Positions 1 through 64,000 of a stretch of 64,000 bases of DNA are shown here, in pieces. How positions within the stretch are numbered: position 1 is the first letter of the stretch; each line of letters opens with the position of its first letter. Source of the DNA: an uncultured bacterium (GTDB lineage: Bacteria > Verrucomicrobiota > Kiritimatiellia > CAIKKV01 > CAITUY01); NCBI GenBank assembly GCA_903908715.1, contig CAIVSY010000061.1, positions 1 to 64,000 of the forward strand. Reading direction: 5' to 3'. The translations under genes and the position numbers were made by a program. The notes beneath the pieces are model-generated. The model did no database searches. It was not told where the DNA came from and saw only the letters and a program-made list of their open reading frames with translations.

Positions 1-2
1 CC

Positions 3-68
3 AAAACCAATGGCAAACCCATCCTCTTGCTGCGATATGAGGGAACTGGACCAGACTGGAGCGTCTAA
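3..68 (+). CDS. C-terminal end of an unidentified protein (partial)
   Basis: The window opens inside a possible coding region. The frame starting at base 3 reads 21 residues (KTNGKPILL... to ...GPDWSV) and stops at TAA (66-68). The composition looks like a real globular protein tail, whereas a competing open frame through base 183 runs over the short repeats that follow and reads poorly. Too little is present to name a family. The call rests only on the appearance of the peptide. Confidence 0.35.
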   Translation, partial: KTNGKPILLLRYEGTGPDWSV

Positions 69-74
69 CCTGCC

Positions 75-126
75 GGAAGCTTCAACGCACGTCGTGGAAG
101 CTTCAACGCACAAAATAGGAAGCTTT
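75..126. repeat. Two 16-bp direct repeats plus a partial third copy
   Basis: GGAAGCTTCAACGCAC occurs at 75-90 and again at 96-111, a 21-bp period (about two helical turns). A shortened copy, GGAAGCTT, follows at about 118-125. The block lies about 75 bp upstream of tRNA-Leu, between it and the preceding gene end. It could be a protein-binding array or simple slippage. No function can be assigned. Confidence 0.5.
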
Positions 127-199
127 GCATGCACCACGACAGAAGGACAACAAATGCTTGCGTGCGATTTCGATAGCGAGTAGATTGTGCGCGTTTTTC

Positions 200-285
200 G
201 CTCGGGTGGTGGAACGGCAGACACATCAGTTTGAGGGGCTGATGATCGCAAGATCGTGGGGGTTCAAGTCCCCCCCCGAGCACCA
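200..285 (+). tRNA. tRNA-Leu (anticodon GAG)
   Basis: The acceptor arms GCTCGGG and CCCGAGC pair, followed by discriminator A and an encoded CCA. The anticodon stem TCAGT/GCTGA encloses the loop TTGAGGG, giving anticodon GAG, which reads CUU/CUC leucine codons. The long variable arm (TGATCGCAAGATCGT region) and the T arm with GTTCAAGTC are typical of class II tRNA-Leu. The 86-base length is normal for this tRNA. Confidence 0.95.
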
Positions 286-353
286 TTTTCCAGGAATTGC
301 GCCGTGAGCAACCGCGTGCAAGAAGGAAAAGTACTCCCCCGGATGGCATGCAT

Positions 354-983
354 ATGAAGATCCTTGTAGCCACGGGTAACCGACACAAGTTTGCCGAGAT
401 TTCCGCTATATTTGCGGTACCCCATGTTCAATTGTGCGGTTTGCATGAGTTCGAGAATGCTCCAGTTGTGGAAGAGAATGGGTTGACTTTCGAATCTAAC
501 GCGATTTTGAAGGCGAGTGTGTTAGCCCGATTTACGGGGGGGTGGGCATTGGCGGATGATTCCGGCCTGGAAGTGGAGCATCTGGGGGGGGAACCGGGGG
601 TCTGGTCGGCACGATACGCTGGGTTACCCTGCAATGACTCTGCGAATAATGTGAAGTTGCTTTCGCGCATGAATGGGGTTGAGGATCGCAAGGCGCAATT
701 CCGGTGTGTAATTGCCCTGTCAGACCCTGCGGGGGCGTCCCGGACGGTGTCAGGTGCTTGTCCCGGACGCTTGCTGACGGCGCCTCGTGGTGCGCATGGA
801 TTCGGTTATGATCCGCTTTTTGTTCCGGATGGTCATGATCAGACATTTGCCGAGCTCGACATAGGGGTCAAGAACCGGATTTCCCATCGGGCAATGGCAT
901 TGCAGGCGGCTTTGTCGGCATGGGGGCAGGTATTGGCGGATGATCCTGCGACCTGGGCCGACTCCGGACGAGACCATTTCTGA
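354..983 (+). CDS. rdgB: XTP/dITP pyrophosphatase (RdgB/Ham1 family)
   Basis: This is a house-cleaning nucleotide pyrophosphatase that hydrolyses dITP, XTP and ITP to monophosphates, keeping deaminated purines out of DNA. The 209-residue protein begins MKILVATGNRHK, the hallmark N-terminal substrate loop of the family (T/SxNxxK). It continues with a FESNAILKA segment, the metal-binding LADDSGLEV motif, and the late GFGYDPLF and SHRAMAL motifs. I chose the ATG at 354 because family members start at this motif; an in-frame ATG at 348 and a TTG at 297 would only add an unconserved leader. It lies about 70 bp after tRNA-Leu. Confidence 0.93.
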   Translation: MKILVATGNRHKFAEISAIFAVPHVQLCGLHEFENAPVVEENGLTFESNAILKASVLARFTGGWALADDSGLEVEHLGGEPGVWSARYAGLPCNDSANNVKLLSRMNGVEDRKAQFRCVIALSDPAGASRTVSGACPGRLLTAPRGAHGFGYDPLFVPDGHDQTFAELDIGVKNRISHRAMALQAALSAWGQVLADDPATWADSGRDHF

Positions 984-1114
984 TCGTCTGGCGCACGTCA
1001 TGTTCGATCGTTGAGGCTGAGATTTTGGTGCTTGTCATCCGACGGCCTGTCGGGTACTTTCCAGAGTCAGCTTCCGACGAGCTTGTGTTTGCGTAACAGT
1101 ACTTTAGAAGAGGA

Positions 1115-2512
1115 ATGGCTATGTTTGAGTTACAGTTTAATCCGGGGTACAACACCTTCGATTCTGATTCGTACACCGTGAACCTCAACAATCCACGGGA
1201 GCCACAACTGTTTCGCAACACCTTCCCCTACGACGAGGTGCCCCGCATCGGTTTCAATCACCGGCTGGTTCCGATGAAGATGCCGAGGGAGATCTGGGTT
1301 ACGGATACGACCTTTCGCGATGGCCAGCAGGCTATGCCGCCGTACACTGTCAAACAGGTGGTCGACATCTACAAAATGATGCACAGGCTGGGCGGGCGGA
1401 GCGGTCTGATCCGTCAATGTGAGTTTTTCCTTTACACCAAGAAGGATCAGCAGGCGGTCGAGGAGATCCAGTCGCTCGGATATCGGTATCCTGAGGTGAC
1501 GGGGTGGGTTCGTGCAAGGCGGAAGGATCTTGAACTGGCAAAGAAGATGGGGTTGAAGGAGACGGGAATCCTGACTTCCTGTTCGGATTATCACATTTAT
1601 CTCAAGCTCAAGATGACGCGGCGCCAGGCGTTGCGTGAATACCTGCGTGTGGTTCAGGAGGCGATTGATGTAGGCATTACGCCCCGTTGCCATTTCGAGG
1701 ATGCCACGCGCGCCGACTATTATGGTTTCGTGGTCCCGTTTGCCTCCGAACTGATGAAGCTAGCCAAGGAGAGCAAGTCGGTGGTCAAGATCCGTATTTG
1801 CGATACGATGGGGCTTGGGGTCCCGTATCCGGGCGTGGCGATGCCGCGGTCGGTTCCGGGGCTGATCTACGGATTGCAATATTATGCGGGCGTGCCGAGC
1901 GAATGGCTGGAGTGGCATGGCCACAATGATCTTTATCTGGTGACGGCGAATGCGGTGACCGCCTGGTTGTATGGCTGTTCCGCGGCGAATGGGACGCTTC
2001 TTGGGATCGGGGAGAGGACCGGGAACCCGCCCTTGGAAGGCCTTGTGATCAACTATTTGCAGCTGCGCGGAAATGACTGCAACGTGGATACCACGGTCGT
2101 CACGGAGATAGCGGAGTATTTTGAGCGTGAGCTCAAGGTGCAGATCCCAGCCAACCAGCCTTTGATCGGACGCAGTTTCAACGTGACGCGGGCGGGTATC
2201 CACGCGGACGGGCTGCTGAAGAACGAGGAGATCTATAACGTGTTCAACACGGAGAAACTCCTCAATCGTCCGGTCGATCTTGCCGTGACCGACAAGAGTG
2301 GTCAGGCGGGAGTTGCCCTCTGGATCAAGAAGTATTTCAAGCAGGCCAAGGCCCCGGTATCCAAGAGTGACGCGGGAGTCCAGAAGATCTACGAATGGAT
2401 GATGACGCAGTATGATGCGGGACGGACAACGGCCATTACCGATGAGGAACTGCTGGAGCAGACCAAACTGCACCTGCCGGGCTGGTTGAAAGAAAACGGT
2501 TATGCGGTTTGA
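1115..2512 (+). CDS. Re-citrate synthase-like DRE-TIM acyltransferase
   Basis: This 465-residue protein belongs to the DRE-TIM metallolyase family (isopropylmalate, homocitrate and Re-citrate synthases), which condenses an acyl-CoA with a 2-oxo acid using a divalent metal. Visible motifs are DTTFRDGQQ near residue 67, RICDTMG, the metal-binding HGHND and GERTGNPP. An N-terminal stretch of about 60 residues precedes the barrel, and the C-terminal part lacks a LeuA-type regulatory domain. From memory, this layout and wording (FRDGQQA, RTGNPPLEG, FNVTRAGIHADG) fit the Re-citrate synthase group of anaerobes better than LeuA. LeuC-, LeuD- and LeuB-like genes occur nearby, so 2-isopropylmalate or homocitrate synthase remains possible. 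The stop overlaps the def start by 11 bases, and an AGAAGAGG ribosome site precedes the ATG. Confidence 0.6.
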   Translation: MAMFELQFNPGYNTFDSDSYTVNLNNPREPQLFRNTFPYDEVPRIGFNHRLVPMKMPREIWVTDTTFRDGQQAMPPYTVKQVVDIYKMMHRLGGRSGLIRQCEFFLYTKKDQQAVEEIQSLGYRYPEVTGWVRARRKDLELAKKMGLKETGILTSCSDYHIYLKLKMTRRQALREYLRVVQEAIDVGITPRCHFEDATRADYYGFVVPFASELMKLAKESKSVVKIRICDTMGLGVPYPGVAMPRSVPGLIYGLQYYAGVPSEWLEWHGHNDLYLVTANAVTAWLYGCSAANGTLLGIGERTGNPPLEGLVINYLQLRGNDCNVDTTVVTEIAEYFERELKVQIPANQPLIGRSFNVTRAGIHADGLLKNEEIYNVFNTEKLLNRPVDLAVTDKSGQAGVALWIKKYFKQAKAPVSKSDAGVQKIYEWMMTQYDAGRTTAITDEELLEQTKLHLPGWLKENGYAV

Positions 2513-3077
2513 GATTGTAACGTTTGGTGACCCGGTCCTGCGCGCGAAATCGACTCCGATTGATTCCGTGACCGCAGATCTCAAGAGGGTTGCGGACGGG
2601 ATGCTCGAGACGATGTATGCCGCCGAGGGGCTCGGTCTTGCAGCACAACAGGTAGGGCGAACCAGCGCTATGTGTGTTATCGATATTCCGCCTGAACTGG
2701 ATGTGGCGGAAGATGGGAAGACCCGTTTGCATCCCGACCTTCCCATGCCGCTGGTTCTTTTCAATCCCTGTATCCTGTCGAAAAGCCAGGACCTGGTGCG
2801 TCGTGACGAGGGATGTCTGAGTTTTCCGGGAATTCATTCGGCGGTTCAGCGAGCAGCGGAAATCGATGTTGAGTTCGTAGACTGGAAGGGGCAACTGTGC
2901 ACTCTGCATTGCCGTGGTCTGGTCGCCCGAGCGATTCAGCACGAACTGGACCATCTGGGTGGAGTCCTTCTTGTGGATCGCATGTCGGCGGTCAAGAAAA
3001 TCAGTTTGGCCGGGCAGTTAAAGCGTTTGAAGCAGAAAACCGAAGCCCGGTTGGCCGCGGGCGCAAAAGCTCCATAG
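2502..3077 (+). CDS. def: Peptide deformylase
   Basis: The enzyme removes the formyl group from the N-terminal methionine of new proteins and uses a metal, usually Fe2+. All three family motifs are present: GLGLAAQQ (motif 1), EGCLS (motif 2, metal Cys) and QHELDH (motif 3, HExxH type). The 191 residues are slightly longer than the usual 165-180. The ATG lies inside the end of the preceding citrate-synthase-like gene (11-base overlap), implying translational coupling. The C-terminal tail is basic and Ala-rich. It converges on parA on the other strand. Confidence 0.95.
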   Translation: MRFEIVTFGDPVLRAKSTPIDSVTADLKRVADGMLETMYAAEGLGLAAQQVGRTSAMCVIDIPPELDVAEDGKTRLHPDLPMPLVLFNPCILSKSQDLVRRDEGCLSFPGIHSAVQRAAEIDVEFVDWKGQLCTLHCRGLVARAIQHELDHLGGVLLVDRMSAVKKISLAGQLKRLKQKTEARLAAGAKAP

Positions 3078-3100
3078 CCGGTCGTTCCATCAGGCGGGCG

Positions 3101-3946
3101 CTACGGGGCAGGCTGAGGATTGGCAGGAGCTGCGGCGGAGTCCGAAGCTGCGGCGGTGCGAGCTGCGGCGCGGGCTTTGCTTCGTTTGACAAACTCAGCC
3201 GCGAGATGCCGGTAGGCTTCCGCACCCGCGGATTTCCCGTCATATCGCACCACCGGTAGCCCGTGACTGGGCGCCTCGCTGATACGGATATTCCTCGGGA
3301 TTATGGTCTCGTAGACCTTGTCGGCGAAGTGCGTCTTGACTTCATCCATGACCTGCTGGGAAAGATTTGTGCGTCCATCGAACATAGTCATCACAATACC
3401 GTCGATTTCCAGCGCAGGATTGGCGCCTGAATCGCGGAGCCGGTTCACAAGCTGGGTGATGACGCTTAATCCTTCCAGGGCGTAGTATTCGCACTGGAGC
3501 GGGATCATGACGCCATCGACGGCGGCGAGCGCGTTCATGGTCAGGATCCCGAGGGATGGGGGACAGTCCACCAGGATGTAATCATAATGGGATATGGCCC
3601 GGAGCGGATCCAGGGCATCCTTGAAACGGTGCAGATAGCGGTCCTGGCGGGCTACATCAACTTCGGCTCCGGCGAGATCAACCTCGGAGGGGATGATGAA
3701 GAGTCTTTCCATGGAGGTCGCTTGCACCTTTTCGACCAGGCGTGCATTACCGAGAAGGACATCGTAGACGCTGGCGCCCGGAACGGCGGCAACGCCGAGG
3801 CCACTGGTGGCGTTCGCCTGAGGGTCGAGGTCGATCAGCAGGACGCGCTGTTTCCGTTCCGCAAGCGATGCGGCCAGATTGACTGCGGTGGTGGTCTTTC
3901 CGACTCCGCCTTTTTGATTCGCCAGTGCTATGACATTCGGCTCCAT
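3101..3946 (-). CDS. parA: Chromosome-partitioning ATPase ParA/Soj
   Basis: This is a Walker-type ATPase that works with ParB to segregate the chromosome origin. The 281 residues begin [19 protein letters not shown], containing the deviant Walker A (KGGVGKTT). [10 protein letters not shown] (A') and the Walker B-region VDCPPSLG follow. The last 25 or so residues are an Ala/Pro-rich tail of low complexity. It is the last gene of a minus-strand run after leuC and leuD, with 3 bases between leuD and its start. Its partner parB lies about 34 kb away at 37.8 kb, next to a bactofilin, instead of adjacent as usual. Confidence 0.93.
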
Positions 3947-3949
3947 GCG

Positions 3950-4498
3950 TTATCCTATGATCCCGGACTTCCTGGCATACGCGAAGATGCCGCCTGCCTC
4001 AACCACGGGGGCTACAGCACCCAGTTCCTGCAAGGGGTAGACGGCTCCGGTGCCGATCACCTTGAAGTTCGATGCAGAGATGTCGATTTCAACCTCATCG
4101 CCGGTTTTCAGGTTGTCGCACAAGCGGTTGGGAGTCTCAAACGGGTACAGTTCCCCGGTTGCGACCGCGTTTCGGAAGAAAATCCGTGCATAGGATTCGG
4201 CGATGACGGCCTTGACGCCCGCGGCGCCCAATGCGATCGGGGCGTGCTCACGGGAGGATCCGCAGCCGAAGTTCCGGCCGGCGATAATGATCGGGTAGAG
4301 GCCCTTCGCCTGACCCTGGGCGACAAAGGCCGGATATTCGTCCGGCAATCCGCAGAGCGCATAGGAACCGAGCTTGGCATACTCCTCTGGGATTGTAGGG
4401 ACCAGGTTCAGGTACTGGGCAGGTATGATCTGATCGGTGTCAATATCATCCCGGACAACATAGACTTTACCTCGAATCGTCTTCATCGGGTGCCTCAT
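3950..4498 (-). CDS. leuD: 3-isopropylmalate dehydratase small subunit (LeuD/aconitase swivel)
   Basis: This is the swivel-domain subunit of a two-subunit aconitase-family hydro-lyase; with LeuC it isomerises 2-isopropylmalate to 3-isopropylmalate. The 182-residue protein has the family signatures DIDTDQIIPA near the start, NFGCGSSREHAP in the middle and a YARIFFRNA segment. The ATG at 4498 abuts the leuC stop. A second ATG four codons on (4486, MKTIRGKV) matches the usual family start better and may be the real one. Related homoaconitase or aconitase-type subunits look alike, so substrate is inferred from the leuC partner and a leuB-like gene at 21 kb. Confidence 0.85.
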   Translation of the reverse strand: MRHPMKTIRGKVYVVRDDIDTDQIIPAQYLNLVPTIPEEYAKLGSYALCGLPDEYPAFVAQGQAKGLYPIIIAGRNFGCGSSREHAPIALGAAGVKAVIAESYARIFFRNAVATGELYPFETPNRLCDNLKTGDEVEIDISASNFKVIGTGAVYPLQELGAVAPVVEAGGIFAYARKSGIIG

Positions 4499-5797
4499 TT
4501 AAAGGTAATCACGTGGGTCTTCTATATGACCGGCGACGGCTGAAGCGGCGACGGTTAACGGGGATGCCAGATAGATTCTGGACTGCTTGGATCCCATACG
4601 GCCCGGGAAGTTCCGGTTTGTGGTGCTGATTACGGCCTCATTGGAGCGGGTGCGGCCGTAGGTGTCCTCCGGCCCGCCGAGGCATGCAGCGCAGGATGGC
4701 GGCGCAATATCCTCGCATCCAGCGTCGGCAAAGATCTGCACAAGCGACTTCCCGTGGATTTCCTCGCGGATCAGACCTTCAGCGACTTCCGTTGTGGCGG
4801 GTACCAGGAAGGTGGGGATTGTGACCTTGCGTCCCCTGAGGATGCGTGCAGCCGCCAGGAAGTCCGTCAGTTTCCCTCCGGTACAGGAGCCGATGTAGGC
4901 TCGGTCCAGCTTAACTTCACGCCTGGAGCGTGCCGTGGCATAGTTACTCGGTACGTGCGGCTCGGCGACGCAGGGTTCAAGGGTTGCGGCATCATAGACG
5001 CGCTCCGACTCGACACGGGAATTGCCATCCCCGTAGATCGCCTCAAACGGTTTGCGGGAACGTTGCTGGACATAGGCAAACGTCTTGTCGTCCGGCTCGA
5101 TGATGCCGTTCTTGCCGCCGGCCTCGATGGCCATGTTGCAGATGGTCATCCGCTCTTCAATCGAGAGGCGTCGGATGGCCTCGCCGGTGAACTCCATGGC
5201 GCAATAGCTGGCTCCGTCGAACCCGATATCGCCGATGATTCGCAGGATGATATCCTTGGCCATGAGGTATTCAGGGATCGTGCCTTCGATGCGGAAACGG
5301 AGGGTTTTGGGCACCTTGATCAAAAGTTTTCCCGTGCCCAGGATGAATCCTGCATCGGTGTTCCCGATGCCGGTGGCAAAGGCGCCCAGTGCGCCATGGG
5401 TACAGGTGTGCGAGTCGGTTCCGAAGATGACCTCCCCGGGGCGGACATGGCCTTCCTCGGGGAGGGCCACGTGACAGACGCCCTTGTAGGTCCGTGTGCC
5501 GGGGTCATAGAAGTAAGGAAGCCCCTGTTGTTTTACGAATGAGCGCAGGGTGTCTACGTTCCGGTGGGCCTTTTGGTCGGCTGTGAAGATGTAGTGATCC
5601 GGTATGATTACCACACCGGAAGGATTCCAGACACGGGCATTGGCGCCGAATTCACGGTGGAAGACGCCAATCGTGCCCGGACCGCACACATCGTGGGTGA
5701 GCAGGATGTCCACCTTGACCCAGACGTTGTCACCCGGACCAAGGCAAGCCTTGCCTGCAGCTTTCGCCAGAATTTTCTCTGTGATTGTCATTCCCAT
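4499..5797 (-). CDS. leuC: 3-isopropylmalate dehydratase large subunit (LeuC/HacA type)
   Basis: This is the catalytic [4Fe-4S] subunit that pairs with the downstream LeuD-like protein. At 432 residues it is of the shorter LeuC/HacA class (about 420) rather than the 465-residue enterobacterial LeuC. Motifs seen are GTDSHTCTHGALG (active-site loop), IGSCTGG with a cluster Cys, and CAACLGG carrying two further cluster cysteines. Members of this class can act on isopropylmalate, homoaconitate or related acids, and the sequence alone does not settle which. It is co-directional with the cobalamin genes upstream; 40 bases separate it from the preceding unknown gene. A second start codon two residues in (MTITEKIL) is equally plausible. 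Confidence 0.87.
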   Translation of the reverse strand: MGMTITEKILAKAAGKACLGPGDNVWVKVDILLTHDVCGPGTIGVFHREFGANARVWNPSGVVIIPDHYIFTADQKAHRNVDTLRSFVKQQGLPYFYDPGTRTYKGVCHVALPEEGHVRPGEVIFGTDSHTCTHGALGAFATGIGNTDAGFILGTGKLLIKVPKTLRFRIEGTIPEYLMAKDIILRIIGDIGFDGASYCAMEFTGEAIRRLSIEERMTICNMAIEAGGKNGIIEPDDKTFAYVQQRSRKPFEAIYGDGNSRVESERVYDAATLEPCVAEPHVPSNYATARSRREVKLDRAYIGSCTGGKLTDFLAAARILRGRKVTIPTFLVPATTEVAEGLIREEIHGKSLVQIFADAGCEDIAPPSCAACLGGPEDTYGRTRSNEAVISTTNRNFPGRMGSKQSRIYLASPLTVAASAVAGHIEDPRDYL

Positions 5798-5837
5798 GGA
5801 TGTTTCCTTTGCAGCATACCGTTCCCCTCCGCGCGTT

Positions 5838-6539
5838 TCAATGGCGGTGGGACTTCACGAGGGCGAAGAAGCGGTCTTCGTATTCGGCAAAAAGCCCTTC
5901 CTTCTCAAGACGCTTTCCCAGGGCGTTTACCAGGGCGGGATCCTTTCTGGCGGCCTCAAAGGCCGCTTCAATATCCCGGGTTTGGGATCCGCTGCTATTA
6001 TTGGATGTCTGAGAAAACATCTGATGCCGTTCCATCTCGCGGACGTTGCCCGGGAAAGAGTGCGAGGTTACCTCAACCATCATCTTGAGCAGGCACACTT
6101 CCCAGGGGCTGTCCACGCCCACGACGACGGCTGCCATGGGGTCTTCCTTGCGGCACACCGCATCCTGGACCCGCTCTGCCACGCTATCGAGATTGTCGGT
6201 GACGATTTCCTCGCTGATTTCCTGCTTGCGGATGACAAACCCGTATTGGAGGATGCGCAGGTCCTGCATATGTTCACGGAGCCATTCCATATAGCGCATG
6301 GCCTCCTCGCCGAATCCATCCAGACTTTCGTTGCCCATCGTGGGCGTGATGATCTGGGGTTTGTGTGCCTGGATGCGGCCCGTGCGGATTCTTACCTTGT
6401 TCACGGCGTCCATCAACTCGCTGACCATGTGGTAATGAATATCCGTGACGCCGAATGTTTCCAGGCGCCGGGAGGGCGCCAGCACAACACGGGTATTGTG
6501 TATGGCATACCAAATATCGGATTGGCTCGGCGGTTTCAT
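5838..6539 (-). CDS. Conserved protein of unknown function
   Basis: The 233-residue soluble protein has no signal peptide or membrane segment. It begins MKPPSQSDIWYAIHNTRVV and ends with an acidic, aromatic EYEDRFFALVK segment. The middle contains an AAVVVGVDSPWEV stretch followed by KMMVEVTSHS. I recall a widespread uncharacterised family with a similar ending, but cannot name it. I chose the ATG at 6539 because the longer frame to 6644 would overlap the cbiB end. It sits between cbiB and leuC, in the same direction as both, 38 bases after cbiB. The tail shows charged helices and a short Ser/Asn-rich stretch near residues 180-190. Confidence 0.75.
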   Translation of the reverse strand: MKPPSQSDIWYAIHNTRVVLAPSRRLETFGVTDIHYHMVSELMDAVNKVRIRTGRIQAHKPQIITPTMGNESLDGFGEEAMRYMEWLREHMQDLRILQYGFVIRKQEISEEIVTDNLDSVAERVQDAVCRKEDPMAAVVVGVDSPWEVCLLKMMVEVTSHSFPGNVREMERHQMFSQTSNNSSGSQTRDIEAAFEAARKDPALVNALGKRLEKEGLFAEYEDRFFALVKSHRH

Positions 6540-6577
6540 GAATCCATACCATATCAAGATCGTCCGTCGTGAGACAA

Positions 6578-7528
6578 TCAGATAAAGCGCAAGGTGTGGA
6601 GGATTGCCACACTGGCCAGCAGGGCCAGCAAGGAAACAATCCACAACAGGTGGATGGCGCGGGTTACATCCGAGGGGGTTGGACCGCGGAATTCCGCTCC
6701 GAAAACGGGGTTGTCGGATCGGGTTCCATCGTATGTAGCCGGCCCACCCAGGCGGATATTGAGGGATCCTGCCATGGCCGCCTCCGGAATTCCCGCGTTC
6801 GGGCTGGCGTGTTTCCCGTGGTCACGTAAGGCCACACGCCATGCATTGCGCGCATCGGCGCCTGCAATCCAGGCGGCAACGGGGAACAGCAGGCAGGACA
6901 AGCGGGCGGGAATGTAGTTCAGGACATCATCAAGGCGGGCCCCGAACGTTCCGAACCGCAGGTATCGTGCGTCCTTGTGTCCGATCATTGAATCACACGT
7001 GCTGGTCGCCTTGAAGACCCAAAGTCCTACCGGTCCTCCCACCAGGGCAAAGAACAGCGGCGAAAGAATGCCGTCGACGGTGCTTTCCGCAACCGATTCA
7101 ATGGCAGCCCGACTGATGTCGCCGGTGTCGAGATCCCCTGTATCCCTCCCCACAATGCACCCGACGCTCTTCCTCGCAGCCGGTAGGTCACCGCGCGCCA
7201 GATCTTGTGCGACGCGGCGTGCATGATCGGAAAGACTTCGCGTGGCGAATCCCGATGCCATCCAGAGTATAGACAGGGCGATTCCGGCACGGGGGGCCAG
7301 CCGGTCGGCCAGGGCGCACGTGCCACCCACCACCAGCGCCGTAACGGCAAGGGTGCCAAGGACCGTCAGTGTTCCGGCAACCCTTTCGTGGCTGGGCAGA
7401 AGGTGCCGCGTCCAGTTTTCAAAAGTCTGGATGAGCCATCCGATCCCGCGGACAGGGTGTGGCAGGCTTGGCGGATCCCCCACGACGATATCGATTGCAT
7501 AGGCGGCGGCAAGAGACAAAGGGGTCAT
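6578..7528 (-). CDS. cbiB: Adenosylcobinamide-phosphate synthase
   Basis: This integral membrane enzyme amidates adenosylcobyric acid with aminopropanol phosphate during assembly of the cobalamin lower-ligand arm. The 316-residue protein starts MTPLSLAAAYAIDIVVGDPP and shows the family signature HPVRGIGWLI. Several hydrophobic segments follow, with charged loops including ATSTCDSMIGHKD and an ARLSCLLFPVAAW helix. Its ATG overlaps the stop of the upstream CobD-CobQ gene by four bases (ATGA), so the two are translationally coupled. An upstream in-frame start at 7552 would deepen the overlap without adding conserved sequence. In the pathway it uses the products of both halves of its neighbour. 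Confidence 0.93.
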   Translation of the reverse strand: MTPLSLAAAYAIDIVVGDPPSLPHPVRGIGWLIQTFENWTRHLLPSHERVAGTLTVLGTLAVTALVVGGTCALADRLAPRAGIALSILWMASGFATRSLSDHARRVAQDLARGDLPAARKSVGCIVGRDTGDLDTGDISRAAIESVAESTVDGILSPLFFALVGGPVGLWVFKATSTCDSMIGHKDARYLRFGTFGARLDDVLNYIPARLSCLLFPVAAWIAGADARNAWRVALRDHGKHASPNAGIPEAAMAGSLNIRLGGPATYDGTRSDNPVFGAEFRGPTPSDVTRAIHLLWIVSLLALLASVAILHTLRFI

Positions 7529-10170
7529 GAGCAACCCTCCCGGAGTGACCATTCATCCATTTGCCGCATGTCGATGTGTTGTTCGACGAGATCCGTGAGG
7601 GCGTCAAAAGGATCCCGCTCCGCTGGCGATGAAGGGGGTTGCTCCGAGAGACCCCGCCGGCCTAACAGCCACTGGATGAATTGGTTCCGAAAAGGCTCTT
7701 CGTCGAAGATTCCATGCACATAGGAGCCGAAAACCAACCCGTTGGGGGAAATGGCGCCATCCATTTCCAGGACGGGTGTATCCCGGCGGAAGGTGATGGC
7801 GATGGCGGGGGTTTGCGCGGGAGTTGTTCGGCCCGCATGGATTTCGTAGCCGGAAATCCGAGTGCCGGGTTTTGCGAACGGCAACGGGTGGAGAGTGCTT
7901 CCTCTCACCTGGGCAAGTTCCTTGACAGGCGTGAGAACGGTGTACACATCGAGGAGTCCGAGCGCATGGGTTTCGCCTGGAGATCCTTCCGTACCCTCTG
8001 GATCCGAGACCTGAATACCAAGCATCTGGTATCCGCCGCAGATTCCGAAAATGGGGATTTGTCGGCTGGCTGCTGCCCGGATGGCATCCGACATTCCGGT
8101 TTTCTTCAGGCTCATCAGGTCGCCGCGTGTATTCCTGGTGCCAGGCAGGAGGATAAGATCCGGATTTCCCAGTGTGGCGGGCGCATCGACATACCGCAGC
8201 GCAACGGAAGGGTTTTGTTCCAGTGGCAGGAAATCGGTGAAGTTGCTGATATGTTCCAGCTGGATCACAGCGATATCCAGCACCGCCTTCTTTCGGCTGG
8301 GACAGGAGGGGATGCCAAGGGAATCCTCTTCCTCGATATGGAGCGATTCGTCAAATGGAAGAACTCCGAGGACGGGTACACCGGTCAGTTGTTCGATTTG
8401 ACGGATACCGGGATCCAGGAGGGATTTGTCGCCCCTGAACTTGTTGATCACAATGCCTGAGATAAGGCGCCTGAAACGCTGAGGAAGCAGGCTGATCGTG
8501 CCATAGATTGCGGCGAAGACACCGCCGCGGTCGATATCCGCCACAAGAATGACCCGGGCCTGCGCATGTTCCGCCATGGCCATGTTGACGAAGTCCTCCT
8601 GCATGAGGTTGATTTCCGCCGGGCTGCCAGCGCCCTCCAGAATGATCAGTGCATGAGCCTTGGCGAGGCGATCATAGGCGGAACAGGCGGCCTCCCGCAT
8701 GGTTTTCTTCAGGCTGTAGTAGGACTGGGCGTTCAGGGTCCCGACCGGGTGCCCGTTGACGACGACCTGGGATCGGCTTGAGTCGGTTGGCTTCAACAGG
8801 ATCGGGTTCATGTCCGTGGTCGGCAGAATGCCAGCTGCCTGGGCTTGCATCGCCTGCGCACGTCCGATTTCGCCACCGCCTGCGGTTACGAAGGAATTCA
8901 GGGCCATGTTCTGCGCCTTGAAGGGAGCGACATCACAGCCGTGACGCCGGAAGTGGCGGCAAAGGGCTGCAGCGAAAATGGATTTTCCGGCATGGGATGC
9001 GGTCCCGACCACCATGATCGCGGGGGTTATGTCTGGCTTGGTTGCAGGAGCAGGGGCGCTGGAAGGCCGAAGAGCGGATGAAGGGGGACCTAGTTGCCCC
9101 AGCGTTTGAATCAAGTCCAGGGTTTCGTTTTCGGGGCGGACGGCAAGGCGGACGAAGGATTCCCCTAGGCCTTCGAAATCGCGGCACGAACGGATGAGAA
9201 TGCCTTGCTGGAGAAGAGCAGCCTGAATGCCGGATGCGGTCCACGGAGCAGGTGGGCAAGCCAGCAGGAAATTGGCGTGAGATGGATAGACTTGCCAGCC
9301 AAGATCCTGTAGTCCGGTTTCCAGTTGCTTTCGCAGGATGGCGGTACGCGTGCGGGAACGCTCAAGATAGTCCGGATCCTTATACAGGATCTGGGCTGCA
9401 GCCTGCGCCAGGGCATTGACGCTCCACGGCAGGATGGCCGTGCGGATTTTTGCGCAGGTACCGGGGTGTGCACACGCCATGCCCAGTCGCAAGCCCGGTA
9501 TGGCAAAGAATTTCGTTAACGACTTCACCACGATAAGGTTGGCTGGCAGGTCGGGTCGCATCAGCGTTCGTGCCGAGGCGTCGGGCACGAAATCCATGAA
9601 AGATTCATCCACCGCGAACCAGGCGGCAGGATAGGATAAGGCCATAGCCCGGATCCGATCGGGGGACAAGACTTGTCCGGTCGGATTATCGGGGTTCCCC
9701 AGGAAGATGAGGCTACCCGGCAGGGGGTGGAGGTCCGAAAGGGCACCCTCATACGGTCTGCCGGGTGAGCGGAAGGTGAGGGGGGATGCGGGGATCCCCG
9801 CGGCACGGCAGGCTTCCGAGTAGCCCGAATAGGTGGGTGCGATCCATCCAGCTTGTATGGCCAGTGTTTGTGCCAGCCAGAAGAAAATCTCCGTCGATCC
9901 GTTGCCTGCGAGAACGTGGTCGGGCGGCAGGCTGTGCTCCGCGGCGAGAACCTGTACAGCGCGAGAAGCGAACGCATCCGGGTACTTTTGCAGATATTGC
10001 AACAGGTTCGCAGGGGGGAAGATCACCTGGGGGGGCGGTCCTAGAGGGTTGACGTTCACGCTGAAATCAAGGCGCAGAGGGGGCGCTTCGATGCCGAGTT
10101 GTTGAGCGATCGCCAAGGGATCGCCGCCATGGAGCGGCGTCTGGGAGTCAAAATTTGCTGGGAGGGGCAT
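7525..10170 (-). CDS. Fused threonine-phosphate decarboxylase (CobD) and cobyric acid synthase (CobQ)
   Basis: One 881-residue polypeptide carries two cobalamin enzymes. Residues 1-355 are a PLP-dependent aminotransferase-fold CobD/CobC domain: GNGSTEIF, NPDNPTG, the VDESFMDF Asp and the PLP Lys in SLTK (about residue 220) followed by PGLRLG. A Pro/Ala/Ser-rich linker (about 359-380) leads to CobQ. CobQ has a dethiobiotin-synthetase-like ATP-binding start (VVGTASHAGKS, residue 387 onward), APFKAQNMALNS, and a class I glutamine amidotransferase domain with the nucleophile in FGICGGYQ and a late VHGIF His. CobD makes aminopropanol phosphate; CobQ amidates the corrin side chains. The start at 10170 is one base after the cobS stop; a longer frame would overlap cobS. 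Confidence 0.92.
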   Translation of the reverse strand: MPLPANFDSQTPLHGGDPLAIAQQLGIEAPPLRLDFSVNVNPLGPPPQVIFPPANLLQYLQKYPDAFASRAVQVLAAEHSLPPDHVLAGNGSTEIFFWLAQTLAIQAGWIAPTYSGYSEACRAAGIPASPLTFRSPGRPYEGALSDLHPLPGSLIFLGNPDNPTGQVLSPDRIRAMALSYPAAWFAVDESFMDFVPDASARTLMRPDLPANLIVVKSLTKFFAIPGLRLGMACAHPGTCAKIRTAILPWSVNALAQAAAQILYKDPDYLERSRTRTAILRKQLETGLQDLGWQVYPSHANFLLACPPAPWTASGIQAALLQQGILIRSCRDFEGLGESFVRLAVRPENETLDLIQTLGQLGPPSSALRPSSAPAPATKPDITPAIMVVGTASHAGKSIFAAALCRHFRRHGCDVAPFKAQNMALNSFVTAGGGEIGRAQAMQAQAAGILPTTDMNPILLKPTDSSRSQVVVNGHPVGTLNAQSYYSLKKTMREAACSAYDRLAKAHALIILEGAGSPAEINLMQEDFVNMAMAEHAQARVILVADIDRGGVFAAIYGTISLLPQRFRRLISGIVINKFRGDKSLLDPGIRQIEQLTGVPVLGVLPFDESLHIEEEDSLGIPSCPSRKKAVLDIAVIQLEHISNFTDFLPLEQNPSVALRYVDAPATLGNPDLILLPGTRNTRGDLMSLKKTGMSDAIRAAASRQIPIFGICGGYQMLGIQVSDPEGTEGSPGETHALGLLDVYTVLTPVKELAQVRGSTLHPLPFAKPGTRISGYEIHAGRTTPAQTPAIAITFRRDTPVLEMDGAISPNGLVFGSYVHGIFDEEPFRNQFIQWLLGRRGLSEQPPSSPAERDPFDALTDLVEQHIDMRQMDEWSLREGCS

Positions 10171-10171
10171 A

Positions 10172-10921
10172 TCAGACAGGTTGCAAAGTGCAGGCCAGGA
10201 AAACCAGCAGGCTCGTTTCGACGATTTCATTGGTTGCGCCGATCAGATCGCCGGTGACGCCCCCAAAGGTGTGCTTTAGCCAGAACCGGATCAGGACAGC
10301 CAGGGCCAGTCCTGTGGCCAGCAGTAGCAGGCCGGGCCATCCGGCGACGGCCGAGCAAGCCATGGCCACGATGAGTGCAAGAATCAGGTGTGCGGGGCGC
10401 GACTGTTGTACAAAGACTCCTGCTGTTCCGCCTTCGGGACGCGCGTACGGGAGAGTGGTTGCGACCACTGCCTGCGCCGCACGCGCGGCAAGGAAGGGGA
10501 CGATTACAAGCATCCATTGGCCGGAGGATGCGATACGACCCAAGGCCACTGTCTTCAGGACAAAATCCGCCACAATAGCCAACACTCCGAAGGCGCCGGT
10601 GTGCGGATCCTTCATGACGGCCAGTTTCCGTTCCAGCGGGCCGCGGGCGCCTAGTGCGTCCGCCATGTCAGCGAGCCCGTCAATGTGGAGCCCTCGTGTG
10701 ATCAGAATGGTGAGGGTTGCGGCCAGGACGCCGGCCCCCATGGGCCAATCGAGGGGCACCAGAATGTGCAATATGCCTGCGGCCATCAGTCCAATCAGTG
10801 CGCCGACAGCCGGGAAACACGGTATGGCATCCGCGAAATTGCTGGCATCCTTGCCGGGGAACGGAAGGAGTGTGAGGGTGCGCATGGCTGTGACGAAAGG
10901 GCCTATGTCCAAGCGGTTCAT
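10172..10921 (-). CDS. cobS: Adenosylcobinamide-GDP ribazoletransferase (cobalamin synthase)
   Basis: This membrane enzyme joins the lower-ligand nucleoside to adenosylcobinamide-GDP, the last ring-assembly step. The 249-residue protein is mostly transmembrane and shows the family motif HIDGLADMADALGA, the acidic metal/substrate region, followed by KDPHTGAFG. A GAGG ribosome site stands just before the ATG at 10921; an in-frame ATG at 10948 has none. It is first in a minus-strand run: cobS, cobD-cobQ, cbiB, unknown, leuC, leuD, parA. No cobU or cobT gene is in the window. I found no recognisable cobalamin riboswitch in the roughly 130 bases before it. Confidence 0.92.
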   Translation of the reverse strand: MNRLDIGPFVTAMRTLTLLPFPGKDASNFADAIPCFPAVGALIGLMAAGILHILVPLDWPMGAGVLAATLTILITRGLHIDGLADMADALGARGPLERKLAVMKDPHTGAFGVLAIVADFVLKTVALGRIASSGQWMLVIVPFLAARAAQAVVATTLPYARPEGGTAGVFVQQSRPAHLILALIVAMACSAVAGWPGLLLLATGLALAVLIRFWLKHTFGGVTGDLIGATNEIVETSLLVFLACTLQPV

Positions 10922-11079
10922 GTCCTCAGGAGTGCGAGTAAATCCCATTGTGGCGGCAACTTGCGGAGCAGATTGGGGCCTTGGGAGAATGTTGTCAACT
11001 GGTAAGCGACGATTCTTGACCCGTTGAATGCCGGTCCGGTATCGTGTGGTGGATTCACGTAACGCAACGGACGTCGTTC

Positions 11080-12933
11080 ATGCTCATCATTGTTGAATCG
11101 CCAACCAAGGCCAAGAAGATCGGGGCCCTTCTCAAGGTTCGGACGATGTCGACTGTTGGACATTTCAAGGATCTGCCGACATCGGAATTTGGAGTCGACC
11201 TCAAGACTTATGATCCGGCTTTTGTCTACCATGAGAAAAAGGTTCAGCTTCCGGATCAGCTTCGAAATGCAGCCTGCGGGGAAACGGTTATGCTGGCGGG
11301 TGACCCGGACCGCGAAGGGTACGCCATTTGTCGTCACATTTTCGAAGAGATCCGAGGAGTGGCCAAGGAATGTCTCCGCATGGAAATATACGAGGTTACC
11401 GAAAAGGGGTTAAAGGAGGCATTAGCCAGGGCGGTTCCCTTTGAACAAACCAATGAAGGTTTATACCATGCTTTTCTGGGGCGCCGGGTCGGTGATCGGC
11501 TTGTGGGGTATATTCTTTCCCCCATGGCCAGCCGCAGTTTGCGCCAGGTCTGCAGTGTGGGGCGGGTGCAGTCACCGGCAGTGCGGCTTGTCGTGGACCG
11601 CGAGAGGGAAATCCGGGCTTTTAAACCGGCACCCTATTGGGTTCTGGCCATCCAGCTATGCAAGGGGGCCGCTTCCTTTTCGGCCATTCATTGCCGGGGA
11701 AAATTTGATCGTCAGGCCGATGTGCAGGCTGTTGTGGAGCGAATTCGTGCGCAGACCCATGCCTTGACGGAGAAAGTGCAGTACAAGGAGACGCGCCAAA
11801 TGCCCAAGCCGCCGTTTACCACGGTTGATCTCCAGGCTGCGGCTGCATCACGATTGAGGTTCACGCCTGAACAGACCATGAAGCTGGCTCAGGCGCTGTT
11901 TGATCACGGTTTAACTACCTATCATCGTACCGATTCTGTGCGGATGGAAGAGGCGTTTATCGAGAAAATCCGTGAGTATTCCGGGAGGGTTTTCGGGCCG
12001 GAGTATGTCCCTGCCAAATCCAACCTGTTCAAGTCAAAGAACTCCCAGGCCGAGGCGCACGAGGGGATTCGCCCGACCCACCTGCACCCGCCGGAGGAAA
12101 TCGAGGGATTGATGCAGAAGGAACAGCTGGGGCCTGATCATGCCCGGTTATACGATATGATTTATCGGCGAGCTGTCGCGAGTCAGATGGCAGCCGCGCG
12201 CTATGATGCGACCCAGCTGCTTTTTGATGTGGCGGGAGAGCCATTCAAGGCGAGTGGGCGGGTTCTCAAGTTCGAGGGTTTTCTCAAGGTGTATTCCGAG
12301 GTTGCCGAAGAAAAGGCGGTTGGCAAGTCGGACGACGAAAAGGATAAAGGGGTCGAGGAGGAGCGGGATCAAGTCCTGCCTCTTGTTGAAACCGGGGAGA
12401 AGTTGCAGAAGACGAAGGAGACGGTTGAGGAGAAGAAGACAAAACCGCCGGGGCGATTTACCCTCGGTTCATTGGTCAAGGAGTTGGAACGGCTTGGGAT
12501 CGGGCGGCCATCCACGTATGCAAGTATTACGAAGAACATTACCGACCGCGGGTATGTCAAGGAGGAGAAAGGGAAGGTGGTTCCCCTGCCTTCCGGCGAG
12601 GCGCTGATTGACTACCTCCGTGCAAGACATACGTGGGTGATTGATTATGATCTAACCAGCCGCATGGAGGCGATTCTGGATCAGGTGGTGGACAAGAAGG
12701 AAACCTGGCAGCGCTTTTGCAAGGCTGTTCATAACAAGATGGGTTATGCTGCAGCTCCTGTCCGGTCGCCCAACGGCGGGCCGAGCGATGCGCAGTTGAA
12801 GTATGCTTCCTATCTTGCAGGACGGGACAAGGTGGAGGTTCCTTCAGAGCTGATGAAGAACGGCAAACTCCTGTCCGAATGGATTTCACAGCGTGTTGCG
12901 GCAAAGGGGGGGGCGGTGGAGGCGGGAAAATAG
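11080..12933 (+). CDS. topA: DNA topoisomerase I (type IA), short form
   Basis: The enzyme relaxes negative supercoils through a 5'-phosphotyrosyl intermediate. The 617-residue protein opens with the Toprim domain (MLIIVESPTKAKKI, then GDPDREG). The active-site Tyr is at about residue 281 in TTYHRTDS, and the GRPSTYASI motif lies near 490. A highly charged Lys/Glu insert falls at about 410-450. The C-terminus ends soon after a SDAQLKYASYLA motif and holds no Cys4 zinc ribbons, so it is shorter than typical chromosomal TopA (700-900). It could be the only TopA or an accessory type IA enzyme. I chose the ATG at 11080 because the Toprim strand begins there. It is divergent from cobS. Confidence 0.9.
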   Translation: MLIIVESPTKAKKIGALLKVRTMSTVGHFKDLPTSEFGVDLKTYDPAFVYHEKKVQLPDQLRNAACGETVMLAGDPDREGYAICRHIFEEIRGVAKECLRMEIYEVTEKGLKEALARAVPFEQTNEGLYHAFLGRRVGDRLVGYILSPMASRSLRQVCSVGRVQSPAVRLVVDREREIRAFKPAPYWVLAIQLCKGAASFSAIHCRGKFDRQADVQAVVERIRAQTHALTEKVQYKETRQMPKPPFTTVDLQAAAASRLRFTPEQTMKLAQALFDHGLTTYHRTDSVRMEEAFIEKIREYSGRVFGPEYVPAKSNLFKSKNSQAEAHEGIRPTHLHPPEEIEGLMQKEQLGPDHARLYDMIYRRAVASQMAAARYDATQLLFDVAGEPFKASGRVLKFEGFLKVYSEVAEEKAVGKSDDEKDKGVEEERDQVLPLVETGEKLQKTKETVEEKKTKPPGRFTLGSLVKELERLGIGRPSTYASITKNITDRGYVKEEKGKVVPLPSGEALIDYLRARHTWVIDYDLTSRMEAILDQVVDKKETWQRFCKAVHNKMGYAAAPVRSPNGGPSDAQLKYASYLAGRDKVEVPSELMKNGKLLSEWISQRVAAKGGAVEAGK

Positions 12934-12997
12934 ACTCCTGGTCCGGTCAATGCCGGGAACGTACTGTTCTGCGTGCGGCAAGGGTTCAAAGCTGGGC

Positions 12998-13026
12998 TTG
13001 CAAGTCAGGAGAGGGATCACTACAGT
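12998..13026 (+). promoter_or_regulatory. Possible sigma-70-type promoter before gspF and the pseudopilin cassette
   Basis: TTGCAA (12998-13003) and TACAGT (13021-13026) are separated by exactly 17 bases, about 27 bases upstream of the gspF ATG. Both hexamers match the consensus only partly. The position between topA and the cassette is sensible, but this is a pattern match only. Confidence 0.3.
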
Positions 13027-13052
13027 TAGGTCGTTCATAATGGAGTGCTGCC

Positions 13053-14348
13053 ATGCCAAAATTCCGATATGTCGCCATGGACGCCAAGGGGCGTGAAGTT
13101 GAAGGGGTTGTGGATGCCGAGAATGAAGCGAAAGCGGTAGCCATGGTGCGGGAGAAGGGTGTTTTCCCGACGAGCATGACCGACGTTTCGGCTGGACGGG
13201 GTGGAGTTGGCAAGCCTGTTGCGGCGCGTGTCAAGGCTCCGGCCGCGCAGGGTAAAGGCCTCCGGATGGAGATTCGGGTGCCGGCGTTCCTTTCCGGGAT
13301 GTTCCAGGGCCGGGTCAAGACGAAGCAGCTAATGGTATTCACGCGGCAGTTGGCAACCTTGCAGGATGCGGGTCTGGCGATTGTGCGAGGGCTGCATGTG
13401 TTGCAACGGCAGGAGAAGAATCCGCAGATGTATACGGCTATCACCGGAATTGCCGAGGCCGTACAGAGTGGAAGCACGTTGTCCGAATCCATGGCGCAGT
13501 ATCCCAAGGTTTTCAGCACTTTCTATGTCAACATGGTCAAGGCGGGTGAGACGTCAGGCGCCTTGCAGACGGTTCTGACCCGTCTGGCGGAATTCATGGA
13601 GAAGAGTCAGAAGATCAAGAACAAGGTCAAGGGTGCGATGGTGTATCCCATCGTGGTCATGGTTATGGCCCTTATCATCCTTACGGTCCTGATGGTTTTC
13701 GTGATCCCAAAATTCAAGGAGATTTTCGAGGACTTGCTGCAGGGTAAGGCGTTGCCCCCCCTGACGCAGTTTGTGATCGGGATGAGCAGTCTCGTGGCAG
13801 AGCGAGGTCTGTACCTGCTGGGCGGAATTGCGGTCTTCGTGGTATTGGTGAAATTGTTAATGAAGACCAGTCGAGGGCGGAGGATTATGGACATCCTGAG
13901 GCTCAAGGCACCTGTTTTCGGACAGCTTGTGCGGAAAAGTGCGATTGCGAACTTCACGCGGACATTGGGCACTTTGTTGACGGGCGGTGTGCCAATCCTG
14001 CAAGCGCTTAATATCGTCAAGGAAGTGACAAACAACGCAGTGCTTGCGGATGCTGTGGCGCAGGTGCATGACAGCGTCAAGGAAGGTGAGACAATTGTTA
14101 CTCCGTTGGAAGCATCCGGTGTATTTCCCTCCATGGTCGTGAGCATGATCCAGGTTGGCGAGGAAACCGGGGCGCTACCTGAGATGCTGATGAAGATTGC
14201 AGAGACCTATGATGATGAAGTAGATACGGCGGTCGAGGCAATGACTTCGATCATTGAGCCGATCATGATTATTTTCCTGGCTGTGGTTGTTGGTACGATT
14301 GTCATCGCGATGTTCATGCCGCTTGTGACGATTATCGGAAGCCTGTAA
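13053..14348 (+). CDS. gspF: Type II secretion / type IV pilus inner-membrane protein (GspF/PilC)
   Basis: This is the polytopic inner-membrane platform protein that couples the assembly ATPase to pseudopilin polymerisation. The 431-residue protein has the N-terminal MPKFRYVAMDAKGREVEG segment typical of the family. Two GspF domains follow, each ending in membrane helices (about residues 190-215, 245-270 and 405-428), with TRQLATLQDAGL and TLGTLLTGGVPILQAL as the duplicated signatures. It heads the pseudopilin cassette. No GspE/PilB ATPase, secretin or GspL/M genes are in the window, so the rest of the machine must be encoded elsewhere. The TTG/GTG-free ATG start has a GGAG site just upstream. 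Confidence 0.93.
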   Translation: MPKFRYVAMDAKGREVEGVVDAENEAKAVAMVREKGVFPTSMTDVSAGRGGVGKPVAARVKAPAAQGKGLRMEIRVPAFLSGMFQGRVKTKQLMVFTRQLATLQDAGLAIVRGLHVLQRQEKNPQMYTAITGIAEAVQSGSTLSESMAQYPKVFSTFYVNMVKAGETSGALQTVLTRLAEFMEKSQKIKNKVKGAMVYPIVVMVMALIILTVLMVFVIPKFKEIFEDLLQGKALPPLTQFVIGMSSLVAERGLYLLGGIAVFVVLVKLLMKTSRGRRIMDILRLKAPVFGQLVRKSAIANFTRTLGTLLTGGVPILQALNIVKEVTNNAVLADAVAQVHDSVKEGETIVTPLEASGVFPSMVVSMIQVGEETGALPEMLMKIAETYDDEVDTAVEAMTSIIEPIMIIFLAVVVGTIVIAMFMPLVTIIGSL

Positions 14349-14428
14349 AGGGTTTGCAGTGGTCCGGTTGGGCGAGAATCGGGTTGGGGACATTGTGGTG
14401 ATTTGATATCATTCGATAAGGGTACTTC

Positions 14429-15031
14429 ATGGCTTGGGTAATCCAATATGAGAAAAACCGGCGGAAACGGCGTGGATCTTTTACGCTGATCGAGCTGCTC
14501 GTGGTGGTGGCAATTATTTTGATTTTGCTGGGGTTGTCGCTCAAGGTCATGTCGATTATCAACCGCAAGGCGACCACAGCTAAGACGATATGGATACTGG
14601 AGCAGGTCAAGAATGCATTGGGTTCTTATTATTCAACGTATGGGTCCTATCCTCCAGTCTCCTTTGTGGGGTATGAGTATGAAAGGACGCCGATGTCGGA
14701 TCTTCCGGCGTTGCCGCCGTCTATGAACTGGAAGACGGGGATGGTCTACTACATTTATTCGGATACCAAGCACAATGCCGAAGCAACTCCATGGCAGCAT
14801 TACTTGAAAGGCATTGGATCGTACGGTATGGCGGAGTATTCCAACCGGGTTGGGGCGGCGTGGGTTTTCTGGAGCAATAACACGCATAGCGTTTATGATG
14901 CCTGGGATCGGCCTTTGAGCTACCGGGCTGAACCCCCGGATTATCAGCGTTATCTGCTTTGGTCAGTTGGGCCGGACGGAGCGGATCAGGGCGGGGGCGG
15001 GGACGACATCGGGGTCCAGGCTGCGGAGTGA
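14429..15031 (+). CDS. GspG-like pseudopilin 1
   Basis: This 200-residue prepilin-like protein has a basic leader (KNRRKRRGS) and the processing motif [10 protein letters not shown], followed by a hydrophobic helix of about 20 residues. Residue -1 is Ser rather than the usual Gly, and Glu at +5 is kept. The body contains a GspG-like segment of the YSTYGSYPP type. The C-terminus ([11 protein letters not shown]... [12 protein letters not shown]) resembles the calcium-binding tail of major pseudopilins. It would be cleaved and N-methylated by the prepilin peptidase encoded at 59.3-60.2 kb. It lies 80 bases after gspF. Confidence 0.87.
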
Positions 15032-15089
15032 AAAATGGCTGGACGATGGACTGCGTGGGTTTTGGAATGGAAGAGAGGAGTCAACGGCT

Positions 15090-15575
15090 GTGAAGCGGAA
15101 TGACGGCAGCAAGTGCGGATTTACCTTGATTGAACTGCTTGTGGTGATCGCCATCATATTGTTGTTGGCGGGTATGTTGCTGCCTGCGTTCCAGTATGCG
15201 CGTGAGGTGGCAAGGAAGACCAAGGCCAAGGCGGAAGTCAAGCAGATGGAGGTGGCATTCAAGGCTGTTCAGAGTGATTTTCGCGGATGGTCCACGATCG
15301 GGGCTTCTGCGAGCGGTCGGGATGTGGACACCACGGTTGTCCAATTCCTGAGAGGTGGGAACAGCCGGGGTGTGGTGTACATGGAATTTGATGCGACTTC
15401 CACCAATTCGGCCGGTGCGTTTATTGATCCATGGAACAACGTGTATCAGGTTGCTTTGGCGTCCGCAGGTTTCATTATGCCGTATGGGGGTGCGCCCGTG
15501 TACCGGGAAATCGGTGCATGGTCCCGCGGAAAAGATGGGGCCAACAACACAAAGGATGATGTGACCAGCTGGTAA
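15090..15575 (+). CDS. GspG-like pseudopilin 2
   Basis: This 161-residue prepilin-like protein starts at GTG 15090, which has an AGAGGAG ribosome site nine bases upstream; the longer open frame overlaps the previous gene and adds no conserved sequence. The leader [10 protein letters not shown] is followed by [13 protein letters not shown] with the canonical Gly -1 and Glu +5, then [10 protein letters not shown] and a long amphipathic helix ([17 protein letters not shown]). The tail ([11 protein letters not shown]... [12 protein letters not shown]) again resembles the major-pseudopilin calcium loop. It is the second of three tandem GspG-like genes, probably arising by duplication. Confidence 0.86.
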
Positions 15576-15637
15576 AGGCTCAGATTGCATTGTCATGTTC
15601 CGGGTGGGGAATCCGGCTGAAGGGAAAAGGGTGAGTT

Positions 15638-16093
15638 GTGAATAGGCCGAACAGAGGAGCCAATAAAGGTTTTACCCTGCTTGAGCTTATGGTCGTCGTG
15701 GCGATCATAATGATCCTTGCAGGTATCCTTATGCCTGCCATGGTGAAGATCCAGCAGAAATCAAAGATTCGTAAAGCGCAGGCGGAAGTCAAGAACCTGG
15801 CGACCGCGATACGGGCCTATCACACGGAATATGGGGAATGGCCGGCCAATCCCGCGGCGGGGGGGCTTTGGATCAACAACAATAACCTGGTCATCGGTTG
15901 CCTCGTCGGATCAGGAAATCCGAAGAAGATCAACTTCTATGAGGTGAACGACACGACGGTCGCGCTTTGTGATCCCTTCCGGTCCAATCTGCCCTATCGG
16001 ATCGAGATCAGTGTGACATCGAACTATGTGAAGGTTTATTCCTTCGGGCCTGACTGTGTGGCGGGTGTGGACGACATCGAAGTGGAGCACTGA
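15638..16093 (+). CDS. GspG-like pseudopilin 3
   Basis: This 151-residue prepilin-like protein begins at a GTG with a purine-rich site (AGGGAAAAGGG) upstream. The leader ends in Lys-Gly before FTLLELMVVVAII, so it has Gly -1 and Glu +5. The helix is followed by KSKIRKAQAEVKNLATAIRAY and a YGEWPANP segment, as in GspG. The last residues (GPDCVAGVDDIE) form the acidic C-terminal loop of this group. It lies 62 bases after the second copy and six bases before the next pseudopilin, so the genes are clearly co-transcribed. Confidence 0.87.
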   Translation: MNRPNRGANKGFTLLELMVVVAIIMILAGILMPAMVKIQQKSKIRKAQAEVKNLATAIRAYHTEYGEWPANPAAGGLWINNNNLVIGCLVGSGNPKKINFYEVNDTTVALCDPFRSNLPYRIEISVTSNYVKVYSFGPDCVAGVDDIEVEH

Positions 16094-16099
16094 CAACGC

Positions 16100-16576
16100 A
16101 TGAATAAACGGCGTCGGAGTGCATTTACGTTGATAGAGCTTCTGGTGGTCATGGCCATCATGGCCCTCATGATGACCATAGGCGTGGCAGGCTACTTCGG
16201 GATCCGGCGGGGTGCAGACATGCGTGCCGCAGTTTCCAGTGTTAGGACTTCGTTGATGCTGGGTCGGCAGCAGGCTGTCACCAAAAGGCAGAAGGTGCGG
16301 GTTGAATTCGTGATTTCCGGAGCTACCAACCTGGTGCGTGTGCTGATTGAGAAACCCGGTTCTGGATACCAGTTGGTGCACCAGGAGACGCCCCTGCCTG
16401 CGGGAGTCGAGTTCATGGGGTTCCCGTCGCCTGTCACATTTGCGCCGTCGGGGACAGCGGGAAGCACAACACCGACGGAGGTCATACTGCAGGAGAAGGT
16501 GGCACAGGCAAACGGGACAAAGAATTTTACAACCATCCGGGTTTGGCCATTGACGGGCATAACGAAGGTGCAGTAA
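16100..16576 (+). CDS. GspH-like minor pseudopilin
   Basis: This 158-residue protein has leader MNKRRRSA and the motif [13 protein letters not shown]. Residue -1 is Ala instead of Gly. After the hydrophobic helix the sequence SSVRTSLMLGRQQAVTKRQKVRVEF is typical of GspH/FimT pseudopilins, whose beta-rich domain follows. By position it would match the D member of the Verru_Chthon pseudopilin cassettes I recall from Verrucomicrobia; this parallel is from memory. Six bases separate it from the preceding gene. Confidence 0.85.
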   Translation: MNKRRRSAFTLIELLVVMAIMALMMTIGVAGYFGIRRGADMRAAVSSVRTSLMLGRQQAVTKRQKVRVEFVISGATNLVRVLIEKPGSGYQLVHQETPLPAGVEFMGFPSPVTFAPSGTAGSTTPTEVILQEKVAQANGTKNFTTIRVWPLTGITKVQ

Positions 16577-16606
16577 GGAGTGGGCCGATCATTGGCCGTG
16601 CAGACC

Positions 16607-17080
16607 ATGAAAACAGGGTGCAACAAGGAAGCATTCACACTGGTTGAGGTGGCGCTGGCGACATTGGTTGTCGGGTTGGGTCTGCTGACTATTTTCAGTT
16701 TGTTTCCTTCCGGATTACGTGCTGCGGAGGAGGCAACGGGTGATACCCGTTGCGGGTTGTTTGCGGAAGTGATGATGAATGGGTTGCAGGCCAATGGAAT
16801 GTCGGTGACCAATTGGGATGATTGGTGTGACCGGAGTTGGATGTACGGCGAACTGCGTTTCAAGGTTCTGCCCGGCGCTGCAACGATCAATACAGGCGTT
16901 GTTTCGGAAGTTGTATTCCCGCAGGGCGGTACAGACTGGCTGAGGTACCGGCTGACGTTGGACTTGTCAAACTCGAACCGGTATTGGGCTGTTCTGGAGG
17001 TTGAGGATGGCCGTTTTCCTTCCGGTATTCTGGTGTATCCGAGCAAGTTTTATACGGAGTTCCCGTATATGGGGCGATAG
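16607..17080 (+). CDS. GspI-like minor pseudopilin
   Basis: This 157-residue protein has the short leader MKTGCNKEA followed by FTLVEVALATLVVGLGLL, a GspI/PilV-type N-terminus with Ala at -1 and Glu at +5. The rest is a small domain with several Trp and Cys residues (NWDDWCDRSW). I chose the ATG at 16607 because it gives a usual-length leader. GTG 16580 and TTG 16592 are alternatives, with an AAGGAG site at 16575-16580 favouring a start near 16592. It matches the B member of Verru_Chthon-type cassettes by position. Confidence 0.82.
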   Translation: MKTGCNKEAFTLVEVALATLVVGLGLLTIFSLFPSGLRAAEEATGDTRCGLFAEVMMNGLQANGMSVTNWDDWCDRSWMYGELRFKVLPGAATINTGVVSEVVFPQGGTDWLRYRLTLDLSNSNRYWAVLEVEDGRFPSGILVYPSKFYTEFPYMGR

Positions 17081-17140
17081 TCTCTTGCGTGCCGGGTTAT
17101 GATCTTGCATTACGGAATAATGATTGGTGACAGGGGAATT

Positions 17141-17650
17141 ATGGAGAATCGGAAAAGATCCGCGTTTACGCTGATTGAGCTTCTGGTGGCGATGTCCATA
17201 CTCATCATCATCATCCTGATCATCGGCATGTTCTTCCAGCGTGCCTCTGTTGCCTGGGATACGGGGTCAAGGCGGGTGGAGTTGCTGCTCACCGGCCGGG
17301 CTGTCGCGGATTTCATGGCGCAGGAAATGCAGCAGGCGTTGCCTTCGTCTGATTTTGATGCTAATGGCGCGATGGCGGATTTCTGGATCCTCGGTGATGC
17401 TATGGGTGCTTTGCGGGCGACGCAGAAGGTGCATTACGCCGCAACAGCAGGCAAGGCCACGCGTACAGCCGGCGGTGTCACGGCGGAATTGTCGGAGGGG
17501 GTCACGGCGTTGGATTTCTCGGAAGGCGATCCGGGAGAGTTCGGTCTGCCTCTGTGGGTTGACATCAAGGTGACGGTTTCCAACGAGGTGGACGTAAAGA
17601 CATTTCAGACCCGGGCCACTTTCCCGAATCGGGCCCGCGAAAGGATGTAG
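17141..17650 (+). CDS. GspJ-like minor pseudopilin
   Basis: This 169-residue protein has leader MENRKRSA and the motif [19 protein letters not shown], with Ala at -1 and Glu at +5. Downstream of the helix the sequence RRVELLLTGRAVADFMAQEMQQALPS is typical of the GspJ/PilW group, which carries a helix contacting GspI and GspK. I chose the ATG at 17141 because it yields a normal leader; an upstream in-frame start at 17099 would give an untypical 22-residue leader. It lies 60 bases after the GspI-like gene. It is probably part of the tip complex with its neighbours. Confidence 0.84.
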   Translation: MENRKRSAFTLIELLVAMSILIIIILIIGMFFQRASVAWDTGSRRVELLLTGRAVADFMAQEMQQALPSSDFDANGAMADFWILGDAMGALRATQKVHYAATAGKATRTAGGVTAELSEGVTALDFSEGDPGEFGLPLWVDIKVTVSNEVDVKTFQTRATFPNRARERM

Positions 17651-17703
17651 TCAGTCGTGAAGATAGGCGAGCGGGAAAGAACGTTCGTAAAGGAAGCCAG
17701 ACC

Positions 17704-19824
17704 ATGATTTCGACTCCAATAGCAGGTGCATCCGATGTGAGAAGCACAAGGGGTTGCCGATATTTGGGTGATCGAAGTGGGGTGGCGCTGATTCTGATCA
17801 TCGGTCTTCTCGCTCTTATGATGGTCATGGGAATGGCCTTTTCGGTCTATATGAGGACCGAGCGGGTTGCCTCAGGGAATTACAAGAGTGATGTGAGGAC
17901 TCGCCAGATGCTCTATGTGGCCCTGAACCGGGCATTGCAGGACATTAATAGCGGCTTGGGCAGTGCCAGCTATCCGCCTTGGTATGTTACCAATTCCGTC
18001 GGGTACGGGGATGCCATGGCGATCACCAATGGTATCGGATGGAAATTGCTGCCGTCTTCCGCCATTGCTACGGGTACGACCTTGCAGTGTCAGTGGGTGG
18101 ATGTCGGTCAAGGTGGGGTAGAGGGTCGGATCGCCTATCTTGCCGTCAACTGTTCGGGCCTGTTGGATGCGAATCGGGTGGGCGGCGCAGATCGCTCTGT
18201 GGGGACCAATACCCAGGAAATACAAGTTCTCAACCTGTCGGAAATCAAGAATGAGACGGTTTTTACCGGTAGCCGGCCCTACCAGACGCAGCAGGATCTT
18301 TTGGCTGCGGGGACAAACACAGGTGCGCTGTGGGGGCCTCCATCCCATTTTGTCACCTTTTCCGCTTACCCTTCGAGCAATCTGGTCTATATAGGCGGAA
18401 CTGCGGCTCAACTGGTGGCTAACCAGTCTGCAATCATGGCGGGGTTCGTCGGTTCAGGATTTACCGCATCACAGGCTGGGGCGCTGTTCACGAACCTTGT
18501 GGATTATGTGGATGGCGATTCCACTCCCGGGAATCTTGGCAATGCTGGAAGCGGAGTGCCGGAAGGGCCGTTTGTCGAACCGGTATGGATGTTGAACGAG
18601 GCCTATGCGACGAACTACGTAACCTTTGCCTATAACGGCTCTAATTACGTTGTCAGTGGCCGTGTTATCGTGTCGCTGGAGTCAATCTTTCCGTTTCTGC
18701 AAGCCGATTCTTCCGGTTGTACGTTAAGCTATCAGATCAGGTTTACCAACTGCACAAGTTCAGTTTATATGCCGTCGGTCAACCCGTTGGCGCGCTATGA
18801 CGTGCCGCTGACGATGGCCCCTATTTATGCGCCTTTGTCCCATCTGCCTTTGCCGCAAGGGAATATTGCGGGGGGTACGGTAGCCGCGGTGCCTCCGCAG
18901 ATTTCCATGGAGGCGCATATCACGGCATGGATCAAGAAGGGTGGGGTGGTGGTTGATTCTGTGTCGAATTCGCCCCTTGTCATGACATGGAACATGACTC
19001 CGGCGGCGAGCGGAACAAATTACATTGCCCGGGGACAGGTATCGTATGAGTGTCGTGATCCGAGGCTAAACCATGTCGCGGCTCAATGGGTCAGGAGTGC
19101 GACCGGGACCCCAACGCCGGGTGCGATGAACAACGCAGCCTCGCAGTGGTTCACGGGGCCGTTGGGAGCGACACGGGATGGTGATCTGAGCATGTATGTG
19201 GCAAACAGTAATTTGGCTGTGGTGGGTGAGTTGGGCTGCCTTTTCTTCGGGAACGCCGGCGAGACGGTGCGATTGTACCGGCACGGCACCTTGAATCCCG
19301 GGTTGATGCATCGTGTACTCGATTATTTCACAACGGAAAACCCCTCAAATACGGTTGCCAGAGGCAAGGCGCATCTCGGTACGCGCCAGAGAGATGTAAT
19401 GATGGCGGTTTATGATGATATGCCGATTGACATTCCGGGCGCTGGCACATCTCGGCTTGGTGGTGCCTTGCTGGATACGGTTGTTAATACGGTGATCGGT
19501 ATGACCAGCACCAATTCCGCGGTAAAGTTGTCGGACTTGGGATCCATCAACTGGGCAAGCCTGTATCCGACGGCCACGTATCCTGGATCCACGGATCTGG
19601 ATCGCGAAGCTTTTGTCCGGAATGCGGCAGGTTTAATGGGAATGCGCAACAATTACTTCCTGATCCTGTTATATGCCCAGTCGACGAAGGCAGTAGCCGG
19701 ACTTTCAGACAAGAGTGTGCTGGCCGGAGTGCGTGCGATTGCCGAAGTGTGGCGGGATCCGGTGAAGAATGCCGAAGGGCGAAATCCTGTTGTCGTCAGG
19801 GTATTCAAGATCCTGAATGACTGA
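17704..19824 (+). CDS. Large GspK-like minor pseudopilin
   Basis: This 706-residue protein has one N-terminal hydrophobic segment after a basic leader (CRYLGDRSG-VALILIIGLLALMM), the GspK/PilX form of the prepilin motif lacking Glu +5. An Arg-rich helix (VYMRTERVASGNYKSDVRTRQM) follows. The rest is a long Asn/Ser/Thr/Gly-rich extracytoplasmic region. GspK is usually about 320 residues, so this is more than twice the usual size. Size and position fit the A member of Verru_Chthon-type cassettes, as recalled. An AAGGAA site lies just before the ATG. In type II systems GspK caps the I-J-K tip, and here the extra domain may carry the specific function. Confidence 0.78.
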   Translation: MISTPIAGASDVRSTRGCRYLGDRSGVALILIIGLLALMMVMGMAFSVYMRTERVASGNYKSDVRTRQMLYVALNRALQDINSGLGSASYPPWYVTNSVGYGDAMAITNGIGWKLLPSSAIATGTTLQCQWVDVGQGGVEGRIAYLAVNCSGLLDANRVGGADRSVGTNTQEIQVLNLSEIKNETVFTGSRPYQTQQDLLAAGTNTGALWGPPSHFVTFSAYPSSNLVYIGGTAAQLVANQSAIMAGFVGSGFTASQAGALFTNLVDYVDGDSTPGNLGNAGSGVPEGPFVEPVWMLNEAYATNYVTFAYNGSNYVVSGRVIVSLESIFPFLQADSSGCTLSYQIRFTNCTSSVYMPSVNPLARYDVPLTMAPIYAPLSHLPLPQGNIAGGTVAAVPPQISMEAHITAWIKKGGVVVDSVSNSPLVMTWNMTPAASGTNYIARGQVSYECRDPRLNHVAAQWVRSATGTPTPGAMNNAASQWFTGPLGATRDGDLSMYVANSNLAVVGELGCLFFGNAGETVRLYRHGTLNPGLMHRVLDYFTTENPSNTVARGKAHLGTRQRDVMMAVYDDMPIDIPGAGTSRLGGALLDTVVNTVIGMTSTNSAVKLSDLGSINWASLYPTATYPGSTDLDREAFVRNAAGLMGMRNNYFLILLYAQSTKAVAGLSDKSVLAGVRAIAEVWRDPVKNAEGRNPVVVRVFKILND

Positions 19825-19975
19825 CGAAACCCTTTGCCCGACCGCTGGATTCGGTCGTCGTACAGTTGCCGGATATCCGACCGTAGTCGTATGGGAGCCG
19901 TTCTTGTTCCCCTAAGAGGGCAGCAGGCCTGGGCTGTCGTCGATATCCTTTCTCAGGCTTTGCTTCTGAAACGGT

Positions 19976-20998
19976 CTACTTCTTTAGGAAATAATGGCGC
20001 TCGACGATTACTTCCGCAATCTGGATGGCGTTCTGTGCGGCGCCCTTCCAGATATTATCGCCACTGCACCAGACGATCAGGCCGTTATCTGTCGACTGGT
20101 CTTTGCGGATACGCCCAACCAGTACATCATAGTTCCCTGAGGCTTGAATAGGCATCGGGTAAACGTTCTTCTTTGGTTCATCCAGGAGTTTGACGCCAGC
20201 CGTTTGCGCGAGGAGGCTTCGCGCCTGTTCGGGGGAGAGGTTCTTCTCGAACTCGGCATGGATGGCGATGCTGTGTCCATTGAAAACGGGGACGCGTACA
20301 CAGGTTGTGGCAACGCGGATGGCATTGTCTCCAAGGATCTTGTGGGTTTCCTTGCGCATCTTGATCTCCTCCGTGCTTTCGCCGGAGTCATCCTTGAATG
20401 ATCCTACGCAGGGCAATACGTTAAAAGCGATCTGGTGCGGATAGACTTCGTTTGCCAATGGTTGATTGGCTGCCCAGGCCTTGGCCTGTGCCTCCAGTTC
20501 CCTGACGGCTGCGCTTCCCGTTCCGGAGACGGCTTGGTACGTGCTGGCAACGAGGCGTCGCAGCTTGGCGGCCTTATGCAGCGATGCCAGAGGCATGAGG
20601 GCGATGATTGTGCTGCAATTCGGATTGGCAATGAAACCCTGATGGGCTTGCATGGCTTCAGGATTGATTTCGGGAATAACCAAAGGCACCCTCGGATCCA
20701 TGCGAAAATCATCGCCATTGTCGATCACGATGCAACCGCGCTTGACGGCTTCCCAGCCAAGAGTCTGGGAGGCGCCCTTTGCTCCCTCTGTCCCTGCAAA
20801 GAAAGCGAAATCCATTCCGTTGAACGCGTCGGGAGCGGCGACCTTGACCGGGTAGGGTATTCCGTCGATGACTTCCTCGCGCTCACTGCGGGCGAGAATA
20901 GTCATTGACTTGACGGGGAAATTGCGTTTCTTGAGCAAACGGACCATTTCTGTTCCGACTGCACCGATGCCTACTACACAAACATTATACTGTTTCAT
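19976..20998 (-). CDS. asd: Aspartate-semialdehyde dehydrogenase
   Basis: The enzyme reduces aspartyl phosphate to aspartate semialdehyde with NADPH, the branch point to lysine/diaminopimelate, threonine and methionine. The 340-residue protein starts MKQYNVCVVGIGAVGTEMVR (Rossmann motif). It has the catalytic Cys at about 128 in NPNCST, the AVSGTG loop, and the substrate/catalytic region around RVPVFNGHSIAIH. Length and motifs are those of bacterial Asd. It lies 41 bases downstream of leuB on the same strand and is probably co-transcribed with it. It converges on the GspK-like gene. Confidence 0.95.
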   Translation of the reverse strand: MKQYNVCVVGIGAVGTEMVRLLKKRNFPVKSMTILARSEREEVIDGIPYPVKVAAPDAFNGMDFAFFAGTEGAKGASQTLGWEAVKRGCIVIDNGDDFRMDPRVPLVIPEINPEAMQAHQGFIANPNCSTIIALMPLASLHKAAKLRRLVASTYQAVSGTGSAAVRELEAQAKAWAANQPLANEVYPHQIAFNVLPCVGSFKDDSGESTEEIKMRKETHKILGDNAIRVATTCVRVPVFNGHSIAIHAEFEKNLSPEQARSLLAQTAGVKLLDEPKKNVYPMPIQASGNYDVLVGRIRKDQSTDNGLIVWCSGDNIWKGAAQNAIQIAEVIVERHYFLKK

Positions 20999-21039
20999 GA
21001 TGACTCCCTGTACTGTTGCTATGTCCGGATCGTTGCCTG

Positions 21040-22101
21040 CTAAACCCGTTCTGCAACGAGGTCTCCGACTTCGGTGGTTGAGAATCCCATCTTGCCCGCC
21101 GCCAGGCTCTTCAGCTTGCTTGCGGTGATATCCATGACCGCGTTTTCGATCGCCTTGGATGCTTTTGCCTCTCCGAGGGTTTCGAGCATCATTGCTCCGG
21201 CGCAGATGGCTGCCAGGGGGTTGATCACATTCTTTCCGGTATATTTCGGGGCGGAACCGCCGATGGGTTCAAACATGCTTACGCCCTCCGGATTGATATT
21301 GCCGCCTGCGGCGATCCCCATGCCGCCCTGTGTGATCGCGCCAAGATCCGTAATGATATCGCCGAACATATTACCCGTAACGATTACGTCGAACCATTCA
21401 GGATTCTTGACCATCCACATGCAGGTTGCATCCACGTGATAGTATTCGCGCTTGATGTCCGGGAATTCCTTTTCGCCCATTTCGTGGAAGGCGCGCTCCC
21501 AGAGGTCATAGACGTAGGTCAGAACGTTTGTCTTTCCGCAAAGGGCGAGGGTCTTCCTCTTGTTTCGCCGGCGTGCCAACTGGAAGGCGTATCGCAGGCA
21601 GCGGTCAACCTGGAAACGGTTGTAGACGCTTGTCTGCATGGCCACTTCGTTTGGGGTTCCCTTGAGTGTGAATCCGCCGACACCGGTGTAAAGGTCGCCT
21701 GTATTTTCGCGCACAACCACGTAATCAATGTCGTCCGGACCCTTGTTCTTAAGCGGGGTTTCGACACCCGGATACAGTTTCACAGGCCGAAGGTTGATGT
21801 ACTGGTCCAGGTCGAAACGGAGTTTCAAAAGGATCCCTTTTTCCAGGATGCCGGGCTTCACGTCGGGATGGCCAATCGCCCCGAGGAAGATGGAATCATG
21901 CTTGCGCAGTTCATCGGCGGCGCTGGCTGGAAGGACCTCGCCGGTTCGCAGATAGCGGTCACCGCCAAAATCATATTCAGTCAGGTTTAACTTGAAATTG
22001 AATTTCGAGGAGGCTGCCTTGAGAACTTTAACCCCTTCCCGGACGACTTCCGGTCCGGTCCCGTCTCCGGGCAACACCGCGATCTTGTACGTCTTGCTCA
22101 T
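21040..22101 (-). CDS. leuB: 3-isopropylmalate dehydrogenase (LeuB family)
   Basis: The enzyme oxidises and decarboxylates 3-isopropylmalate to 2-oxoisocaproate with NAD+. The 353-residue protein begins MSKTYKIAVLPGDGTGPEVV. It has the RFDLDQYINLRPVKLYPG substrate-Arg segment, VVVRENTGDLYTG, the metal Asp in GNMFGDIITDLGA, and the NAD-binding EPIGGSAPKYTGKN. Isocitrate or homoisocitrate dehydrogenases share the fold, so substrate is inferred. The start at 22101 follows AGGGGAAA; an upstream in-frame ATG at 22185 adds an unconserved leader. It is the first gene of a likely leuB-asd unit, divergent from the yihY-like gene. It is 15 kb from leuCD. Confidence 0.88.
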   Translation of the reverse strand: MSKTYKIAVLPGDGTGPEVVREGVKVLKAASSKFNFKLNLTEYDFGGDRYLRTGEVLPASAADELRKHDSIFLGAIGHPDVKPGILEKGILLKLRFDLDQYINLRPVKLYPGVETPLKNKGPDDIDYVVVRENTGDLYTGVGGFTLKGTPNEVAMQTSVYNRFQVDRCLRYAFQLARRRNKRKTLALCGKTNVLTYVYDLWERAFHEMGEKEFPDIKREYYHVDATCMWMVKNPEWFDVIVTGNMFGDIITDLGAITQGGMGIAAGGNINPEGVSMFEPIGGSAPKYTGKNVINPLAAICAGAMMLETLGEAKASKAIENAVMDITASKLKSLAAGKMGFSTTEVGDLVAERV

Positions 22102-22199
22102 AGTATTTCCCCTTTTCTGGCTGATACGTCCTTGCTTCTGAAGGCGCGGAATGTTACCTGAATGGGAGCGCAAAAGTCCAGACAAACCTTGGAGCGGTT

Positions 22200-23420
22200 A
22201 TGGAATTTGATTTCCGGCGTCGAGCGGATGTTGTCTTCTTCCTCCTGCGGGCGGCAGTAAAGTCGTTTTTCCGGAATCGCGGTTTGGAAAAGGCGGCTGT
22301 ACTGGCGTACAACAGTTTCTTTGCACTTTTTGCCATTCTACTGCTTGTCCTGTTTTTCGTTGGGCAGGTGATGGCTTCTTCGCAGGCTGCGATGTCGGCG
22401 GTTGAGCGAATGGCGGCGCAGCTCTTTCCACTTGGAAGCGACAGTATCATGGAGGAGGTGCGCGCTCTTGCGGAGAAAAGGGCTTGGGGACTTCTCAGCG
22501 TGCCGATTCTGCTGTGGACCGTGGCACCATTGGCTTCCGCCATGCGTGGAGCTTTTGATCAGGCTCATGGTCGCGAGCGGGCGCTACCTTTCCTGAAGGA
22601 GCGGCTTCTGGATGGTTTTGCCATTCTATTGCTGTTGTTCCTCCTGGTGGCACTGGTCATATCGGAAATCGCTTATGCGGTTGTCATTTCCCTGCTGGCG
22701 GGCCGTATGCCTTTCCTGGTCAGGATTGCCGACATAGTGGTTCCACTGGCTGTGGCTGTCGGGCTATTGGCCTTTTTGCACAGTGCGTTCATGCCTGGGC
22801 GGGCGAAGTGGGGTGCTGCGTTCGGCGGTGCGCTGGTGACTGCCGTCCTGCTGGCCATCATTGGCCCGCTTATGACAGCCGTCATCCAGTTCAATCCCAG
22901 TTTTGGCCTGGCTTTTGGTTCGCTGAAAGCGGTTTTCATCCTCCTGCTTTGGGTGCATGCGGCGTTTTCCGCGATATTGATCGGCATCGAGGTCGCTGCG
23001 GCCATTCTGCGCAGGGAAGCATTGCTGGTGAAGGAACTGTTCGAGGCCCCCGGCAAGATTGGGCGAAGCATCCGCAGGCTGGGCCACATGGCGGAGAGTC
23101 ATGGTGCGGGGAGTGTGATTTTCCGGGATGGAGAGTCCGGGGAGTGCATGTATTTTATTGCAGAAGGGGCCGTGGAACTGACCAAGGGTGCCCAGGTCCT
23201 GCGGGTGATGAAAGCGGGTGAATATTTCGGGGAAATGGCTTTGCTGTTAAAGGCCGGGCGGGCAGCGACCGCTACGGCTTGTGCGAACGGGACGATCCTG
23301 ATCCCAATATCCATTTCAAACATGGACAGGATTCTCGGTCAGAATCCGAAGATCGTGATGGCGTTGCTGAGGGAAATGGCGGATCGCCTGCGTGCGGCGG
23401 ATACAATGATCAAGGAGTAA
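22200..23420 (+). CDS. YihY/BrkB-type membrane protein fused to a cyclic-nucleotide-binding domain
   Basis: The protein has 406 residues. Residues 1-280 form a polytopic YihY/UPF0761 domain: FRNRGLEKAAVLAYNSFFALFAILLLVLF, a LLSVPILLWTVAPLASAMRGAFD segment, and later helices ending HAAFSAILIGIEVAAAI. Residues about 300-406 are a cNMP-binding/cupin-like domain: GESGECMYFIAEG, then FGEMALLLKAGRAATATA, the phosphate-binding cassette with Gly-Glu and the Arg position conserved, then a C-terminal helix (MALLREMADRLRAADTM). The YihY family's function is not firmly known, and the original RNase BN label is wrong. The fusion suggests a membrane protein gated or localised by a small ligand. Confidence 0.85.
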   Translation: MEFDFRRRADVVFFLLRAAVKSFFRNRGLEKAAVLAYNSFFALFAILLLVLFFVGQVMASSQAAMSAVERMAAQLFPLGSDSIMEEVRALAEKRAWGLLSVPILLWTVAPLASAMRGAFDQAHGRERALPFLKERLLDGFAILLLLFLLVALVISEIAYAVVISLLAGRMPFLVRIADIVVPLAVAVGLLAFLHSAFMPGRAKWGAAFGGALVTAVLLAIIGPLMTAVIQFNPSFGLAFGSLKAVFILLLWVHAAFSAILIGIEVAAAILRREALLVKELFEAPGKIGRSIRRLGHMAESHGAGSVIFRDGESGECMYFIAEGAVELTKGAQVLRVMKAGEYFGEMALLLKAGRAATATACANGTILIPISISNMDRILGQNPKIVMALLREMADRLRAADTMIKE

Positions 23421-23426
23421 TCGGGA

Positions 23427-24545
23427 TCAGGCCGGTATCGCCTTCTCAATCGTGGCGCCACAGAGGACTCGATCGCCATCGTAGCAGATGACTGCCTGTC
23501 CTGGAGTTACCGACATTTGCGGTTCTTCAAAATCCAGCCGTAAGACAGGATTGCCGTTTGTGACCGTAGCCGAAAGTCTGGCTGGGGCTTCCCGGTGCTG
23601 TTGCCTGATCTTAGCGAGGACCTGCAGGGGCCGGGTGGGTGGGGCTTCGATGGAGATCCAATTGATTTCGCCCGCCAGCAGGGCAGAGGAGAACAGATCC
23701 TGTTGATCGCCTACGACTACGGTATTGGCACACGCATCCAGCCTGACAACGTATAGCGGGCCACGGGTTCCGCTGAGGCCGATTCCCTTGCGCTGGCCGA
23801 TTGTATAATGGATAATACCCTTATGTTGCCCCAGCACGTTCCCATGCATATCCACAATGGGGCCTGGGGGCGGCGATTCATTGGAAAAGAGCACGCTGTA
23901 GCTTCGGCTTTCAATAAAATTCTGGCTTTCCTGTTTCTCGGCCAAGTCCGGCCAGCCGATTTCACGGGCGATTTTCTTGACTGAATCCTTGCGAAGCGAA
24001 CCGAGTGGAAACAGTGTGGTAGCCAACTGTTCCTGAGTAAGGTGTGACAGGAAATATGACTGATCCTTTGCAGGGTCGACGGCCCGGAGCAGCATGAATC
24101 GTCCTGAATCCGGATTGACCTCGATCCGGGCGTAATGTCCGGTGGCAAAGGCATCGAAAGCGATGCCCAGGGCATGTGCCCGTTCCGGGAGTAGCCCGAA
24201 CTTCATCCTGCGGTTGCAACGGACGCACGGATTGGGCGTGCGCCCAATCCTGTACTCCTGTCGGAAGTAAGTGAGGATTTCGCCGGAGTACTCTTCCGCG
24301 AGGGGAATGACATGGTGCGGGATGCCGAGGCGTCCGGCGAGTGCGGCTGCAGCCTCGATGTCGCGTGGTTCCCCTGGCCCGAAGCATCCCGACAGTCCTT
24401 CGTCCGGAAGCGAAACGCTTCCATCCCAGATTTTCATGGTCAGTCCCACAACCTGGTAGCCCTGTTGTTTCAACAGGTAAGCTGCGATGGAGGAATCCAC
24501 GCCACCGCTTAACCCTACGGCAATCACTTTCTTATTCGTTGCCAT
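23427..24545 (-). CDS. mnmA: tRNA-specific 2-thiouridylase
   Basis: The enzyme adds sulfur to U34 of Lys, Glu and Gln tRNAs using ATP. The 372-residue protein begins MATNKKVIAVGLSGGVDSS (PP-loop). NPCVRCNR carries Cys 107 and Cys 110. GATGHYAR-like (DAFATGHYAR), KDQSYFLSHL and YTIGQRKGIG follow. The second catalytic Cys found in E. coli (Cys199 in the DSTGICFIG motif) is absent: the segment reads ESQNFIESRSY. A Cys occurs instead at residue 54 (SGCFGPGEP). I recall this as a separate MnmA subclass that may use an iron-sulfur cluster. I chose the ATG at 24545; the open frame upstream is unconserved. Confidence 0.9.
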   Translation of the reverse strand: MATNKKVIAVGLSGGVDSSIAAYLLKQQGYQVVGLTMKIWDGSVSLPDEGLSGCFGPGEPRDIEAAAALAGRLGIPHHVIPLAEEYSGEILTYFRQEYRIGRTPNPCVRCNRRMKFGLLPERAHALGIAFDAFATGHYARIEVNPDSGRFMLLRAVDPAKDQSYFLSHLTQEQLATTLFPLGSLRKDSVKKIAREIGWPDLAEKQESQNFIESRSYSVLFSNESPPPGPIVDMHGNVLGQHKGIIHYTIGQRKGIGLSGTRGPLYVVRLDACANTVVVGDQQDLFSSALLAGEINWISIEAPPTRPLQVLAKIRQQHREAPARLSATVTNGNPVLRLDFEEPQMSVTPGQAVICYDGDRVLCGATIEKAIPA

Positions 24546-24652
24546 CTTTTTTACTATACTGAGTTCTCTGCGGGCGGGCAACCGGGGAGAATGGCGGGGA
24601 TTCCGGCGGTTGAATATTCTGGTTAGCAATACCTTCTCCAAGGTGACAATTC

Positions 24653-24681
24653 TTGACCCCGTGGCATGGCTCGGGTAATTT
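24653..24681 (+). promoter_or_regulatory. Probable promoter of the pst operon
   Basis: TTGACC (24653-24658) and TAATTT (24676-24681) are separated by 17 bases, about 72 bases before the pstS ATG in the mnmA-pstS divergent gap. This is a good -35 and a fair -10. I could not recognise a clear pair of Pho boxes in the gap, so phosphate control is only expected from gene content. Confidence 0.4.
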
Positions 24682-24753
24682 CTGCCAGACAAGGCGTATA
24701 GGGCAAAATCGAAAGTTTATCTGATCCATGGTTATCGTTTCCGGGAGATCAAT

Positions 24754-25554
24754 ATGAAGCGGACAATAGTAGTGGCGATCATGATTGTTGTTGCCGTTGG
24801 TTGGATGGCTGGCGGATGTGGGCGGGGACGCGAGGGGATTACAATGGCGGGTTCGACGGCTTTCCAGCCTTTTGCGGAGAAGGTTGCGGAGCGGTATATG
24901 TCCGCCCATCCGGAAGTCTCGATAACAGTGCAGGGGGGTGGTTCTGCCATGGGGATTCAGGCTGCACAGTCTGGAGCTGCGGAGATTGGAATGGCCGACT
25001 TGGTGAAGCTGCCGCCTGAGGCAGCGGGGCTTCGGGAGATTGAGGTGGCGCGGGATGGCATTGCCATGATTGTGCATCCTTCAAATCCGGTCCGGGGTTT
25101 GACGCTGGCGCAGATCCGCTCCATTTTTAACGGGAAGCTGCGAAACTGGAAGGAAGTTGGGGGGGAAGACAAGCCGATATCCGTTGTTTCGCGCGAGGCG
25201 GGATCGGGAACTCGGACGTCCTTCGAGCAGATTGTCGGCGAGATTGACCTCCTGAATGATGCGATCATTCAGGACTCGAACGGGACCATACGGGAAACGG
25301 TGGCGAACGATCCGGGGGCCATCGGGTATATCTCGCATGGTTTGCTCAATGACCGGATCAAAGCGGTGGATGTGGATGGATCCGCCTGTACGGAGATGGC
25401 CATCATGAGCGGGGCTTATACGCTGGTGCGCCCGATCTTCCTGCTGTGCAAGCCGGATGCGCGCCCGGTATGTGTGCAATTCCTGGAATATATGCGGTCC
25501 AATGAGGCGCAGGAACTGATCCACGATAATGGTCTTATCAGGGCTGGGAAGTAA
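24754..25554 (+). CDS. pstS: Phosphate-binding lipoprotein PstS
   Basis: This is the periplasmic receptor that delivers phosphate to the PstCA channel. The 266-residue protein has a signal peptide (MKRTIVVAIMIVVAVGWMAGG) ending in a lipobox-like AGGC with Cys 22. The mature part starts with the phosphate-binding loop GSTAFQPFAEK. GGGSAMG, VSREAGSGTRTSFEQI (second phosphate loop) and GAIGYISHG follow, all typical of PstS. It begins the operon pstS-pstC-pstA-pstB-pstB-phoU. A GGGAGAT ribosome site precedes the ATG. Confidence 0.94.
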   Translation: MKRTIVVAIMIVVAVGWMAGGCGRGREGITMAGSTAFQPFAEKVAERYMSAHPEVSITVQGGGSAMGIQAAQSGAAEIGMADLVKLPPEAAGLREIEVARDGIAMIVHPSNPVRGLTLAQIRSIFNGKLRNWKEVGGEDKPISVVSREAGSGTRTSFEQIVGEIDLLNDAIIQDSNGTIRETVANDPGAIGYISHGLLNDRIKAVDVDGSACTEMAIMSGAYTLVRPIFLLCKPDARPVCVQFLEYMRSNEAQELIHDNGLIRAGK

Positions 25555-25601
25555 CCGGACTGGCAGGGCGGAAGGTTGTCCTGTGCGGAGATGACGGGCG
25601 C

Positions 25602-26459
25602 ATGAAAATGAGCGGTGAAAAGGCGGTGCGATTTGGTTTGATGCTGCTGGCTTTTTCATCGCTTGCGAGCCTTTTGCTTATTGCTGTGTTCATTCTCAAG
25701 GAGGGCGTACCCTTTATTATCCATTACGGGGTTCGTGAATTCCTGCTGGGTTTGAACTGGCAGCCCCACAAGCAGGAATACGGCATATACCCGATGATTA
25801 TCTCGTCGTTGTGGGTGACGATCGGTGCGATGTTAATCGGTGCGCCCCTCGGTATTGCCGGCGCGATTTTCCTGAATGAATTCGTTCCGCGGACCGTGAT
25901 GCGGATTATCAAGCCGACGATTGAACTGTTGGCGGGCATTCCTTCTGTCGTCTATGGCTTTATCGGTGTGATGGTGCTCGCCCCGTTTATCCGTGCCTAT
26001 ATGGGAGGGCCTGGGCTTTCGGTGCTTGCGGCGTCGGTCATTCTTGGCATCATGATTCTGCCCACGATAATCAGTATTTCCACGGATGCAATTGGCGCTG
26101 TGCCGAACACCTATCGTGAGGCGGCCTTGTCCCTCGGCGCGACAAGGTGGCAGAGTGTGTACATGGTCACGATCAAGGCGGCGCGTTCGGGTATTGTGGC
26201 CAGCATCATCCTCGCGATGGGGCGTGCGCTGGGGGAGACGATGGCGGTTATCATGGTGGCGGGAAATGCAGTTCGTGTGCCGCATACGCCGCTCGATTCG
26301 GTCCGCACGTTGACGGCCAACATCGCGATGGAAATGGGGCAGGCCTCCGGGATGCATCGCCAGGCGTTGTTCGCGACCGGAGTTATACTGCTTTGTGTGA
26401 TCATGCTGTTGAACGGTATTGCGATTTCCGTGGTGAGAGGAGGCGTCAGGAGGAAATGA
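25602..26459 (+). CDS. pstC: Phosphate ABC transporter permease PstC
   Basis: This is one of two integral membrane subunits of the phosphate importer. The 285-residue protein has six predicted membrane segments, and the permease EAA-type loop reads YREAALSLGATRWQSVY. The ELLAGIPSVVYGFIG and RALGETMAVIMVAGN motifs are typical of PstC/PstA. Its stop overlaps the pstA start by four bases (ATGA). No unusual features are seen. Confidence 0.93.
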   Translation: MKMSGEKAVRFGLMLLAFSSLASLLLIAVFILKEGVPFIIHYGVREFLLGLNWQPHKQEYGIYPMIISSLWVTIGAMLIGAPLGIAGAIFLNEFVPRTVMRIIKPTIELLAGIPSVVYGFIGVMVLAPFIRAYMGGPGLSVLAASVILGIMILPTIISISTDAIGAVPNTYREAALSLGATRWQSVYMVTIKAARSGIVASIILAMGRALGETMAVIMVAGNAVRVPHTPLDSVRTLTANIAMEMGQASGMHRQALFATGVILLCVIMLLNGIAISVVRGGVRRK

Positions 26460-27295
26460 GAATACCTCCCCGCTATTCCCAGATTCTGGCTGTTGGGCTG
26501 ATGGGGGCTGCCACGCTCTTGACTCTTCTGGTCCTGGTCTTTGTGGTGGTGTTTGTACTTGGCAAGGGACTGCCGGCGGTGAACCTGCAGTTCCTTTTCG
26601 GCATGCCGCGGGACATGGGCCGTGCCGGGGGAATTCTGCCGGCGATTGTCGGAACGGTGCTTCTACCCCTTGTGGCTATTGCCATCGCTATGCCACTGGG
26701 GGTCGGGACCGCGGTGTATCTGGCGGAGTATACACGCGAGACCCGGCTGACCAAGGTTTTGCGGTTCGGAACGGACTGCCTTGCGGGCATACCATCGATC
26801 ATCTTCGGTCTATTCGGGTTTATTTTCTTTGTTGTCATGCTCAAGATGGGGTGGTGTCTTCTCTCCGGCGGCCTGACGTTGGCGATTATGATTCTCCCCA
26901 CGATTATTCGCACATCGGAAGAGGCCATACGGGCGGTACCCAACGCCTATCGTGAGGTCAGTTTTTCGCTCGGTGCCACACGGTGGGAGACCGTGCTGAA
27001 GGTCGTGTTGCCCAATGCCTTGCCTGGAATCGTTACCGGAGTGATGCTTGGGGTAGGCAGATCCGTTGGGGAGACGGCAGCCGTGATTTTCACCGCGGGA
27101 TCGGCTTTGAGGTTGCCCGCCACGATGTTTGATTCGGTGCGAACGATGGCTGTCCACTTCTACATCCTGGCCCGGGAGGGCATATCGGCGGAAAACGCCT
27201 ACGGGACCGCGGCCGTGCTGATCATCTCCATCCTGCTGATCAACCTGGCCACCTATGGCATGATGCACAGGATGCTGGCTGCGAGGACCAAATGA
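26456..27295 (+). CDS. pstA: Phosphate ABC transporter permease PstA
   Basis: This is the second permease subunit, 279 residues, with six hydrophobic segments. The coupling loop is YREVSFSLGATRWETVL, and CLAGIPSIIFGLFGF and GRSVGETAAVIFTAGSA are family motifs. I placed the start at the ATG (26456) that overlaps the pstC stop, with an AGGAGG site just upstream; a longer frame through pstC is spurious. Its stop overlaps the first pstB by four bases. In this transporter the coupling loops of PstA and PstC contact two different ATPases, which is relevant to the unequal PstB pair downstream. Confidence 0.93.
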   Translation: MRIPPRYSQILAVGLMGAATLLTLLVLVFVVVFVLGKGLPAVNLQFLFGMPRDMGRAGGILPAIVGTVLLPLVAIAIAMPLGVGTAVYLAEYTRETRLTKVLRFGTDCLAGIPSIIFGLFGFIFFVVMLKMGWCLLSGGLTLAIMILPTIIRTSEEAIRAVPNAYREVSFSLGATRWETVLKVVLPNALPGIVTGVMLGVGRSVGETAAVIFTAGSALRLPATMFDSVRTMAVHFYILAREGISAENAYGTAAVLIISILLINLATYGMMHRMLAARTK

Positions 27296-28062
27296 GCGGC
27301 GATACGAACAGCAAGCTTGTTCTCCGCGACTTCAGCGTGTTCCACGGGAAGGATCACTCGTTGCGGCGGGTCTCGATGGACGTCAAGACCAACCGCATTC
27401 TCGGTGTGATCGGACCGGCAGGTTCAGGGAAGACAACCTTTCTGCGGGCCTTGAACCGTCTGAATGATCTGACTCCGGAAATACGCACTGAGGGGACGGC
27501 GCTGCTGGACGGGGATGATATCTATGGCGGCAGCTATGATGTGGTTCGGCTGCGCAAGCGGGTCGGAATGCTTTTTGCCCTGCCTGTGGCGTTGCCAATG
27601 TCCATTTACGACAACGTGCTATACGGCCCGCGGCTTTCAGGGGTTCGTGACCGGCGCCGTTTGTCTGAGGTGGTTGAGCGCAGCTTAACCGCTGCTTTTC
27701 TGTGGGATGAGGTCAAGGATCGACTCCAGATGTCGGGTTTGCGGTTGTCCGGCGGTCAGCAGCAGCGGTTATGCCTGGCTCGCGTACTGGCCATGGAGGA
27801 ACTGGAGGTTATTCTGCTGGATGAGCCCTGTTCAGGTTTGGACCCGATCTCGACGGCCAAGATTGAGGATGCCCTAACCATCCTGAAGGATCGATACACA
27901 ATCATACTTGTGACTAACAATACCAAGCAGGCTGCGCGTGTGGCGGATGAAACTGCGTTCTTCCTGATGGGGGAAATGGTTGAAATGGGGCCCACGGGCA
28001 CCGTATTCACTGTTCCTGCCGATCCGCGGACAGGCGAATATATCACGGGAAAATTCGGGTGA
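27292..28062 (+). CDS. pstB: PstB-like ATPase, copy 1 (Q-loop and H-loop lost)
   Basis: This is a 256-residue ABC ATPase of the phosphate importer. Intact motifs are Walker [10 protein letters not shown] (41-49), signature LSGGQ (152-156), Walker B VILLDE (173-178) and D-loop SGLDP. Two catalytic switch residues are replaced. The Q-loop Gln, normally FQ, is Ala 96 (LFALP), and the H-loop His, normally VTHN, is Asn 209 (VTNN). Alone it should be a poor ATPase, but its LSGGQ can complete the site of the next gene's product. It is coupled to pstA and to copy 2 by four-base overlaps. Confidence 0.93.
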
Positions 28063-28826
28063 GCGGCATGATGGACTGCGCCATAACGGTACGTGACCTG
28101 GACCTGTACTACGGGACATTCCAGGCGCTCAAGAAGGTGCCGTTGGATGTCATGCGTCACCGGATCACGGCGCTAATCGGTCCATCCGGTTGCGGCAAGT
28201 CGACCCTGCTGCGGACGCTTAACCGTATGAATGATCTTGTTCCCGGCGTGCGGATCCAGGGGCAGATCCTGCTGGAAGGCCGGGATATTTATGCGGCTGA
28301 CATGGATGTGTGTGCCCTGCGGAAACGGGTTGGAATGGTGTTTCAGCGTCCGAATCCCTTTCCGCTTTCCATACGTGACAATGTCACCTTCGGGCTGCGG
28401 GTGGCCGGCCAGACTGATCGGGACGTTCAGGATGAGGTGGTGGAGCAGTCGCTCAAGGGGGCCTGGCTATGGGACCAGTTGAAGGATCAGTTGAACCGAT
28501 CGGCCCTGGAATTGCCCATGGACCAGCAACAGCGATTATGCGTGGCGCGGGTGTTGGCGGTGGAGCCCGAGGTCATTCTGATGGATGAGCCCTGTTCCGC
28601 GCTGGACCCGATTGCAACCGCGAGAATCGAGGAACTGATGCTCGATCTCAAGACTCGTTATACGATTGTGATCGTTACGCACAACATGCAGCAGGCCGCA
28701 AGGATATCGGATTACTCCGGTTACATGTTGCTGGGGGATATGGTGGAGTTTGGCGCCACGTCGGGCGTGTTCACAAGCCCGAAGGACAAGCGGACACAGG
28801 ATTATGTGAGCGGACGGTATGGTTGA
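28059..28826 (+). CDS. pstB: PstB-like ATPase, copy 2 (signature motif lost)
   Basis: This is a 255-residue ABC ATPase starting at a GTG that overlaps the previous stop; ATG 28068 is an alternative. Walker [10 protein letters not shown] (41-49), Q-loop VFQRP (Gln 96), Walker B VILMDE (172-177), D-loop SALDP and H-loop VTHN (His 208) are all intact. The signature motif at 152-156 reads LPMDQ instead of LSGGQ, although the following QQRL is kept. The defects are the mirror image of copy 1, so the pair most simply forms a heterodimer with one working ATP site made of copy 2 Walker motifs and copy 1 LSGGQ. phoU follows 16 bases downstream. Confidence 0.93.
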
Positions 28827-28842
28827 ATATGGAGGGTGATGC

Positions 28843-29499
28843 ATGCAACGGCATTTTGATGAGGAACTTCAGGCTCTGAAACTGCAATTGATGAAGATGA
28901 GTGCCCTGGCCGAAGCCATGATCAGTGAAGCGGTCAAGGCGCTTATGGATCGGGATCCAAGCAGGGTCCAGACGGTGTATGAGCGGGAGAAGGAGGTCAA
29001 CCATCTGCAGGTTGTCATCGATGAGATGTGTCTCACGCTGATTGCTCTTCACCAGCCAGCGGCGGGTGATCTGCGGTTCATTCTGGGCGCGGCCAAGACC
29101 AATAGCGACCTTGAGCGGCTGGCTGACCTTGCCGTGAATATCGTGGATGAGGCAAAGGAATTGATGGAGCAACCGCCCTTGAAGCCCTTCGGCATCCTGC
29201 CACGGATGGCGATACTGGCACGCACCATGGTGCGGGATAGCCTGCATGCGTTCGTCAATCGCGAACCAGGCAAGGCGCGGGAGGTTCTGTTGCGGGACGA
29301 CGAGTTGGACCAGCTCAAGCGGGATGTCACGGCCGAACTGACGGATTACATGAGCCGGGATCCATCGGCGGTTTCGCGGGGACTGGCTCTTGTTCTGGTG
29401 GCCAGGAACCTCGAGCGGGTGGGGGACCACGCCACGAATATCGCGGAGAACACTATTTTTGTTGTCGAGGGCCGGGATGTACGGCATCACGGCGGTTAA
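28843..29499 (+). CDS. phoU: Phosphate signalling protein PhoU
   Basis: This cytoplasmic regulator links the Pst transporter to the Pho two-component system and restrains phosphate uptake. The 218 residues form two three-helix bundles, each with the metal-binding E/DxxxD pattern (DLERLADLAVNI in the first repeat, NLERVGDHATNIAE in the second). Length is normal for the family. It closes the core pst operon; the ROK kinase start lies 10 bases beyond its stop. No phoR or phoB gene is in the window. Confidence 0.94.
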   Translation: MQRHFDEELQALKLQLMKMSALAEAMISEAVKALMDRDPSRVQTVYEREKEVNHLQVVIDEMCLTLIALHQPAAGDLRFILGAAKTNSDLERLADLAVNIVDEAKELMEQPPLKPFGILPRMAILARTMVRDSLHAFVNREPGKAREVLLRDDELDQLKRDVTAELTDYMSRDPSAVSRGLALVLVARNLERVGDHATNIAENTIFVVEGRDVRHHGG

Positions 29500-29509
29500 G
29501 GAGAAACGG

Positions 29510-30490
29510 ATGAATCTTCTCGGGATCGATATCGGCGGGACAAAGACTGCCGTTGTAGTGGGAAATGACAAGGGACAGATTACGGCCTCGCGCCGGATGC
29601 CGACACCTTCGGATACGATTGAGCATTACCGGAAGCGGCTTGTTGAGCTTTGTCATGAGGTGTTGCAGCAGGCAGGCATACCGGTGTCCAGCGTCGATGC
29701 CGTTGGGATTTCCGCGCCGGGACCGCTGGACTGCAGGCGGGGAGTCCTCATTGCACCGCCCAACAATCCAGGGTGGCGGGATGTGCCGATCGTCGAAATG
29801 GTGCAACAGTCTTTCGCTGCGCCCGTGTTCATGAACAACGATGCCAACGCATGTGCCCTTGCCGAATCGTACTTTGGCGAGCACCGGGGTGCCCGGAATC
29901 TCGTGTATCTGACGTTCAGCACCGGGATGGGGGGCGGGATCATTATGAACGGGGATCTTGTGCAGGGGGCCACGGACACGGGGGGCGAGGTTGGACACAT
30001 GATCCTTGAGGCTGGCGGCCGCCTTTGCGGTTGCGGACAGCTGGGATGCTGGGAAGCATATGTGGGCGGGCGGAAGGTCGCCGAGCATCTCAGGGAAACC
30101 ATTCGGTCCGGCAGCGTGCATACGAGCATTGTGGAGAAGGCGGGCGGGATTGATGCAATCAATATGCAGGCTTTTGAGGCCGCTGCGCGCGAGGGGGACA
30201 GGTTTGCGCTGGCCGAGTGGGATGCTTTCACGGAGCGTGTCGCCCAGGGAATCGGTGTTCTCATCATGGTCCTCAATCCCGACGTTGTCATCCTCGGTAC
30301 GATCGGCATTCATGCCGGCGAGTTTGTGATGGGACCTATCCGTGACAAGTTGCCGAAGTATACATGGAAGTGGCCGCTGGAAGCTTGCAAGGTGACAGCG
30401 AGTTCGCTTGGCGGCAAGATCGGGGAGCTTTCGGCCCTGGCTGTGGCTGCCTCCGGATTGCGGCATTCAAAGTCCGTCCGGCAGGCTTGA
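29510..30490 (+). CDS. ROK-family sugar kinase (glucokinase-like)
   Basis: This is a 326-residue ASKHA-fold kinase that probably phosphorylates glucose, N-acetylglucosamine or N-acetylmannosamine with ATP. Motifs are LGIDIGGTKTAVV (phosphate 1), FMNNDANACALAE (catalytic Asp), STGMGGGII (phosphate 2), and the ROK zinc motif GRLCGCGQLGCWE. There is no N-terminal helix-turn-helix, so it is an enzyme rather than a NagC-type repressor. An AAGGAG site overlaps the phoU stop just upstream, so it is co-transcribed with the pst genes. The exact sugar cannot be told from sequence. Confidence 0.9.
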   Translation: MNLLGIDIGGTKTAVVVGNDKGQITASRRMPTPSDTIEHYRKRLVELCHEVLQQAGIPVSSVDAVGISAPGPLDCRRGVLIAPPNNPGWRDVPIVEMVQQSFAAPVFMNNDANACALAESYFGEHRGARNLVYLTFSTGMGGGIIMNGDLVQGATDTGGEVGHMILEAGGRLCGCGQLGCWEAYVGGRKVAEHLRETIRSGSVHTSIVEKAGGIDAINMQAFEAAAREGDRFALAEWDAFTERVAQGIGVLIMVLNPDVVILGTIGIHAGEFVMGPIRDKLPKYTWKWPLEACKVTASSLGGKIGELSALAVAASGLRHSKSVRQA

Positions 30491-30549
30491 TGACGTCGGT
30501 TGGTTCAAGTGGAAGATCAAGATGGTTGTTCGAGTTCAGGAGTGTTGAA

Positions 30550-31641
30550 ATGCTGGAATTAAAACCTGATTTTGAGAAGGTGCTGGACCGTTATGAAGCG
30601 TGGTGGAATTGCTCCATTGTGGATCGGCCACTGGTTTCACTCACAGTGGCAAAACCGGAAGACCGTCTTTTGCCTATGCCCCGGAAGAGCCATGGCAGCC
30701 ATCGTGAGCGCTGGCTGGATACGGAGTATATCGTGGAGAGGGCTTCCATTTCACTCAGGAATCATGTGTTCCTTGGCGACAGTCTCCCTGTGACGTTTCC
30801 AAACCTCGGTCCGGAGGTCTTTTCCGCCTTTTACGGCTGCGAGATGGAGTATGGTGCGGATACGGGGTGGAGCAGACCCATTCTGCATGACATGAGCGAG
30901 GCTTCCCTGGCCGGGATCAAACTGGACAAGGGGAATTTCTACTATCGCAAGGTGCTGGAAATCATGGATGCCATGATCGAGGCTGGACGTGGAGTCTTCC
31001 TCGTGGGGTATACGGATCTGCATGGGGGTGCCGATGCCCTGGCGGCATTCCGCGATCCCCAGGAACTGTTGTTTGATACCGTGGAGAATCCTGAGGCCGT
31101 GAAGGCTCTGTGTGACCGGATCACTGATGATTTCCTGAACGTGTATGATTTGTACCACGACAGAATCAAGGCCGCAGGAATGACCAGCACAACATGGTGC
31201 CCCATTACCTGTAAGGGTAAGTTCCATATTCCTTCCAATGATTTCTCCTGCATGATCTCCGATGAAGCTTTCGAGAACCTGTTTGTCGACGGGATTATTC
31301 GCGAGTGTCGTCACATGGATCGTAACTTATACCACCTGGATGGCCCACAGGCTCTTCGCTTCCTCGATCGATTGCTGGATATTCCGGAAATCCACGCCAT
31401 TCAGTGGGTTCCCGGTGCCGGGCATGATTACTGGGGTGACTGGATCGAGGTTTACCAGCGGATCCAGTCGCGCAACCGGGCGGTTCAGATCAATAGCGTT
31501 CCCTATGCCGACTTGCCGCGCCTTTTCTCGGTGTTGAAGCCGGAGGGTATCTGGATTAACGGAGTGTCGGGCATTTCCACGCAAGAGGAAGCGGAGTCAG
31601 CCCTGCGACTGATTTCAGGATGGACCCGGAGGATTGCCTGA
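30550..31641 (+). CDS. Uroporphyrinogen decarboxylase-like (corrinoid methyltransferase-type) protein
   Basis: The 363-residue protein is of the UroD/MtaA fold group. It starts MLELKPDFEKVLDRYEAWWN, as in a large family often found in Lentisphaerae and other PVC genomes. Late motifs are TTWCPITCKGKFHIPSNDFSCM, HLDGPQALRFLD and a QWVPGAGH segment. Such proteins are frequently labelled trimethylamine corrinoid protein or methylcobamide methyltransferase by similarity; few have been tested. The Cys/His positions could bind zinc for thiol activation, but I cannot prove this. An AGGAG site precedes the chosen ATG. It ends the pst-ROK run, 59 bases after the kinase. Confidence 0.7.
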   Translation: MLELKPDFEKVLDRYEAWWNCSIVDRPLVSLTVAKPEDRLLPMPRKSHGSHRERWLDTEYIVERASISLRNHVFLGDSLPVTFPNLGPEVFSAFYGCEMEYGADTGWSRPILHDMSEASLAGIKLDKGNFYYRKVLEIMDAMIEAGRGVFLVGYTDLHGGADALAAFRDPQELLFDTVENPEAVKALCDRITDDFLNVYDLYHDRIKAAGMTSTTWCPITCKGKFHIPSNDFSCMISDEAFENLFVDGIIRECRHMDRNLYHLDGPQALRFLDRLLDIPEIHAIQWVPGAGHDYWGDWIEVYQRIQSRNRAVQINSVPYADLPRLFSVLKPEGIWINGVSGISTQEEAESALRLISGWTRRIA

Positions 31642-31725
31642 ACCGGTGACTTGCCGCAGGGTCTTTTCCCGTCGCGGAAGTTCCTTTTTCTGCAGGTCGG
31701 ATATGGCAAATGACAGGGGAACTGT

Positions 31726-32475
31726 ATGACGAAAACGGAAATCCTCTACGGAAGGCAGCCGGTTTGCGAAATGCTTATTGCAGGGCGTCGAGCCGTGCGT
31801 CGGCTTATCATGGCGGATAACGTGCGCCGTTCGGCGGCCATGATTGTCCAGTTTGAAAAACTTGCGGCCAGACGTGAGTTGGCGATCGAGACAGTCCACC
31901 CGCGGGAACTTGACCGCATATGCCGGAGCGGGAATCATCAAGGTGTGGCAGCGGAGGCCTCTGAATATGTATATGCCGAATGGCACGATCTTCGTGAACC
32001 ATCGGCATCCGGACGGCGACCTGCCTTGTACCTGCTGGTCGATCACGTCCAGGATCCGCAGAATCTTGGATCCATGCTCAGGTCTGCGGATGCGGCAGGT
32101 GTTACGGGCGTCATCATACCACGCAGCAAGGCGGCATCTGTGACGCCTGCCGTGACCCGGGCGTCCGCGGGCGCCGCGGAGCATGTGTCTGTGGCCATGG
32201 TGGGAAACTTGACCAATGTCATGCGCGATCTCAAGGAGGACGGTGTTTGTCTGGCAGGACTGGAAGCGGGATCTGAGTCGACGCTGTACACGGTCGCGGC
32301 TCTGACAGGTCCGGTGGCCCTTGTCGTCGGGGGTGAGGATGAGGGGCTGGGCCGGTTGGTTCGTGACCTTTGTGACGTGCGGATCCGGATACCCATGCTC
32401 GGTCGCGTCGGTTCGCTGAATGCCGCGGTTTCGGCGGCGATTGCCTTGTTTGAAGTCCGGCGCCAGCAGGCGTGA
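31726..32475 (+). CDS. rlmB: TrmH/SpoU-family rRNA 2'-O-methyltransferase (RlmB-like)
   Basis: This is a SPOUT-knot methyltransferase that probably modifies a 23S rRNA ribose (G2251 in E. coli). The 249-residue protein has the N-terminal substrate-binding domain (YGRQPVCEMLIAGRRAVRRL). The three SpoU motifs follow: VDHVQDPQNLGSMLRSADAAG (motif 1), VVGGEDEGL (motif 2) and RVGSLNAAVSAAIALFE (motif 3, knot). Length fits RlmB. Substrate specificity within the family is inferred. It is followed 34 bases later by dinB. Confidence 0.88.
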   Translation: MTKTEILYGRQPVCEMLIAGRRAVRRLIMADNVRRSAAMIVQFEKLAARRELAIETVHPRELDRICRSGNHQGVAAEASEYVYAEWHDLREPSASGRRPALYLLVDHVQDPQNLGSMLRSADAAGVTGVIIPRSKAASVTPAVTRASAGAAEHVSVAMVGNLTNVMRDLKEDGVCLAGLEAGSESTLYTVAALTGPVALVVGGEDEGLGRLVRDLCDVRIRIPMLGRVGSLNAAVSAAIALFEVRRQQA

Positions 32476-32509
32476 GCAATCAGCCCTTCGTATGCGCGAT
32501 GTTGCTGCC

Positions 32510-33721
32510 ATGAAGGTGCCTGTCAGAACGATCCTGCATGTTGACATGGATGCATTTTACGCTGCCGTTGAGCAGTTGGATAACCCCGTATGGCGTGGCA
32601 AGCCTGTGATCGTTGGGGCTCCTCCGGACCGTCGTGGTGTTGTTGCCACCTGTTCTTATGAAGCCCGACGGTATGGTGTGCACTCCGCGATGCCATCCCG
32701 AGCGGCTGGCAAGCTATGTCCATCCGGCATTTTCGTGCCTCCACGGATGGAGCGGTATGAGGAGGTCTCTGCGATCATTATGGGCATTTTTCTGGAGTTT
32801 ACTCCACTGGTTGAGCCGCTATCCCTGGATGAAGCGTTCCTTGATGTCAGTGGTGCGCCGGCACAATGGGGGGGTGGAATTTCCATAGCAAAGGAACTCA
32901 AACGTCGAATTTGTGAAAGGACTGGTGGCTTGACTGCCTCGGTGGGGGTTGCGAGAAACAAGTTTCTGGCGAAGGTGGCCAGTGACCTGAATAAGCCGGA
33001 TGGCTTGACGGTTGTTCCTGACGACGTCAACGGGGTGATTGCATTTCTCGCGCCCTTACCGGTAAAGAGACTGTGGGGTGTCGGGAAGGTTTCGGAGGAG
33101 CGATTGAGCCAGGCGGGGATCCGTACGATCGGGCAGTTGCAGGTTCTGCCCCACGCCGTACTGGAAGAGTATTTTGGTGTCGCCGGCGCAAAGCATATTC
33201 AAGAACTTTGTTCCGGAGTTGACGATCGTCCCGTTGAAACAGCCATTGAGGAGAAGAGTTTTTCCGGGGAGCATACTTTCGATCAGGATTGTGCAGATAT
33301 GGAGAAGGTTCGCCAGGTTCTTCTGGAACAGGTGGAGCGGGTCGGGGAACGACTGCGCGCTGCAGGGAGGACGGGGAGCACGGTTCATATCAAGGTGCGA
33401 TTTGGTGATTTTCGTACGATTACCCGCCAAACGGCAATCAAACCACCGACTGATAGCGATAAGACCCTGCGTGATGCGGCCTTTACGTTGCTTTCCAGGG
33501 AAAATATTTGCCAGCCTGTCCGGCTCATCGGGTTTGGGGTCAGCGGGCTTGCGCATTCCGGGAATGGTGAGCCGGTGGGGGAGCAGTTGCTGCTTGGTGA
33601 CCTGTTGCCTTCCGGGCTGGATATGCGCCAGGCTGCATTGGATAGGGCGGTTGACCGTTTGCGTCAGACCTTCGGACGACACGCCCTGAAGCGGGGACAA
33701 TGGCGAAGCCCAAGCGAATGA
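32510..33721 (+). CDS. dinB: DNA polymerase IV (Y family)
   Basis: This is a low-fidelity translesion polymerase. The 403-residue protein begins MKVPVRTILHVDMDAFYAAVEQ, containing the first catalytic Asp. It has CSYEARRYGVHSAMPS and SLDEAFLDVSG (catalytic Asp-Glu), the helix-hairpin-helix thumb (VKRLWGVGKVSEERL) and the little-finger domain. The normal DinB length is about 350; the extra residues are a C-terminal extension including VDRLRQTFGRHALKRGQW. No clear ribosome site exists before ATG 32510 or the in-frame ATG at 32492. I see no LexA box. It is convergent with the symporter gene. Confidence 0.93.
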   Translation: MKVPVRTILHVDMDAFYAAVEQLDNPVWRGKPVIVGAPPDRRGVVATCSYEARRYGVHSAMPSRAAGKLCPSGIFVPPRMERYEEVSAIIMGIFLEFTPLVEPLSLDEAFLDVSGAPAQWGGGISIAKELKRRICERTGGLTASVGVARNKFLAKVASDLNKPDGLTVVPDDVNGVIAFLAPLPVKRLWGVGKVSEERLSQAGIRTIGQLQVLPHAVLEEYFGVAGAKHIQELCSGVDDRPVETAIEEKSFSGEHTFDQDCADMEKVRQVLLEQVERVGERLRAAGRTGSTVHIKVRFGDFRTITRQTAIKPPTDSDKTLRDAAFTLLSRENICQPVRLIGFGVSGLAHSGNGEPVGEQLLLGDLLPSGLDMRQAALDRAVDRLRQTFGRHALKRGQWRSPSE

Positions 33722-33733
33722 TACCTGCAGGGT

Positions 33734-35065
33734 TCAAGGATCCTGGATATGGAGGCGGGTTTCGGTAACGATTACACCACTCAGAACCAGCAGGGAAATC
33801 AGGTTTGGGATAGCCATGAAGGCATTGGCGATATCGGCGAACGACCAGACGGTGGGGAGGGAGATGACGGAACCGACCATGACGGCGGCAACCCAAAGCC
33901 ATCGGTAGGGCAGGATGACCTTTTTGCCCCAGAGGTACTCGGCTGCCTTTTCCCCGTAATACGACCAGCCCAGGATGGTTGAAAAGACGAAGGTCAACAA
34001 ACCAAAGGTCAGGATGACGGGCCCGATGACGGGAAAGTCGGAGAAAGCGGCTTTTGTAAGCAGAGCGCCGTTCAGGCCGGAATGCCAGTGCCCCGAATTG
34101 ACCAGAACAATGCCTGTAAGGGCGCAGACGACAACCGTGTCCCAGAAAACTCCGGTTGCCGAAACGAGGGCTTGTCGCACAGGGTTGCGGGTCTGTGCGG
34201 CCGCGGCGACAATCGGGGCGCTTCCCATGCCCGCTTCGTTGGAAAACAAGCCGCGGGCAATGCCAAAGCGCATGGCCTCACGCATTCCAGCGCCAATGAA
34301 ACCACCAATGGCCGCATGACCTGTGAAGGCGGAGGAAAAGATCAGCCGGAGTGTTTCAGGCAAGGTCTCAAACCGGAGTACAAGCAAAAGCAGGCATCCT
34401 GAAATGTAGAATACGGCCATGAACGGAACGAGCTTTTCGCAGGTTCGCGAGATGGACCGGATGCCCCCGAGGATGACGACGGCCGTCAGGATGGTCAGGA
34501 CGGTGCCTGTGGCCCATCCGGGAAGGTTGAAGGTTTCGCGGGCAAGGGAGGAAATGGAATTGGCCTGCACCATATTGCCAATCCCAAAGGCGGCAACGGC
34601 AGTGAAAGCGGCAAAAGCGATCGCAAGCCACCGGGATTTCATTCCGCGTTCCAAGGCGTACATGGGGCCGCCCGCCATGGAGCCGTCGGCCATTGTGATG
34701 CGGTATTTGATGGCAAGGACCGCTTCGCCATACTTCGTCGCAATCCCGAAGACTCCGGTAAGCCACATCCAGAAGACCGCTCCCGGTCCTCCGGCCGCAA
34801 TTGCTGTGGCGACACCGACGATGTTGCCGGTGCCGATGGTGGCGGCCAAGGCCGTTGTCAGGGCGCCGAAATGGCTGATGTCACCTTCCCCCTCACGCGT
34901 CCTGGAAAAGGACAAGCGGATTGCCCGGAAGATGTGGCGCTGAATGAACCCGAGGCGGAATGTGAGAAACAGGTGTACACCAAATAGTAACGCCAGCATT
35001 GGCGGGCCCCAGACGATCGCGTTAACCTGCTGTAGAAGAGTTTCAATTGCATGCATGATTTCCAT
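33734..35065 (-). CDS. Sodium:alanine/glycine symporter family transporter
   Basis: This is a 443-residue polytopic carrier of the AgcS (sodium:amino acid symporter) family, importing alanine or glycine with Na+. Typical motifs are GALTTALAATIGTGNIVGVA near residue 80 and GGPGAVFWMWLTGVFGIATKYGE, followed by FSNEAGMGSAPI around residue 270. About ten membrane helices are visible. The substrate is inferred from the family only. It stands alone on the minus strand between dinB and the exonuclease gene. Confidence 0.92.
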   Translation of the reverse strand: MEIMHAIETLLQQVNAIVWGPPMLALLFGVHLFLTFRLGFIQRHIFRAIRLSFSRTREGEGDISHFGALTTALAATIGTGNIVGVATAIAAGGPGAVFWMWLTGVFGIATKYGEAVLAIKYRITMADGSMAGGPMYALERGMKSRWLAIAFAAFTAVAAFGIGNMVQANSISSLARETFNLPGWATGTVLTILTAVVILGGIRSISRTCEKLVPFMAVFYISGCLLLLVLRFETLPETLRLIFSSAFTGHAAIGGFIGAGMREAMRFGIARGLFSNEAGMGSAPIVAAAAQTRNPVRQALVSATGVFWDTVVVCALTGIVLVNSGHWHSGLNGALLTKAAFSDFPVIGPVILTFGLLTFVFSTILGWSYYGEKAAEYLWGKKVILPYRWLWVAAVMVGSVISLPTVWSFADIANAFMAIPNLISLLVLSGVIVTETRLHIQDP

Positions 35066-35190
35066 CTCCTGAAATCAACGGATTAAGTCCGGCAAAGTAC
35101 TCTACGCGGAGGAGAATAGGCAAGCCGGATTCGGTGCCGGTTTGGGAGCAGTTCGGGGGATTCTGTCCAGTGCTCAGTTCAGGGTGATTC

Positions 35191-36030
35191 TCAGGGGATT
35201 TCGGAATCGGATTCCTTCAGGCCTTTTAATTGGTCATTCAGGGCTGAGCCGAGGGGGTCCAGGCGTTTCCCGTCGAGGATCTTCTGAACGATGGCTTTTG
35301 TGTCGCTGGAAAAATCACCTTTCATGATCCACTTGAGGAACCCGGGATCAGTTCGGGCAAGGACGCTGATCTTCTCGCCTTTCTTCTTTCCGAAATTGAT
35401 TGCGATGTCCCCGTCGACCCAGCGAAGTTTCCCGTCGCGATCGGCCCAACTGGGATCGCGCAGGTCACAATAGCGCGACAGTTCATCCATATTGGACGGC
35501 AGGTCCTTGTACCGTTCCAACTGGCCTTCCAGAACCCTGAGGGTGGCGAGAGCGTCCGCCTCGGCGCGGTGCCCGTCAAGCAGGAACTCATCGCAGTAGA
35601 ATTTCAGGGCGGCTGTGAGGTCGCGCGGTTCCTTCTTGTGGAAGATACGTTGGGCGTCCACGATACGCCGGTTGGATATATCGAATTGTATGCTCGCCCG
35701 AAGGAATTCCTCGGTCAGCATGGGCAGGTCAAAGCGGATCACGTTGAAGCCGGCCAGGTCGCATCCGTTGAGGAGTTTGTAGATTTCCGGGGCGAGGTCT
35801 TTGAAAAAAGGCTTATCCGCGACGTCTTCCGGCTTGATCCCGTGGATCGCGGTTGATTCGGGCGGTATGGGTATGCCGGGGTTCATGAGGAAGGAGCGTA
35901 TTTCCCTCTCGCCTTTCGGGGGGCTCAGTTTGATCACGGAGAGTTCAATAATCCGATCCGTGCGGGGGTTGATCCCTGTGGCCTCAATATCAAAAACAGC
36001 CAGAGGGCGTTCAAGGTTCCATTTATGCAT
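35191..36030 (-). CDS. DnaQ-like 3'-5' exonuclease
   Basis: The 279-residue protein is a DEDDh exonuclease related to the DNA polymerase III epsilon subunit. It begins MHKWNLERPLAVFDIEATGI (Asp-x-Glu, Exo I). It has the STAIHGIKPEDV spacer, AGFNVIRFDLPML (Exo II Asp) and DGHRAEADALA (HxAxxD, Exo III). A C-terminal segment (INFGKKKGEKISVLARTDPGFLKWIMKGDF) resembles the small DUF3820-type module attached to some exonucleases. It is unlikely to be the replicative proofreader itself. The start at 36030 was chosen at the onset of conserved sequence; an in-frame ATG 24 bases upstream exists. Confidence 0.88.
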   Translation of the reverse strand: MHKWNLERPLAVFDIEATGINPRTDRIIELSVIKLSPPKGEREIRSFLMNPGIPIPPESTAIHGIKPEDVADKPFFKDLAPEIYKLLNGCDLAGFNVIRFDLPMLTEEFLRASIQFDISNRRIVDAQRIFHKKEPRDLTAALKFYCDEFLLDGHRAEADALATLRVLEGQLERYKDLPSNMDELSRYCDLRDPSWADRDGKLRWVDGDIAINFGKKKGEKISVLARTDPGFLKWIMKGDFSSDTKAIVQKILDGKRLDPLGSALNDQLKGLKESDSEIP

Positions 36031-36213
36031 GCATGGCTCCAGTCTTTTCGACACCTTACTGAAGGCTTACCGGAAAAGCAAATGCAAGACGGGCGACCCG
36101 GAGCCACATCCGATGCTGCTATTGGGCGGCAGCGGCGAATGGCCTGTCTTGACACGCCAAGGAACGGGGACTATGGTACGCGTGTTTTGATCCATTCATG
36201 ATAGGAGACATAC

Positions 36214-37272
36214 GTGATTCGAGCCAAAGTCATCGGGGCGGGTGGGTATGGTGGTGTGGGGATCATCGAATTGCTGGCAGCCCATCCGGAGGCGCGGATT
36301 GCCTGTCTTGTGGATATGGTTGATGTAGGGGCGCCGATCAGCAAGGTCTATCCGCATCTTGCGGGTTTCTGTGATATGCCGATCCTTGATCCGGCCGACC
36401 CGGCGGCGCAGCAACCGGTGGATGTGGTTTTTACCTCCACACCGGATGGCGTGGGCATGAAACTGGCAGAGGGGATTCTGGCCTCGGGGGCAAGGCTCAT
36501 CGATTATAGCGGGGATTTCCGTTTCAACACGGCGGAAAGTTATGCGGAATATGCCCGGCGGATTGGCCGGGAACCGGAACATGCCTCTCCCGGGCTGTTG
36601 ACGGACGGTGTGTACGGTCTTGCGGAATTGCACCGCCATCGGATTGATTCCAAGCGGCGGATTGTGGGAAATCCCGGGTGCTTTGCTGTAAGTTGCATTC
36701 TGGGTTTGTCCCCGGCCGTAAAGAGTGGATTGATAGATCCGTTTAGCGCGATTTGTGATTGCAAGACGGGAGTTTCCGGCGCCGGCAAGAAGCCCAATGC
36801 CAGCTTCCATTATCCCGCCCGGTATGATCACATGAATGTCTACAAGCTTGCCGGCCACCAGCACGTGTGCGAGATTGAGCGCGAGTTAAGCTTGCAGGCG
36901 GGTCGTGAGGTTCGTGTGACCTTTACGGCCCAGGTGGTGCCTGTCTGTCGCGGGATCATGTCTTGCCTGTACGGACAGTTGACGGAGGACCGCAAGGTAG
37001 AGGATGTGATTGCCCTTTATCGTGATTTTTACAAGACGAGTCCTTTTGTCCGAGTGTTTGACCGCAATGCAGCCATCGGGTCCATGCACGTGCGGGGGAC
37101 GAATTTCTGCAATCTGATTGTCGATGTTGACGCCCGGACGCGAAAGTTGAGGGTTATCTCGCATATCGACAACCTGATGAAGGGGCAAGCAGGATCCGCC
37201 CTGCAGAACATGAACCTGATGTTCGGGCTGCCGGAAACGACAGGGTTGATGCGGGCTGGAATGTATCCATAA
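36214..37272 (+). CDS. argC: N-acetyl-gamma-glutamyl-phosphate reductase
   Basis: The enzyme reduces N-acetylglutamyl phosphate to the semialdehyde with NADPH in arginine synthesis. The 352-residue protein starts at GTG (ATAGGAG site upstream) with MIRAKVIGAGGYGGVGIIELL. The catalytic Cys is at about 156 in VGNPGCFAVSC, preceded by YGLAELHR; a HQHVCEIE His segment and a FTAQVVPVCRGI region follow. No other arginine gene is in the window. It begins a plus-strand run that continues through bactofilin and parB. Confidence 0.94.
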   Translation: MIRAKVIGAGGYGGVGIIELLAAHPEARIACLVDMVDVGAPISKVYPHLAGFCDMPILDPADPAAQQPVDVVFTSTPDGVGMKLAEGILASGARLIDYSGDFRFNTAESYAEYARRIGREPEHASPGLLTDGVYGLAELHRHRIDSKRRIVGNPGCFAVSCILGLSPAVKSGLIDPFSAICDCKTGVSGAGKKPNASFHYPARYDHMNVYKLAGHQHVCEIERELSLQAGREVRVTFTAQVVPVCRGIMSCLYGQLTEDRKVEDVIALYRDFYKTSPFVRVFDRNAAIGSMHVRGTNFCNLIVDVDARTRKLRVISHIDNLMKGQAGSALQNMNLMFGLPETTGLMRAGMYP

Positions 37273-37307
37273 TCATTGGACAGGTGCAATAGCAGGACAA
37301 GAAAGGA

Positions 37308-37790
37308 ATGGAAACCATCATGGAAGATATCAAGACGATTATCACGGAAGATGTTGAAATCAGCGGATCGATCAAGTGTACAGGCGGGGTTCGGCTGGGC
37401 GGTAAGGTCAACGGGGATATCACAACTGCGGGGGATGTGCTGGTTGAGAAGACCGCGGCGGTCAAGGGCAATGTCTCGGGGAACTCCGTCACGGTTCAGG
37501 GCATGATCAAGGGGAATATTGCCGCACGGGAACGTCTGGAACTCAAGGGGACTGCCAAGGTGGCTGGCGATATCAAGGCCAAGCGGCTTGTGGTGGAGGA
37601 GGGTGTGAGCCTTGTGGGTAAGGCGGAAATCATTTCCGGCGAGGGTTCGGGAGACCTCTCGCAGGATATGGAGTCTGCCGCGACGGAGGATGCCTCGAAG
37701 GTGGCCGATGAGGAAAACCGGGGGGGGCCAGGCGTTCGCAACCCCATGGATCCGCGGACGCGGCCCGGCCAATTGTTCGCGCGTAAGTAG
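37308..37790 (+). CDS. Bactofilin (polymer-forming cytoskeletal protein)
   Basis: This is a 160-residue protein of the bactofilin/DUF583 family, which self-assembles into nucleotide-free filaments. The core, residues about 10-115, is a repetitive right-handed beta-helix seen as runs of Gly and Val: VEISGSIKCTGGVRLGGKVNGDI, then KGNVSGNSVTVQGMIKGNI and KGTAKVAGDIKA. A short N-terminal tail and a disordered acidic/Pro-rich C-terminal tail flank it, as is usual. ATG 37320 is an alternative start. The parB gene follows 42 bases later. In Myxococcus, bactofilins scaffold ParAB, which gives this neighbourhood meaning. Confidence 0.9.
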   Translation: METIMEDIKTIITEDVEISGSIKCTGGVRLGGKVNGDITTAGDVLVEKTAAVKGNVSGNSVTVQGMIKGNIAARERLELKGTAKVAGDIKAKRLVVEEGVSLVGKAEIISGEGSGDLSQDMESAATEDASKVADEENRGGPGVRNPMDPRTRPGQLFARK

Positions 37791-37832
37791 CGCGGTTGGC
37801 AGGCTGGAACGTTCATAAGGGAGGACAGGCAG

Positions 37833-38738
37833 ATGGCGACAAAGCATGGTCTCGGCCGAGGGCTAAACGCTCTGATTCGTGATACGCCGGCGCAACCAGC
37901 AGTAGCGCCTGAGCCAGTCAAGCCGGCATATCCGGCGGTTGATGTCACGGCCATCCGCCCGAATCCCTTTCAACCCAGGCGGGTCTTCGTCAAGGAGGCG
38001 CTGGAAGAACTGGTCGAGTCGGTGCGGAGCCACGGGGTATTGGAGCCGCTGCTGGTCCGGCCGCTGGAGGACGGCGGGTATGAGTTGATTGCCGGTGAGC
38101 GCCGTTGGCGTGCCGCGCAACAGGCTGGTCTCAAGAAAGTTCCAGTGGTGATTAAGGAGGCGGGTGATCATGAGGCACTGGAATTGGCCCTGATCGAAAA
38201 CCTCCAGCGCAGTGACCTGAATGTCATTGAGGAAGCCGAGGGATACAAAGTCCTGGCCGGCAAGTTCAACCTGACGCAGGATGAGATTTCCCAACGGGTC
38301 AACAAGGCCCGTGCCTCGGTTGCCAATGCCCTGCGCTTGCTGAGCCTGCCGTTGGAGGTCCGCCGGTTTATCTCCGAAGGGCTTCTTTCCGCGGGCCATG
38401 CCAAAGTGCTCCTGGGGCTAGCGGTTGAGGCTGAGCAGTGCAAATTCGCGGAGCGCACGGTCAAGGATGGCCTTTCGGTGCGTGATTTGGAGCGAATGGT
38501 GGAGCATGCCCGGCGAATCCCGCGGAAGCGGAGGGAGAGTCGTGATGACATCCCTGCCATTCATGTGCAGGACCTTACAGACCGCCTGCATCAGCATCTT
38601 GGGACCAGCGTCCATGTCCAGCCATGCCGTACCTTGCCGAATGGCAGGAAGGTCAAGGGTTCCATCCAGATCGATTTCTATTCGAATGACGACTTGGACA
38701 GGATCCTGGATGTTCTTGGGGTAGCCGAGAAACCCTGA
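37833..38738 (+). CDS. parB: Chromosome-partitioning protein ParB/Spo0J
   Basis: This is a CTP-dependent DNA clamp that loads at parS near the origin. The 301-residue protein starts with the ParA-interacting peptide KHGLGRGLNALI. The ParB/Srx domain follows with IRPNPFQPRRVF and the CTP-binding GERRWRAAQ motif, then ALIENLQRSDLN, a helix-turn-helix (LTQDEISQRVNKARASVANALRLL) and a C-terminal dimer domain. I found no obvious parS copy next to it. The stop overlaps the next gene's ATG by one base. Its usual neighbour parA is at 3.1-3.9 kb on the other strand. Confidence 0.94.
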   Translation: MATKHGLGRGLNALIRDTPAQPAVAPEPVKPAYPAVDVTAIRPNPFQPRRVFVKEALEELVESVRSHGVLEPLLVRPLEDGGYELIAGERRWRAAQQAGLKKVPVVIKEAGDHEALELALIENLQRSDLNVIEEAEGYKVLAGKFNLTQDEISQRVNKARASVANALRLLSLPLEVRRFISEGLLSAGHAKVLLGLAVEAEQCKFAERTVKDGLSVRDLERMVEHARRIPRKRRESRDDIPAIHVQDLTDRLHQHLGTSVHVQPCRTLPNGRKVKGSIQIDFYSNDDLDRILDVLGVAEKP

Positions 38739-39691
38739 TGAGGCGATGGGTTCTGCTTCTCCTGCTCCTGGCCGCATCCATTCATGTGGGATGCGGGCGG
38801 GATCGTTCTCACCCTCCCATGCCGGGAGTTCCGCCTGTGCCTTTCAGTGGCGAAGAGGCGATGGCGGAGTGCGAGTCGTTTGTCCGCCTTGGGCCGAAAT
38901 CGGCTGGCACCAAGGAGTCGCGCCAAGCGGCGGAGTATATCAGGGATCGCTTGAAGGCCTTTGGCCTGAAGCCTTGGGTAGATGAATTCGAGGATCCTGT
39001 TCCGGGCGGTACGGGGGTCTTTCGCAACGTCACAGCAGTTCTTCCCGGCGGCTCTGGAGAAATCCTGATTCTTGCGGCGCACTATGACACCAGGGTTGGG
39101 GTCAGCGAAACATTTGCGGGCGCCAATGATTCCGGTTCGGGAGTGGGCCTTCTCCTGGCTTTGGCCCAGGTGTTGTCCGGCATATATCCCGGGAGTGCGC
39201 CGGAACTTCGTTTCCTTTTTCTTGATGGCGAGGAATGCCGCCGGGAATATGGGCCTGCGGACGGCTTGCATGGCAGTCGTCATGCGGTGCGGCAGTTACA
39301 AAAGGCTGGTGAAGTCAGGAAAGTGAGGGCTATGATTCTGGTGGATATGGTTGGCGATCGGGACTTGACCGTAACCATTCCCAGGAACGGGACTTCTGCC
39401 CTGATCCGTCAGGTCCTGAATGCTGCGGCAGATGAAGGTGTGCGGGCTTCTTTTGGAATCCACCCTGGGGTTATTCTCGACGATCACCAGCCTTTTCTGG
39501 ATGTCGGCATTCCGGCCGTGGATGTGATCGACTTCCAGTATGGATCTTCGCCCGGTGCAAATGATTACTGGCACACGGATGAGGACACGATGGAGAAATT
39601 GGATGCCAAGAGCTTGGGGAAAGTTGGGCGGGTCTTGTTGCGCCTGATTCAGGGAACGTGGGGGGCGAGCCACAATCAAGTTGACGAGTAG
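38738..39691 (+). CDS. Exported M28-family peptidase / glutaminyl-cyclase-like protein
   Basis: This is a 317-residue zinc hydrolase of the M28 fold. A signal peptide (MRRWVLLLLLLAASIHVG) ends near Cys 19, a weak lipobox. The catalytic domain has AAHYDTR (zinc His/Asp), GANDSGSGV (bridging Asp), FLDGEE (general base and zinc Glu), a VDMVGDRDL Asp and a late NDYWHTDEDT His. Spacing and the WHT motif resemble glutaminyl-peptide cyclotransferases as much as aminopeptidases. Its ATG overlaps the parB stop (TGATG), so it is translated with parB although functionally unrelated. Confidence 0.85.
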   Translation: MRRWVLLLLLLAASIHVGCGRDRSHPPMPGVPPVPFSGEEAMAECESFVRLGPKSAGTKESRQAAEYIRDRLKAFGLKPWVDEFEDPVPGGTGVFRNVTAVLPGGSGEILILAAHYDTRVGVSETFAGANDSGSGVGLLLALAQVLSGIYPGSAPELRFLFLDGEECRREYGPADGLHGSRHAVRQLQKAGEVRKVRAMILVDMVGDRDLTVTIPRNGTSALIRQVLNAAADEGVRASFGIHPGVILDDHQPFLDVGIPAVDVIDFQYGSSPGANDYWHTDEDTMEKLDAKSLGKVGRVLLRLIQGTWGASHNQVDE

Positions 39692-39736
39692 AAGAGGTTT
39701 CGGGCATTATCCCGCCCTTAAACACGGAGGACGTTG

Positions 39737-40408
39737 ATGGCTTTCAGAATCGAGGTAGTTCCTTTCCTGCTGGTAGCGCTGGCTCTTTGCGGTATTCTTG
39801 CCATTCTGCTTAGGGTGGTTCGTGTATCATGGCGTAAGTCGTTGGTGTACAGTGTGTTCGTGTTACTTGTCCTTTGTCTTTACCTGTTGTATTTTTTCCG
39901 GGACCCCGTGCGAACGCCACCTGCGGATTCGGCGGCCATTGTCGCGGGTGCAGAGGGGAAAGTCATGGGGGTGGTGGATGTGGATGACCCGGTTTATCTC
40001 AAGGGGCGTGCCGTGCGGATCAGCATTTTTCTGAGCCTCATTGATGTTCATGTCAACCGGGCGCCGATTTCAGGGCGCGTCGAATCGGCTGCGTATTTCC
40101 GCGGGGCTCGGCATTTTACATTCCAGGAGAAGTCGTCCGACCTGAACCAGCACAGTGCCATCTTGATTCACGGGGAGGCGGTGGACTGTCTTGTGAAGCA
40201 AATTGTGGGACCGGTTGCACGGAGGGTCGTCTACTGGCTTGAACCCGGGCAGATGCTGCAAAGAGGGGATCGAATCGGGATGATGAAATTCGGCTCGCGC
40301 CTGGACATGTACCTTCCCGTCGACAAGGTGGATGTTTTGGTTAAGAAGGGGGACAAGGTGAGAGCCGGTGAGACTGTTGTGGCACGGTTGAAGGCAGCGA
40401 AGGAGTAA
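39737..40408 (+). CDS. psd: Phosphatidylserine decarboxylase (short, archaeal-type)
   Basis: The enzyme makes phosphatidylethanolamine from phosphatidylserine. The 223-residue proenzyme has two N-terminal hydrophobic helices (about residues 7-25 and 33-55), a HVNRAPISGRVE segment and the self-cleavage site in MKFGSRLDMYLP, where Gly-Ser yields the pyruvoyl group. This matches the short Psd class that lacks the LGST motif of E. coli. ATG 39737 has an ACGGAGG site six bases before it. The next gene, pssA, makes its substrate, confirming the assignment. Confidence 0.9.
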   Translation: MAFRIEVVPFLLVALALCGILAILLRVVRVSWRKSLVYSVFVLLVLCLYLLYFFRDPVRTPPADSAAIVAGAEGKVMGVVDVDDPVYLKGRAVRISIFLSLIDVHVNRAPISGRVESAAYFRGARHFTFQEKSSDLNQHSAILIHGEAVDCLVKQIVGPVARRVVYWLEPGQMLQRGDRIGMMKFGSRLDMYLPVDKVDVLVKKGDKVRAGETVVARLKAAKE

Positions 40409-41230
40409 ATGCGGATGAAAACCGTACTCAACTGGCGCCAACTGATCCCGATATCGATCACCCTGATGGCCATGCTTTGTGGTTTTTTCAGCATACTGGT
40501 CACCATGGAAAGCCGCGGTTTACCGATTGGCGATGGCGGGGTGTATCATCGATGGGCCGCGTTGTTGATCATGCTGGCCATGATCCTGGACGGGTTGGAC
40601 GGAAATGTGGCCCGCAGATTGAAAGGTTGCAGCGAGATGGGGGCGGAATTGGACACATACGTGGACATGACGGCCTTCGGGATTGCTCCTGCTGTGCTCA
40701 TTTACACTGTGATGCTGGCGGGGCATGATGCCAATTCCGCGGCACGCACGTTTTGGCGCGTGGCCATGACTGCGGCGGTTGTACTGTCCGGCGTGGTGCG
40801 CCTTGCGAGGTTCAAGGCAAGGGACCCGCACCGGGGGCAGATGGGATACACGGGGCTGCCGATTACCGCTTGTGCCGGATGGGTGGCAATGCTTGTTTTT
40901 GTCAGCCAGAGCAAGCCGTTTGAGCGGTTTTCGCTCAGTCAGGGGCCTGTTGCGATGCTGTTTCTTGCCGGTGTGCTGTCCTTCATCATTCTTCAGGTTT
41001 CCAACGTCCGGTATCCCAAACCGACAAAGCATCCTGCACTGTTTATCCCGATGGTAGTGATGGTGTGTGTGCTTTTCGTGCCCGGAAAGATTCCTGTATA
41101 CGCGGCAGCTTTCATGGTCATCATGGTGCTGAGCTATATCATGCTGGGGCCCCTGTACATGCGTCGCGCGATGCGCAAGGAACTGGAAGCATCGGCGGAT
41201 GCGAGCAAGGTAACCTCTTGTGGGCAATGA
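40409..41230 (+). CDS. pssA: CDP-diacylglycerol-serine O-phosphatidyltransferase
   Basis: The membrane enzyme transfers the phosphatidyl group to serine. The 273-residue protein carries the full CDP-alcohol phosphotransferase signature from DGNVARRLKGCSEMGAELD to the last Asp (DGxxAR, eight residues, GxxxDxxxD). About eight membrane helices are visible. It starts one base after the psd stop and overlaps the uracil-DNA glycosylase gene by 11 bases. With psd it forms a complete serine-to-ethanolamine lipid pathway. Confidence 0.93.
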   Translation: MRMKTVLNWRQLIPISITLMAMLCGFFSILVTMESRGLPIGDGGVYHRWAALLIMLAMILDGLDGNVARRLKGCSEMGAELDTYVDMTAFGIAPAVLIYTVMLAGHDANSAARTFWRVAMTAAVVLSGVVRLARFKARDPHRGQMGYTGLPITACAGWVAMLVFVSQSKPFERFSLSQGPVAMLFLAGVLSFIILQVSNVRYPKPTKHPALFIPMVVMVCVLFVPGKIPVYAAAFMVIMVLSYIMLGPLYMRRAMRKELEASADASKVTSCGQ

Positions 41231-42041
41231 AGCGTCCAACACCCTGCGGGAGATTCTGGACCAGAGTGGGGAATATTTGCGTTGGCTCAAGGAGGAGGGG
41301 GTTGGGCAAATTGAAGTTTCCCGCCGTATTGGCGCTTCCCGGCAACAGGGGGTGTTGACAATGAAAACCCTGCCGGACGGAAAACGCGTGCAGACGGCGG
41401 GACGCATGTCTGTGAAAAAAACGGTTTCGGCTGAATTGGCGACCGAGCCGGCTGGCAGCAAGCCCCGTAGCGTGCCTGAAATAGCGGCGGAAATTGCAGG
41501 ATGCAAGCGGTGTGTGCTTTGTCGCACTCGCACAAAGACGGTTCCAGGACAAGGTAACCTTTCGCCGGAAATTCTTTTCGTCGGTGAGGCGCCTGGAGCA
41601 GATGAAGATCAGCAGGGGTTGGCGTTTGTTGGTGCGGCCGGACAACTTCTGACGCGCATGATCCTGGCAATGGGCCTGCAGAGAGACGAGGTGTTCATTG
41701 CCAATATCCTGAAGTGTCGTCCGCCTGGGAATCGAGTTCCGACTCCCGAGGAGATGGAGACCTGTCTCCCGTACCTGCAGGAGCAAATCCGCTGCCTTCA
41801 GCCAAAGGTGATTGTCGCTCTGGGGGCTACAGCGGTGCGCGGGCTGTTGCATAGCGAAACAGGGATTACCAAGCTACGCGGTACATGGCAGGAATTTCAG
41901 GGAATTCCAGTCATGCCGACCTTCCATCCCGCCTATTTGCTCCGCAATCCGCCAGCAAAGAGGGAAGCATGGGATGATCTGCAGGCGGTACTGCACAAGG
42001 TGGGCAGGACACCGCCCCCTGTTAAGCCGGTCAAGGCCTGA
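41220..42041 (+). CDS. Family 4 uracil-DNA glycosylase
   Basis: The 273-residue protein removes uracil from DNA and holds a [4Fe-4S] cluster. Cluster cysteines are CKRCxxC after about residue 90, then KCRPPGN and ETCLPYL. The uracil pocket motif GEAPGADEDQQGLAFVGAAG and the late MPTFHPAYLLRN (HPA motif) are typical. The first 90 residues are a less conserved extension beginning at GTG, some of which may be the DNA polymerase-like N-terminal region seen in such proteins. It overlaps pssA, so it is translated as part of the same unit. Confidence 0.9.
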   Translation: MGNEASNTLREILDQSGEYLRWLKEEGVGQIEVSRRIGASRQQGVLTMKTLPDGKRVQTAGRMSVKKTVSAELATEPAGSKPRSVPEIAAEIAGCKRCVLCRTRTKTVPGQGNLSPEILFVGEAPGADEDQQGLAFVGAAGQLLTRMILAMGLQRDEVFIANILKCRPPGNRVPTPEEMETCLPYLQEQIRCLQPKVIVALGATAVRGLLHSETGITKLRGTWQEFQGIPVMPTFHPAYLLRNPPAKREAWDDLQAVLHKVGRTPPPVKPVKA

Positions 42042-42060
42042 TAAGCAGTGCAGCGCAGTC

Positions 42061-42555
42061 TTACTTTTCCCGGTTGCTCGGGAAGAAATCACCGAGTTTC
42101 CCCTGTGGTTTTGGGGAAATAGTTTTTCGTTTGATTTCCGCACGGAGATTCCGTGTCATGCGTTCAATTTCCTGAAGGAAGAAGTTGCAGGAGAGTGTTC
42201 GGATTCCTGCCGCTTCGACCGTTTGTCGTTCCTGACGATCTGAACTGATGACCAGGGTGGTTCCCTGGGCGCCATGATCGGTGGCGATTCGTTCGATGAT
42301 GGCATCGGCCGATGCATTTTCGGATGAAAACAGTACTTCCACCCGTGCCGCCTCGAATCCGGTTTGCCGTCCTCCGATGGTGCCATCGAATACAATCGTA
42401 ATCCTTTCCGCAAGAACGCCCAGCAGTGTCTCCATTTGTCGGACCAAGTCATTCCGGGCCAGAGAGAAATCGTTAAGAACGAGGGGACGCCGACATGGAT
42501 CCGCATGCAGCAGGTTGTTGCCGTCAATGATGATCCATCGTGCCAGCAGTTTCAT
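42061..42555 (-). CDS. YacP-like NYN-domain ribonuclease
   Basis: The 164-residue protein is a PIN-fold NYN-domain endoribonuclease of the YacP (Rae1) group. The active-site start IIIDGNNLLHAD carries the first Asp, with TIVFDGTIGG and SADAIIERIA contributing further acids, and LVISSDRQERQTVEAAG near the end. It is convergent with the uracil-DNA glycosylase gene. Its start region is directly divergent from the strong promoter of the next gene. Substrate RNA cannot be predicted from sequence. Confidence 0.85.
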   Translation of the reverse strand: MKLLARWIIIDGNNLLHADPCRRPLVLNDFSLARNDLVRQMETLLGVLAERITIVFDGTIGGRQTGFEAARVEVLFSSENASADAIIERIATDHGAQGTTLVISSDRQERQTVEAAGIRTLSCNFFLQEIERMTRNLRAEIKRKTISPKPQGKLGDFFPSNREK

Positions 42556-42570
42556 GTGAGTGAATACGGT

Positions 42571-42599
42571 TTGAGATTCGCTATGGGGCTCACTATACT
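42571..42599 (+). promoter_or_regulatory. Strong sigma-70-type promoter
   Basis: TTGAGA (42571-42576) and TATACT (42594-42599) lie 17 bases apart, the best-matching promoter I found in the window. Transcription would start near 42606, about 54 bases before the nucleotidyltransferase start, leaving a leader of plausible length. It may drive that gene and the following small operon. Confidence 0.6.
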
Positions 42600-42659
42600 C
42601 TCAGGGTGGGTGGAGGCAAAGGAATCCTTGGTGGGACTTGCAGGCGGGGCATATTGAGT

Positions 42660-43607
42660 GTGGAAAAGATTGTTCATCCCGGCGGGTTAAGAGCGTGGCT
42701 TCAGCAGCGTGGAGAAACGGGTCCGGTTGCAGTGGTGACTGGGACGTATGATATTCTTCAGCCCGGCAATCTTCGCGTACTGGCGATGGCTCAGACTCAG
42801 GCTGCGGCCGTTCTTGTGATTCTTGAGACCGATGAGCAAGCGCGGCGGCATGCCGATGCAGGCCCTCCTCGGAATGCTCTCGCTCATCGGATGGAGATGA
42901 TTTCCAATTTACGCAACGTGACTGGGGTGACATGGGGTGGAAGGGATTTGTTTCAGGGATCCATTGCGAGCGGGCAACCGCTTATTTGGGTCGTGGGCGA
43001 GAGGGACGCAAACTGCGATGAGATGGGGCAGCGGCTGCTTCAGGAAGGGGCCATCCGGGTTACCGTTGCAAACCTGCCGGGTTGCAGCACAGAGGAGGTT
43101 CGTTGTGCCATTCGTGAGAACCGTACCCCGGTTCTCTTGCCTGGAGGAATGTATGATTCGGTTCTTCCGGTCCGTGGCCTGCCGTCACGAGGAGGCAGGG
43201 TTACGGTCAACGGATGCTTTGATATTCTCCACATCGGGCATATCCGCTTTCTTGCCCGGGCGCGTGCTATGGGGGATTCGCTGACGGTTCTCATGAATGA
43301 TGATGCTTCCGTTGCTCGTTACAAGGGGTTGACACGCCCGATCTTTCCTCTTTCGTTCCGCCGGGCGGCGTTGCTGGCATTTGAAAGGGTCGATGAGGTC
43401 CAGCCGTTCGGGGGGGACAACCCTTTGGAATTGATGGCGCAGTTGCGGCCGGATATTCATGTCAAGGGAGGGTCGTTTGAGGAGTCGCGGGTCAAGAGTG
43501 AACGGGAACTGATGGAAAGCTGGGGAGGACGTCTCGAATGCACTCCGATGGAAGATGGTTTCAGTACTTCGAACTATATTCGAGGTGTGCTGCAGCTTGA
43601 AGGTTAG
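42660..43607 (+). CDS. Tandem two-domain nucleotidyltransferase (RfaE/HldE C-domain-like)
   Basis: The 315-residue protein holds two copies of a cytidylyltransferase fold. The second, from about residue 180, has VTVNGCFDILHIGH (HIGH at 191-194), then YKGLTRPIFPLSFR and FSTSNYIRG, as in the adenylyltransferase domain of HldE/RfaE, which makes ADP-heptose. The first, residues 24-140, begins VVTGTYDILQPGN, where both catalytic His are replaced (Gln 34 and Asn 37), so it is probably inactive. GTG 42660 or TTG 42654 may be the start. Other substrates, such as glycerol phosphate or pantetheine phosphate types, cannot be ruled out. Confidence 0.78.
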   Translation: MEKIVHPGGLRAWLQQRGETGPVAVVTGTYDILQPGNLRVLAMAQTQAAAVLVILETDEQARRHADAGPPRNALAHRMEMISNLRNVTGVTWGGRDLFQGSIASGQPLIWVVGERDANCDEMGQRLLQEGAIRVTVANLPGCSTEEVRCAIRENRTPVLLPGGMYDSVLPVRGLPSRGGRVTVNGCFDILHIGHIRFLARARAMGDSLTVLMNDDASVARYKGLTRPIFPLSFRRAALLAFERVDEVQPFGGDNPLELMAQLRPDIHVKGGSFEESRVKSERELMESWGGRLECTPMEDGFSTSNYIRGVLQLEG

Positions 43608-43654
43608 AATGCATGTGTCTGGGATATTCGGCGTCGTTGTGTTAGAGTATAACC

Positions 43655-44056
43655 ATGAAAGAGGAACTTCCGGAGATTGACCAGAAAGACCTGGTGGAAC
43701 TTGGATTGCTGGAAGGTGTGGCGATCCGGATGCCCCGGGATGAATCCGTCTTGCGGGCTCTGGCGGATTTCTATACGCGGGTCGGACGCTACGAGGATGG
43801 TCTTTCTGTTGACCGTCGGCTTGTCAAACTTTGCCCTGAGGATCCGATGGTATGGTATAACCTTGGTTGCAGTCTTGCCCTTCTGGGTATGCGGGCTCCA
43901 GCCCTGCGTGCCCTTCGGCGTGCCGTCACCTTGGGGTACGACGACGTCGAATGGATGAGCCGGGATCTGGACTTGCGTTCCCTGAGGGAGGATCGGGCAT
44001 TCAGGATTCTCTTGAAGAAGCTTTCTGGCGAGAAGATGAACAGCGCCGGGAGTTGA
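43655..44056 (+). CDS. Small tetratricopeptide-repeat protein
   Basis: This 133-residue protein has about two TPR repeats: ALADFYTRVGRYEDGLSVDRRLVKLCPEDP, then MVWYNLGCSLALLGMRAPALRALRRAVTLG. A C-terminal DLDLRSLREDRAFRILLKKL segment resembles the ending of many small TPR proteins. No signal peptide is present. A TATAAC sequence lies directly before the start codon, but no matching -35 was found. It lies 20 bases before the exported methyltransferase and may be co-transcribed. TPR units usually mediate protein contacts; the partner is unknown. Confidence 0.8.
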   Translation: MKEELPEIDQKDLVELGLLEGVAIRMPRDESVLRALADFYTRVGRYEDGLSVDRRLVKLCPEDPMVWYNLGCSLALLGMRAPALRALRRAVTLGYDDVEWMSRDLDLRSLREDRAFRILLKKLSGEKMNSAGS

Positions 44057-44076
44057 TTGCGCCAAGGAGGGAGATC

Positions 44077-44844
44077 ATGCATTCGTGGGTGTTGCCTTTG
44101 GCAATGTTTGCAGGGTTGCCATTGTCGCTTTCCTTTCTCTCGGTTGGTTGCAACCCCGCCAATGGACCGCTGGATGAGGACGAAGTTTGGAATGCGGAGC
44201 GCCGCGAGATGGTGGATGTCCTTCGCAGGTATGGCATACGGGATTCCCGTGTGCTGGATGCGATGGGGCGAGTCAAGCGTCATCGGTTCATTCCGGAGCG
44301 GTTCCGGCGTCACGGCATGGCTTATGGAGATCACCCCTGTTCAATTGGAGAGGGCCAGACCATCTCGCAGCCGTACATCGTTGCGTACATGACGGAGAAG
44401 ATGGGAATCCGTGCGGGAGAGAGTGTGCTGGAGATCGGCGCCGGCTCGGGTTATCAGGCTGCGGTCTTGGCGGAGGTGGGGGCGCGCGTGTATTCCGTCG
44501 AAATTATTCCTGCTCTTGCCGATCATGCACGCGATGTCCTTGCCAAGGAGGGGTATGGGGAGAAGGTCAGTGTCCGGACGGGTGATGGTTATCAGGGCTG
44601 GGCCGAGAACGCGCCGTATGATGTTGTGATCGGCACCTGTGCGCCGGAAAGCATACCAGAGGCTTTAGTGGAGCAGCTCCGGGAAGGTGGACGCATGATC
44701 CTGCCTGTGGGCGAACTGATGAACCAGCGTTTGGTTGTTGTGATCAAGCGGAATGGGCATGCGGTTGTTGAAGATGACTTGGCGGTGCGTTTTGTGCCCA
44801 TGGTGTCCGGCAAGGGGACTGATTGGGTGGATGGAATCAGGTAG
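44077..44844 (+). CDS. pcm: Protein-L-isoaspartate O-methyltransferase, probably exported
   Basis: The enzyme methylates damaged isoaspartyl residues with S-adenosylmethionine so they can be repaired. The 255-residue protein has the family core: MVDVLRRYGIRDSRVLDAMGRVKRH, CSIGEGQTISQPYIVAYM (substrate loop), EIGAGSGYQAAVLA (SAM motif), and YDVVIGTCAPES. In addition, a hydrophobic N-terminus of 20 residues ends in SVGC at Cys 25, suggesting a lipoprotein signal. The n-region lacks Lys or Arg, which weakens that call. An AAGGAGG site precedes the ATG. The usual enzyme is about 210 residues and cytosolic. Confidence 0.87.
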   Translation: MHSWVLPLAMFAGLPLSLSFLSVGCNPANGPLDEDEVWNAERREMVDVLRRYGIRDSRVLDAMGRVKRHRFIPERFRRHGMAYGDHPCSIGEGQTISQPYIVAYMTEKMGIRAGESVLEIGAGSGYQAAVLAEVGARVYSVEIIPALADHARDVLAKEGYGEKVSVRTGDGYQGWAENAPYDVVIGTCAPESIPEALVEQLREGGRMILPVGELMNQRLVVVIKRNGHAVVEDDLAVRFVPMVSGKGTDWVDGIR

Positions 44845-44878
44845 GGTGGGAAATGCGTGTTCAGGAGGGGGTGGGAGA

Positions 44879-45451
44879 ATGCTGAAGGATCTAGTGCTCA
44901 AGAACCGGAGTTTTCGCAGGTTCAAGCAGGACTACATGGTGCCAGAAGGAGTACTAAGGGAGTTGGTTGACCTTGCCAGGCTCACGGCATCGGGCGCGAA
45001 TCGTCAGCCGTTGAGGTATGTGTTGTCCTGCAGTCCTGCGATCAACGAGCGGATCTTTCCCTGTCTGGCCTGGGCCGGTTATTTGACTGCCTGGCGTGGT
45101 CCGGAGCCGGGTGAGAGGCCCTCCGCATACATTGTCATGGTGGCGGATCCTTCTGTTGTGTCGGGCGGATTCGTGGATCCCGGGATTGCTGCGCAAACCA
45201 TACTTCTGGGTGCGGCCGAGCGCGGATTAGGCGGGTGCATGATTGGGTCCATTAAACGCGAGGAGCTTGCTCAGGTCCTTGATTTGCCGGTTGTGCTCAA
45301 CGTAATCCTTGTCATCGCTCTTGGTAAGCCTGCAGAAACCGTTGTTCTCGAGCCCGTAAATAACGGGGACATCCGGTATTGGCGCGACGCGAATGGCGTG
45401 CATCACGTACCTAAGCATTCCCTGGATGATGTGCTGATCAAGACGTTATGA
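44879..45451 (+). CDS. Nitroreductase-family protein
   Basis: This is a 190-residue FMN-binding fold protein. It begins MLKDLVLKNRSFRRF, the FMN-phosphate site, followed by LARLTASGANRQPLRYVL. It has the middle segment ILLGAAERGLGGCMIGS and the late VIALGKPAETV. Length and motifs are those of small nitroreductases whose true substrates are often unknown. It lies 34 bases after the methyltransferase gene. The AT-rich clpB upstream region follows. Confidence 0.88.
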   Translation: MLKDLVLKNRSFRRFKQDYMVPEGVLRELVDLARLTASGANRQPLRYVLSCSPAINERIFPCLAWAGYLTAWRGPEPGERPSAYIVMVADPSVVSGGFVDPGIAAQTILLGAAERGLGGCMIGSIKREELAQVLDLPVVLNVILVIALGKPAETVVLEPVNNGDIRYWRDANGVHHVPKHSLDDVLIKTL

Positions 45452-45473
45452 CAAGAGACAATACGACGCTATG

Positions 45474-45518
45474 CGATTTCAGAAATAGCGACAGAACGTC
45501 ACTCTGATTTCTAAATCG
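45474..45518. repeat. Imperfect inverted repeat in the AT-rich gap before clpB
   Basis: CGATTTCAGAAAT (45474-45486) and ATTTCTAAATCG (45507-45518) form a dyad with one unpaired base and a 20-base loop. It stands just after the nitroreductase stop in a stretch far richer in A and T than its surroundings. It could be a weak transcription terminator or a regulator site; no T-run follows it. Confidence 0.4.
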
Positions 45519-45547
45519 TAATATTTATAACTTACTCGTAATCAGTT

Positions 45548-45609
45548 TATAATAACGCATCATGTTGAATTTGTTAGTATGGTATGATAATTGCTTTGAG
45601 TTATGCGTT
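45548..45609 (+). promoter_or_regulatory. Putative clpB promoter region with a TATAAT box and short dyad
   Basis: A perfect TATAAT (45548-45553) lies 71 bases before the clpB ATG; no good -35 was found at the expected distance. AACGCAT (45554-45560) and its complement ATGCGTT (45603-45609) flank the leader and could form a stem near the ribosome site. I saw no CIRCE element of the HrcA type, so heat control, if any, uses another signal. Confidence 0.4.
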
Positions 45610-45623
45610 GAAGGAGGTGGGTT

Positions 45624-48239
45624 ATGTTTGATCCATCAAGACTCACGCAAAGAGCGAGTGAAGCGGTTGGTGCGGCTCAAGAGTTGGCGATTCGGTTAAG
45701 TCATCAGGAGGTGGATGGGGAGCACTTGCTGCTTGCCTTGCTCCGGCAGCAGGACGGTTTGGTCCCGAGGCTATTGGAGCGTTTGGGTATTTCGCTGGCG
45801 CCACTGATTGCGAGGACAGAGCAGGAACTGGAGCGGCGGGCGAAAGTTCATGGCGGGGCGACCGAGGCTGGGAAGGTCTACGTCACGCAGAGGCTGAATC
45901 AGTTGCTGGTGCGTGCTGCGGACGAAGCGAAGCGACTCCGGGACGAGTATGTTTCAGTTGAACACCTGATGCTGGCCTTTCTTGAAGAGGGCAGCCGTTC
46001 GGTGGCATTCCGCTTGTTGTCGGAGACGGGCGTAGAACGGGCCGGTTTCCTGAAAGCCTTAAGTGCGGTCCGGGGTAACCAGCGGGTTTCGAGTGTCAAT
46101 CCGGAAGGGGCCTACGAGGCCTTGCAGAAGTACGGGGCAGATCTTGTTGAAATGGCCCGCCAGGGGAAAATGGATCCGGTCATCGGGCGGGATGTGGAGA
46201 TCCGCAGTGTCATCCGGATTCTCTCGCGCAAGACGAAGAACAATCCGGTACTGATTGGTGAACCTGGGGTCGGGAAGACTGCGATTGTCGAGGGGTTGGC
46301 GCATCGGATTCTACGGGGGGATGTTCCTGAGGGACTTAAGGAGAAGACCATATTTTCCCTGGACATGACGGCATTGATGGCCGGTGCAAAGTACCGCGGT
46401 GAATTTGAGGAGCGGCTGAAAGCGGTACTGACCGAGATCAAGGCGGCGGAAGGACGGATTGTGCTTTTCATTGATGAGGTGCACACGATTGTCGGGGCGG
46501 GTCGCACGGAAGGCTCCACGGATGCCGGGAACATGCTCAAGCCGATGCTGGCCAGGGGTGAACTGCATTGCATTGGTGCCACCACGCTGGATGAGTATCG
46601 GAAACACATCGAGAAGGATGCGGCTTTGGAGCGTCGCTTCCAGCCAATTCAAGTGGAAGCTCCGACAGTGGAAGACACAATTTCCATTCTGCGCGGGCTG
46701 AAAGAGCGGTTTGAGGTTCATCATGGGGTGCGGATCAAGGATGCCGCGCTGGTGGCCTCCGCCGTGCTCTCCGATCGCTACATCAGTGACCGCTTTCTGC
46801 CGGATAAGGCCATCGATTTGATGGATGAGGCTTGTGCATCGATCCGGACGGAGATTGATTCCCTGCCGGCTGAGTTGGATGAAATCACGCGGAAGGTCAT
46901 GCGCCTCGAGATTGAGGAGACGGCCCTGAAGAAGGAAAAGGATGCATCCGGAACCGAGCGAGTGAAAACATTGCACAAGGAACTCGCGGATCTCAAGGCT
47001 CGTGCCGATGCGATGCGTGCACAGTGGGATAATGAGAAGAGGGCCATCGCCGGTGTGCAGGGCGTCCGTGAGAAATTGGAACAGGCCCGGCGGGAAAGCG
47101 AGGAGGCGGAGCGCAAGTATGATCTCGAGCGGTTGGCGAAATTGCGCCACGGCGTGATTCCGGATCTGGAACGAAAGCTGGCGGGACTTGAGGCGGCCGG
47201 ACAGAAGGATGGCGGGCGACCATTGTTGCGGGAAGAGGTGACTGAGGAGGAGATTGCAGCCGTTGTGTCCCGCTGGTCAGGTGTGCCGTTAACCCGTCTC
47301 TTGCAGGGGGAGCGGGAGAAACTGCTGGCTCTTGGGGAAGTGCTGCATCGGCGTGTCGTGGGTCAGGAAGATGCGGTTCAGGCTGTAGCGGATGCGGTCC
47401 TGAGGGCACGTGCCGGGTTGCAAAACCCCCGGCGGCCAGTCGGGTCTTTCCTGTTCCTGGGGCCCACTGGTGTAGGTAAGACGGAACTGGCCCGCGCGCT
47501 TGCCTCAGCCCTGTTTGATTCGGTGGAAAGTCTGGTTCGAATTGACATGAGTGAATATATGGAGAAGCACACGGTGTCGCGACTGGTAGGGGCTCCACCG
47601 GGATATGTGGGGTATGAGGAAGGGGGCCAATTGACCGAGGCCGTACGGCGCAAGCCGTATTCCGTGATCCTTCTTGATGAAATTGAAAAGGCGCATCACG
47701 ATGTCTTCAACATCCTGCTCCAGATCCTGGAGGACGGACGGCTGACGGATTCGCATGGGCGGACGGTCAATTTCAAGAACACGATTGTGATCATGACCAG
47801 CAACCTTGGGTCCCCAATCCTGCTGGAAGGCATTGATGCCGAGGGGCGGATCAAGGAGAGTGCCCGTAGGGAAGTCATGGAGGAATTGCGGCGTTGTTTT
47901 CGCCCCGAGTTCCTGAATCGGGTGGATGACGTGGTTCTCTTCAAGCCCCTGACGCCGGAGGAGACGGGACATATTGTAGACCTCCAGATGGATGACCTGC
48001 GGTTGCGGCTTGCCGGCCAGCAGATCCATCTTGAGGTAACCGCATCGGCGCGGGCGGCGCTTGCCAAGGAAGGCTATAGTCCGGTGTACGGCGCAAGGCC
48101 GCTTAAGAGGTTGATCCAGCAAAAGGTTGAAACCCCGGCCGCACGAATGGTCATTGCCGGCGAACTCCAGCAAGGAAGCGCGTTGAAGGTCGACGCGAAG
48201 AAGGGAAATGTTTCACTTGAATCCGTTCCAGGGCATTGA
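45624..48239 (+). CDS. clpB: ClpB disaggregase (Hsp100 ATPase)
   Basis: This hexameric chaperone rescues aggregated proteins with DnaK. The 871 residues contain two N-terminal Clp repeats (1-145); AAA1 with Walker A GEPGVGKT, Walker [10 protein letters not shown] and the [13 protein letters not shown] linker; the coiled-coil M domain (about 410-520, rich in Glu/Lys/Arg); and AAA2 with [25 protein letters not shown] and the C-terminal [17 protein letters not shown]. The M domain and the lack of a ClpP-binding IGF loop mark ClpB, not ClpA/C. An AAGGAGG site precedes the ATG. It stands alone after a 172-base AT-rich gap. Confidence 0.95.
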
Positions 48240-48335
48240 GGGAGGAATACTTTGCTGGATTTGTTGATCCCTCCTGATCAAATGATGGCTTGCCATACGA
48301 CTGCGGCGTCGGGATACTTCAAAGGAATGCAGTGA

Positions 48336-49364
48336 GTGCGGACATGGCGTCAGGAGTACGGTGTGGAAATGAAGGAGCCGGCAGGAGGGACTGTACGAGG
48401 GTACGTGCTGATGTCGGGTGGCTTGGATAGTCGCCTGGCTGCGTGTGTTTTGAGGGAACAGGGTGTCGCGGTAACTGCCATTAGTTTCACCAGTCCGTTT
48501 TTCGGTGCTGACAACGCTCGTGACGCGGCCTTGCGTCTGGGACTGCCTCTTGTTGTAGAGGATTTTACGGAGGAGATTCTCCGCCTTGTTGAGCATCCCC
48601 CGCATGGGTTTGGTTCGTACTTGAATCCTTGCATTGATTGCCATACGGCCATGATCCGACTGGCAGGGCGCAGGGCTGAGCAGGACGGGTTCCAGTTTGT
48701 TGCAACCGGGGAGGTGCTAAACCAGCGTCCGATGTCCCAGAACCGGCGGAGTCTGGATATCGTAGCCGATGGGTCGGGCTACCGGGATTGGTTGATTCGG
48801 CCGTTGAGTGCCCGACTCCTTCCGGAAACCGAGCCGGAACGGCGGGGGTGGATCGATCGTGGCCGGTTGCTGGATCTCAATGGGCGAAGCCGGAAGCCGC
48901 AATTTGCCCTCGCGGAAAGATACGGTGTAACCGACTATCCCGAATCTGCAGGCGGCTGCCGCCTGACTGAGCCCAACTTTTCGGCTCGCATGAAGGATCT
49001 GAGGAATCACGGTTGCGTCTCGGACGTGCACGCGATTGAGATGTTGCGATACGGTCGGCATTTCCGATTGAACAGCAAGGTCAAGGTTATTGTCGGCCGG
49101 GATGAGGCGGACAACAACAAGTTGGAACGTCTTGCCCGTCCTCGGGATGCGCTGCTGGACACCTTGGAGGTGCCGGGCCCGATTATTGTGGTAACGGGTC
49201 CGTACAATGATGATGACTTGTTGCTTGCGGCGCAACTAGGTGTGCGCCACAGCGACCGCAAGTCCGGGGCGGTTGAGGTGCGGATCAGGACGGGCGGGGG
49301 AGAGTGCCGCGTTAGTGTCGTTGGCTCGCCGGACGAGGTGGTGAATCGGTTGCGTGTCTGTTGA
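48336..49364 (+). CDS. PP-loop ATPase of the tRNA-thiolase type
   Basis: This 342-residue protein has a PP-loop SGGLDSRLAA near residue 28, as in MnmA and ThiI. A NPCIDCH Cys pair comes at about residue 98, followed by GEVLNQRPMSQ, GRSRKPQ and a GGCRLTEPNF Cys. I recall a widespread uncharacterised family with this order, often labelled ThiI-like or 2-thiouridylase-like; the exact modified position is unknown. The N-terminus is uncertain: ATG 48369 is an alternative. The ferredoxin-like and THUMP domains of ThiI are absent. It lies about 95 bases after clpB and is followed six bases later by a DUF2157 gene. Confidence 0.75.
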   Translation: MRTWRQEYGVEMKEPAGGTVRGYVLMSGGLDSRLAACVLREQGVAVTAISFTSPFFGADNARDAALRLGLPLVVEDFTEEILRLVEHPPHGFGSYLNPCIDCHTAMIRLAGRRAEQDGFQFVATGEVLNQRPMSQNRRSLDIVADGSGYRDWLIRPLSARLLPETEPERRGWIDRGRLLDLNGRSRKPQFALAERYGVTDYPESAGGCRLTEPNFSARMKDLRNHGCVSDVHAIEMLRYGRHFRLNSKVKVIVGRDEADNNKLERLARPRDALLDTLEVPGPIIVVTGPYNDDDLLLAAQLGVRHSDRKSGAVEVRIRTGGGECRVSVVGSPDEVVNRLRVC

Positions 49365-49370
49365 TGACGA

Positions 49371-50714
49371 ATGGAGGTTCCTGTGGCGGGACAAAGACAG
49401 AGCGAATGGCTTCGAGGAGAAGCCGAGAAATGGGTTCGTGACGGCTTGCTGACAGAAGCCCAACGAATCGCGTTGCTGCAAAGGTATCCGGCCTGCAGGG
49501 GGGGCAAGGCTTGGGGAACGATTCTTTTCAGCTCTCTGGGTGCAGTGATCGCGGGATTGGGCGTGATTCTCCTCCTGGCGCACAACTGGGACGTCATTGG
49601 CAGGATTGAGAAGTTGGCCATTGTTGCAGGGAGTGTTCTGGCCACGCATATTACCGGCCTCTTTTTCTTCCGGAGTACAGAGAGGGAGAGGCCCCTTGGC
49701 GAGGGGATATGCCTATTCGGCAGCATGCTCTTTGGGGCTGGAATCTGGCTGGTAGCGCAGATTTATCACATTGATGAACACTATCCGAACGCTTTCATGG
49801 TGTGGGGGTTTGGCTGTCTCCTGATGGCGGTGGTGATGCCCTCTATTCCCCAGGCAATTCTTGGAACCATTCTCGTGACTATCTGGAGTGTGGCGGAACG
49901 TGGTGAATTTGGGACCCCCATGCTTCTGGCGCCCTTCCTGGTCGTCGGGATATCGGGGTTCATGGCATATCGGTATCGCTCGCGGTTGCTGCTTGCCGTG
50001 GTTATCCCGGCTTTCTACCTGACATACGGGTTCGTCCATCCGCGCGGTGAATGTACCCCCTGGATGGTTTACCTGACCATCATGAGCTGGTCAGCGACCA
50101 TGCTTGCCCTGTCTTACCTGGTCAGACGGAACGGGCGGTTTACCGAGTCGAACCTTGTTCTGGCTGTGTGCGGGTGGCTGCCATATGCAGGTGTTCTGTA
50201 CGTGATGGCTTTCCCGGAGGCATCCCGCGAAATATTCGATTGGGAGCGGCATGCAATGGGTTGGATGCATTTTGTCTATTGGTTGCTTCCGGTGTTGGCT
50301 TGCTTGTTTTTCTGGGGGATCGTGGTACGGGACTGGGTTAGCGGGAACGTGGAGCGTCGCGAAGGGGAGCTTGGGATGGAGGTTTTCCTCATTCCCTTGA
50401 CCGTGCTTCTGGCGATGGCGGACCTGTTCTATCTGAGGATCCTGGGGGGGTGGGTTGTCGCAGGACCCTTTAATCTCGTCTTGATTGTGATTGCAGCCTC
50501 CCTGGTAGCCTCAGGGTGCAGGTATGGTCTGTTGCGTACCACGCTGTTGGGGACGATCCTGATGGTGCTGGTGATTGTGACAAGATACTTCGATTTGTTC
50601 GAGAGCCTTCTGGTTCGCGGACTGGTTTTTGTGATCATGGGCGGACTGCTCTTGGCGGAGGGGATTGTGTATTCCCGTGCAAGGAGGCAGCGAGCGACAG
50701 GAGACGTGTCATGA
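49371..50714 (+). CDS. DUF2157-type integral membrane protein
   Basis: The 447-residue protein starts with a soluble helical segment (EAEKWVRDGLLTEAQRIALLQRYP) that is the usual DUF2157 head. About ten to twelve membrane helices follow from GTILFSSLGAVIAGLGVILLL onward, through a conserved AHNWDVIG loop. Function of the family is unknown. Its stop overlaps the ATG of the next gene by four bases, the common arrangement in which DUF2157 and GDYxxLxY proteins are paired. No signal-sensing or enzymatic motif is visible. Confidence 0.82.
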   Translation: MEVPVAGQRQSEWLRGEAEKWVRDGLLTEAQRIALLQRYPACRGGKAWGTILFSSLGAVIAGLGVILLLAHNWDVIGRIEKLAIVAGSVLATHITGLFFFRSTERERPLGEGICLFGSMLFGAGIWLVAQIYHIDEHYPNAFMVWGFGCLLMAVVMPSIPQAILGTILVTIWSVAERGEFGTPMLLAPFLVVGISGFMAYRYRSRLLLAVVIPAFYLTYGFVHPRGECTPWMVYLTIMSWSATMLALSYLVRRNGRFTESNLVLAVCGWLPYAGVLYVMAFPEASREIFDWERHAMGWMHFVYWLLPVLACLFFWGIVVRDWVSGNVERREGELGMEVFLIPLTVLLAMADLFYLRILGGWVVAGPFNLVLIVIAASLVASGCRYGLLRTTLLGTILMVLVIVTRYFDLFESLLVRGLVFVIMGGLLLAEGIVYSRARRQRATGDVS

Positions 50715-51697
50715 GGGTATGGCTCACATGGGTTGCCGTTGCATTGCAGGTCCTCGTGCTTCTGTTTATGGCGGGTGAGCGGGAATGGGTGTATCGCAAT
50801 GGGCAGAAGATCTGTCTCCGGACACAGCCTGTGGATCCCAGGGATCCGTTCCGGGGTGATTATGTGCGGTTAGACTATGATGTGAACTGGGTGACAGAAG
50901 ACCGGATGGATGCGACTCTCTCCGGGGCGAATTCACGCACGGCGGGGCAGCGTGTTTATGCCATTCTTGCAGAGGATGAGAGTGGCCGCTTTTCGGTTGA
51001 ACGCCTAACGCGCCAGAAGCCGGAGTCAGGGCTATATCTTCGCGGGCGAACGGTCTATTCGACTGGTCGGTCCGGAGTGCAGGTGCAATATGGCATCGAG
51101 GCGTATTTTGTGGCTGAAGGGAAAGGGAAGGCCATTGAGGACGGGCGGAGACGGGGTAATGTCCGTATCCCCATGGATATGGAGGTGGCGATCGGTCGTG
51201 GTGGAATGGCGGTTCTTCGATCTCATCGCTTCTGCCCATTGGGTGTCGGGCTGGAACTTGACATGGCAACAAACCGACAGGTTCGGGGGGCGACGGTTTC
51301 GATCGTCAATGTGTCGTCCAATGATCTGGAAATTGTTGATCCTGCCTGGAAGGGTTGTCTCCGTCTGGAGTGTGATAACAGGCGGAGTTGGTCCGGGAAT
51401 GCTTGGGAGTGGGTGGGAGGCAAGGAAATGCCTTCGATTCCGGATTCGGCCGGGGTGATTCTTATCAAGCCCGGCGAATCCAAGTCGGTTGCTGTTGACC
51501 TGTGTAAGCCCGAGTGGTTTGTCTATGAGCCGGGCAAGGCGCCGGTGCCACTGCAGGAGATCGGCACGGTTGCCGCTTTCCGGTTTGTGTATTTCGTGCC
51601 GCCTGCAGGAAAGTCCGATGAAGACCGTCGTTGCGACAGAGTCTGGCGCGGGGAGTTGCGTTCCCAGTTGTTTACTACGCGCGGGCGGTGGGACTGA
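50711..51697 (+). CDS. GDYxxLxY-motif membrane-anchored protein
   Basis: This 328-residue protein has an N-terminal hydrophobic anchor (MRVWLTWVAVALQVLVLLFM) and then an extracytoplasmic domain. The defining motif GDYVRLDY appears at about residue 54 after PVDPRDPFR, and a YGIEAYFVAEGKG segment follows. A second, beta-rich part (about 180-320), including VNVSSNDLEIVDPAWKG, seems specific to this protein; such GDYxxLxY proteins are usually about 180 residues. It is coupled to the DUF2157 gene, so they probably act together at the membrane. Confidence 0.78.
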   Translation: MRVWLTWVAVALQVLVLLFMAGEREWVYRNGQKICLRTQPVDPRDPFRGDYVRLDYDVNWVTEDRMDATLSGANSRTAGQRVYAILAEDESGRFSVERLTRQKPESGLYLRGRTVYSTGRSGVQVQYGIEAYFVAEGKGKAIEDGRRRGNVRIPMDMEVAIGRGGMAVLRSHRFCPLGVGLELDMATNRQVRGATVSIVNVSSNDLEIVDPAWKGCLRLECDNRRSWSGNAWEWVGGKEMPSIPDSAGVILIKPGESKSVAVDLCKPEWFVYEPGKAPVPLQEIGTVAAFRFVYFVPPAGKSDEDRRCDRVWRGELRSQLFTTRGRWD

Positions 51698-51719
51698 AGG
51701 TGTCCTGATGGGGAGAACC

Positions 51720-53036
51720 ATGAATCGGATACTGGTGGCTGTTCTGCTGGCGCTTGTGATTTGCATAGGACTCGTCCCGGTTGGAATCCATATCGCCAGT
51801 CGTGATCTTCCGCCGCCGGAAGAGGCGGACCTGCAACTTGAGAGTGTGAAGATTTCCCCCGAAGAGAACGCCTACACTTATTTCCTGGAGGCAGGGAACA
51901 AGCTGTATTGGCCCACGAATGCCTGTGTATTGATCGCATATCTCGAGGGGAAGGGGGCGGATGAGGCGGTTGTTGATGAAATCATTTCCCGTAATGGAAC
52001 GGTAATCGACCCGGTTCTCCGCGGTCTTGCCTGCGAACGATGCGTGGTGCCTGATGTCACGCGGTATGATGTGCAACTTCCGTATCTTTCGCCCTGGCGG
52101 AACATCGGGCGGGTCATGGCGGCCAGGGCCCGGAAAGAGCGAATGGCAGGGCGATACGCTGATGCTGTAACCACATGCCTTGGATTGCTTCGTTTTGCGG
52201 ATATGATTCAGGTGGAAGCCGGAGGTGTGATCCACTACCTCGTTGGGGTGGCCATCCTGGACCTGGGGCTGGATCAGGCATTGGCGATTGCCCGTGACAA
52301 AGGCACTCCTGAAAGCGACTTGAGGCGACTTTCCGCCGGGCTTGGGGATCTGGGACCTTTTGTGCCGGGCCTGATCCGGGCTATCAAGGTGGAATACAGG
52401 GTCGCATCCAATGCAGTGGAGGAGGTTGGAAACAAAGCATTAGGCTTGACCGATGTAGTGGGCATGGAGCGAACGGGTCTTTCAAGTTTCCTGAGGAAGA
52501 GGAGGATGCCGCGTTATATTTTCCAGCCCAATCGGACCCGGCGGATGTTTGCCGACCTGTACCGCGGGATGATCCGGAGCGCGCCGGACAATTATTCCGC
52601 CATGGCGCCTGTTGACTTGGAAAGGGAACTGGGCTTTTCAGGGAGCAAGATCAAGTGGATGATCCGTCCCAATGCAGTGGGGCGAATCCTTTGCAGCCTC
52701 ATCGCGCCATCGATCCATTCCATACTGGAGCGAAGATGTCGGACCGAGTGCAGCGTGGCGGCTGCACGGCTGGTTACGGCGTGTCATCTTTATTCGCGGA
52801 CAGAAGGGGGGTATCCACCCGACTTGCAATCTCTGGTTCCCAACTGGCTTCCGGCCATTCCGCTGGACCCCTACGATGGCCAGCCGTTCCGGTATGATAC
52901 GGGGCAGCGGGTCATCTATTCCGTGGGTGCGGATTTGAAGGATTCCGGGGGCTCGGATCACATGCCGGACGGCGCGAAGAACGAATCGGAACGGCTGGGG
53001 CGATGGAAGATGGCCGATGCGGTTTTTGAGCTATGA
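51720..53036 (+). CDS. Membrane-anchored PVC-type protein of unknown function
   Basis: The 438-residue protein has an N-terminal hydrophobic segment (MNRILVAVLLALVICIGLVPVGI) and a helical extracytoplasmic body. It ends with PDLQSLVPNWLPAIPLDPYDGQPFRY, followed by YSVGADLKDSGG. I recall this last pattern as a recurrent C-terminal element in uncharacterised Planctomycetes, Verrucomicrobia and Lentisphaerae proteins. A GGGGAG site favours ATG 51720 over the in-frame ATG at 51708. It lies 22 bases after the preceding gene and ends just before tRNA-Val on the other strand. Confidence 0.75.
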   Translation: MNRILVAVLLALVICIGLVPVGIHIASRDLPPPEEADLQLESVKISPEENAYTYFLEAGNKLYWPTNACVLIAYLEGKGADEAVVDEIISRNGTVIDPVLRGLACERCVVPDVTRYDVQLPYLSPWRNIGRVMAARARKERMAGRYADAVTTCLGLLRFADMIQVEAGGVIHYLVGVAILDLGLDQALAIARDKGTPESDLRRLSAGLGDLGPFVPGLIRAIKVEYRVASNAVEEVGNKALGLTDVVGMERTGLSSFLRKRRMPRYIFQPNRTRRMFADLYRGMIRSAPDNYSAMAPVDLERELGFSGSKIKWMIRPNAVGRILCSLIAPSIHSILERRCRTECSVAAARLVTACHLYSRTEGGYPPDLQSLVPNWLPAIPLDPYDGQPFRYDTGQRVIYSVGADLKDSGGSDHMPDGAKNESERLGRWKMADAVFEL

Positions 53037-53040
53037 GGCA

Positions 53041-53117
53041 TGGTGGGCGTTACTGGACTCGAACCAGTGACCTCTTGCATGTGAGGCAAGCGCTCTAACC
53101 AGCTGAGCTAAACGCCC
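53041..53117 (-). tRNA. tRNA-Val (anticodon CAC)
   Basis: Read on the minus strand, the acceptor stem GGGCGTT/AACGCCC, D arm, anticodon stem CTTGC/GCAAG with loop CTCACAT and T arm GTTCGAGTC fold normally. CCA is encoded at the 3' end. The anticodon CAC reads GUG valine codons. The 77-base length is normal. Confidence 0.95.
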
Positions 53118-53226
53118 CCATCAAAGGCGCGCATAATGCAGGGAACTCTTAAACCTGTCAAGCCTGTCATTTGTAGAACTCCGCCCTGAACATGGCTCCG
53201 GGATTCCCAGCCGGGGCGAGAGAGGA

Positions 53227-53841
53227 TCATCGCAACTTGATGCCGAAACCGACAAGGGGCGTCGTCACATAGCTGCCTTCGAGAAAAATCCCGACTGAAG
53301 GGGTGAAGTTGTACATAAGTCCAAGGCTGAGCAAGGGATTGATTTCGGTTGTGATTTCCTTGCCGCCGGAAGGAAGATCTTCCTCCGTTTGCGAAAAATC
53401 GATCCCGATCGCGCTGTAAAGGTGCAGGTCATTCAGCAAGGTTTCGTCACTGGTTACCAGGGAAAGGGATCCCCCCAGCACGTTAATGGTGTCTGTGTTT
53501 GCGTAGTAGAAGACAGGCCGCATGGCAAGATCACAAATGAAATCACCAGGTGTGCAGATCGTTGAACCAAAGGCTCCCGCGAAATCCATCGTATCCTTTT
53601 CAAAATCGATTGCCCCAAGATCAAGGAAACAGCGGAAGCTGTCGATGAAACTGAACTCCTGCCTGATTCCATAGAAGGACAGTTCGTTGCCCATCACTGC
53701 ACCTGGAGTGAATTCCAGGGTGCCGGGATCGGTCAAGGCGGCAGTTTCCGCTATCGGCAAGCCAATGAGTTCGGCGTGGAGAGGCAATACGGGGAGGAGG
53801 CCGACAACAAGCAAGAACGAAATCTTTCGAATGGTTTTCAT
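53227..53841 (-). CDS. Small exported outer-membrane-like protein
   Basis: The 204-residue protein has a clear Sec signal peptide (MKTIRKISFLLVVGLLPVLPLHA) with cleavage likely after HA. The mature chain alternates hydrophobic and polar residues, with many Tyr/Phe-rich short strands, and ends with VGFGIKLR, a terminal-strand pattern resembling small beta-barrels. It has two Cys (ICTPGDFIC) that could form a disulfide. No known family was recognised. It stands alone between tRNA-Val and the phosphoesterase gene. Confidence 0.65.
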   Translation of the reverse strand: MKTIRKISFLLVVGLLPVLPLHAELIGLPIAETAALTDPGTLEFTPGAVMGNELSFYGIRQEFSFIDSFRCFLDLGAIDFEKDTMDFAGAFGSTICTPGDFICDLAMRPVFYYANTDTINVLGGSLSLVTSDETLLNDLHLYSAIGIDFSQTEEDLPSGGKEITTEINPLLSLGLMYNFTPSVGIFLEGSYVTTPLVGFGIKLR

Positions 53842-53971
53842 AGGGCATCCTAGAGCTTGTTTTTGTTCCGGCTTGCATAATGCGAAATCCTTTCCGGCGG
53901 GTCAAGACCGGGGTCATTCTCCCGCAATATTCCGGATAGGGGGTACGGCCGATGGGGGTTTGGCCTGGCGT

Positions 53972-55450
53972 CTAACGGCCAGCCTGAGAACAGGTCAGGC
54001 TTAAATTCTTAACCTGGACCGTTCCTTTGAAGTCGCCACCGATTCTCATTCGGATGCGAGAGCCTTTGGCGGGAATGGTGAATGTACGCCTGGCACGTGC
54101 CCACCCATTTATTCTTGCTGCTCCGGGCTCCTGTGAGTAGAAACTCAGGCTTTCCATACCCGGTGCATCCCCCTCCCGGAGCAAAGAAATTCGGATGCCG
54201 ACAGTTCCCTGGAAATCCGGTGATTTTGCAAATAGAGCATCGGGATAGAATTGCATTCCCGGACTCACTTGAATTTCTACTGACATAATGTGCATGGGGT
54301 ATCCCCGTCGAGAGGACGAGAGAACGAAGATGGATCTGTCATTCGTTTCCTGGAGAACTTCAACCCACTGATGGCGCCTGTCAGCCAGTGAAATCGTCCA
54401 CCCTGATATCACGGCATTCCGGCTTGAAGCAGGCGGATGGTGCAGCAGGTTCCTGCCCGGTTCAAAAACCCTTGCGTCGGCGACAGGCAATGAGGTCATT
54501 CCAATTTCCCCGGGCTTGGCGGAGTACCTGAAGAGCAGGAGGGCCGATACTGCGATTGCAAGGGCAAAAGTCCCAAGCAGTACGGAAGCGGCAGCCTTCC
54601 ATCGCTTGACACGGTTCTCCAGGAGTTTGATTGTCGCAATCCCGGTTACGCCGACAGCGGATTCCCCGGGAAGTGTTGCAGGTGAAAAGTCCAGTCGTTC
54701 CCGTAACGGAACAGAGTCCCGGCGGGGGTCGGCATGAAGGACCACGCTGGAAGCCGGATCAATTTGATGGCGTTCATACTCCTGCCTGTGGGCATCCAGA
54801 TCATACGGGATGCGACGCCAGAAGACTGCGTTTGCGGTTGTGTCGTAGATGCAGTACGAAGCGCGTGGATCGTTATCCCTGGGGCATCCGACGGATCCGA
54901 CATTGACGAGGTACCGCTTACCGGATTCCAATTCAAAGTCCTGGGGCGGTATTGCGTGAGGGGTGCCACTGGATCCCAGCAGATAGAGGGCCGGCTGATG
55001 GGTGTGGCCGGCAAAGAGCAGGGGGTGGGGGAAGCTCTTCCATGATTCAGCTGCATCCCGTTCGTCGAGGATATACTGGAACGCCTCCGGTACGACGAAA
55101 TCACCATGGGTGCAGAGAAAGGATCCACCATCCAGCAGCAGGGGGAATTCAGCCAGGAATGGTATGGCGCGTTCTCCCAACTGCCGACGGGTCCGCCGAA
55201 TCGCTTTCCTGGCCTCCGGATTGAACAGGGCATCGTTCAGTTTGCCGCAGACCACCGCATCGTGATTGCCCATGACGAACGAATGGATGTGGGAGTGTGC
55301 GGATTGCAGGACTTCAGCGGGGGAGGGGCCGTATCCCACAACATCACCCAGACTGATGATGTGTTCCACATGATTGCTTCGAATATCCAGGAGAACGGAA
55401 TTCCAAGCCTGAAGGTTCGCGTGCAAGTCTGAGACAATGGCATAGCGCAT
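53972..55450 (-). CDS. Membrane-tethered metallophosphoesterase with an extracytoplasmic C-terminal domain
   Basis: The protein has 492 residues. Residues 1-210 are a calcineurin-like phosphoesterase: SDLHAN (Asp 8, His 10), GDVVGYGP (Asp 36), GNHD (61-64), CTHGD (about 113-117) and GHTH (148-151), resembling the YfcE/MJ0936 phosphodiesterase group. A linker leads to one transmembrane helix (about 285-307), and residues 308-492 form a beta-rich domain like a jelly-roll carbohydrate or ligand-binding module, ending in KNLSLTCSQAGR. With the helix inserted as drawn, the catalytic part stays in the cytoplasm and the C-domain faces out. A palindrome lies just before the ATG. Confidence 0.82.
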   Translation of the reverse strand: MRYAIVSDLHANLQAWNSVLLDIRSNHVEHIISLGDVVGYGPSPAEVLQSAHSHIHSFVMGNHDAVVCGKLNDALFNPEARKAIRRTRRQLGERAIPFLAEFPLLLDGGSFLCTHGDFVVPEAFQYILDERDAAESWKSFPHPLLFAGHTHQPALYLLGSSGTPHAIPPQDFELESGKRYLVNVGSVGCPRDNDPRASYCIYDTTANAVFWRRIPYDLDAHRQEYERHQIDPASSVVLHADPRRDSVPLRERLDFSPATLPGESAVGVTGIATIKLLENRVKRWKAAASVLLGTFALAIAVSALLLFRYSAKPGEIGMTSLPVADARVFEPGRNLLHHPPASSRNAVISGWTISLADRRHQWVEVLQETNDRSIFVLSSSRRGYPMHIMSVEIQVSPGMQFYPDALFAKSPDFQGTVGIRISLLREGDAPGMESLSFYSQEPGAARINGWARARRTFTIPAKGSRIRMRIGGDFKGTVQVKNLSLTCSQAGR

Positions 55451-55453
55451 GTA

Positions 55454-55476
55454 CGGCTTAATATATAACTAAGCCG
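55454..55476. repeat. Perfect 7-bp inverted repeat just upstream of the phosphoesterase start
   Basis: CGGCTTA (55454-55460) and TAAGCCG (55470-55476) are separated by nine AT-rich bases, ending three bases before the ATG at 55450 (minus strand). It could be an operator or an mRNA hairpin that masks the ribosome site. The TTA...TAA layout slightly resembles metal-regulator palindromes, and a DtxR-type gene is the next one upstream. Confidence 0.5.
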
Positions 55477-55523
55477 ATAGTGTGCAAGGGTAATTAGGCG
55501 CAGTGCGGGCCCTGAGTCCCGGT

Positions 55524-56150
55524 TCAGTCACGCCAATGCACAAAGATTTTCTCGGCCAGAGTATGATCCACGGTAAACTGGCTGTGGCCGATGGCGAAGA
55601 TGTAGGAAGGAAACAGTCGGGTCAGGCGGATATCCGACCCCGGAAGAATTCCCATGGCCATTAATTTTTGTATCTCCCGGCTATCCCGGGTACTCAAATA
55701 GGCGACCACGCCGGATTGACCGGCTCGCCCGTCACAAAGCGGCCCGACTTCGCGGACATGATCCCGGGCGGCTGAACGGCAACATTCGCCTCGCGGGATG
55801 GTGCGTCCGTGCGGGCAGGTCAAGGGGTGGCCCAGTAATGTGCAAACCCTGTCTTCCAGTCCCGGGCGGAGCAGATGTTCAAAATGGCAGGCATCTTCTT
55901 CCGCCTCGGCATCCGGGACCTGCAGGATATCGCGCAACAGGCATTCGGCCAGCCGGTGACGACGCACAACCTTTTCTCCGGCTTCCAATCCTTTGCGGGT
56001 CAGGACCGGCAGACCGTTTTCAAGGCGGACGAATCCCTGTTCCGCGGCTGCTGCAAGTACATCTGTATTCATGGATCGGATGGGGTGTGTAGGTTCCGAT
56101 TCACGGGCGAACAAATCCTCTAGTATCTCTTCGATTTTCGCGTCAATCAT
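55524..56150 (-). CDS. DtxR/MntR-family metal-dependent repressor with FeoA domain
   Basis: The 208-residue protein is a metal-responsive repressor. It starts with a DtxR-type helix-turn-helix (MIDAKIEEILEDLF... LAAAAEQGFVRLENGLPVLTRKG), followed by the dimer/metal domain with RRHRLAECLLRDIL, DACHFEHLL and LGHPLTCPHG. The last 75 residues are an FeoA/SH3-like domain (LMAMGILPGSDIRLTRLF). It is the third gene of a feoB, Cys-rich, dtxR run; its ATG overlaps the preceding stop by four bases. It probably controls the iron importer next to it. The metal (Fe2+ or Mn2+) is inferred from feoB. Confidence 0.88.
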   Translation of the reverse strand: MIDAKIEEILEDLFARESEPTHPIRSMNTDVLAAAAEQGFVRLENGLPVLTRKGLEAGEKVVRRHRLAECLLRDILQVPDAEAEEDACHFEHLLRPGLEDRVCTLLGHPLTCPHGRTIPRGECCRSAARDHVREVGPLCDGRAGQSGVVAYLSTRDSREIQKLMAMGILPGSDIRLTRLFPSYIFAIGHSQFTVDHTLAEKIFVHWRD

Positions 56151-56368
56151 GGTTCCTTGCCTCCATTGACCACCTGCGTGGATCCTGTGCGCCGGGAGAA
56201 CCGGTTGAATATCCGTCTCAACCATGCGGCGGAACGCGGTTCCCGCGGCATTTCGCATCCGCAATGCGGGCAGCGTATCCTGCGGCAGCCCTTGCCGCTC
56301 AAACAGCCCTTGCACGCTTCCTCGGCTGCCAACTCGTCAAACAACTGATGACAGAAAGAACATTCCAT
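56147..56368 (-). CDS. Small Cys-rich protein of the feo locus
   Basis: This 73-residue protein has eight cysteines in paired sets: CSFC, CKGC, a lone Cys, then CPHCGC. They could form two zinc or iron sites. The C-terminal part is basic. I recall similar small Cys-rich proteins beside feoB in other anaerobes; they are uncharacterised and distinct from FeoC. It overlaps the repressor start by four bases and begins nine bases after feoB, so it is surely expressed with both. Confidence 0.82.
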   Translation of the reverse strand: MECSFCHQLFDELAAEEACKGCLSGKGCRRIRCPHCGCEMPREPRSAAWLRRIFNRFSRRTGSTQVVNGGKEP

Positions 56369-56377
56369 GGGAATACC

Positions 56378-58318
56378 CTAGTAGCCTATGGCTGTCAGGA
56401 GCACGTGGCTCAGGTAACCGGCCCCGAAAGCTGTCAGGAGTACCCCGGCTGAAATCCAGAGGGTGACGCGTGTACCCCGTTCCTTTTGCATGACGAGGAA
56501 TTGAGCGATACAGGGCAAAAAGAGGGTCAGGGTAATGGCCGCCACGGTCAGTTGATGCGTTGTGAGTGCGCCACCCTTTACCAGGTCATAAAGACCCGCC
56601 GCCCCATAGTCACGTCGGAAGAATCCGAACAGAAAAGCAACGGCCGAAGCATCCGGAAGCCCAAGCCACCCGACAACCGGCTGGAGTCCGCGGATGAGAA
56701 GGGAGAAAACACCAGTGATATTCCCCACCCAGATGAGCAGACTTGCAAGCAGGAACATCGGCAGGATTTCCTGGAAGTACCAGACCATCCTTGTGTAGGT
56801 CTTGATCACCACATTGCCCAAAGAAGGCATGCGTAATGGAGGCAGCTCCATGTAAAACATCGGGCGTTCCCCGGGCAGGACTTTGGCGGCGATGAACCCG
56901 CACAGTAGCATGATAAACAGGACTATCAGGGCCCAGGCTGCCAGTGCCGACGGGTGTTGCCCAAGAAGACCGAGGATGACACCGAGCTGGGCCGAGCAGG
57001 GAATTGCCAGTGCGAGAAGAAGGGTGCAAAGGATCCTTTCCCTGCGGGTTTCGAGCGTTCGGGTAACCAGCGTTGCCATTGTGTCACACCCGAAACCGAG
57101 CACAATGGGGATCACCGCCCTGCCGTTCAATCCGATACGTTTGAACCCGCGGTCCACGAGCAGGGCCAGTCGCGGGAGGTAACCGCTGTCTTCCAAAACA
57201 GCAAAGACAAGGAAGAACGAGCCGACAATAGGAAGAATGATCGCGATCGCATACCGCAAGCCCAGGGTAAATATCCCGTATTCCCCGGCCAGCAGGTCCC
57301 GGACTGGCACCCAGGGGATTGCGGCCGTCTTTGTCGTCACCCATGGCAGAAGGTGATTCTGGAAAACTCCGTCCTCGATCAGGTCAACCAGGGTTCCGGC
57401 GCCGAACTGGCCGACGAATTTATACAAGGCAAAGTACAGGACCAGCGCCACGAGTGGATAACCGGTGATCGGTTGCGTGCAGATTCTCTCAAGAAATGTC
57501 CGGAATCTGCCCGGCTGTTGACTGGGATTGGCCACGCAGTTGCCAGCGATCCTTGCGGCATGGGAACGGAGGGCGAGTGCGACATAGTAGTGCGGGGAAT
57601 GGTTCAACCGGTCTCGTGTGCTGGAGACAATATTCAGGATGGCGGCGGCATCGCGGTCATTATTCTCGCGGACCAGGCGTTCCCTTTCCCGAAGGTCCCC
57701 CTGGAGGATAAGACCGGCGCGTGCGCGCGGCGCAATGGGGCTGGCGGGGGAGAGCAGGGCGGAGATGTCCATCATGGCCTGCTCGATGATCGTTCCGTAC
57801 CGCGTCAGGTTCAGGGAAGGAGCGGGCGGAGTCGCGAGCGCCTTTAAGAGGGCTCCAACGCCCTCGCCGCTGAGCGAAGATGTGGCCACGACCGGGATCC
57901 CAAGCTCAAGAGAGAGGCGATCGATATCGATCCGGATTCCCAGGTCCCGCGCCTCGTCAATCATGTTCACCGCGAGGATAATGGGCCGGCCGGTTTCAAT
58001 GAGTTGCAGGGTCAGCCCCAGCATACGTTCCAGGTTCTTGGCGTCGGCCACGTGAATGATGGCGCGCACGTTCTCCGAGAAAAACATATCGCTTGCGACG
58101 CGCTCCTCGTCCGTGATTGGCACGAGACTGTACATTCCGGGCGTGTCGACGATTTCCGTCCGTGTGCCACCGCAAGGAGCGAACCCCCGGGAAAGTTCGA
58201 CCGTTGTCCCCGGATAGTTTGAAACGGTTACATACTTCCCGGTCAGCTTGTTGAAAAGGGCACTTTTGCCTACATTCGGGTTGCCGACGAGCAGCACAAG
58301 GGGTGGAGTGCCGGTCAT
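56378..58318 (-). CDS. feoB: Ferrous iron transporter FeoB
   Basis: This is a GTP-gated inner-membrane Fe2+ importer of 646 residues. The N-terminal G domain has GNPNVGKS (G1), NYPGTTVE (G2), DTPGMYSL (G3) and NMIDEA (G4). The helical GDI spacer follows, then about nine membrane helices including LGFGCDTMATLVTRTLETRRER, carrying the conserved Cys and Gate motif. No free feoA gene is present; a FeoA domain is fused to the downstream repressor. ATG 58318 is preferred because the G domain starts there; an in-frame ATG at 58369 exists. Confidence 0.95.
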   Translation of the reverse strand: MTGTPPLVLLVGNPNVGKSALFNKLTGKYVTVSNYPGTTVELSRGFAPCGGTRTEIVDTPGMYSLVPITDEERVASDMFFSENVRAIIHVADAKNLERMLGLTLQLIETGRPIILAVNMIDEARDLGIRIDIDRLSLELGIPVVATSSLSGEGVGALLKALATPPAPSLNLTRYGTIIEQAMMDISALLSPASPIAPRARAGLILQGDLRERERLVRENNDRDAAAILNIVSSTRDRLNHSPHYYVALALRSHAARIAGNCVANPSQQPGRFRTFLERICTQPITGYPLVALVLYFALYKFVGQFGAGTLVDLIEDGVFQNHLLPWVTTKTAAIPWVPVRDLLAGEYGIFTLGLRYAIAIILPIVGSFFLVFAVLEDSGYLPRLALLVDRGFKRIGLNGRAVIPIVLGFGCDTMATLVTRTLETRRERILCTLLLALAIPCSAQLGVILGLLGQHPSALAAWALIVLFIMLLCGFIAAKVLPGERPMFYMELPPLRMPSLGNVVIKTYTRMVWYFQEILPMFLLASLLIWVGNITGVFSLLIRGLQPVVGWLGLPDASAVAFLFGFFRRDYGAAGLYDLVKGGALTTHQLTVAAITLTLFLPCIAQFLVMQKERGTRVTLWISAGVLLTAFGAGYLSHVLLTAIGY

Positions 58319-58425
58319 ACCGGCCTCGGTTGTGCTGCGTGCCTTCTGCAAAAAAGGTATTCTTCCCATGGTGAAGGGCTTATATTGTAACAGCTAGCAG
58401 GGCAACAAACCAGCGGGAAATCGAA

Positions 58426-59295
58426 ATGGAAGCCATCGCGAGAACATGTGCGGAATATGAATTCCTGGACGCAGGCGACGGGGGCAGGCTGGAACGGTTC
58501 GGACCTTATGTGTTCAATCGTCCCTCGCCTGTGGCCCTCTGGCGCCGCGAGCATCCTGCTTTATGGAAGGATTGTGCCGGAGACTACCATCGCAGCAGTT
58601 CCGGAGGCGGACATTGGACGTTTTCCCGCAAGCTACCCGAAACATGGCCTCTGCGCTGGGATGATCTTGTCTTTCATGTCAAGCCGACGGGGTTTGGGCA
58701 TATGGGCCTTTTCCCTGAACACACCTGTCATTGGGACTGGGTTGGCCGGCAGGTGCGGCAAAGCGAGGGCACCTGCCGTGTCCTGCATTTGTTCGCCTAT
58801 ACCGGGGCGATGACCTTGATGGCGGCACGGGCTGGGGCGGAGGTTTGCCATGTGGATGCCGTGCCGGATATGAATGACTGGGCGCGCAGGAATGCGGAAT
58901 CCAGCGGGCTGGCCAAGGCTCCGATCCGCTGGATCAGTGATGATGTCAGTAAATTTGTCGCCCGGGAAGGCCGTCGAGGGCGGCAATATGACGGGATCAT
59001 CCTTGATCCTCCCAGTTACGGCAAGGGGACGGGTGGGGAGAAGTGGATCATTGAGGAGAATCTGTTACCCTTATTGGAGATGCTGTTGCCGTTGATGAGT
59101 GCCAAGCCACGCTTTGTGCTATTCACTTGCCACACGCTTGGCTTTTCCCCTGCGCTGATGAAGAACCTGCTGGTTCCATGGATCGAAAGCTTCGGGGGTC
59201 AGCTTGAGGCGGGGACAATGGTGATGCAGGCGCGGGGGTGCAAGCGAGTCCTGCCAGCGGGTTTCTTTGCCCGGTGGCAGAAGGACCGGGCATAG
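58426..59295 (+). CDS. SAM-dependent RNA methyltransferase (RlmI-like)
   Basis: The 289-residue class I methyltransferase has a VLHLFAYTGAMTLMAARAGA SAM motif, ILDPPSYGKG (catalytic DPPSYG) and FVLFTCHTLG. The PUA domain of E. coli RlmI is missing, and the N-terminal 95 residues are a Trp-rich region with GGHWTFSRKLPETWPLRW. Such proteins usually methylate 23S rRNA cytosine C5, but the target here is unknown. It is divergent from feoB with about 107 bases between them. Confidence 0.85.
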   Translation: MEAIARTCAEYEFLDAGDGGRLERFGPYVFNRPSPVALWRREHPALWKDCAGDYHRSSSGGGHWTFSRKLPETWPLRWDDLVFHVKPTGFGHMGLFPEHTCHWDWVGRQVRQSEGTCRVLHLFAYTGAMTLMAARAGAEVCHVDAVPDMNDWARRNAESSGLAKAPIRWISDDVSKFVAREGRRGRQYDGIILDPPSYGKGTGGEKWIIEENLLPLLEMLLPLMSAKPRFVLFTCHTLGFSPALMKNLLVPWIESFGGQLEAGTMVMQARGCKRVLPAGFFARWQKDRA

Positions 59296-59309
59296 GGGGG
59301 CGCGAGGGA

Positions 59310-60206
59310 TCAGGGGAGCGCTTCCACCGGCGGGATCAGGAAATCCAGATAGGCATTCCAAATTGTTGGGCCCCAGAGGATCCAGACCAGCGCTGCCAGG
59401 GCGATGTAGGGGCCATAGGGAATTCGGCTTTGCATTTCCCTCTTGCCTGCCGCCACCAGGCTAATACCGACAATCGCCCCAAGGAAGGATGAGATCATGA
59501 GGGTGAACAATACAGCGATCCAGCCGAGATACGCTCCGACAGCGCCCATCAGCTTTACATCGCCGAATCCCATGGCGTCCTTCCGGAACACCAGTTTCCC
59601 GAGGATTGCGATGAGCCACAGGATCCCGAAACCGACAAGGGCGCCGATGAAGGATGAGCCCAGTCCGCCATAGAACGCCGCCTGGTTGTGCAGGACCGGG
59701 AACAGGGTGCTGATCAGAATGCCGGAGATCATGCCGCCGATGGTGACGCGGTCAGGGATGATCATATGCTCGAAATCAACAAATGTCCCGAGGACAAGGC
59801 CAAAGACTGCCAGCCAGTAAACAACAACGAGGCTCAAGCTGTTTACCGGTGCCAGGCCGAGTACGCGCGCTGTGCCGTCGGGGCCATACTTCAGCCAGAC
59901 GAGGACGAACAGGCCTGCAACGAGAAGTTCCACGAGGAAATAGCGGGGCGAGATCCGGATGGAACATTTTCTGCAGCGGGCGCGCAGGGCGAGATAACTC
60001 AAGAGGGGGATGTTGTCGTGCCAGTGGATGAGAGCCCCGCAGGAAGGACAATGGGAGCGGGGGCGGATGACCGATTCCTCCCGCGGAATCCGGTGGATGC
60101 ACACATTCAGGAAACTACCCAGACATGCCCCGAATGCGAATACGAGAAGAGCGGCGTAGATCTGCCAGACCGGTCCCATGATGAGAATAGCTTCCGCGAG
60201 ATTCAT
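59310..60206 (-). CDS. pilD: Prepilin peptidase / N-methyltransferase
   Basis: This is an inner-membrane aspartyl protease that cleaves and methylates prepilins. The 298-residue protein has the zinc-like CPSC (Cys 53/56) and CRKC (78/81) pairs of the methylase domain, the catalytic Asp in FVDFEHMIIPD (Asp 144) and the second Asp in GFGDVKL. Eight membrane helices are visible. It is the natural processor for the pseudopilins at 14-20 kb, but is 40 kb away. Its ATG overlaps the stop of the zinc-ribbon membrane protein upstream by four bases. Confidence 0.93.
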   Translation of the reverse strand: MNLAEAILIMGPVWQIYAALLVFAFGACLGSFLNVCIHRIPREESVIRPRSHCPSCGALIHWHDNIPLLSYLALRARCRKCSIRISPRYFLVELLVAGLFVLVWLKYGPDGTARVLGLAPVNSLSLVVVYWLAVFGLVLGTFVDFEHMIIPDRVTIGGMISGILISTLFPVLHNQAAFYGGLGSSFIGALVGFGILWLIAILGKLVFRKDAMGFGDVKLMGAVGAYLGWIAVLFTLMISSFLGAIVGISLVAAGKREMQSRIPYGPYIALAALVWILWGPTIWNAYLDFLIPPVEALP

Positions 60207-60958
60207 TTCCGCTTCACCTTGCTGGGACCGCTATTCTGGAAGGAATCCGTATCCTGGAGCCACATGTTTGTTGTCTTGTAGAAACCCTGCCAGCCCTTGC
60301 GGATGGCGATCCCTGTGTCCCATCCGAAGGCAATCAGCATAGCCGCCACCAGCGCTCGCAGGATATACTGGTCCGCTTGGGTGAAAAGGAAATACAGGGA
60401 ATATCCCGGGATCAGGGCGCAAAGAACCCCCTGAAACGGGTCCTCCCCGAAGGCGAAAACAATCACCGTGATATGCAGGACCAGCAAGGCCCAACCTGCG
60501 GACTCGATGAGTATAGTCAGACGTGCCGGCGGCACGGCTCCCGGCCAGAACCGCATCCAGCAGAAGACAAGGGTCATCAGCACAAAAGCCGCCCATGGGA
60601 CAACCTTGTTGAGAAATGCATTCACTTTGCGGTTGCGAACCCTGCGGCGGACAGAGGGCATCTTGGCCTGGACCGTTTGGAATGTGTTCAGGGATGAAGC
60701 CGTTTCGCCAGTCCTGGCCTTGCGACGACCGCCAAAAAGACTTCGCCGCGGCTTGGGTGGAGGTGGTTCCTGGGCGGCGGGTTCCTCCGGGGCGCGCATG
60801 GTTAGTCGCGGGCGGGTTTGGTCGGATACCTCCGGTTGGCGCGCGGGTATGGGGACCACCGTCCTGCACTGGATGCAGGTTAATGTCGGGGATTCAATAA
60901 ACTCGGAAACCTGTATCGTGTTTCCACAGGAAGGGCACTGGAAAGTGATATCCGCCAT
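60203..60958 (-). CDS. Zinc-ribbon multi-span membrane protein of unknown function
   Basis: The 251-residue protein begins with a small zinc ribbon (FQCPSCGNTIQVSEF... LTCIQCRTVV), then a Pro/Glu/Arg-rich linker and four to five membrane helices (about residues 120-138, 150-170, 175-195, 200-215). The C-terminus is basic. Its stop overlaps the prepilin peptidase start by four bases, so it is the only gene co-translated with that enzyme. A role in pilin export or membrane quality control is possible but unproved. Confidence 0.72.
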   Translation of the reverse strand: MADITFQCPSCGNTIQVSEFIESPTLTCIQCRTVVPIPARQPEVSDQTRPRLTMRAPEEPAAQEPPPPKPRRSLFGGRRKARTGETASSLNTFQTVQAKMPSVRRRVRNRKVNAFLNKVVPWAAFVLMTLVFCWMRFWPGAVPPARLTILIESAGWALLVLHITVIVFAFGEDPFQGVLCALIPGYSLYFLFTQADQYILRALVAAMLIAFGWDTGIAIRKGWQGFYKTTNMWLQDTDSFQNSGPSKVKRK

Positions 60959-61073
60959 ATATAGTATGCCTCTGGGAGAAGCAATTTGCGTAAAGAACGG
61001 GCTTCATGCAATCACATTCCTCGCAGGATGGCAGAAGCACGGTCTGGCGGATACTATTCCAGCTTTTTTTGTC

Positions 61074-61102
61074 TTGCGCAAGAGCGGGTTCTGAGACATT
61101 AT
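61074..61102 (+). promoter_or_regulatory. Possible rpsA promoter
   Basis: TTGCGC (61074-61079) and CATTAT (61097-61102) lie 17 bases apart in the 242-base gap between the zinc-ribbon gene and rpsA, about 98 bases before the chosen start. Both hexamers match the consensus only partly. The rest of the gap shows no other clear signal. Confidence 0.3.
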
Positions 61103-61200
61103 GCGCGGTTTCGTGTTGGTGGGCTGGGTCGCGTCCAGGGGTTCTGGATGGTGTCCGGTCCGTGTAACAAGAGTCTAAACCATTATTGAATCGAGCCAGT

Positions 61201-62958
61201 ATGGCAAAAAAGCAGAACAAGGGCGCCACTGCAGTGGTGGAGAGCCCCGAACGCGTTGAAATGGCGCGCAGGTACGCGGAAACCCTCAAGGACTTCACCG
61301 AGGGGTCTATCGTTCCCGGAAAAGTGATCGAAGTACGCTCCGACGGCGTGCTGGTGGATATCGGATACAAGTCGGAAGGCATGATCCCGGCCGATGAGTT
61401 TGGTGATCTGGCCACCGTGAATGTTGGTGATGTTTTCAATGTGCTCCTGGAGGCGATTGAAGACGATGAAGGAATGGTCATGCTCAGCAAGAGCAGGGCC
61501 GAGCAGCAGGAACGATGGAATAAGGTGCTTGAGACCTATAAGGAAGGCAGCCTTGTTCAGGGTTCGGTCCGCAGTCGCGTCAAGGGCGGCTTTATCGTAG
61601 ATGTGGGCGGGGTGGAATCATTCCTGCCTGGATCCCAGGCGGATGTTTCGCCCGTGTCGGATCCGGATGGTCTGGTGAACCAGACGCTGGAATTCAAGAT
61701 TATCAAGATCAATGACGATCGCCGCAACATTGTGCTTTCACGGCGCGAGTTGCTTGAGGACCGCCGACGTGACCGCAAGCGCGAACTGCTGGCGGAGATC
61801 AAGGTTGGCCAGGTCCGCAGGGGCATGGTGAAGAACATCACCGATTTCGGTGTGTTCGTCGACTTGGATGGTCTGGATGGACTGCTGCACATTACGGATA
61901 TGTGCTGGGGCCGGATCAACCATCCTTCCGAGATGGTCAAGGTTGGCCAGGAACTCGAGGTTATGATCCTGGATGTCAATCTGGACAAGGAACGGGTTTC
62001 GCTCGGGTTGAAGCAGAGAACCGCCAATCCCTGGGACAATATCAGTGCGAAGTACCCCGTTGGCAGCCGTCTGCGCGGCAAGGTCGTCAACCTGGTGCCG
62101 TACGGCGCCTTCGTTGAGATTGAGCAGGGTGTCGAGGGGCTTGTGCACGTATCGGAGATCTCCTGGACCAAGCGGATCGCCCGTGCCTCGGATGTCCTGT
62201 CCGTCGGGCAGGAGGTCGATGTCGTGGTCTTGAATGTCAACAAGGACGAACAGAAGATCGCTCTCGGCATTCGCCAGACCGAGGAGAATCCTTGGGACGG
62301 GGTGCGCGAACGGTATCCCATTGGCGCACGGGTACACGGCAAGGTCCGCAATCTTACGTCGTACGGCGCCTTTGTGGAACTCGAGGAGGGGATCGATGGC
62401 ATGGTTCACGTGTCGGACATGTCCTGGACCCGCAAGGTGAATCATCCTTCCGAAATGCTGAAGAAGGGCGATGATGTTACCGCGGTGGTTCTGGAAGTCG
62501 ACCCTGACAACCAGCGCATCAGCCTTGGGCTGAAGCAGGCGCAGGATGATCCCTGGAGCACGATTGCCTCGCGCATGAAGGTGGGTCAGATGGTGACCGG
62601 CAAGGTGACGAAGCTGGCCTCGTTCGGCGCGTTTGTGGAGATCGAGGAGGGGATTGACGGCTTGGTGCATGTCTCGCAGATCAGCGACGAGCGCGTGGAA
62701 AAGGTGCGGGATGTCCTGAAGGTTGGGCAGGAAGTCAAGGCGCGGATTGTCCGGATTGATCCTGTGGATCGCAAGATCGGCTTGAGCATCAAGGCGGCCA
62801 GCGTTCCCAATGAAGAGTTCGAGGTCAAGGACGAGATGCTGGAAGGCCTGCGGCCGGGTGAGGATCTGGTTGATTTGGCAGGCGCCTTCGACGCAGCGTT
62901 TGGTGCGAAGGAGGAGGAGTGGCATCCGGGTGGTAAGTCCGGGGGCGATTCCAAGTAA
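61201..62958 (+). CDS. rpsA: 30S ribosomal protein S1
   Basis: This mRNA-binding ribosomal protein helps initiation on structured mRNAs. The 585 residues hold six S1 (OB-fold) domains, starting near EGSIVPGKV, EGSLVQGSV, VGQVRRGMV, VGSRLRGKV, IGARVHGKV and VGQMVTGKV. Each later domain repeats a pattern such as GAFVEIEEGIDGLVHVS. An Ala/Lys-rich N-tail precedes them. The start MAKKQNKG at 61201 is preferred over the upstream in-frame start at 61186. A strong terminator follows. Confidence 0.95.
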   Translation: MAKKQNKGATAVVESPERVEMARRYAETLKDFTEGSIVPGKVIEVRSDGVLVDIGYKSEGMIPADEFGDLATVNVGDVFNVLLEAIEDDEGMVMLSKSRAEQQERWNKVLETYKEGSLVQGSVRSRVKGGFIVDVGGVESFLPGSQADVSPVSDPDGLVNQTLEFKIIKINDDRRNIVLSRRELLEDRRRDRKRELLAEIKVGQVRRGMVKNITDFGVFVDLDGLDGLLHITDMCWGRINHPSEMVKVGQELEVMILDVNLDKERVSLGLKQRTANPWDNISAKYPVGSRLRGKVVNLVPYGAFVEIEQGVEGLVHVSEISWTKRIARASDVLSVGQEVDVVVLNVNKDEQKIALGIRQTEENPWDGVRERYPIGARVHGKVRNLTSYGAFVELEEGIDGMVHVSDMSWTRKVNHPSEMLKKGDDVTAVVLEVDPDNQRISLGLKQAQDDPWSTIASRMKVGQMVTGKVTKLASFGAFVEIEEGIDGLVHVSQISDERVEKVRDVLKVGQEVKARIVRIDPVDRKIGLSIKAASVPNEEFEVKDEMLEGLRPGEDLVDLAGAFDAAFGAKEEEWHPGGKSGGDSK

Positions 62959-62979
62959 ATCCGTCATGAGGAAACGTAG

Positions 62980-63017
62980 CGGGGCGCTCCGGGTTACAGC
63001 GGGCGCCCCGTTTTTTT
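62980..63017 (+). terminator. Rho-independent terminator after rpsA
   Basis: CGGGGCGC (62980-62987) pairs with GCGCCCCG (63003-63010) around a loop of 15 bases, followed directly by seven T residues. The GC-rich stem and T-run, 22 bases after the rpsA stop, make an unambiguous intrinsic terminator. Confidence 0.85.
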
Positions 63018-63101
63018 CGTTGGCAACAGGGTTCCGTTGACCATTCCGCACGGGGGATGTCGCAGCGGGCAGGTGAGGGCTTCGGGATAAGGACTCAAAC
63101 G

Positions 63102-64000
63102 ATGGACAATGTGATCGACGTGCTCAAGTCGCGGGGGTTGTTCGAGGATATGACGAGTCAGGAATTGTACCGTCATGTTGCAAGCCCCACCGTGGTGTAT
63201 GCCGGTTTCGACCCGACTTCGAGCAGCTTGCAGGTGGGGAATTTCGTGACGATCATGGGGTTGGCCCATTTCCAGCGCTGCGGTCACAAGGTTGTGGCCC
63301 TGGCAGGCGGCGCCACAGGAATGATTGGCGATCCGTCTGGAAAGGAATCTGAGCGCAAGTTGCTGACCCCCGACGAGGTGGCACGCAATCTGGAAGGGGT
63401 GCGGGAGAACCTTTCACGGTTTCTGGATTTTAACGATTCCCGTGCGCCCGCATGCATTGTGAACAACAATGACTGGATGTCCCGCTTCGGTTACATTGAG
63501 TTCCTGAGGGATATCGGTAAGCACTTCCGGATGGGTACCATGCTGGGCAAGGAAAGCGTACGGGCCCGGATGGAAAGTGATTCCGGAATGAGCTATTGTG
63601 AATTCAGCTACCAGTTGATCCAGGCGTACGATTTCCTTCATCTCTGGGATCAGCAGGGGTGCCGCGTTCAGATCGGAGGCTCGGACCAATGGGGGAATAT
63701 CACCGCCGGGGTCGAACTGATCCGCCGTTTGCGCGGTGGAGAGGCCTATGGGATGACCTTTCCGATCATCTGCGACAGCAATGGGCAGAAGTTTGGGAAG
63801 AGCGCAGGCAATGCGATTTATCTGGATCACCGCAGGACGTCCTACTACGACTTCTATCAGTTCTTCATGCGCATTGAGGATGTGGACGTTATCCGTTTTC
63901 TCAAGATATTCACGTTTCTGCCGCTGGAGGAGATCGCCGAACTCGAACAGGAGATGAGCCAGGCGCCGGAAAAGCGTCTGCCGCAGCGCAAGCTGGCGGA
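63102..64000 (+). CDS. tyrS: Tyrosyl-tRNA synthetase (partial, runs off the window)
   Basis: The visible 299 residues begin MDNVIDVLKSRGLFEDMT, the usual TyrS start, and lead to YAGFDPTSSSL. The next bases read QVGNF (44-48), where the HIGH motif of class I synthetases normally has histidines at both ends. GGATGMIGDPSGK (tyrosine site), QIGGSDQWGNI and the KMSKS variant KFGKS (in GQKFGKSAGN) are intact. The C-terminal S4 domain lies beyond base 64000. It follows the rpsA terminator. Confidence 0.93.
   Translation, partial: MDNVIDVLKSRGLFEDMTSQELYRHVASPTVVYAGFDPTSSSLQVGNFVTIMGLAHFQRCGHKVVALAGGATGMIGDPSGKESERKLLTPDEVARNLEGVRENLSRFLDFNDSRAPACIVNNNDWMSRFGYIEFLRDIGKHFRMGTMLGKESVRARMESDSGMSYCEFSYQLIQAYDFLHLWDQQGCRVQIGGSDQWGNITAGVELIRRLRGGEAYGMTFPIICDSNGQKFGKSAGNAIYLDHRRTSYYDFYQFFMRIEDVDVIRFLKIFTFLPLEEIAELEQEMSQAPEKRLPQRKLA

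Follow-up and report, generated by a model that had tools for sequence, protein, structure and literature searches.

A metallophosphoesterase joined by one membrane helix to a predicted outer jelly-roll domain, and the exchange of outer domains among its relatives in Verrucomicrobiota

Locus and gene features

The window, that is, the whole stretch of 64,000 nucleotides that was analysed, carries a gene for a membrane-tethered metallophosphoesterase (MPP) with a jelly-roll ectodomain (Table 1). The protein consists of an MPP domain (residues 1 to about 240), a linker, a transmembrane helix (residues 289-307) and a C-terminal part of 185 residues (308-492). The initial annotation had given the coordinates and this layout from the letters of the DNA, and both proved exact for the open reading frame of 492 residues on the minus strand. 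The MPP motifs (D8, H10, D36, N62-H63-D64, H115, H149 and H151) all lie ahead of the one helix, as had been stated, and the residues following it, which had been called beta-rich, form an all-beta domain in the best model when folded separately. Relatives found by sequence search in genomes of other genera and families are alignable across residues 1 to about 485, and this end-to-end alignment rules out a chance or false reading frame. A gene for a metal-dependent repressor and feoB lie upstream on the same strand.

Table 1. Features of the gene and of its upstream neighbours in the window.
Feature	Residues	Position	Strand	Basis
Whole gene, membrane-tethered MPP with jelly-roll ectodomain	1-492	53972..55450	minus	ATG start, 492 aa plus stop
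MPP domain, predicted cytosolic	1-240	54731..55450	minus	PF12850 and PF00149; conserved D8, H10, D36, N62, H63, H115, H149, H151; structural match to 3rqz
Conserved linker motif (P248, R250, F255, P257)	248-257	54680..54709	minus	Column frequencies in 41 jelly-roll members
Continuous juxtamembrane plus membrane helix, hydrophobic core 289-307	275-308	54527..54628	minus	Secondary structure of the model, hydropathy, basic N-flank
C-terminal jelly-roll domain, carbohydrate-binding-module fold, predicted outside the cytosol	325-488	53987..54478	minus	Separate model; Foldseek and VIA-align matches
DtxR/MntR-type iron/manganese-dependent repressor with FeoA domain, upstream		55524..56315	minus	PF02742 and PF04023 above cut-off; NCBIfam DtxR and MntR below cut-offs
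feoB, upstream of the repressor		56378..58369	minus	Pfam FeoB_N and Gate; TIGR00437 434 bits (cut-off 315.65)

Metallophosphoesterase domain

The N-terminal domain matches Metallophos_2 (PF12850) over residues 1-205 with 66.6 bits (Pfam cut-off 27) and PF00149 with 45.9 bits (cut-off 21.5). Proteins of the calcineurin-like MPP superfamily bear the metal-site motifs D-x-H, GD, GNH(D/E), H and GHxH, and these are present in the window protein and in its aligned relatives. From knowledge of the family, D8, H10, D36, N62-H63-D64, H115, H149 and H151 are presumably the metal-binding and catalytic residues. Conservation was read from an alignment of 69 distinct sequences, which includes fragments and two soluble MPPs. 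D8, H10, D36, N62 and H63 are invariant (69/69); H115, H149 and H151 occur in 68/69, the exception being a gap in a truncated fragment, and the seven metal ligands are retained wherever sequence coverage allows. The initial annotation had raised loss of the catalytic metal residues in homologues as grounds for doubt. No loss of catalysis of this kind was seen in the 69-sequence alignment, where the metal site is intact, and because these residues are retained across the relatives the domain is probably active as a phosphoesterase.

Models of narrower scope score below their curated cut-offs, the YfcE phosphodiesterase model TIGR00040 with 37 bits (cut-off 56.25) and the symmetrical Ap4A hydrolase model ApaH, NF001204, with 20.6 bits (cut-off 176). 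In structure comparison the first match is 3rqz (Z 29.3), followed by SapH (3qfm, Z 24.9) and two Pyrococcus proteins (Z 24.9 and 24.8). The first of these, a metallophosphoesterase of Sphaerobacter thermophilus whose entry title names no function, shares the whole MPP domain with the window protein (phmmer E 2.1e-37, profile E 4.2e-58; superposition over 229 residues, rmsd 2.3), but its solved chain of about 245 residues is an MPP without the helix or the jelly roll. SapH (Spr1479), a streptococcal asymmetric Ap4A hydrolase and phosphodiesterase, has the same MPP fold and motif order; it superposes over 228 residues with 22% identity, and its profile match (E 1.6e-10) aligns two short stretches only. 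It consists of the MPP domain alone (250-270 residues), to which the window protein adds the helix and the jelly roll. Since the closest structures are 3rqz and this Ap4A hydrolase/phosphodiesterase, dinucleoside polyphosphates would be at least as good a guess for the substrate as cyclic nucleotides.

Linker, helix and predicted orientation

Between enzyme and helix the jelly-roll subfamily carries the motif P-x-R-x(4)-F-x-P, with column frequencies of 0.78 for P248, 0.88 for R250, 0.98 for F255 and 0.88 for P257 among 41 jelly-roll members. The motif might serve as a contact site for a partner or for the surface of the enzyme itself. This region has low confidence in the structure model.

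The sole hydrophobic segment of the protein spans residues 289-307 (mean hydropathy 2.41), and the modelled helix is longer than this membrane stretch (Table 1). Flank charges were counted in 60 of the 69 aligned sequences, namely those in which the helix is followed by 100 residues or more; left out were sequences that are soluble or cut (L002, L031, L039, L051 and L094), those with short tails (L020, L021 and L022) and L100, whose hydrophobic stretch lies further along. The more basic flank is on the enzyme side in 50 of the 60 proteins, the flanks are equal in six and the bias is reversed in four; as these proteins share ancestry, the 50 do not count as 50 independent events. Mean net flank charge is +3.4 on the enzyme side versus +0.7 on the other, and the window protein itself has +4 versus +1. 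No N-terminal signal sequence was seen in the window protein, whose MPP fold begins at residue 1. By the positive-inside rule the charge bias puts the enzyme inside and the jelly roll outside, as predicted for a bitopic protein with its N-terminus in the cytosol, a single helix and the positive flank on the enzyme side. The external domain and internal enzyme proposed at the outset are thereby predicted to lie on two sides of the membrane, and probably do so, instead of sharing one side, which had been named as the contrary case.

YkuE-like polytopic metallophosphoesterases are membrane-attached as well, and they are described as predicted Tat-exported enzymes with four membrane segments (PMC5449189); the window protein differs from them in having one helix, placed after the enzyme, and no N-terminal twin arginine.

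Structure of the C-terminal domain

AlphaFold2 models of the whole protein, computed from a 9-row alignment, have a mean pLDDT of 80.2 in the best of five (the others range from 72.3 to 62.1); in the C-terminal part pLDDT is roughly 80-90, except at residues 421-450 (65-68). The domain modelled alone from 8 rows is all-beta, with a pLDDT of 84.6 and a pTM of 0.81 in the best model and a pLDDT range of 84.6 to 75.5 over the five. Alignment A2 is alignment A1 minus two relatives without the jelly roll.

The best match of this model in VIA-align is 4d0q, the hyaluronan-binding module of the Streptococcus pneumoniae hyaluronate lyase (Z 15.6 over 146 residues, rmsd 2.6). Next come Rhodothermus CBM4-2 (2y6j, Z 14.9 over 147 residues), tied with a phage tailspike domain (14.9); the first three rows are carbohydrate-binding modules with Z 15.6-14.9, and HpiC1 cyclases (Z 14.1) and CBM16 (2zey, Z 14.0 over 137 residues) are also found. 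Foldseek orders the matches differently: a phage tailspike domain leads, a domain of an insecticidal Cry protein comes next, 4d0q (TM-score 0.68) and CBM4-2 take third and seventh place, and Eph receptor and MAM domains are listed as well. In its fold the predicted model is thus a jelly roll like the CBM4/16/22/70-type carbohydrate-binding modules; the term 'jelly-roll-like', a guess from the letters in the initial annotation, is borne out by these superpositions. On the same grounds the domain may be a sugar binder. The carbohydrate-binding modules that share its fold belong to glycosidases and lyases, whereas that of the window protein sits behind a membrane helix on a phosphoesterase.

Sequence searches recover none of the fold-matched structures. 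In the C-terminal domain no Pfam family was found at E values up to 1, and only a chance-level one up to 10; across eight members, Pfam searches up to E 10 gave only chance-level matches, each in one member, including CBM_48 at E 0.12, and no carbohydrate-binding family is matched beyond chance. We accordingly do not assign the jelly roll to any CBM family. It is less conserved than the enzyme, the mean frequency of the commonest residue being 0.38 versus 0.66. Such faster variation fits the expectation for a ligand-facing domain; alternatively, it may reflect weak constraint.

Distribution and exchange of the outer domain

A profile of the jelly roll gave 27 matches in 25 of 58 genomes, that of the window included. 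Comparison with the MPP reading frames placed all 27 copies inside proteins with this MPP, and the jelly roll was accordingly rejected as a common module on other proteins in these 58 genomes. A separate match in an open frame of 241-290 residues, the length of a soluble MPP, occurs in 52 of the 58. Across the phylum, matches at 1e-40 or better were obtained in 45 of 194 genomes, soluble-length frames accounting for some. Named contigs of relatives come from Kiritimatiellae, Lentisphaerae (one labelled Victivallis vadensis) and Verrucomicrobiales, and two distant matches from other phyla (L052 and L053) are soluble-length; the contig search works via short peptide patterns and is not a census.

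A tree was computed from 86 MPP domains, that is, the 69 aligned sequences minus the fragments L039, L051 and L094, plus 20 soluble MPPs. It separates 64 membrane-type from 22 soluble domains with support 100/96, as an unrooted split.

The same jelly roll is present in 41 of the 60 helix-bearing proteins. In Verrucomicrobiales the same MPP and helix are followed by laminin-G instead, above the Pfam cut-off in seven of nine proteins scanned (L041, L042, L043, L044, L048, L049 and L050). The label 'LamG' in the tree covers nine rows, the further two being L045, which was not scanned, and L046, which is cut by a contig end and gave no laminin-G match. There was no laminin-G match in L047 ('otherTM' in the tree), and that of L117, a longer read of L102, is below the cut-off. 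Besides laminin-G, L048 has an HpiC1-like domain above its cut-off, and a weak match to CBM35, below the cut-off (E 1.2e-4), was obtained for L027. The ectodomains of some members, e.g. L047 and L101, could not be placed in a named family; those that can be named are all of a sugar-binding type. With the ectodomain of family f15 the jelly roll aligns at an hhalign probability of 64%, which is only suggestive of a common origin; comparison with the CBM35-like ectodomain found none.

Three close relatives retain the MPP and helix with a 57-residue tail in place of the jelly roll, each adjoining a jelly-roll copy, and in L040 a lysine-rich tail replaces the domain. Tandem pairs of membrane MPPs with such a second, 57-residue-tailed copy lie at L079:5935-8650, L084:5987-8710 and L085:2132-5300. 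The two f10 genomes G020 and G037 have, besides a jelly-roll copy, another membrane MPP whose ectodomain differs, and the ectodomain of these second proteins (L123:5572-7644 and L124:5107-6813) is alignable with the CBM35-like one of L027.

Gene neighbourhood of the relatives

Upstream genes were identified in part of the members. Of the ten genomes having both genes, six, from six families, have rnfE as the next gene upstream of the jelly-roll MPP gene and in the same orientation (genomes G011, G012, G015, G019, G029 and G035; loci L064, L065, L069, L071, L076 and L077). These ten comprise nine genomes with rnfE above the curated cut-off and G029, whose adjacent rnfE runs off the end of its contig; the MPP gene has other neighbours in three of the ten (G000, G013 and G018), and in G010 it is at a contig end. 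No rnfE above the cut-off is present in 16 of the 25 jelly-roll genomes. The linkage to Rnf is a lead, not a rule.

Further members have V-ATPase subunit K upstream (L068 and L072), a P-type cation ATPase (L032/L079; best match of the calcium type, below the cut-off of that model) or a gene resembling carboxynorspermidine synthase (three members, below cut-off). A glycosyltransferase-2 gene is immediately upstream in L036, as is an RfaP-like kinase gene, below cut-off, in L112. Unrelated neighbours of other members include glycogen synthase, Hsp90, IMP dehydrogenase and PriA. A neighbourhood conserved for the whole family was rejected, as the neighbours vary.

Proposed role and alternatives

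The reading that we favour, at somewhat less than an even chance, is a single-pass receptor-like phosphoesterase that would meet a glycan outside and hydrolyse a messenger inside. The protein would span the inner membrane once, with an active di-metal phosphoesterase at its N-terminus in the cytosol, of a kind that may cut phosphodiesters or dinucleoside polyphosphates. The enzyme would be connected, through a linker of about 35 residues that bears the P-x-R-x(4)-F-x-P motif and then a single continuous helix, to a periplasmic jelly roll, for which a glycan is the most likely ligand. On binding the glycan, the protein would pair or position itself differently, which would change how it hydrolyses a soluble phosphoester in the cytosol. 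What speaks most strongly for sensing or glycan binding is the swapping among outer domains of sugar-binding type. Against the receptor reading stand the jelly-roll fold itself, which also serves binders of things other than sugars (the tailspike, Cry, Eph receptor, MAM and HpiC1 matches), the failure of its sequence to match any carbohydrate-binding Pfam family, and the reversed charge bias in four of 60 proteins. The poorly modelled linker counts against it too, since the model gives no route for passage of a signal, as do the three tailed relatives and L040, which do without the jelly roll, so that the ectodomain is not always needed.

A different role, in envelope housekeeping, would have the MPP work from the inner leaflet on a phosphodiester attached to the membrane, such as a lipid-linked sugar or polymer precursor, with the jelly roll merely keeping the protein near envelope polysaccharide. 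Its precedent is UpsH (YpbG) of Bacillus subtilis, a COG1408 protein described as an MPP whose catalytic domain is cytosolic, which has a single predicted transmembrane segment and which frees UndP from UndPP-linked polymers (PMC11898649). The likeness of UpsH to the window protein is drawn from this description, in whose cited passages no outer ligand-binding domain is mentioned. The glycosyltransferase-2 and RfaP-like kinase genes directly upstream in two members point the same way, yet two envelope neighbours among many unrelated ones are weak evidence, among structural relatives of named activity an Ap4A hydrolase comes nearest, and an inner-leaflet enzyme has no need of a fast-varying, exchangeable outer domain; we regard such a role as unlikely.

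The jelly roll might instead dock on Rnf, a V-type ATPase or a cation pump and so place the MPP beside that complex as a tethered partner, with no sensing of an outside ligand. The position of rnfE in six of ten genomes suggests this, together with the V-ATPase subunit K and P-type ATPase genes of other members and FeoB plus the repressor in the window. The other neighbours in three of the ten genomes and the contig end in a fourth, the unrelated neighbours of many members and the 16 of 25 jelly-roll genomes without rnfE above cut-off speak against it, and a single gene order passed down by descent may account for the Rnf linkage; we rate docking below the housekeeping role. Much the least probable is an arrangement with both domains on the same side, either an exported enzyme on an internal helix or a soluble protein with a buried hydrophobic stretch. 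The very basic tails after the helix in L020 and L040, unusual for an outside segment, would suit it; it is opposed by an MPP fold that starts at residue 1 with no signal sequence seen before it, by the hydropathy of the helix (2.41) and the charge bias in 50 of 60 proteins, and by the laminin-G modules, typical of exported proteins, in the C-termini of Verrucomicrobiales.

Returning to the receptor reading, its extension to Verrucomicrobiota in the broad sense is put forward tentatively, as a proposal that may well prove wrong. A family of lectin-receptor phosphoesterases would there combine a conserved cytosolic MPP and helix with grafted jelly-roll, laminin-G, HpiC1-like and perhaps CBM35-like ectodomains; through it, extracellular glycans would directly govern the breakdown of an internal phosphoester messenger, with no kinase, cyclase or two-component system in between, in some lineages together with the Rnf redox pump. 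With the same layout recurring in one phylum and its outer domains exchangeable, these proteins have the look of a class of surface receptor that is yet to be characterised. Each half of the protein is known in kind; among the literature matches listed, which leave subscription papers largely outside their coverage, no title or abstract opening dealt with this architecture, and neither the combination nor its conservation and outer-domain swapping was met.

For bacteria living on polysaccharides, detection of extracellular glycans is a necessity, and the routes for this are, to our knowledge, two-component systems, anti-sigma factors or cyclases. If the proposal is true, a single protein connecting a lectin-type domain with a phosphoesterase would offer another, very direct route, in a phylum that has been little studied. 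The prediction lends itself to testing, as the two soluble domains can be expressed separately.

Other features of the locus

A phage origin of the protein was considered and rejected, the jelly roll having no match in PHROG and the MPP domain distant ones only (a NinI-like phosphatase at E 3.1e-9 and another at E 0.0059). A defence system was likewise set aside, with no PADLOC match, and scans for promoters and terminators stayed at chance level.

Positions 55455-55475, only a few bases ahead of the start codon of the MPP gene and beside the gene for the metal-dependent repressor, form a perfect inverted repeat (GGCTTA-N9-TAAGCC). It is unique in the genome without mismatch; with one mismatch there are six sites, versus 16 for a reversed control pattern, and with these counts no regulon is claimed for iron regulation via the adjacent repressor. 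Downstream of the MPP gene, an open reading frame of 204 residues on the minus strand (53227-53841) has weak, below-cut-off matches to the outer-membrane barrel families OmpA and PagL.
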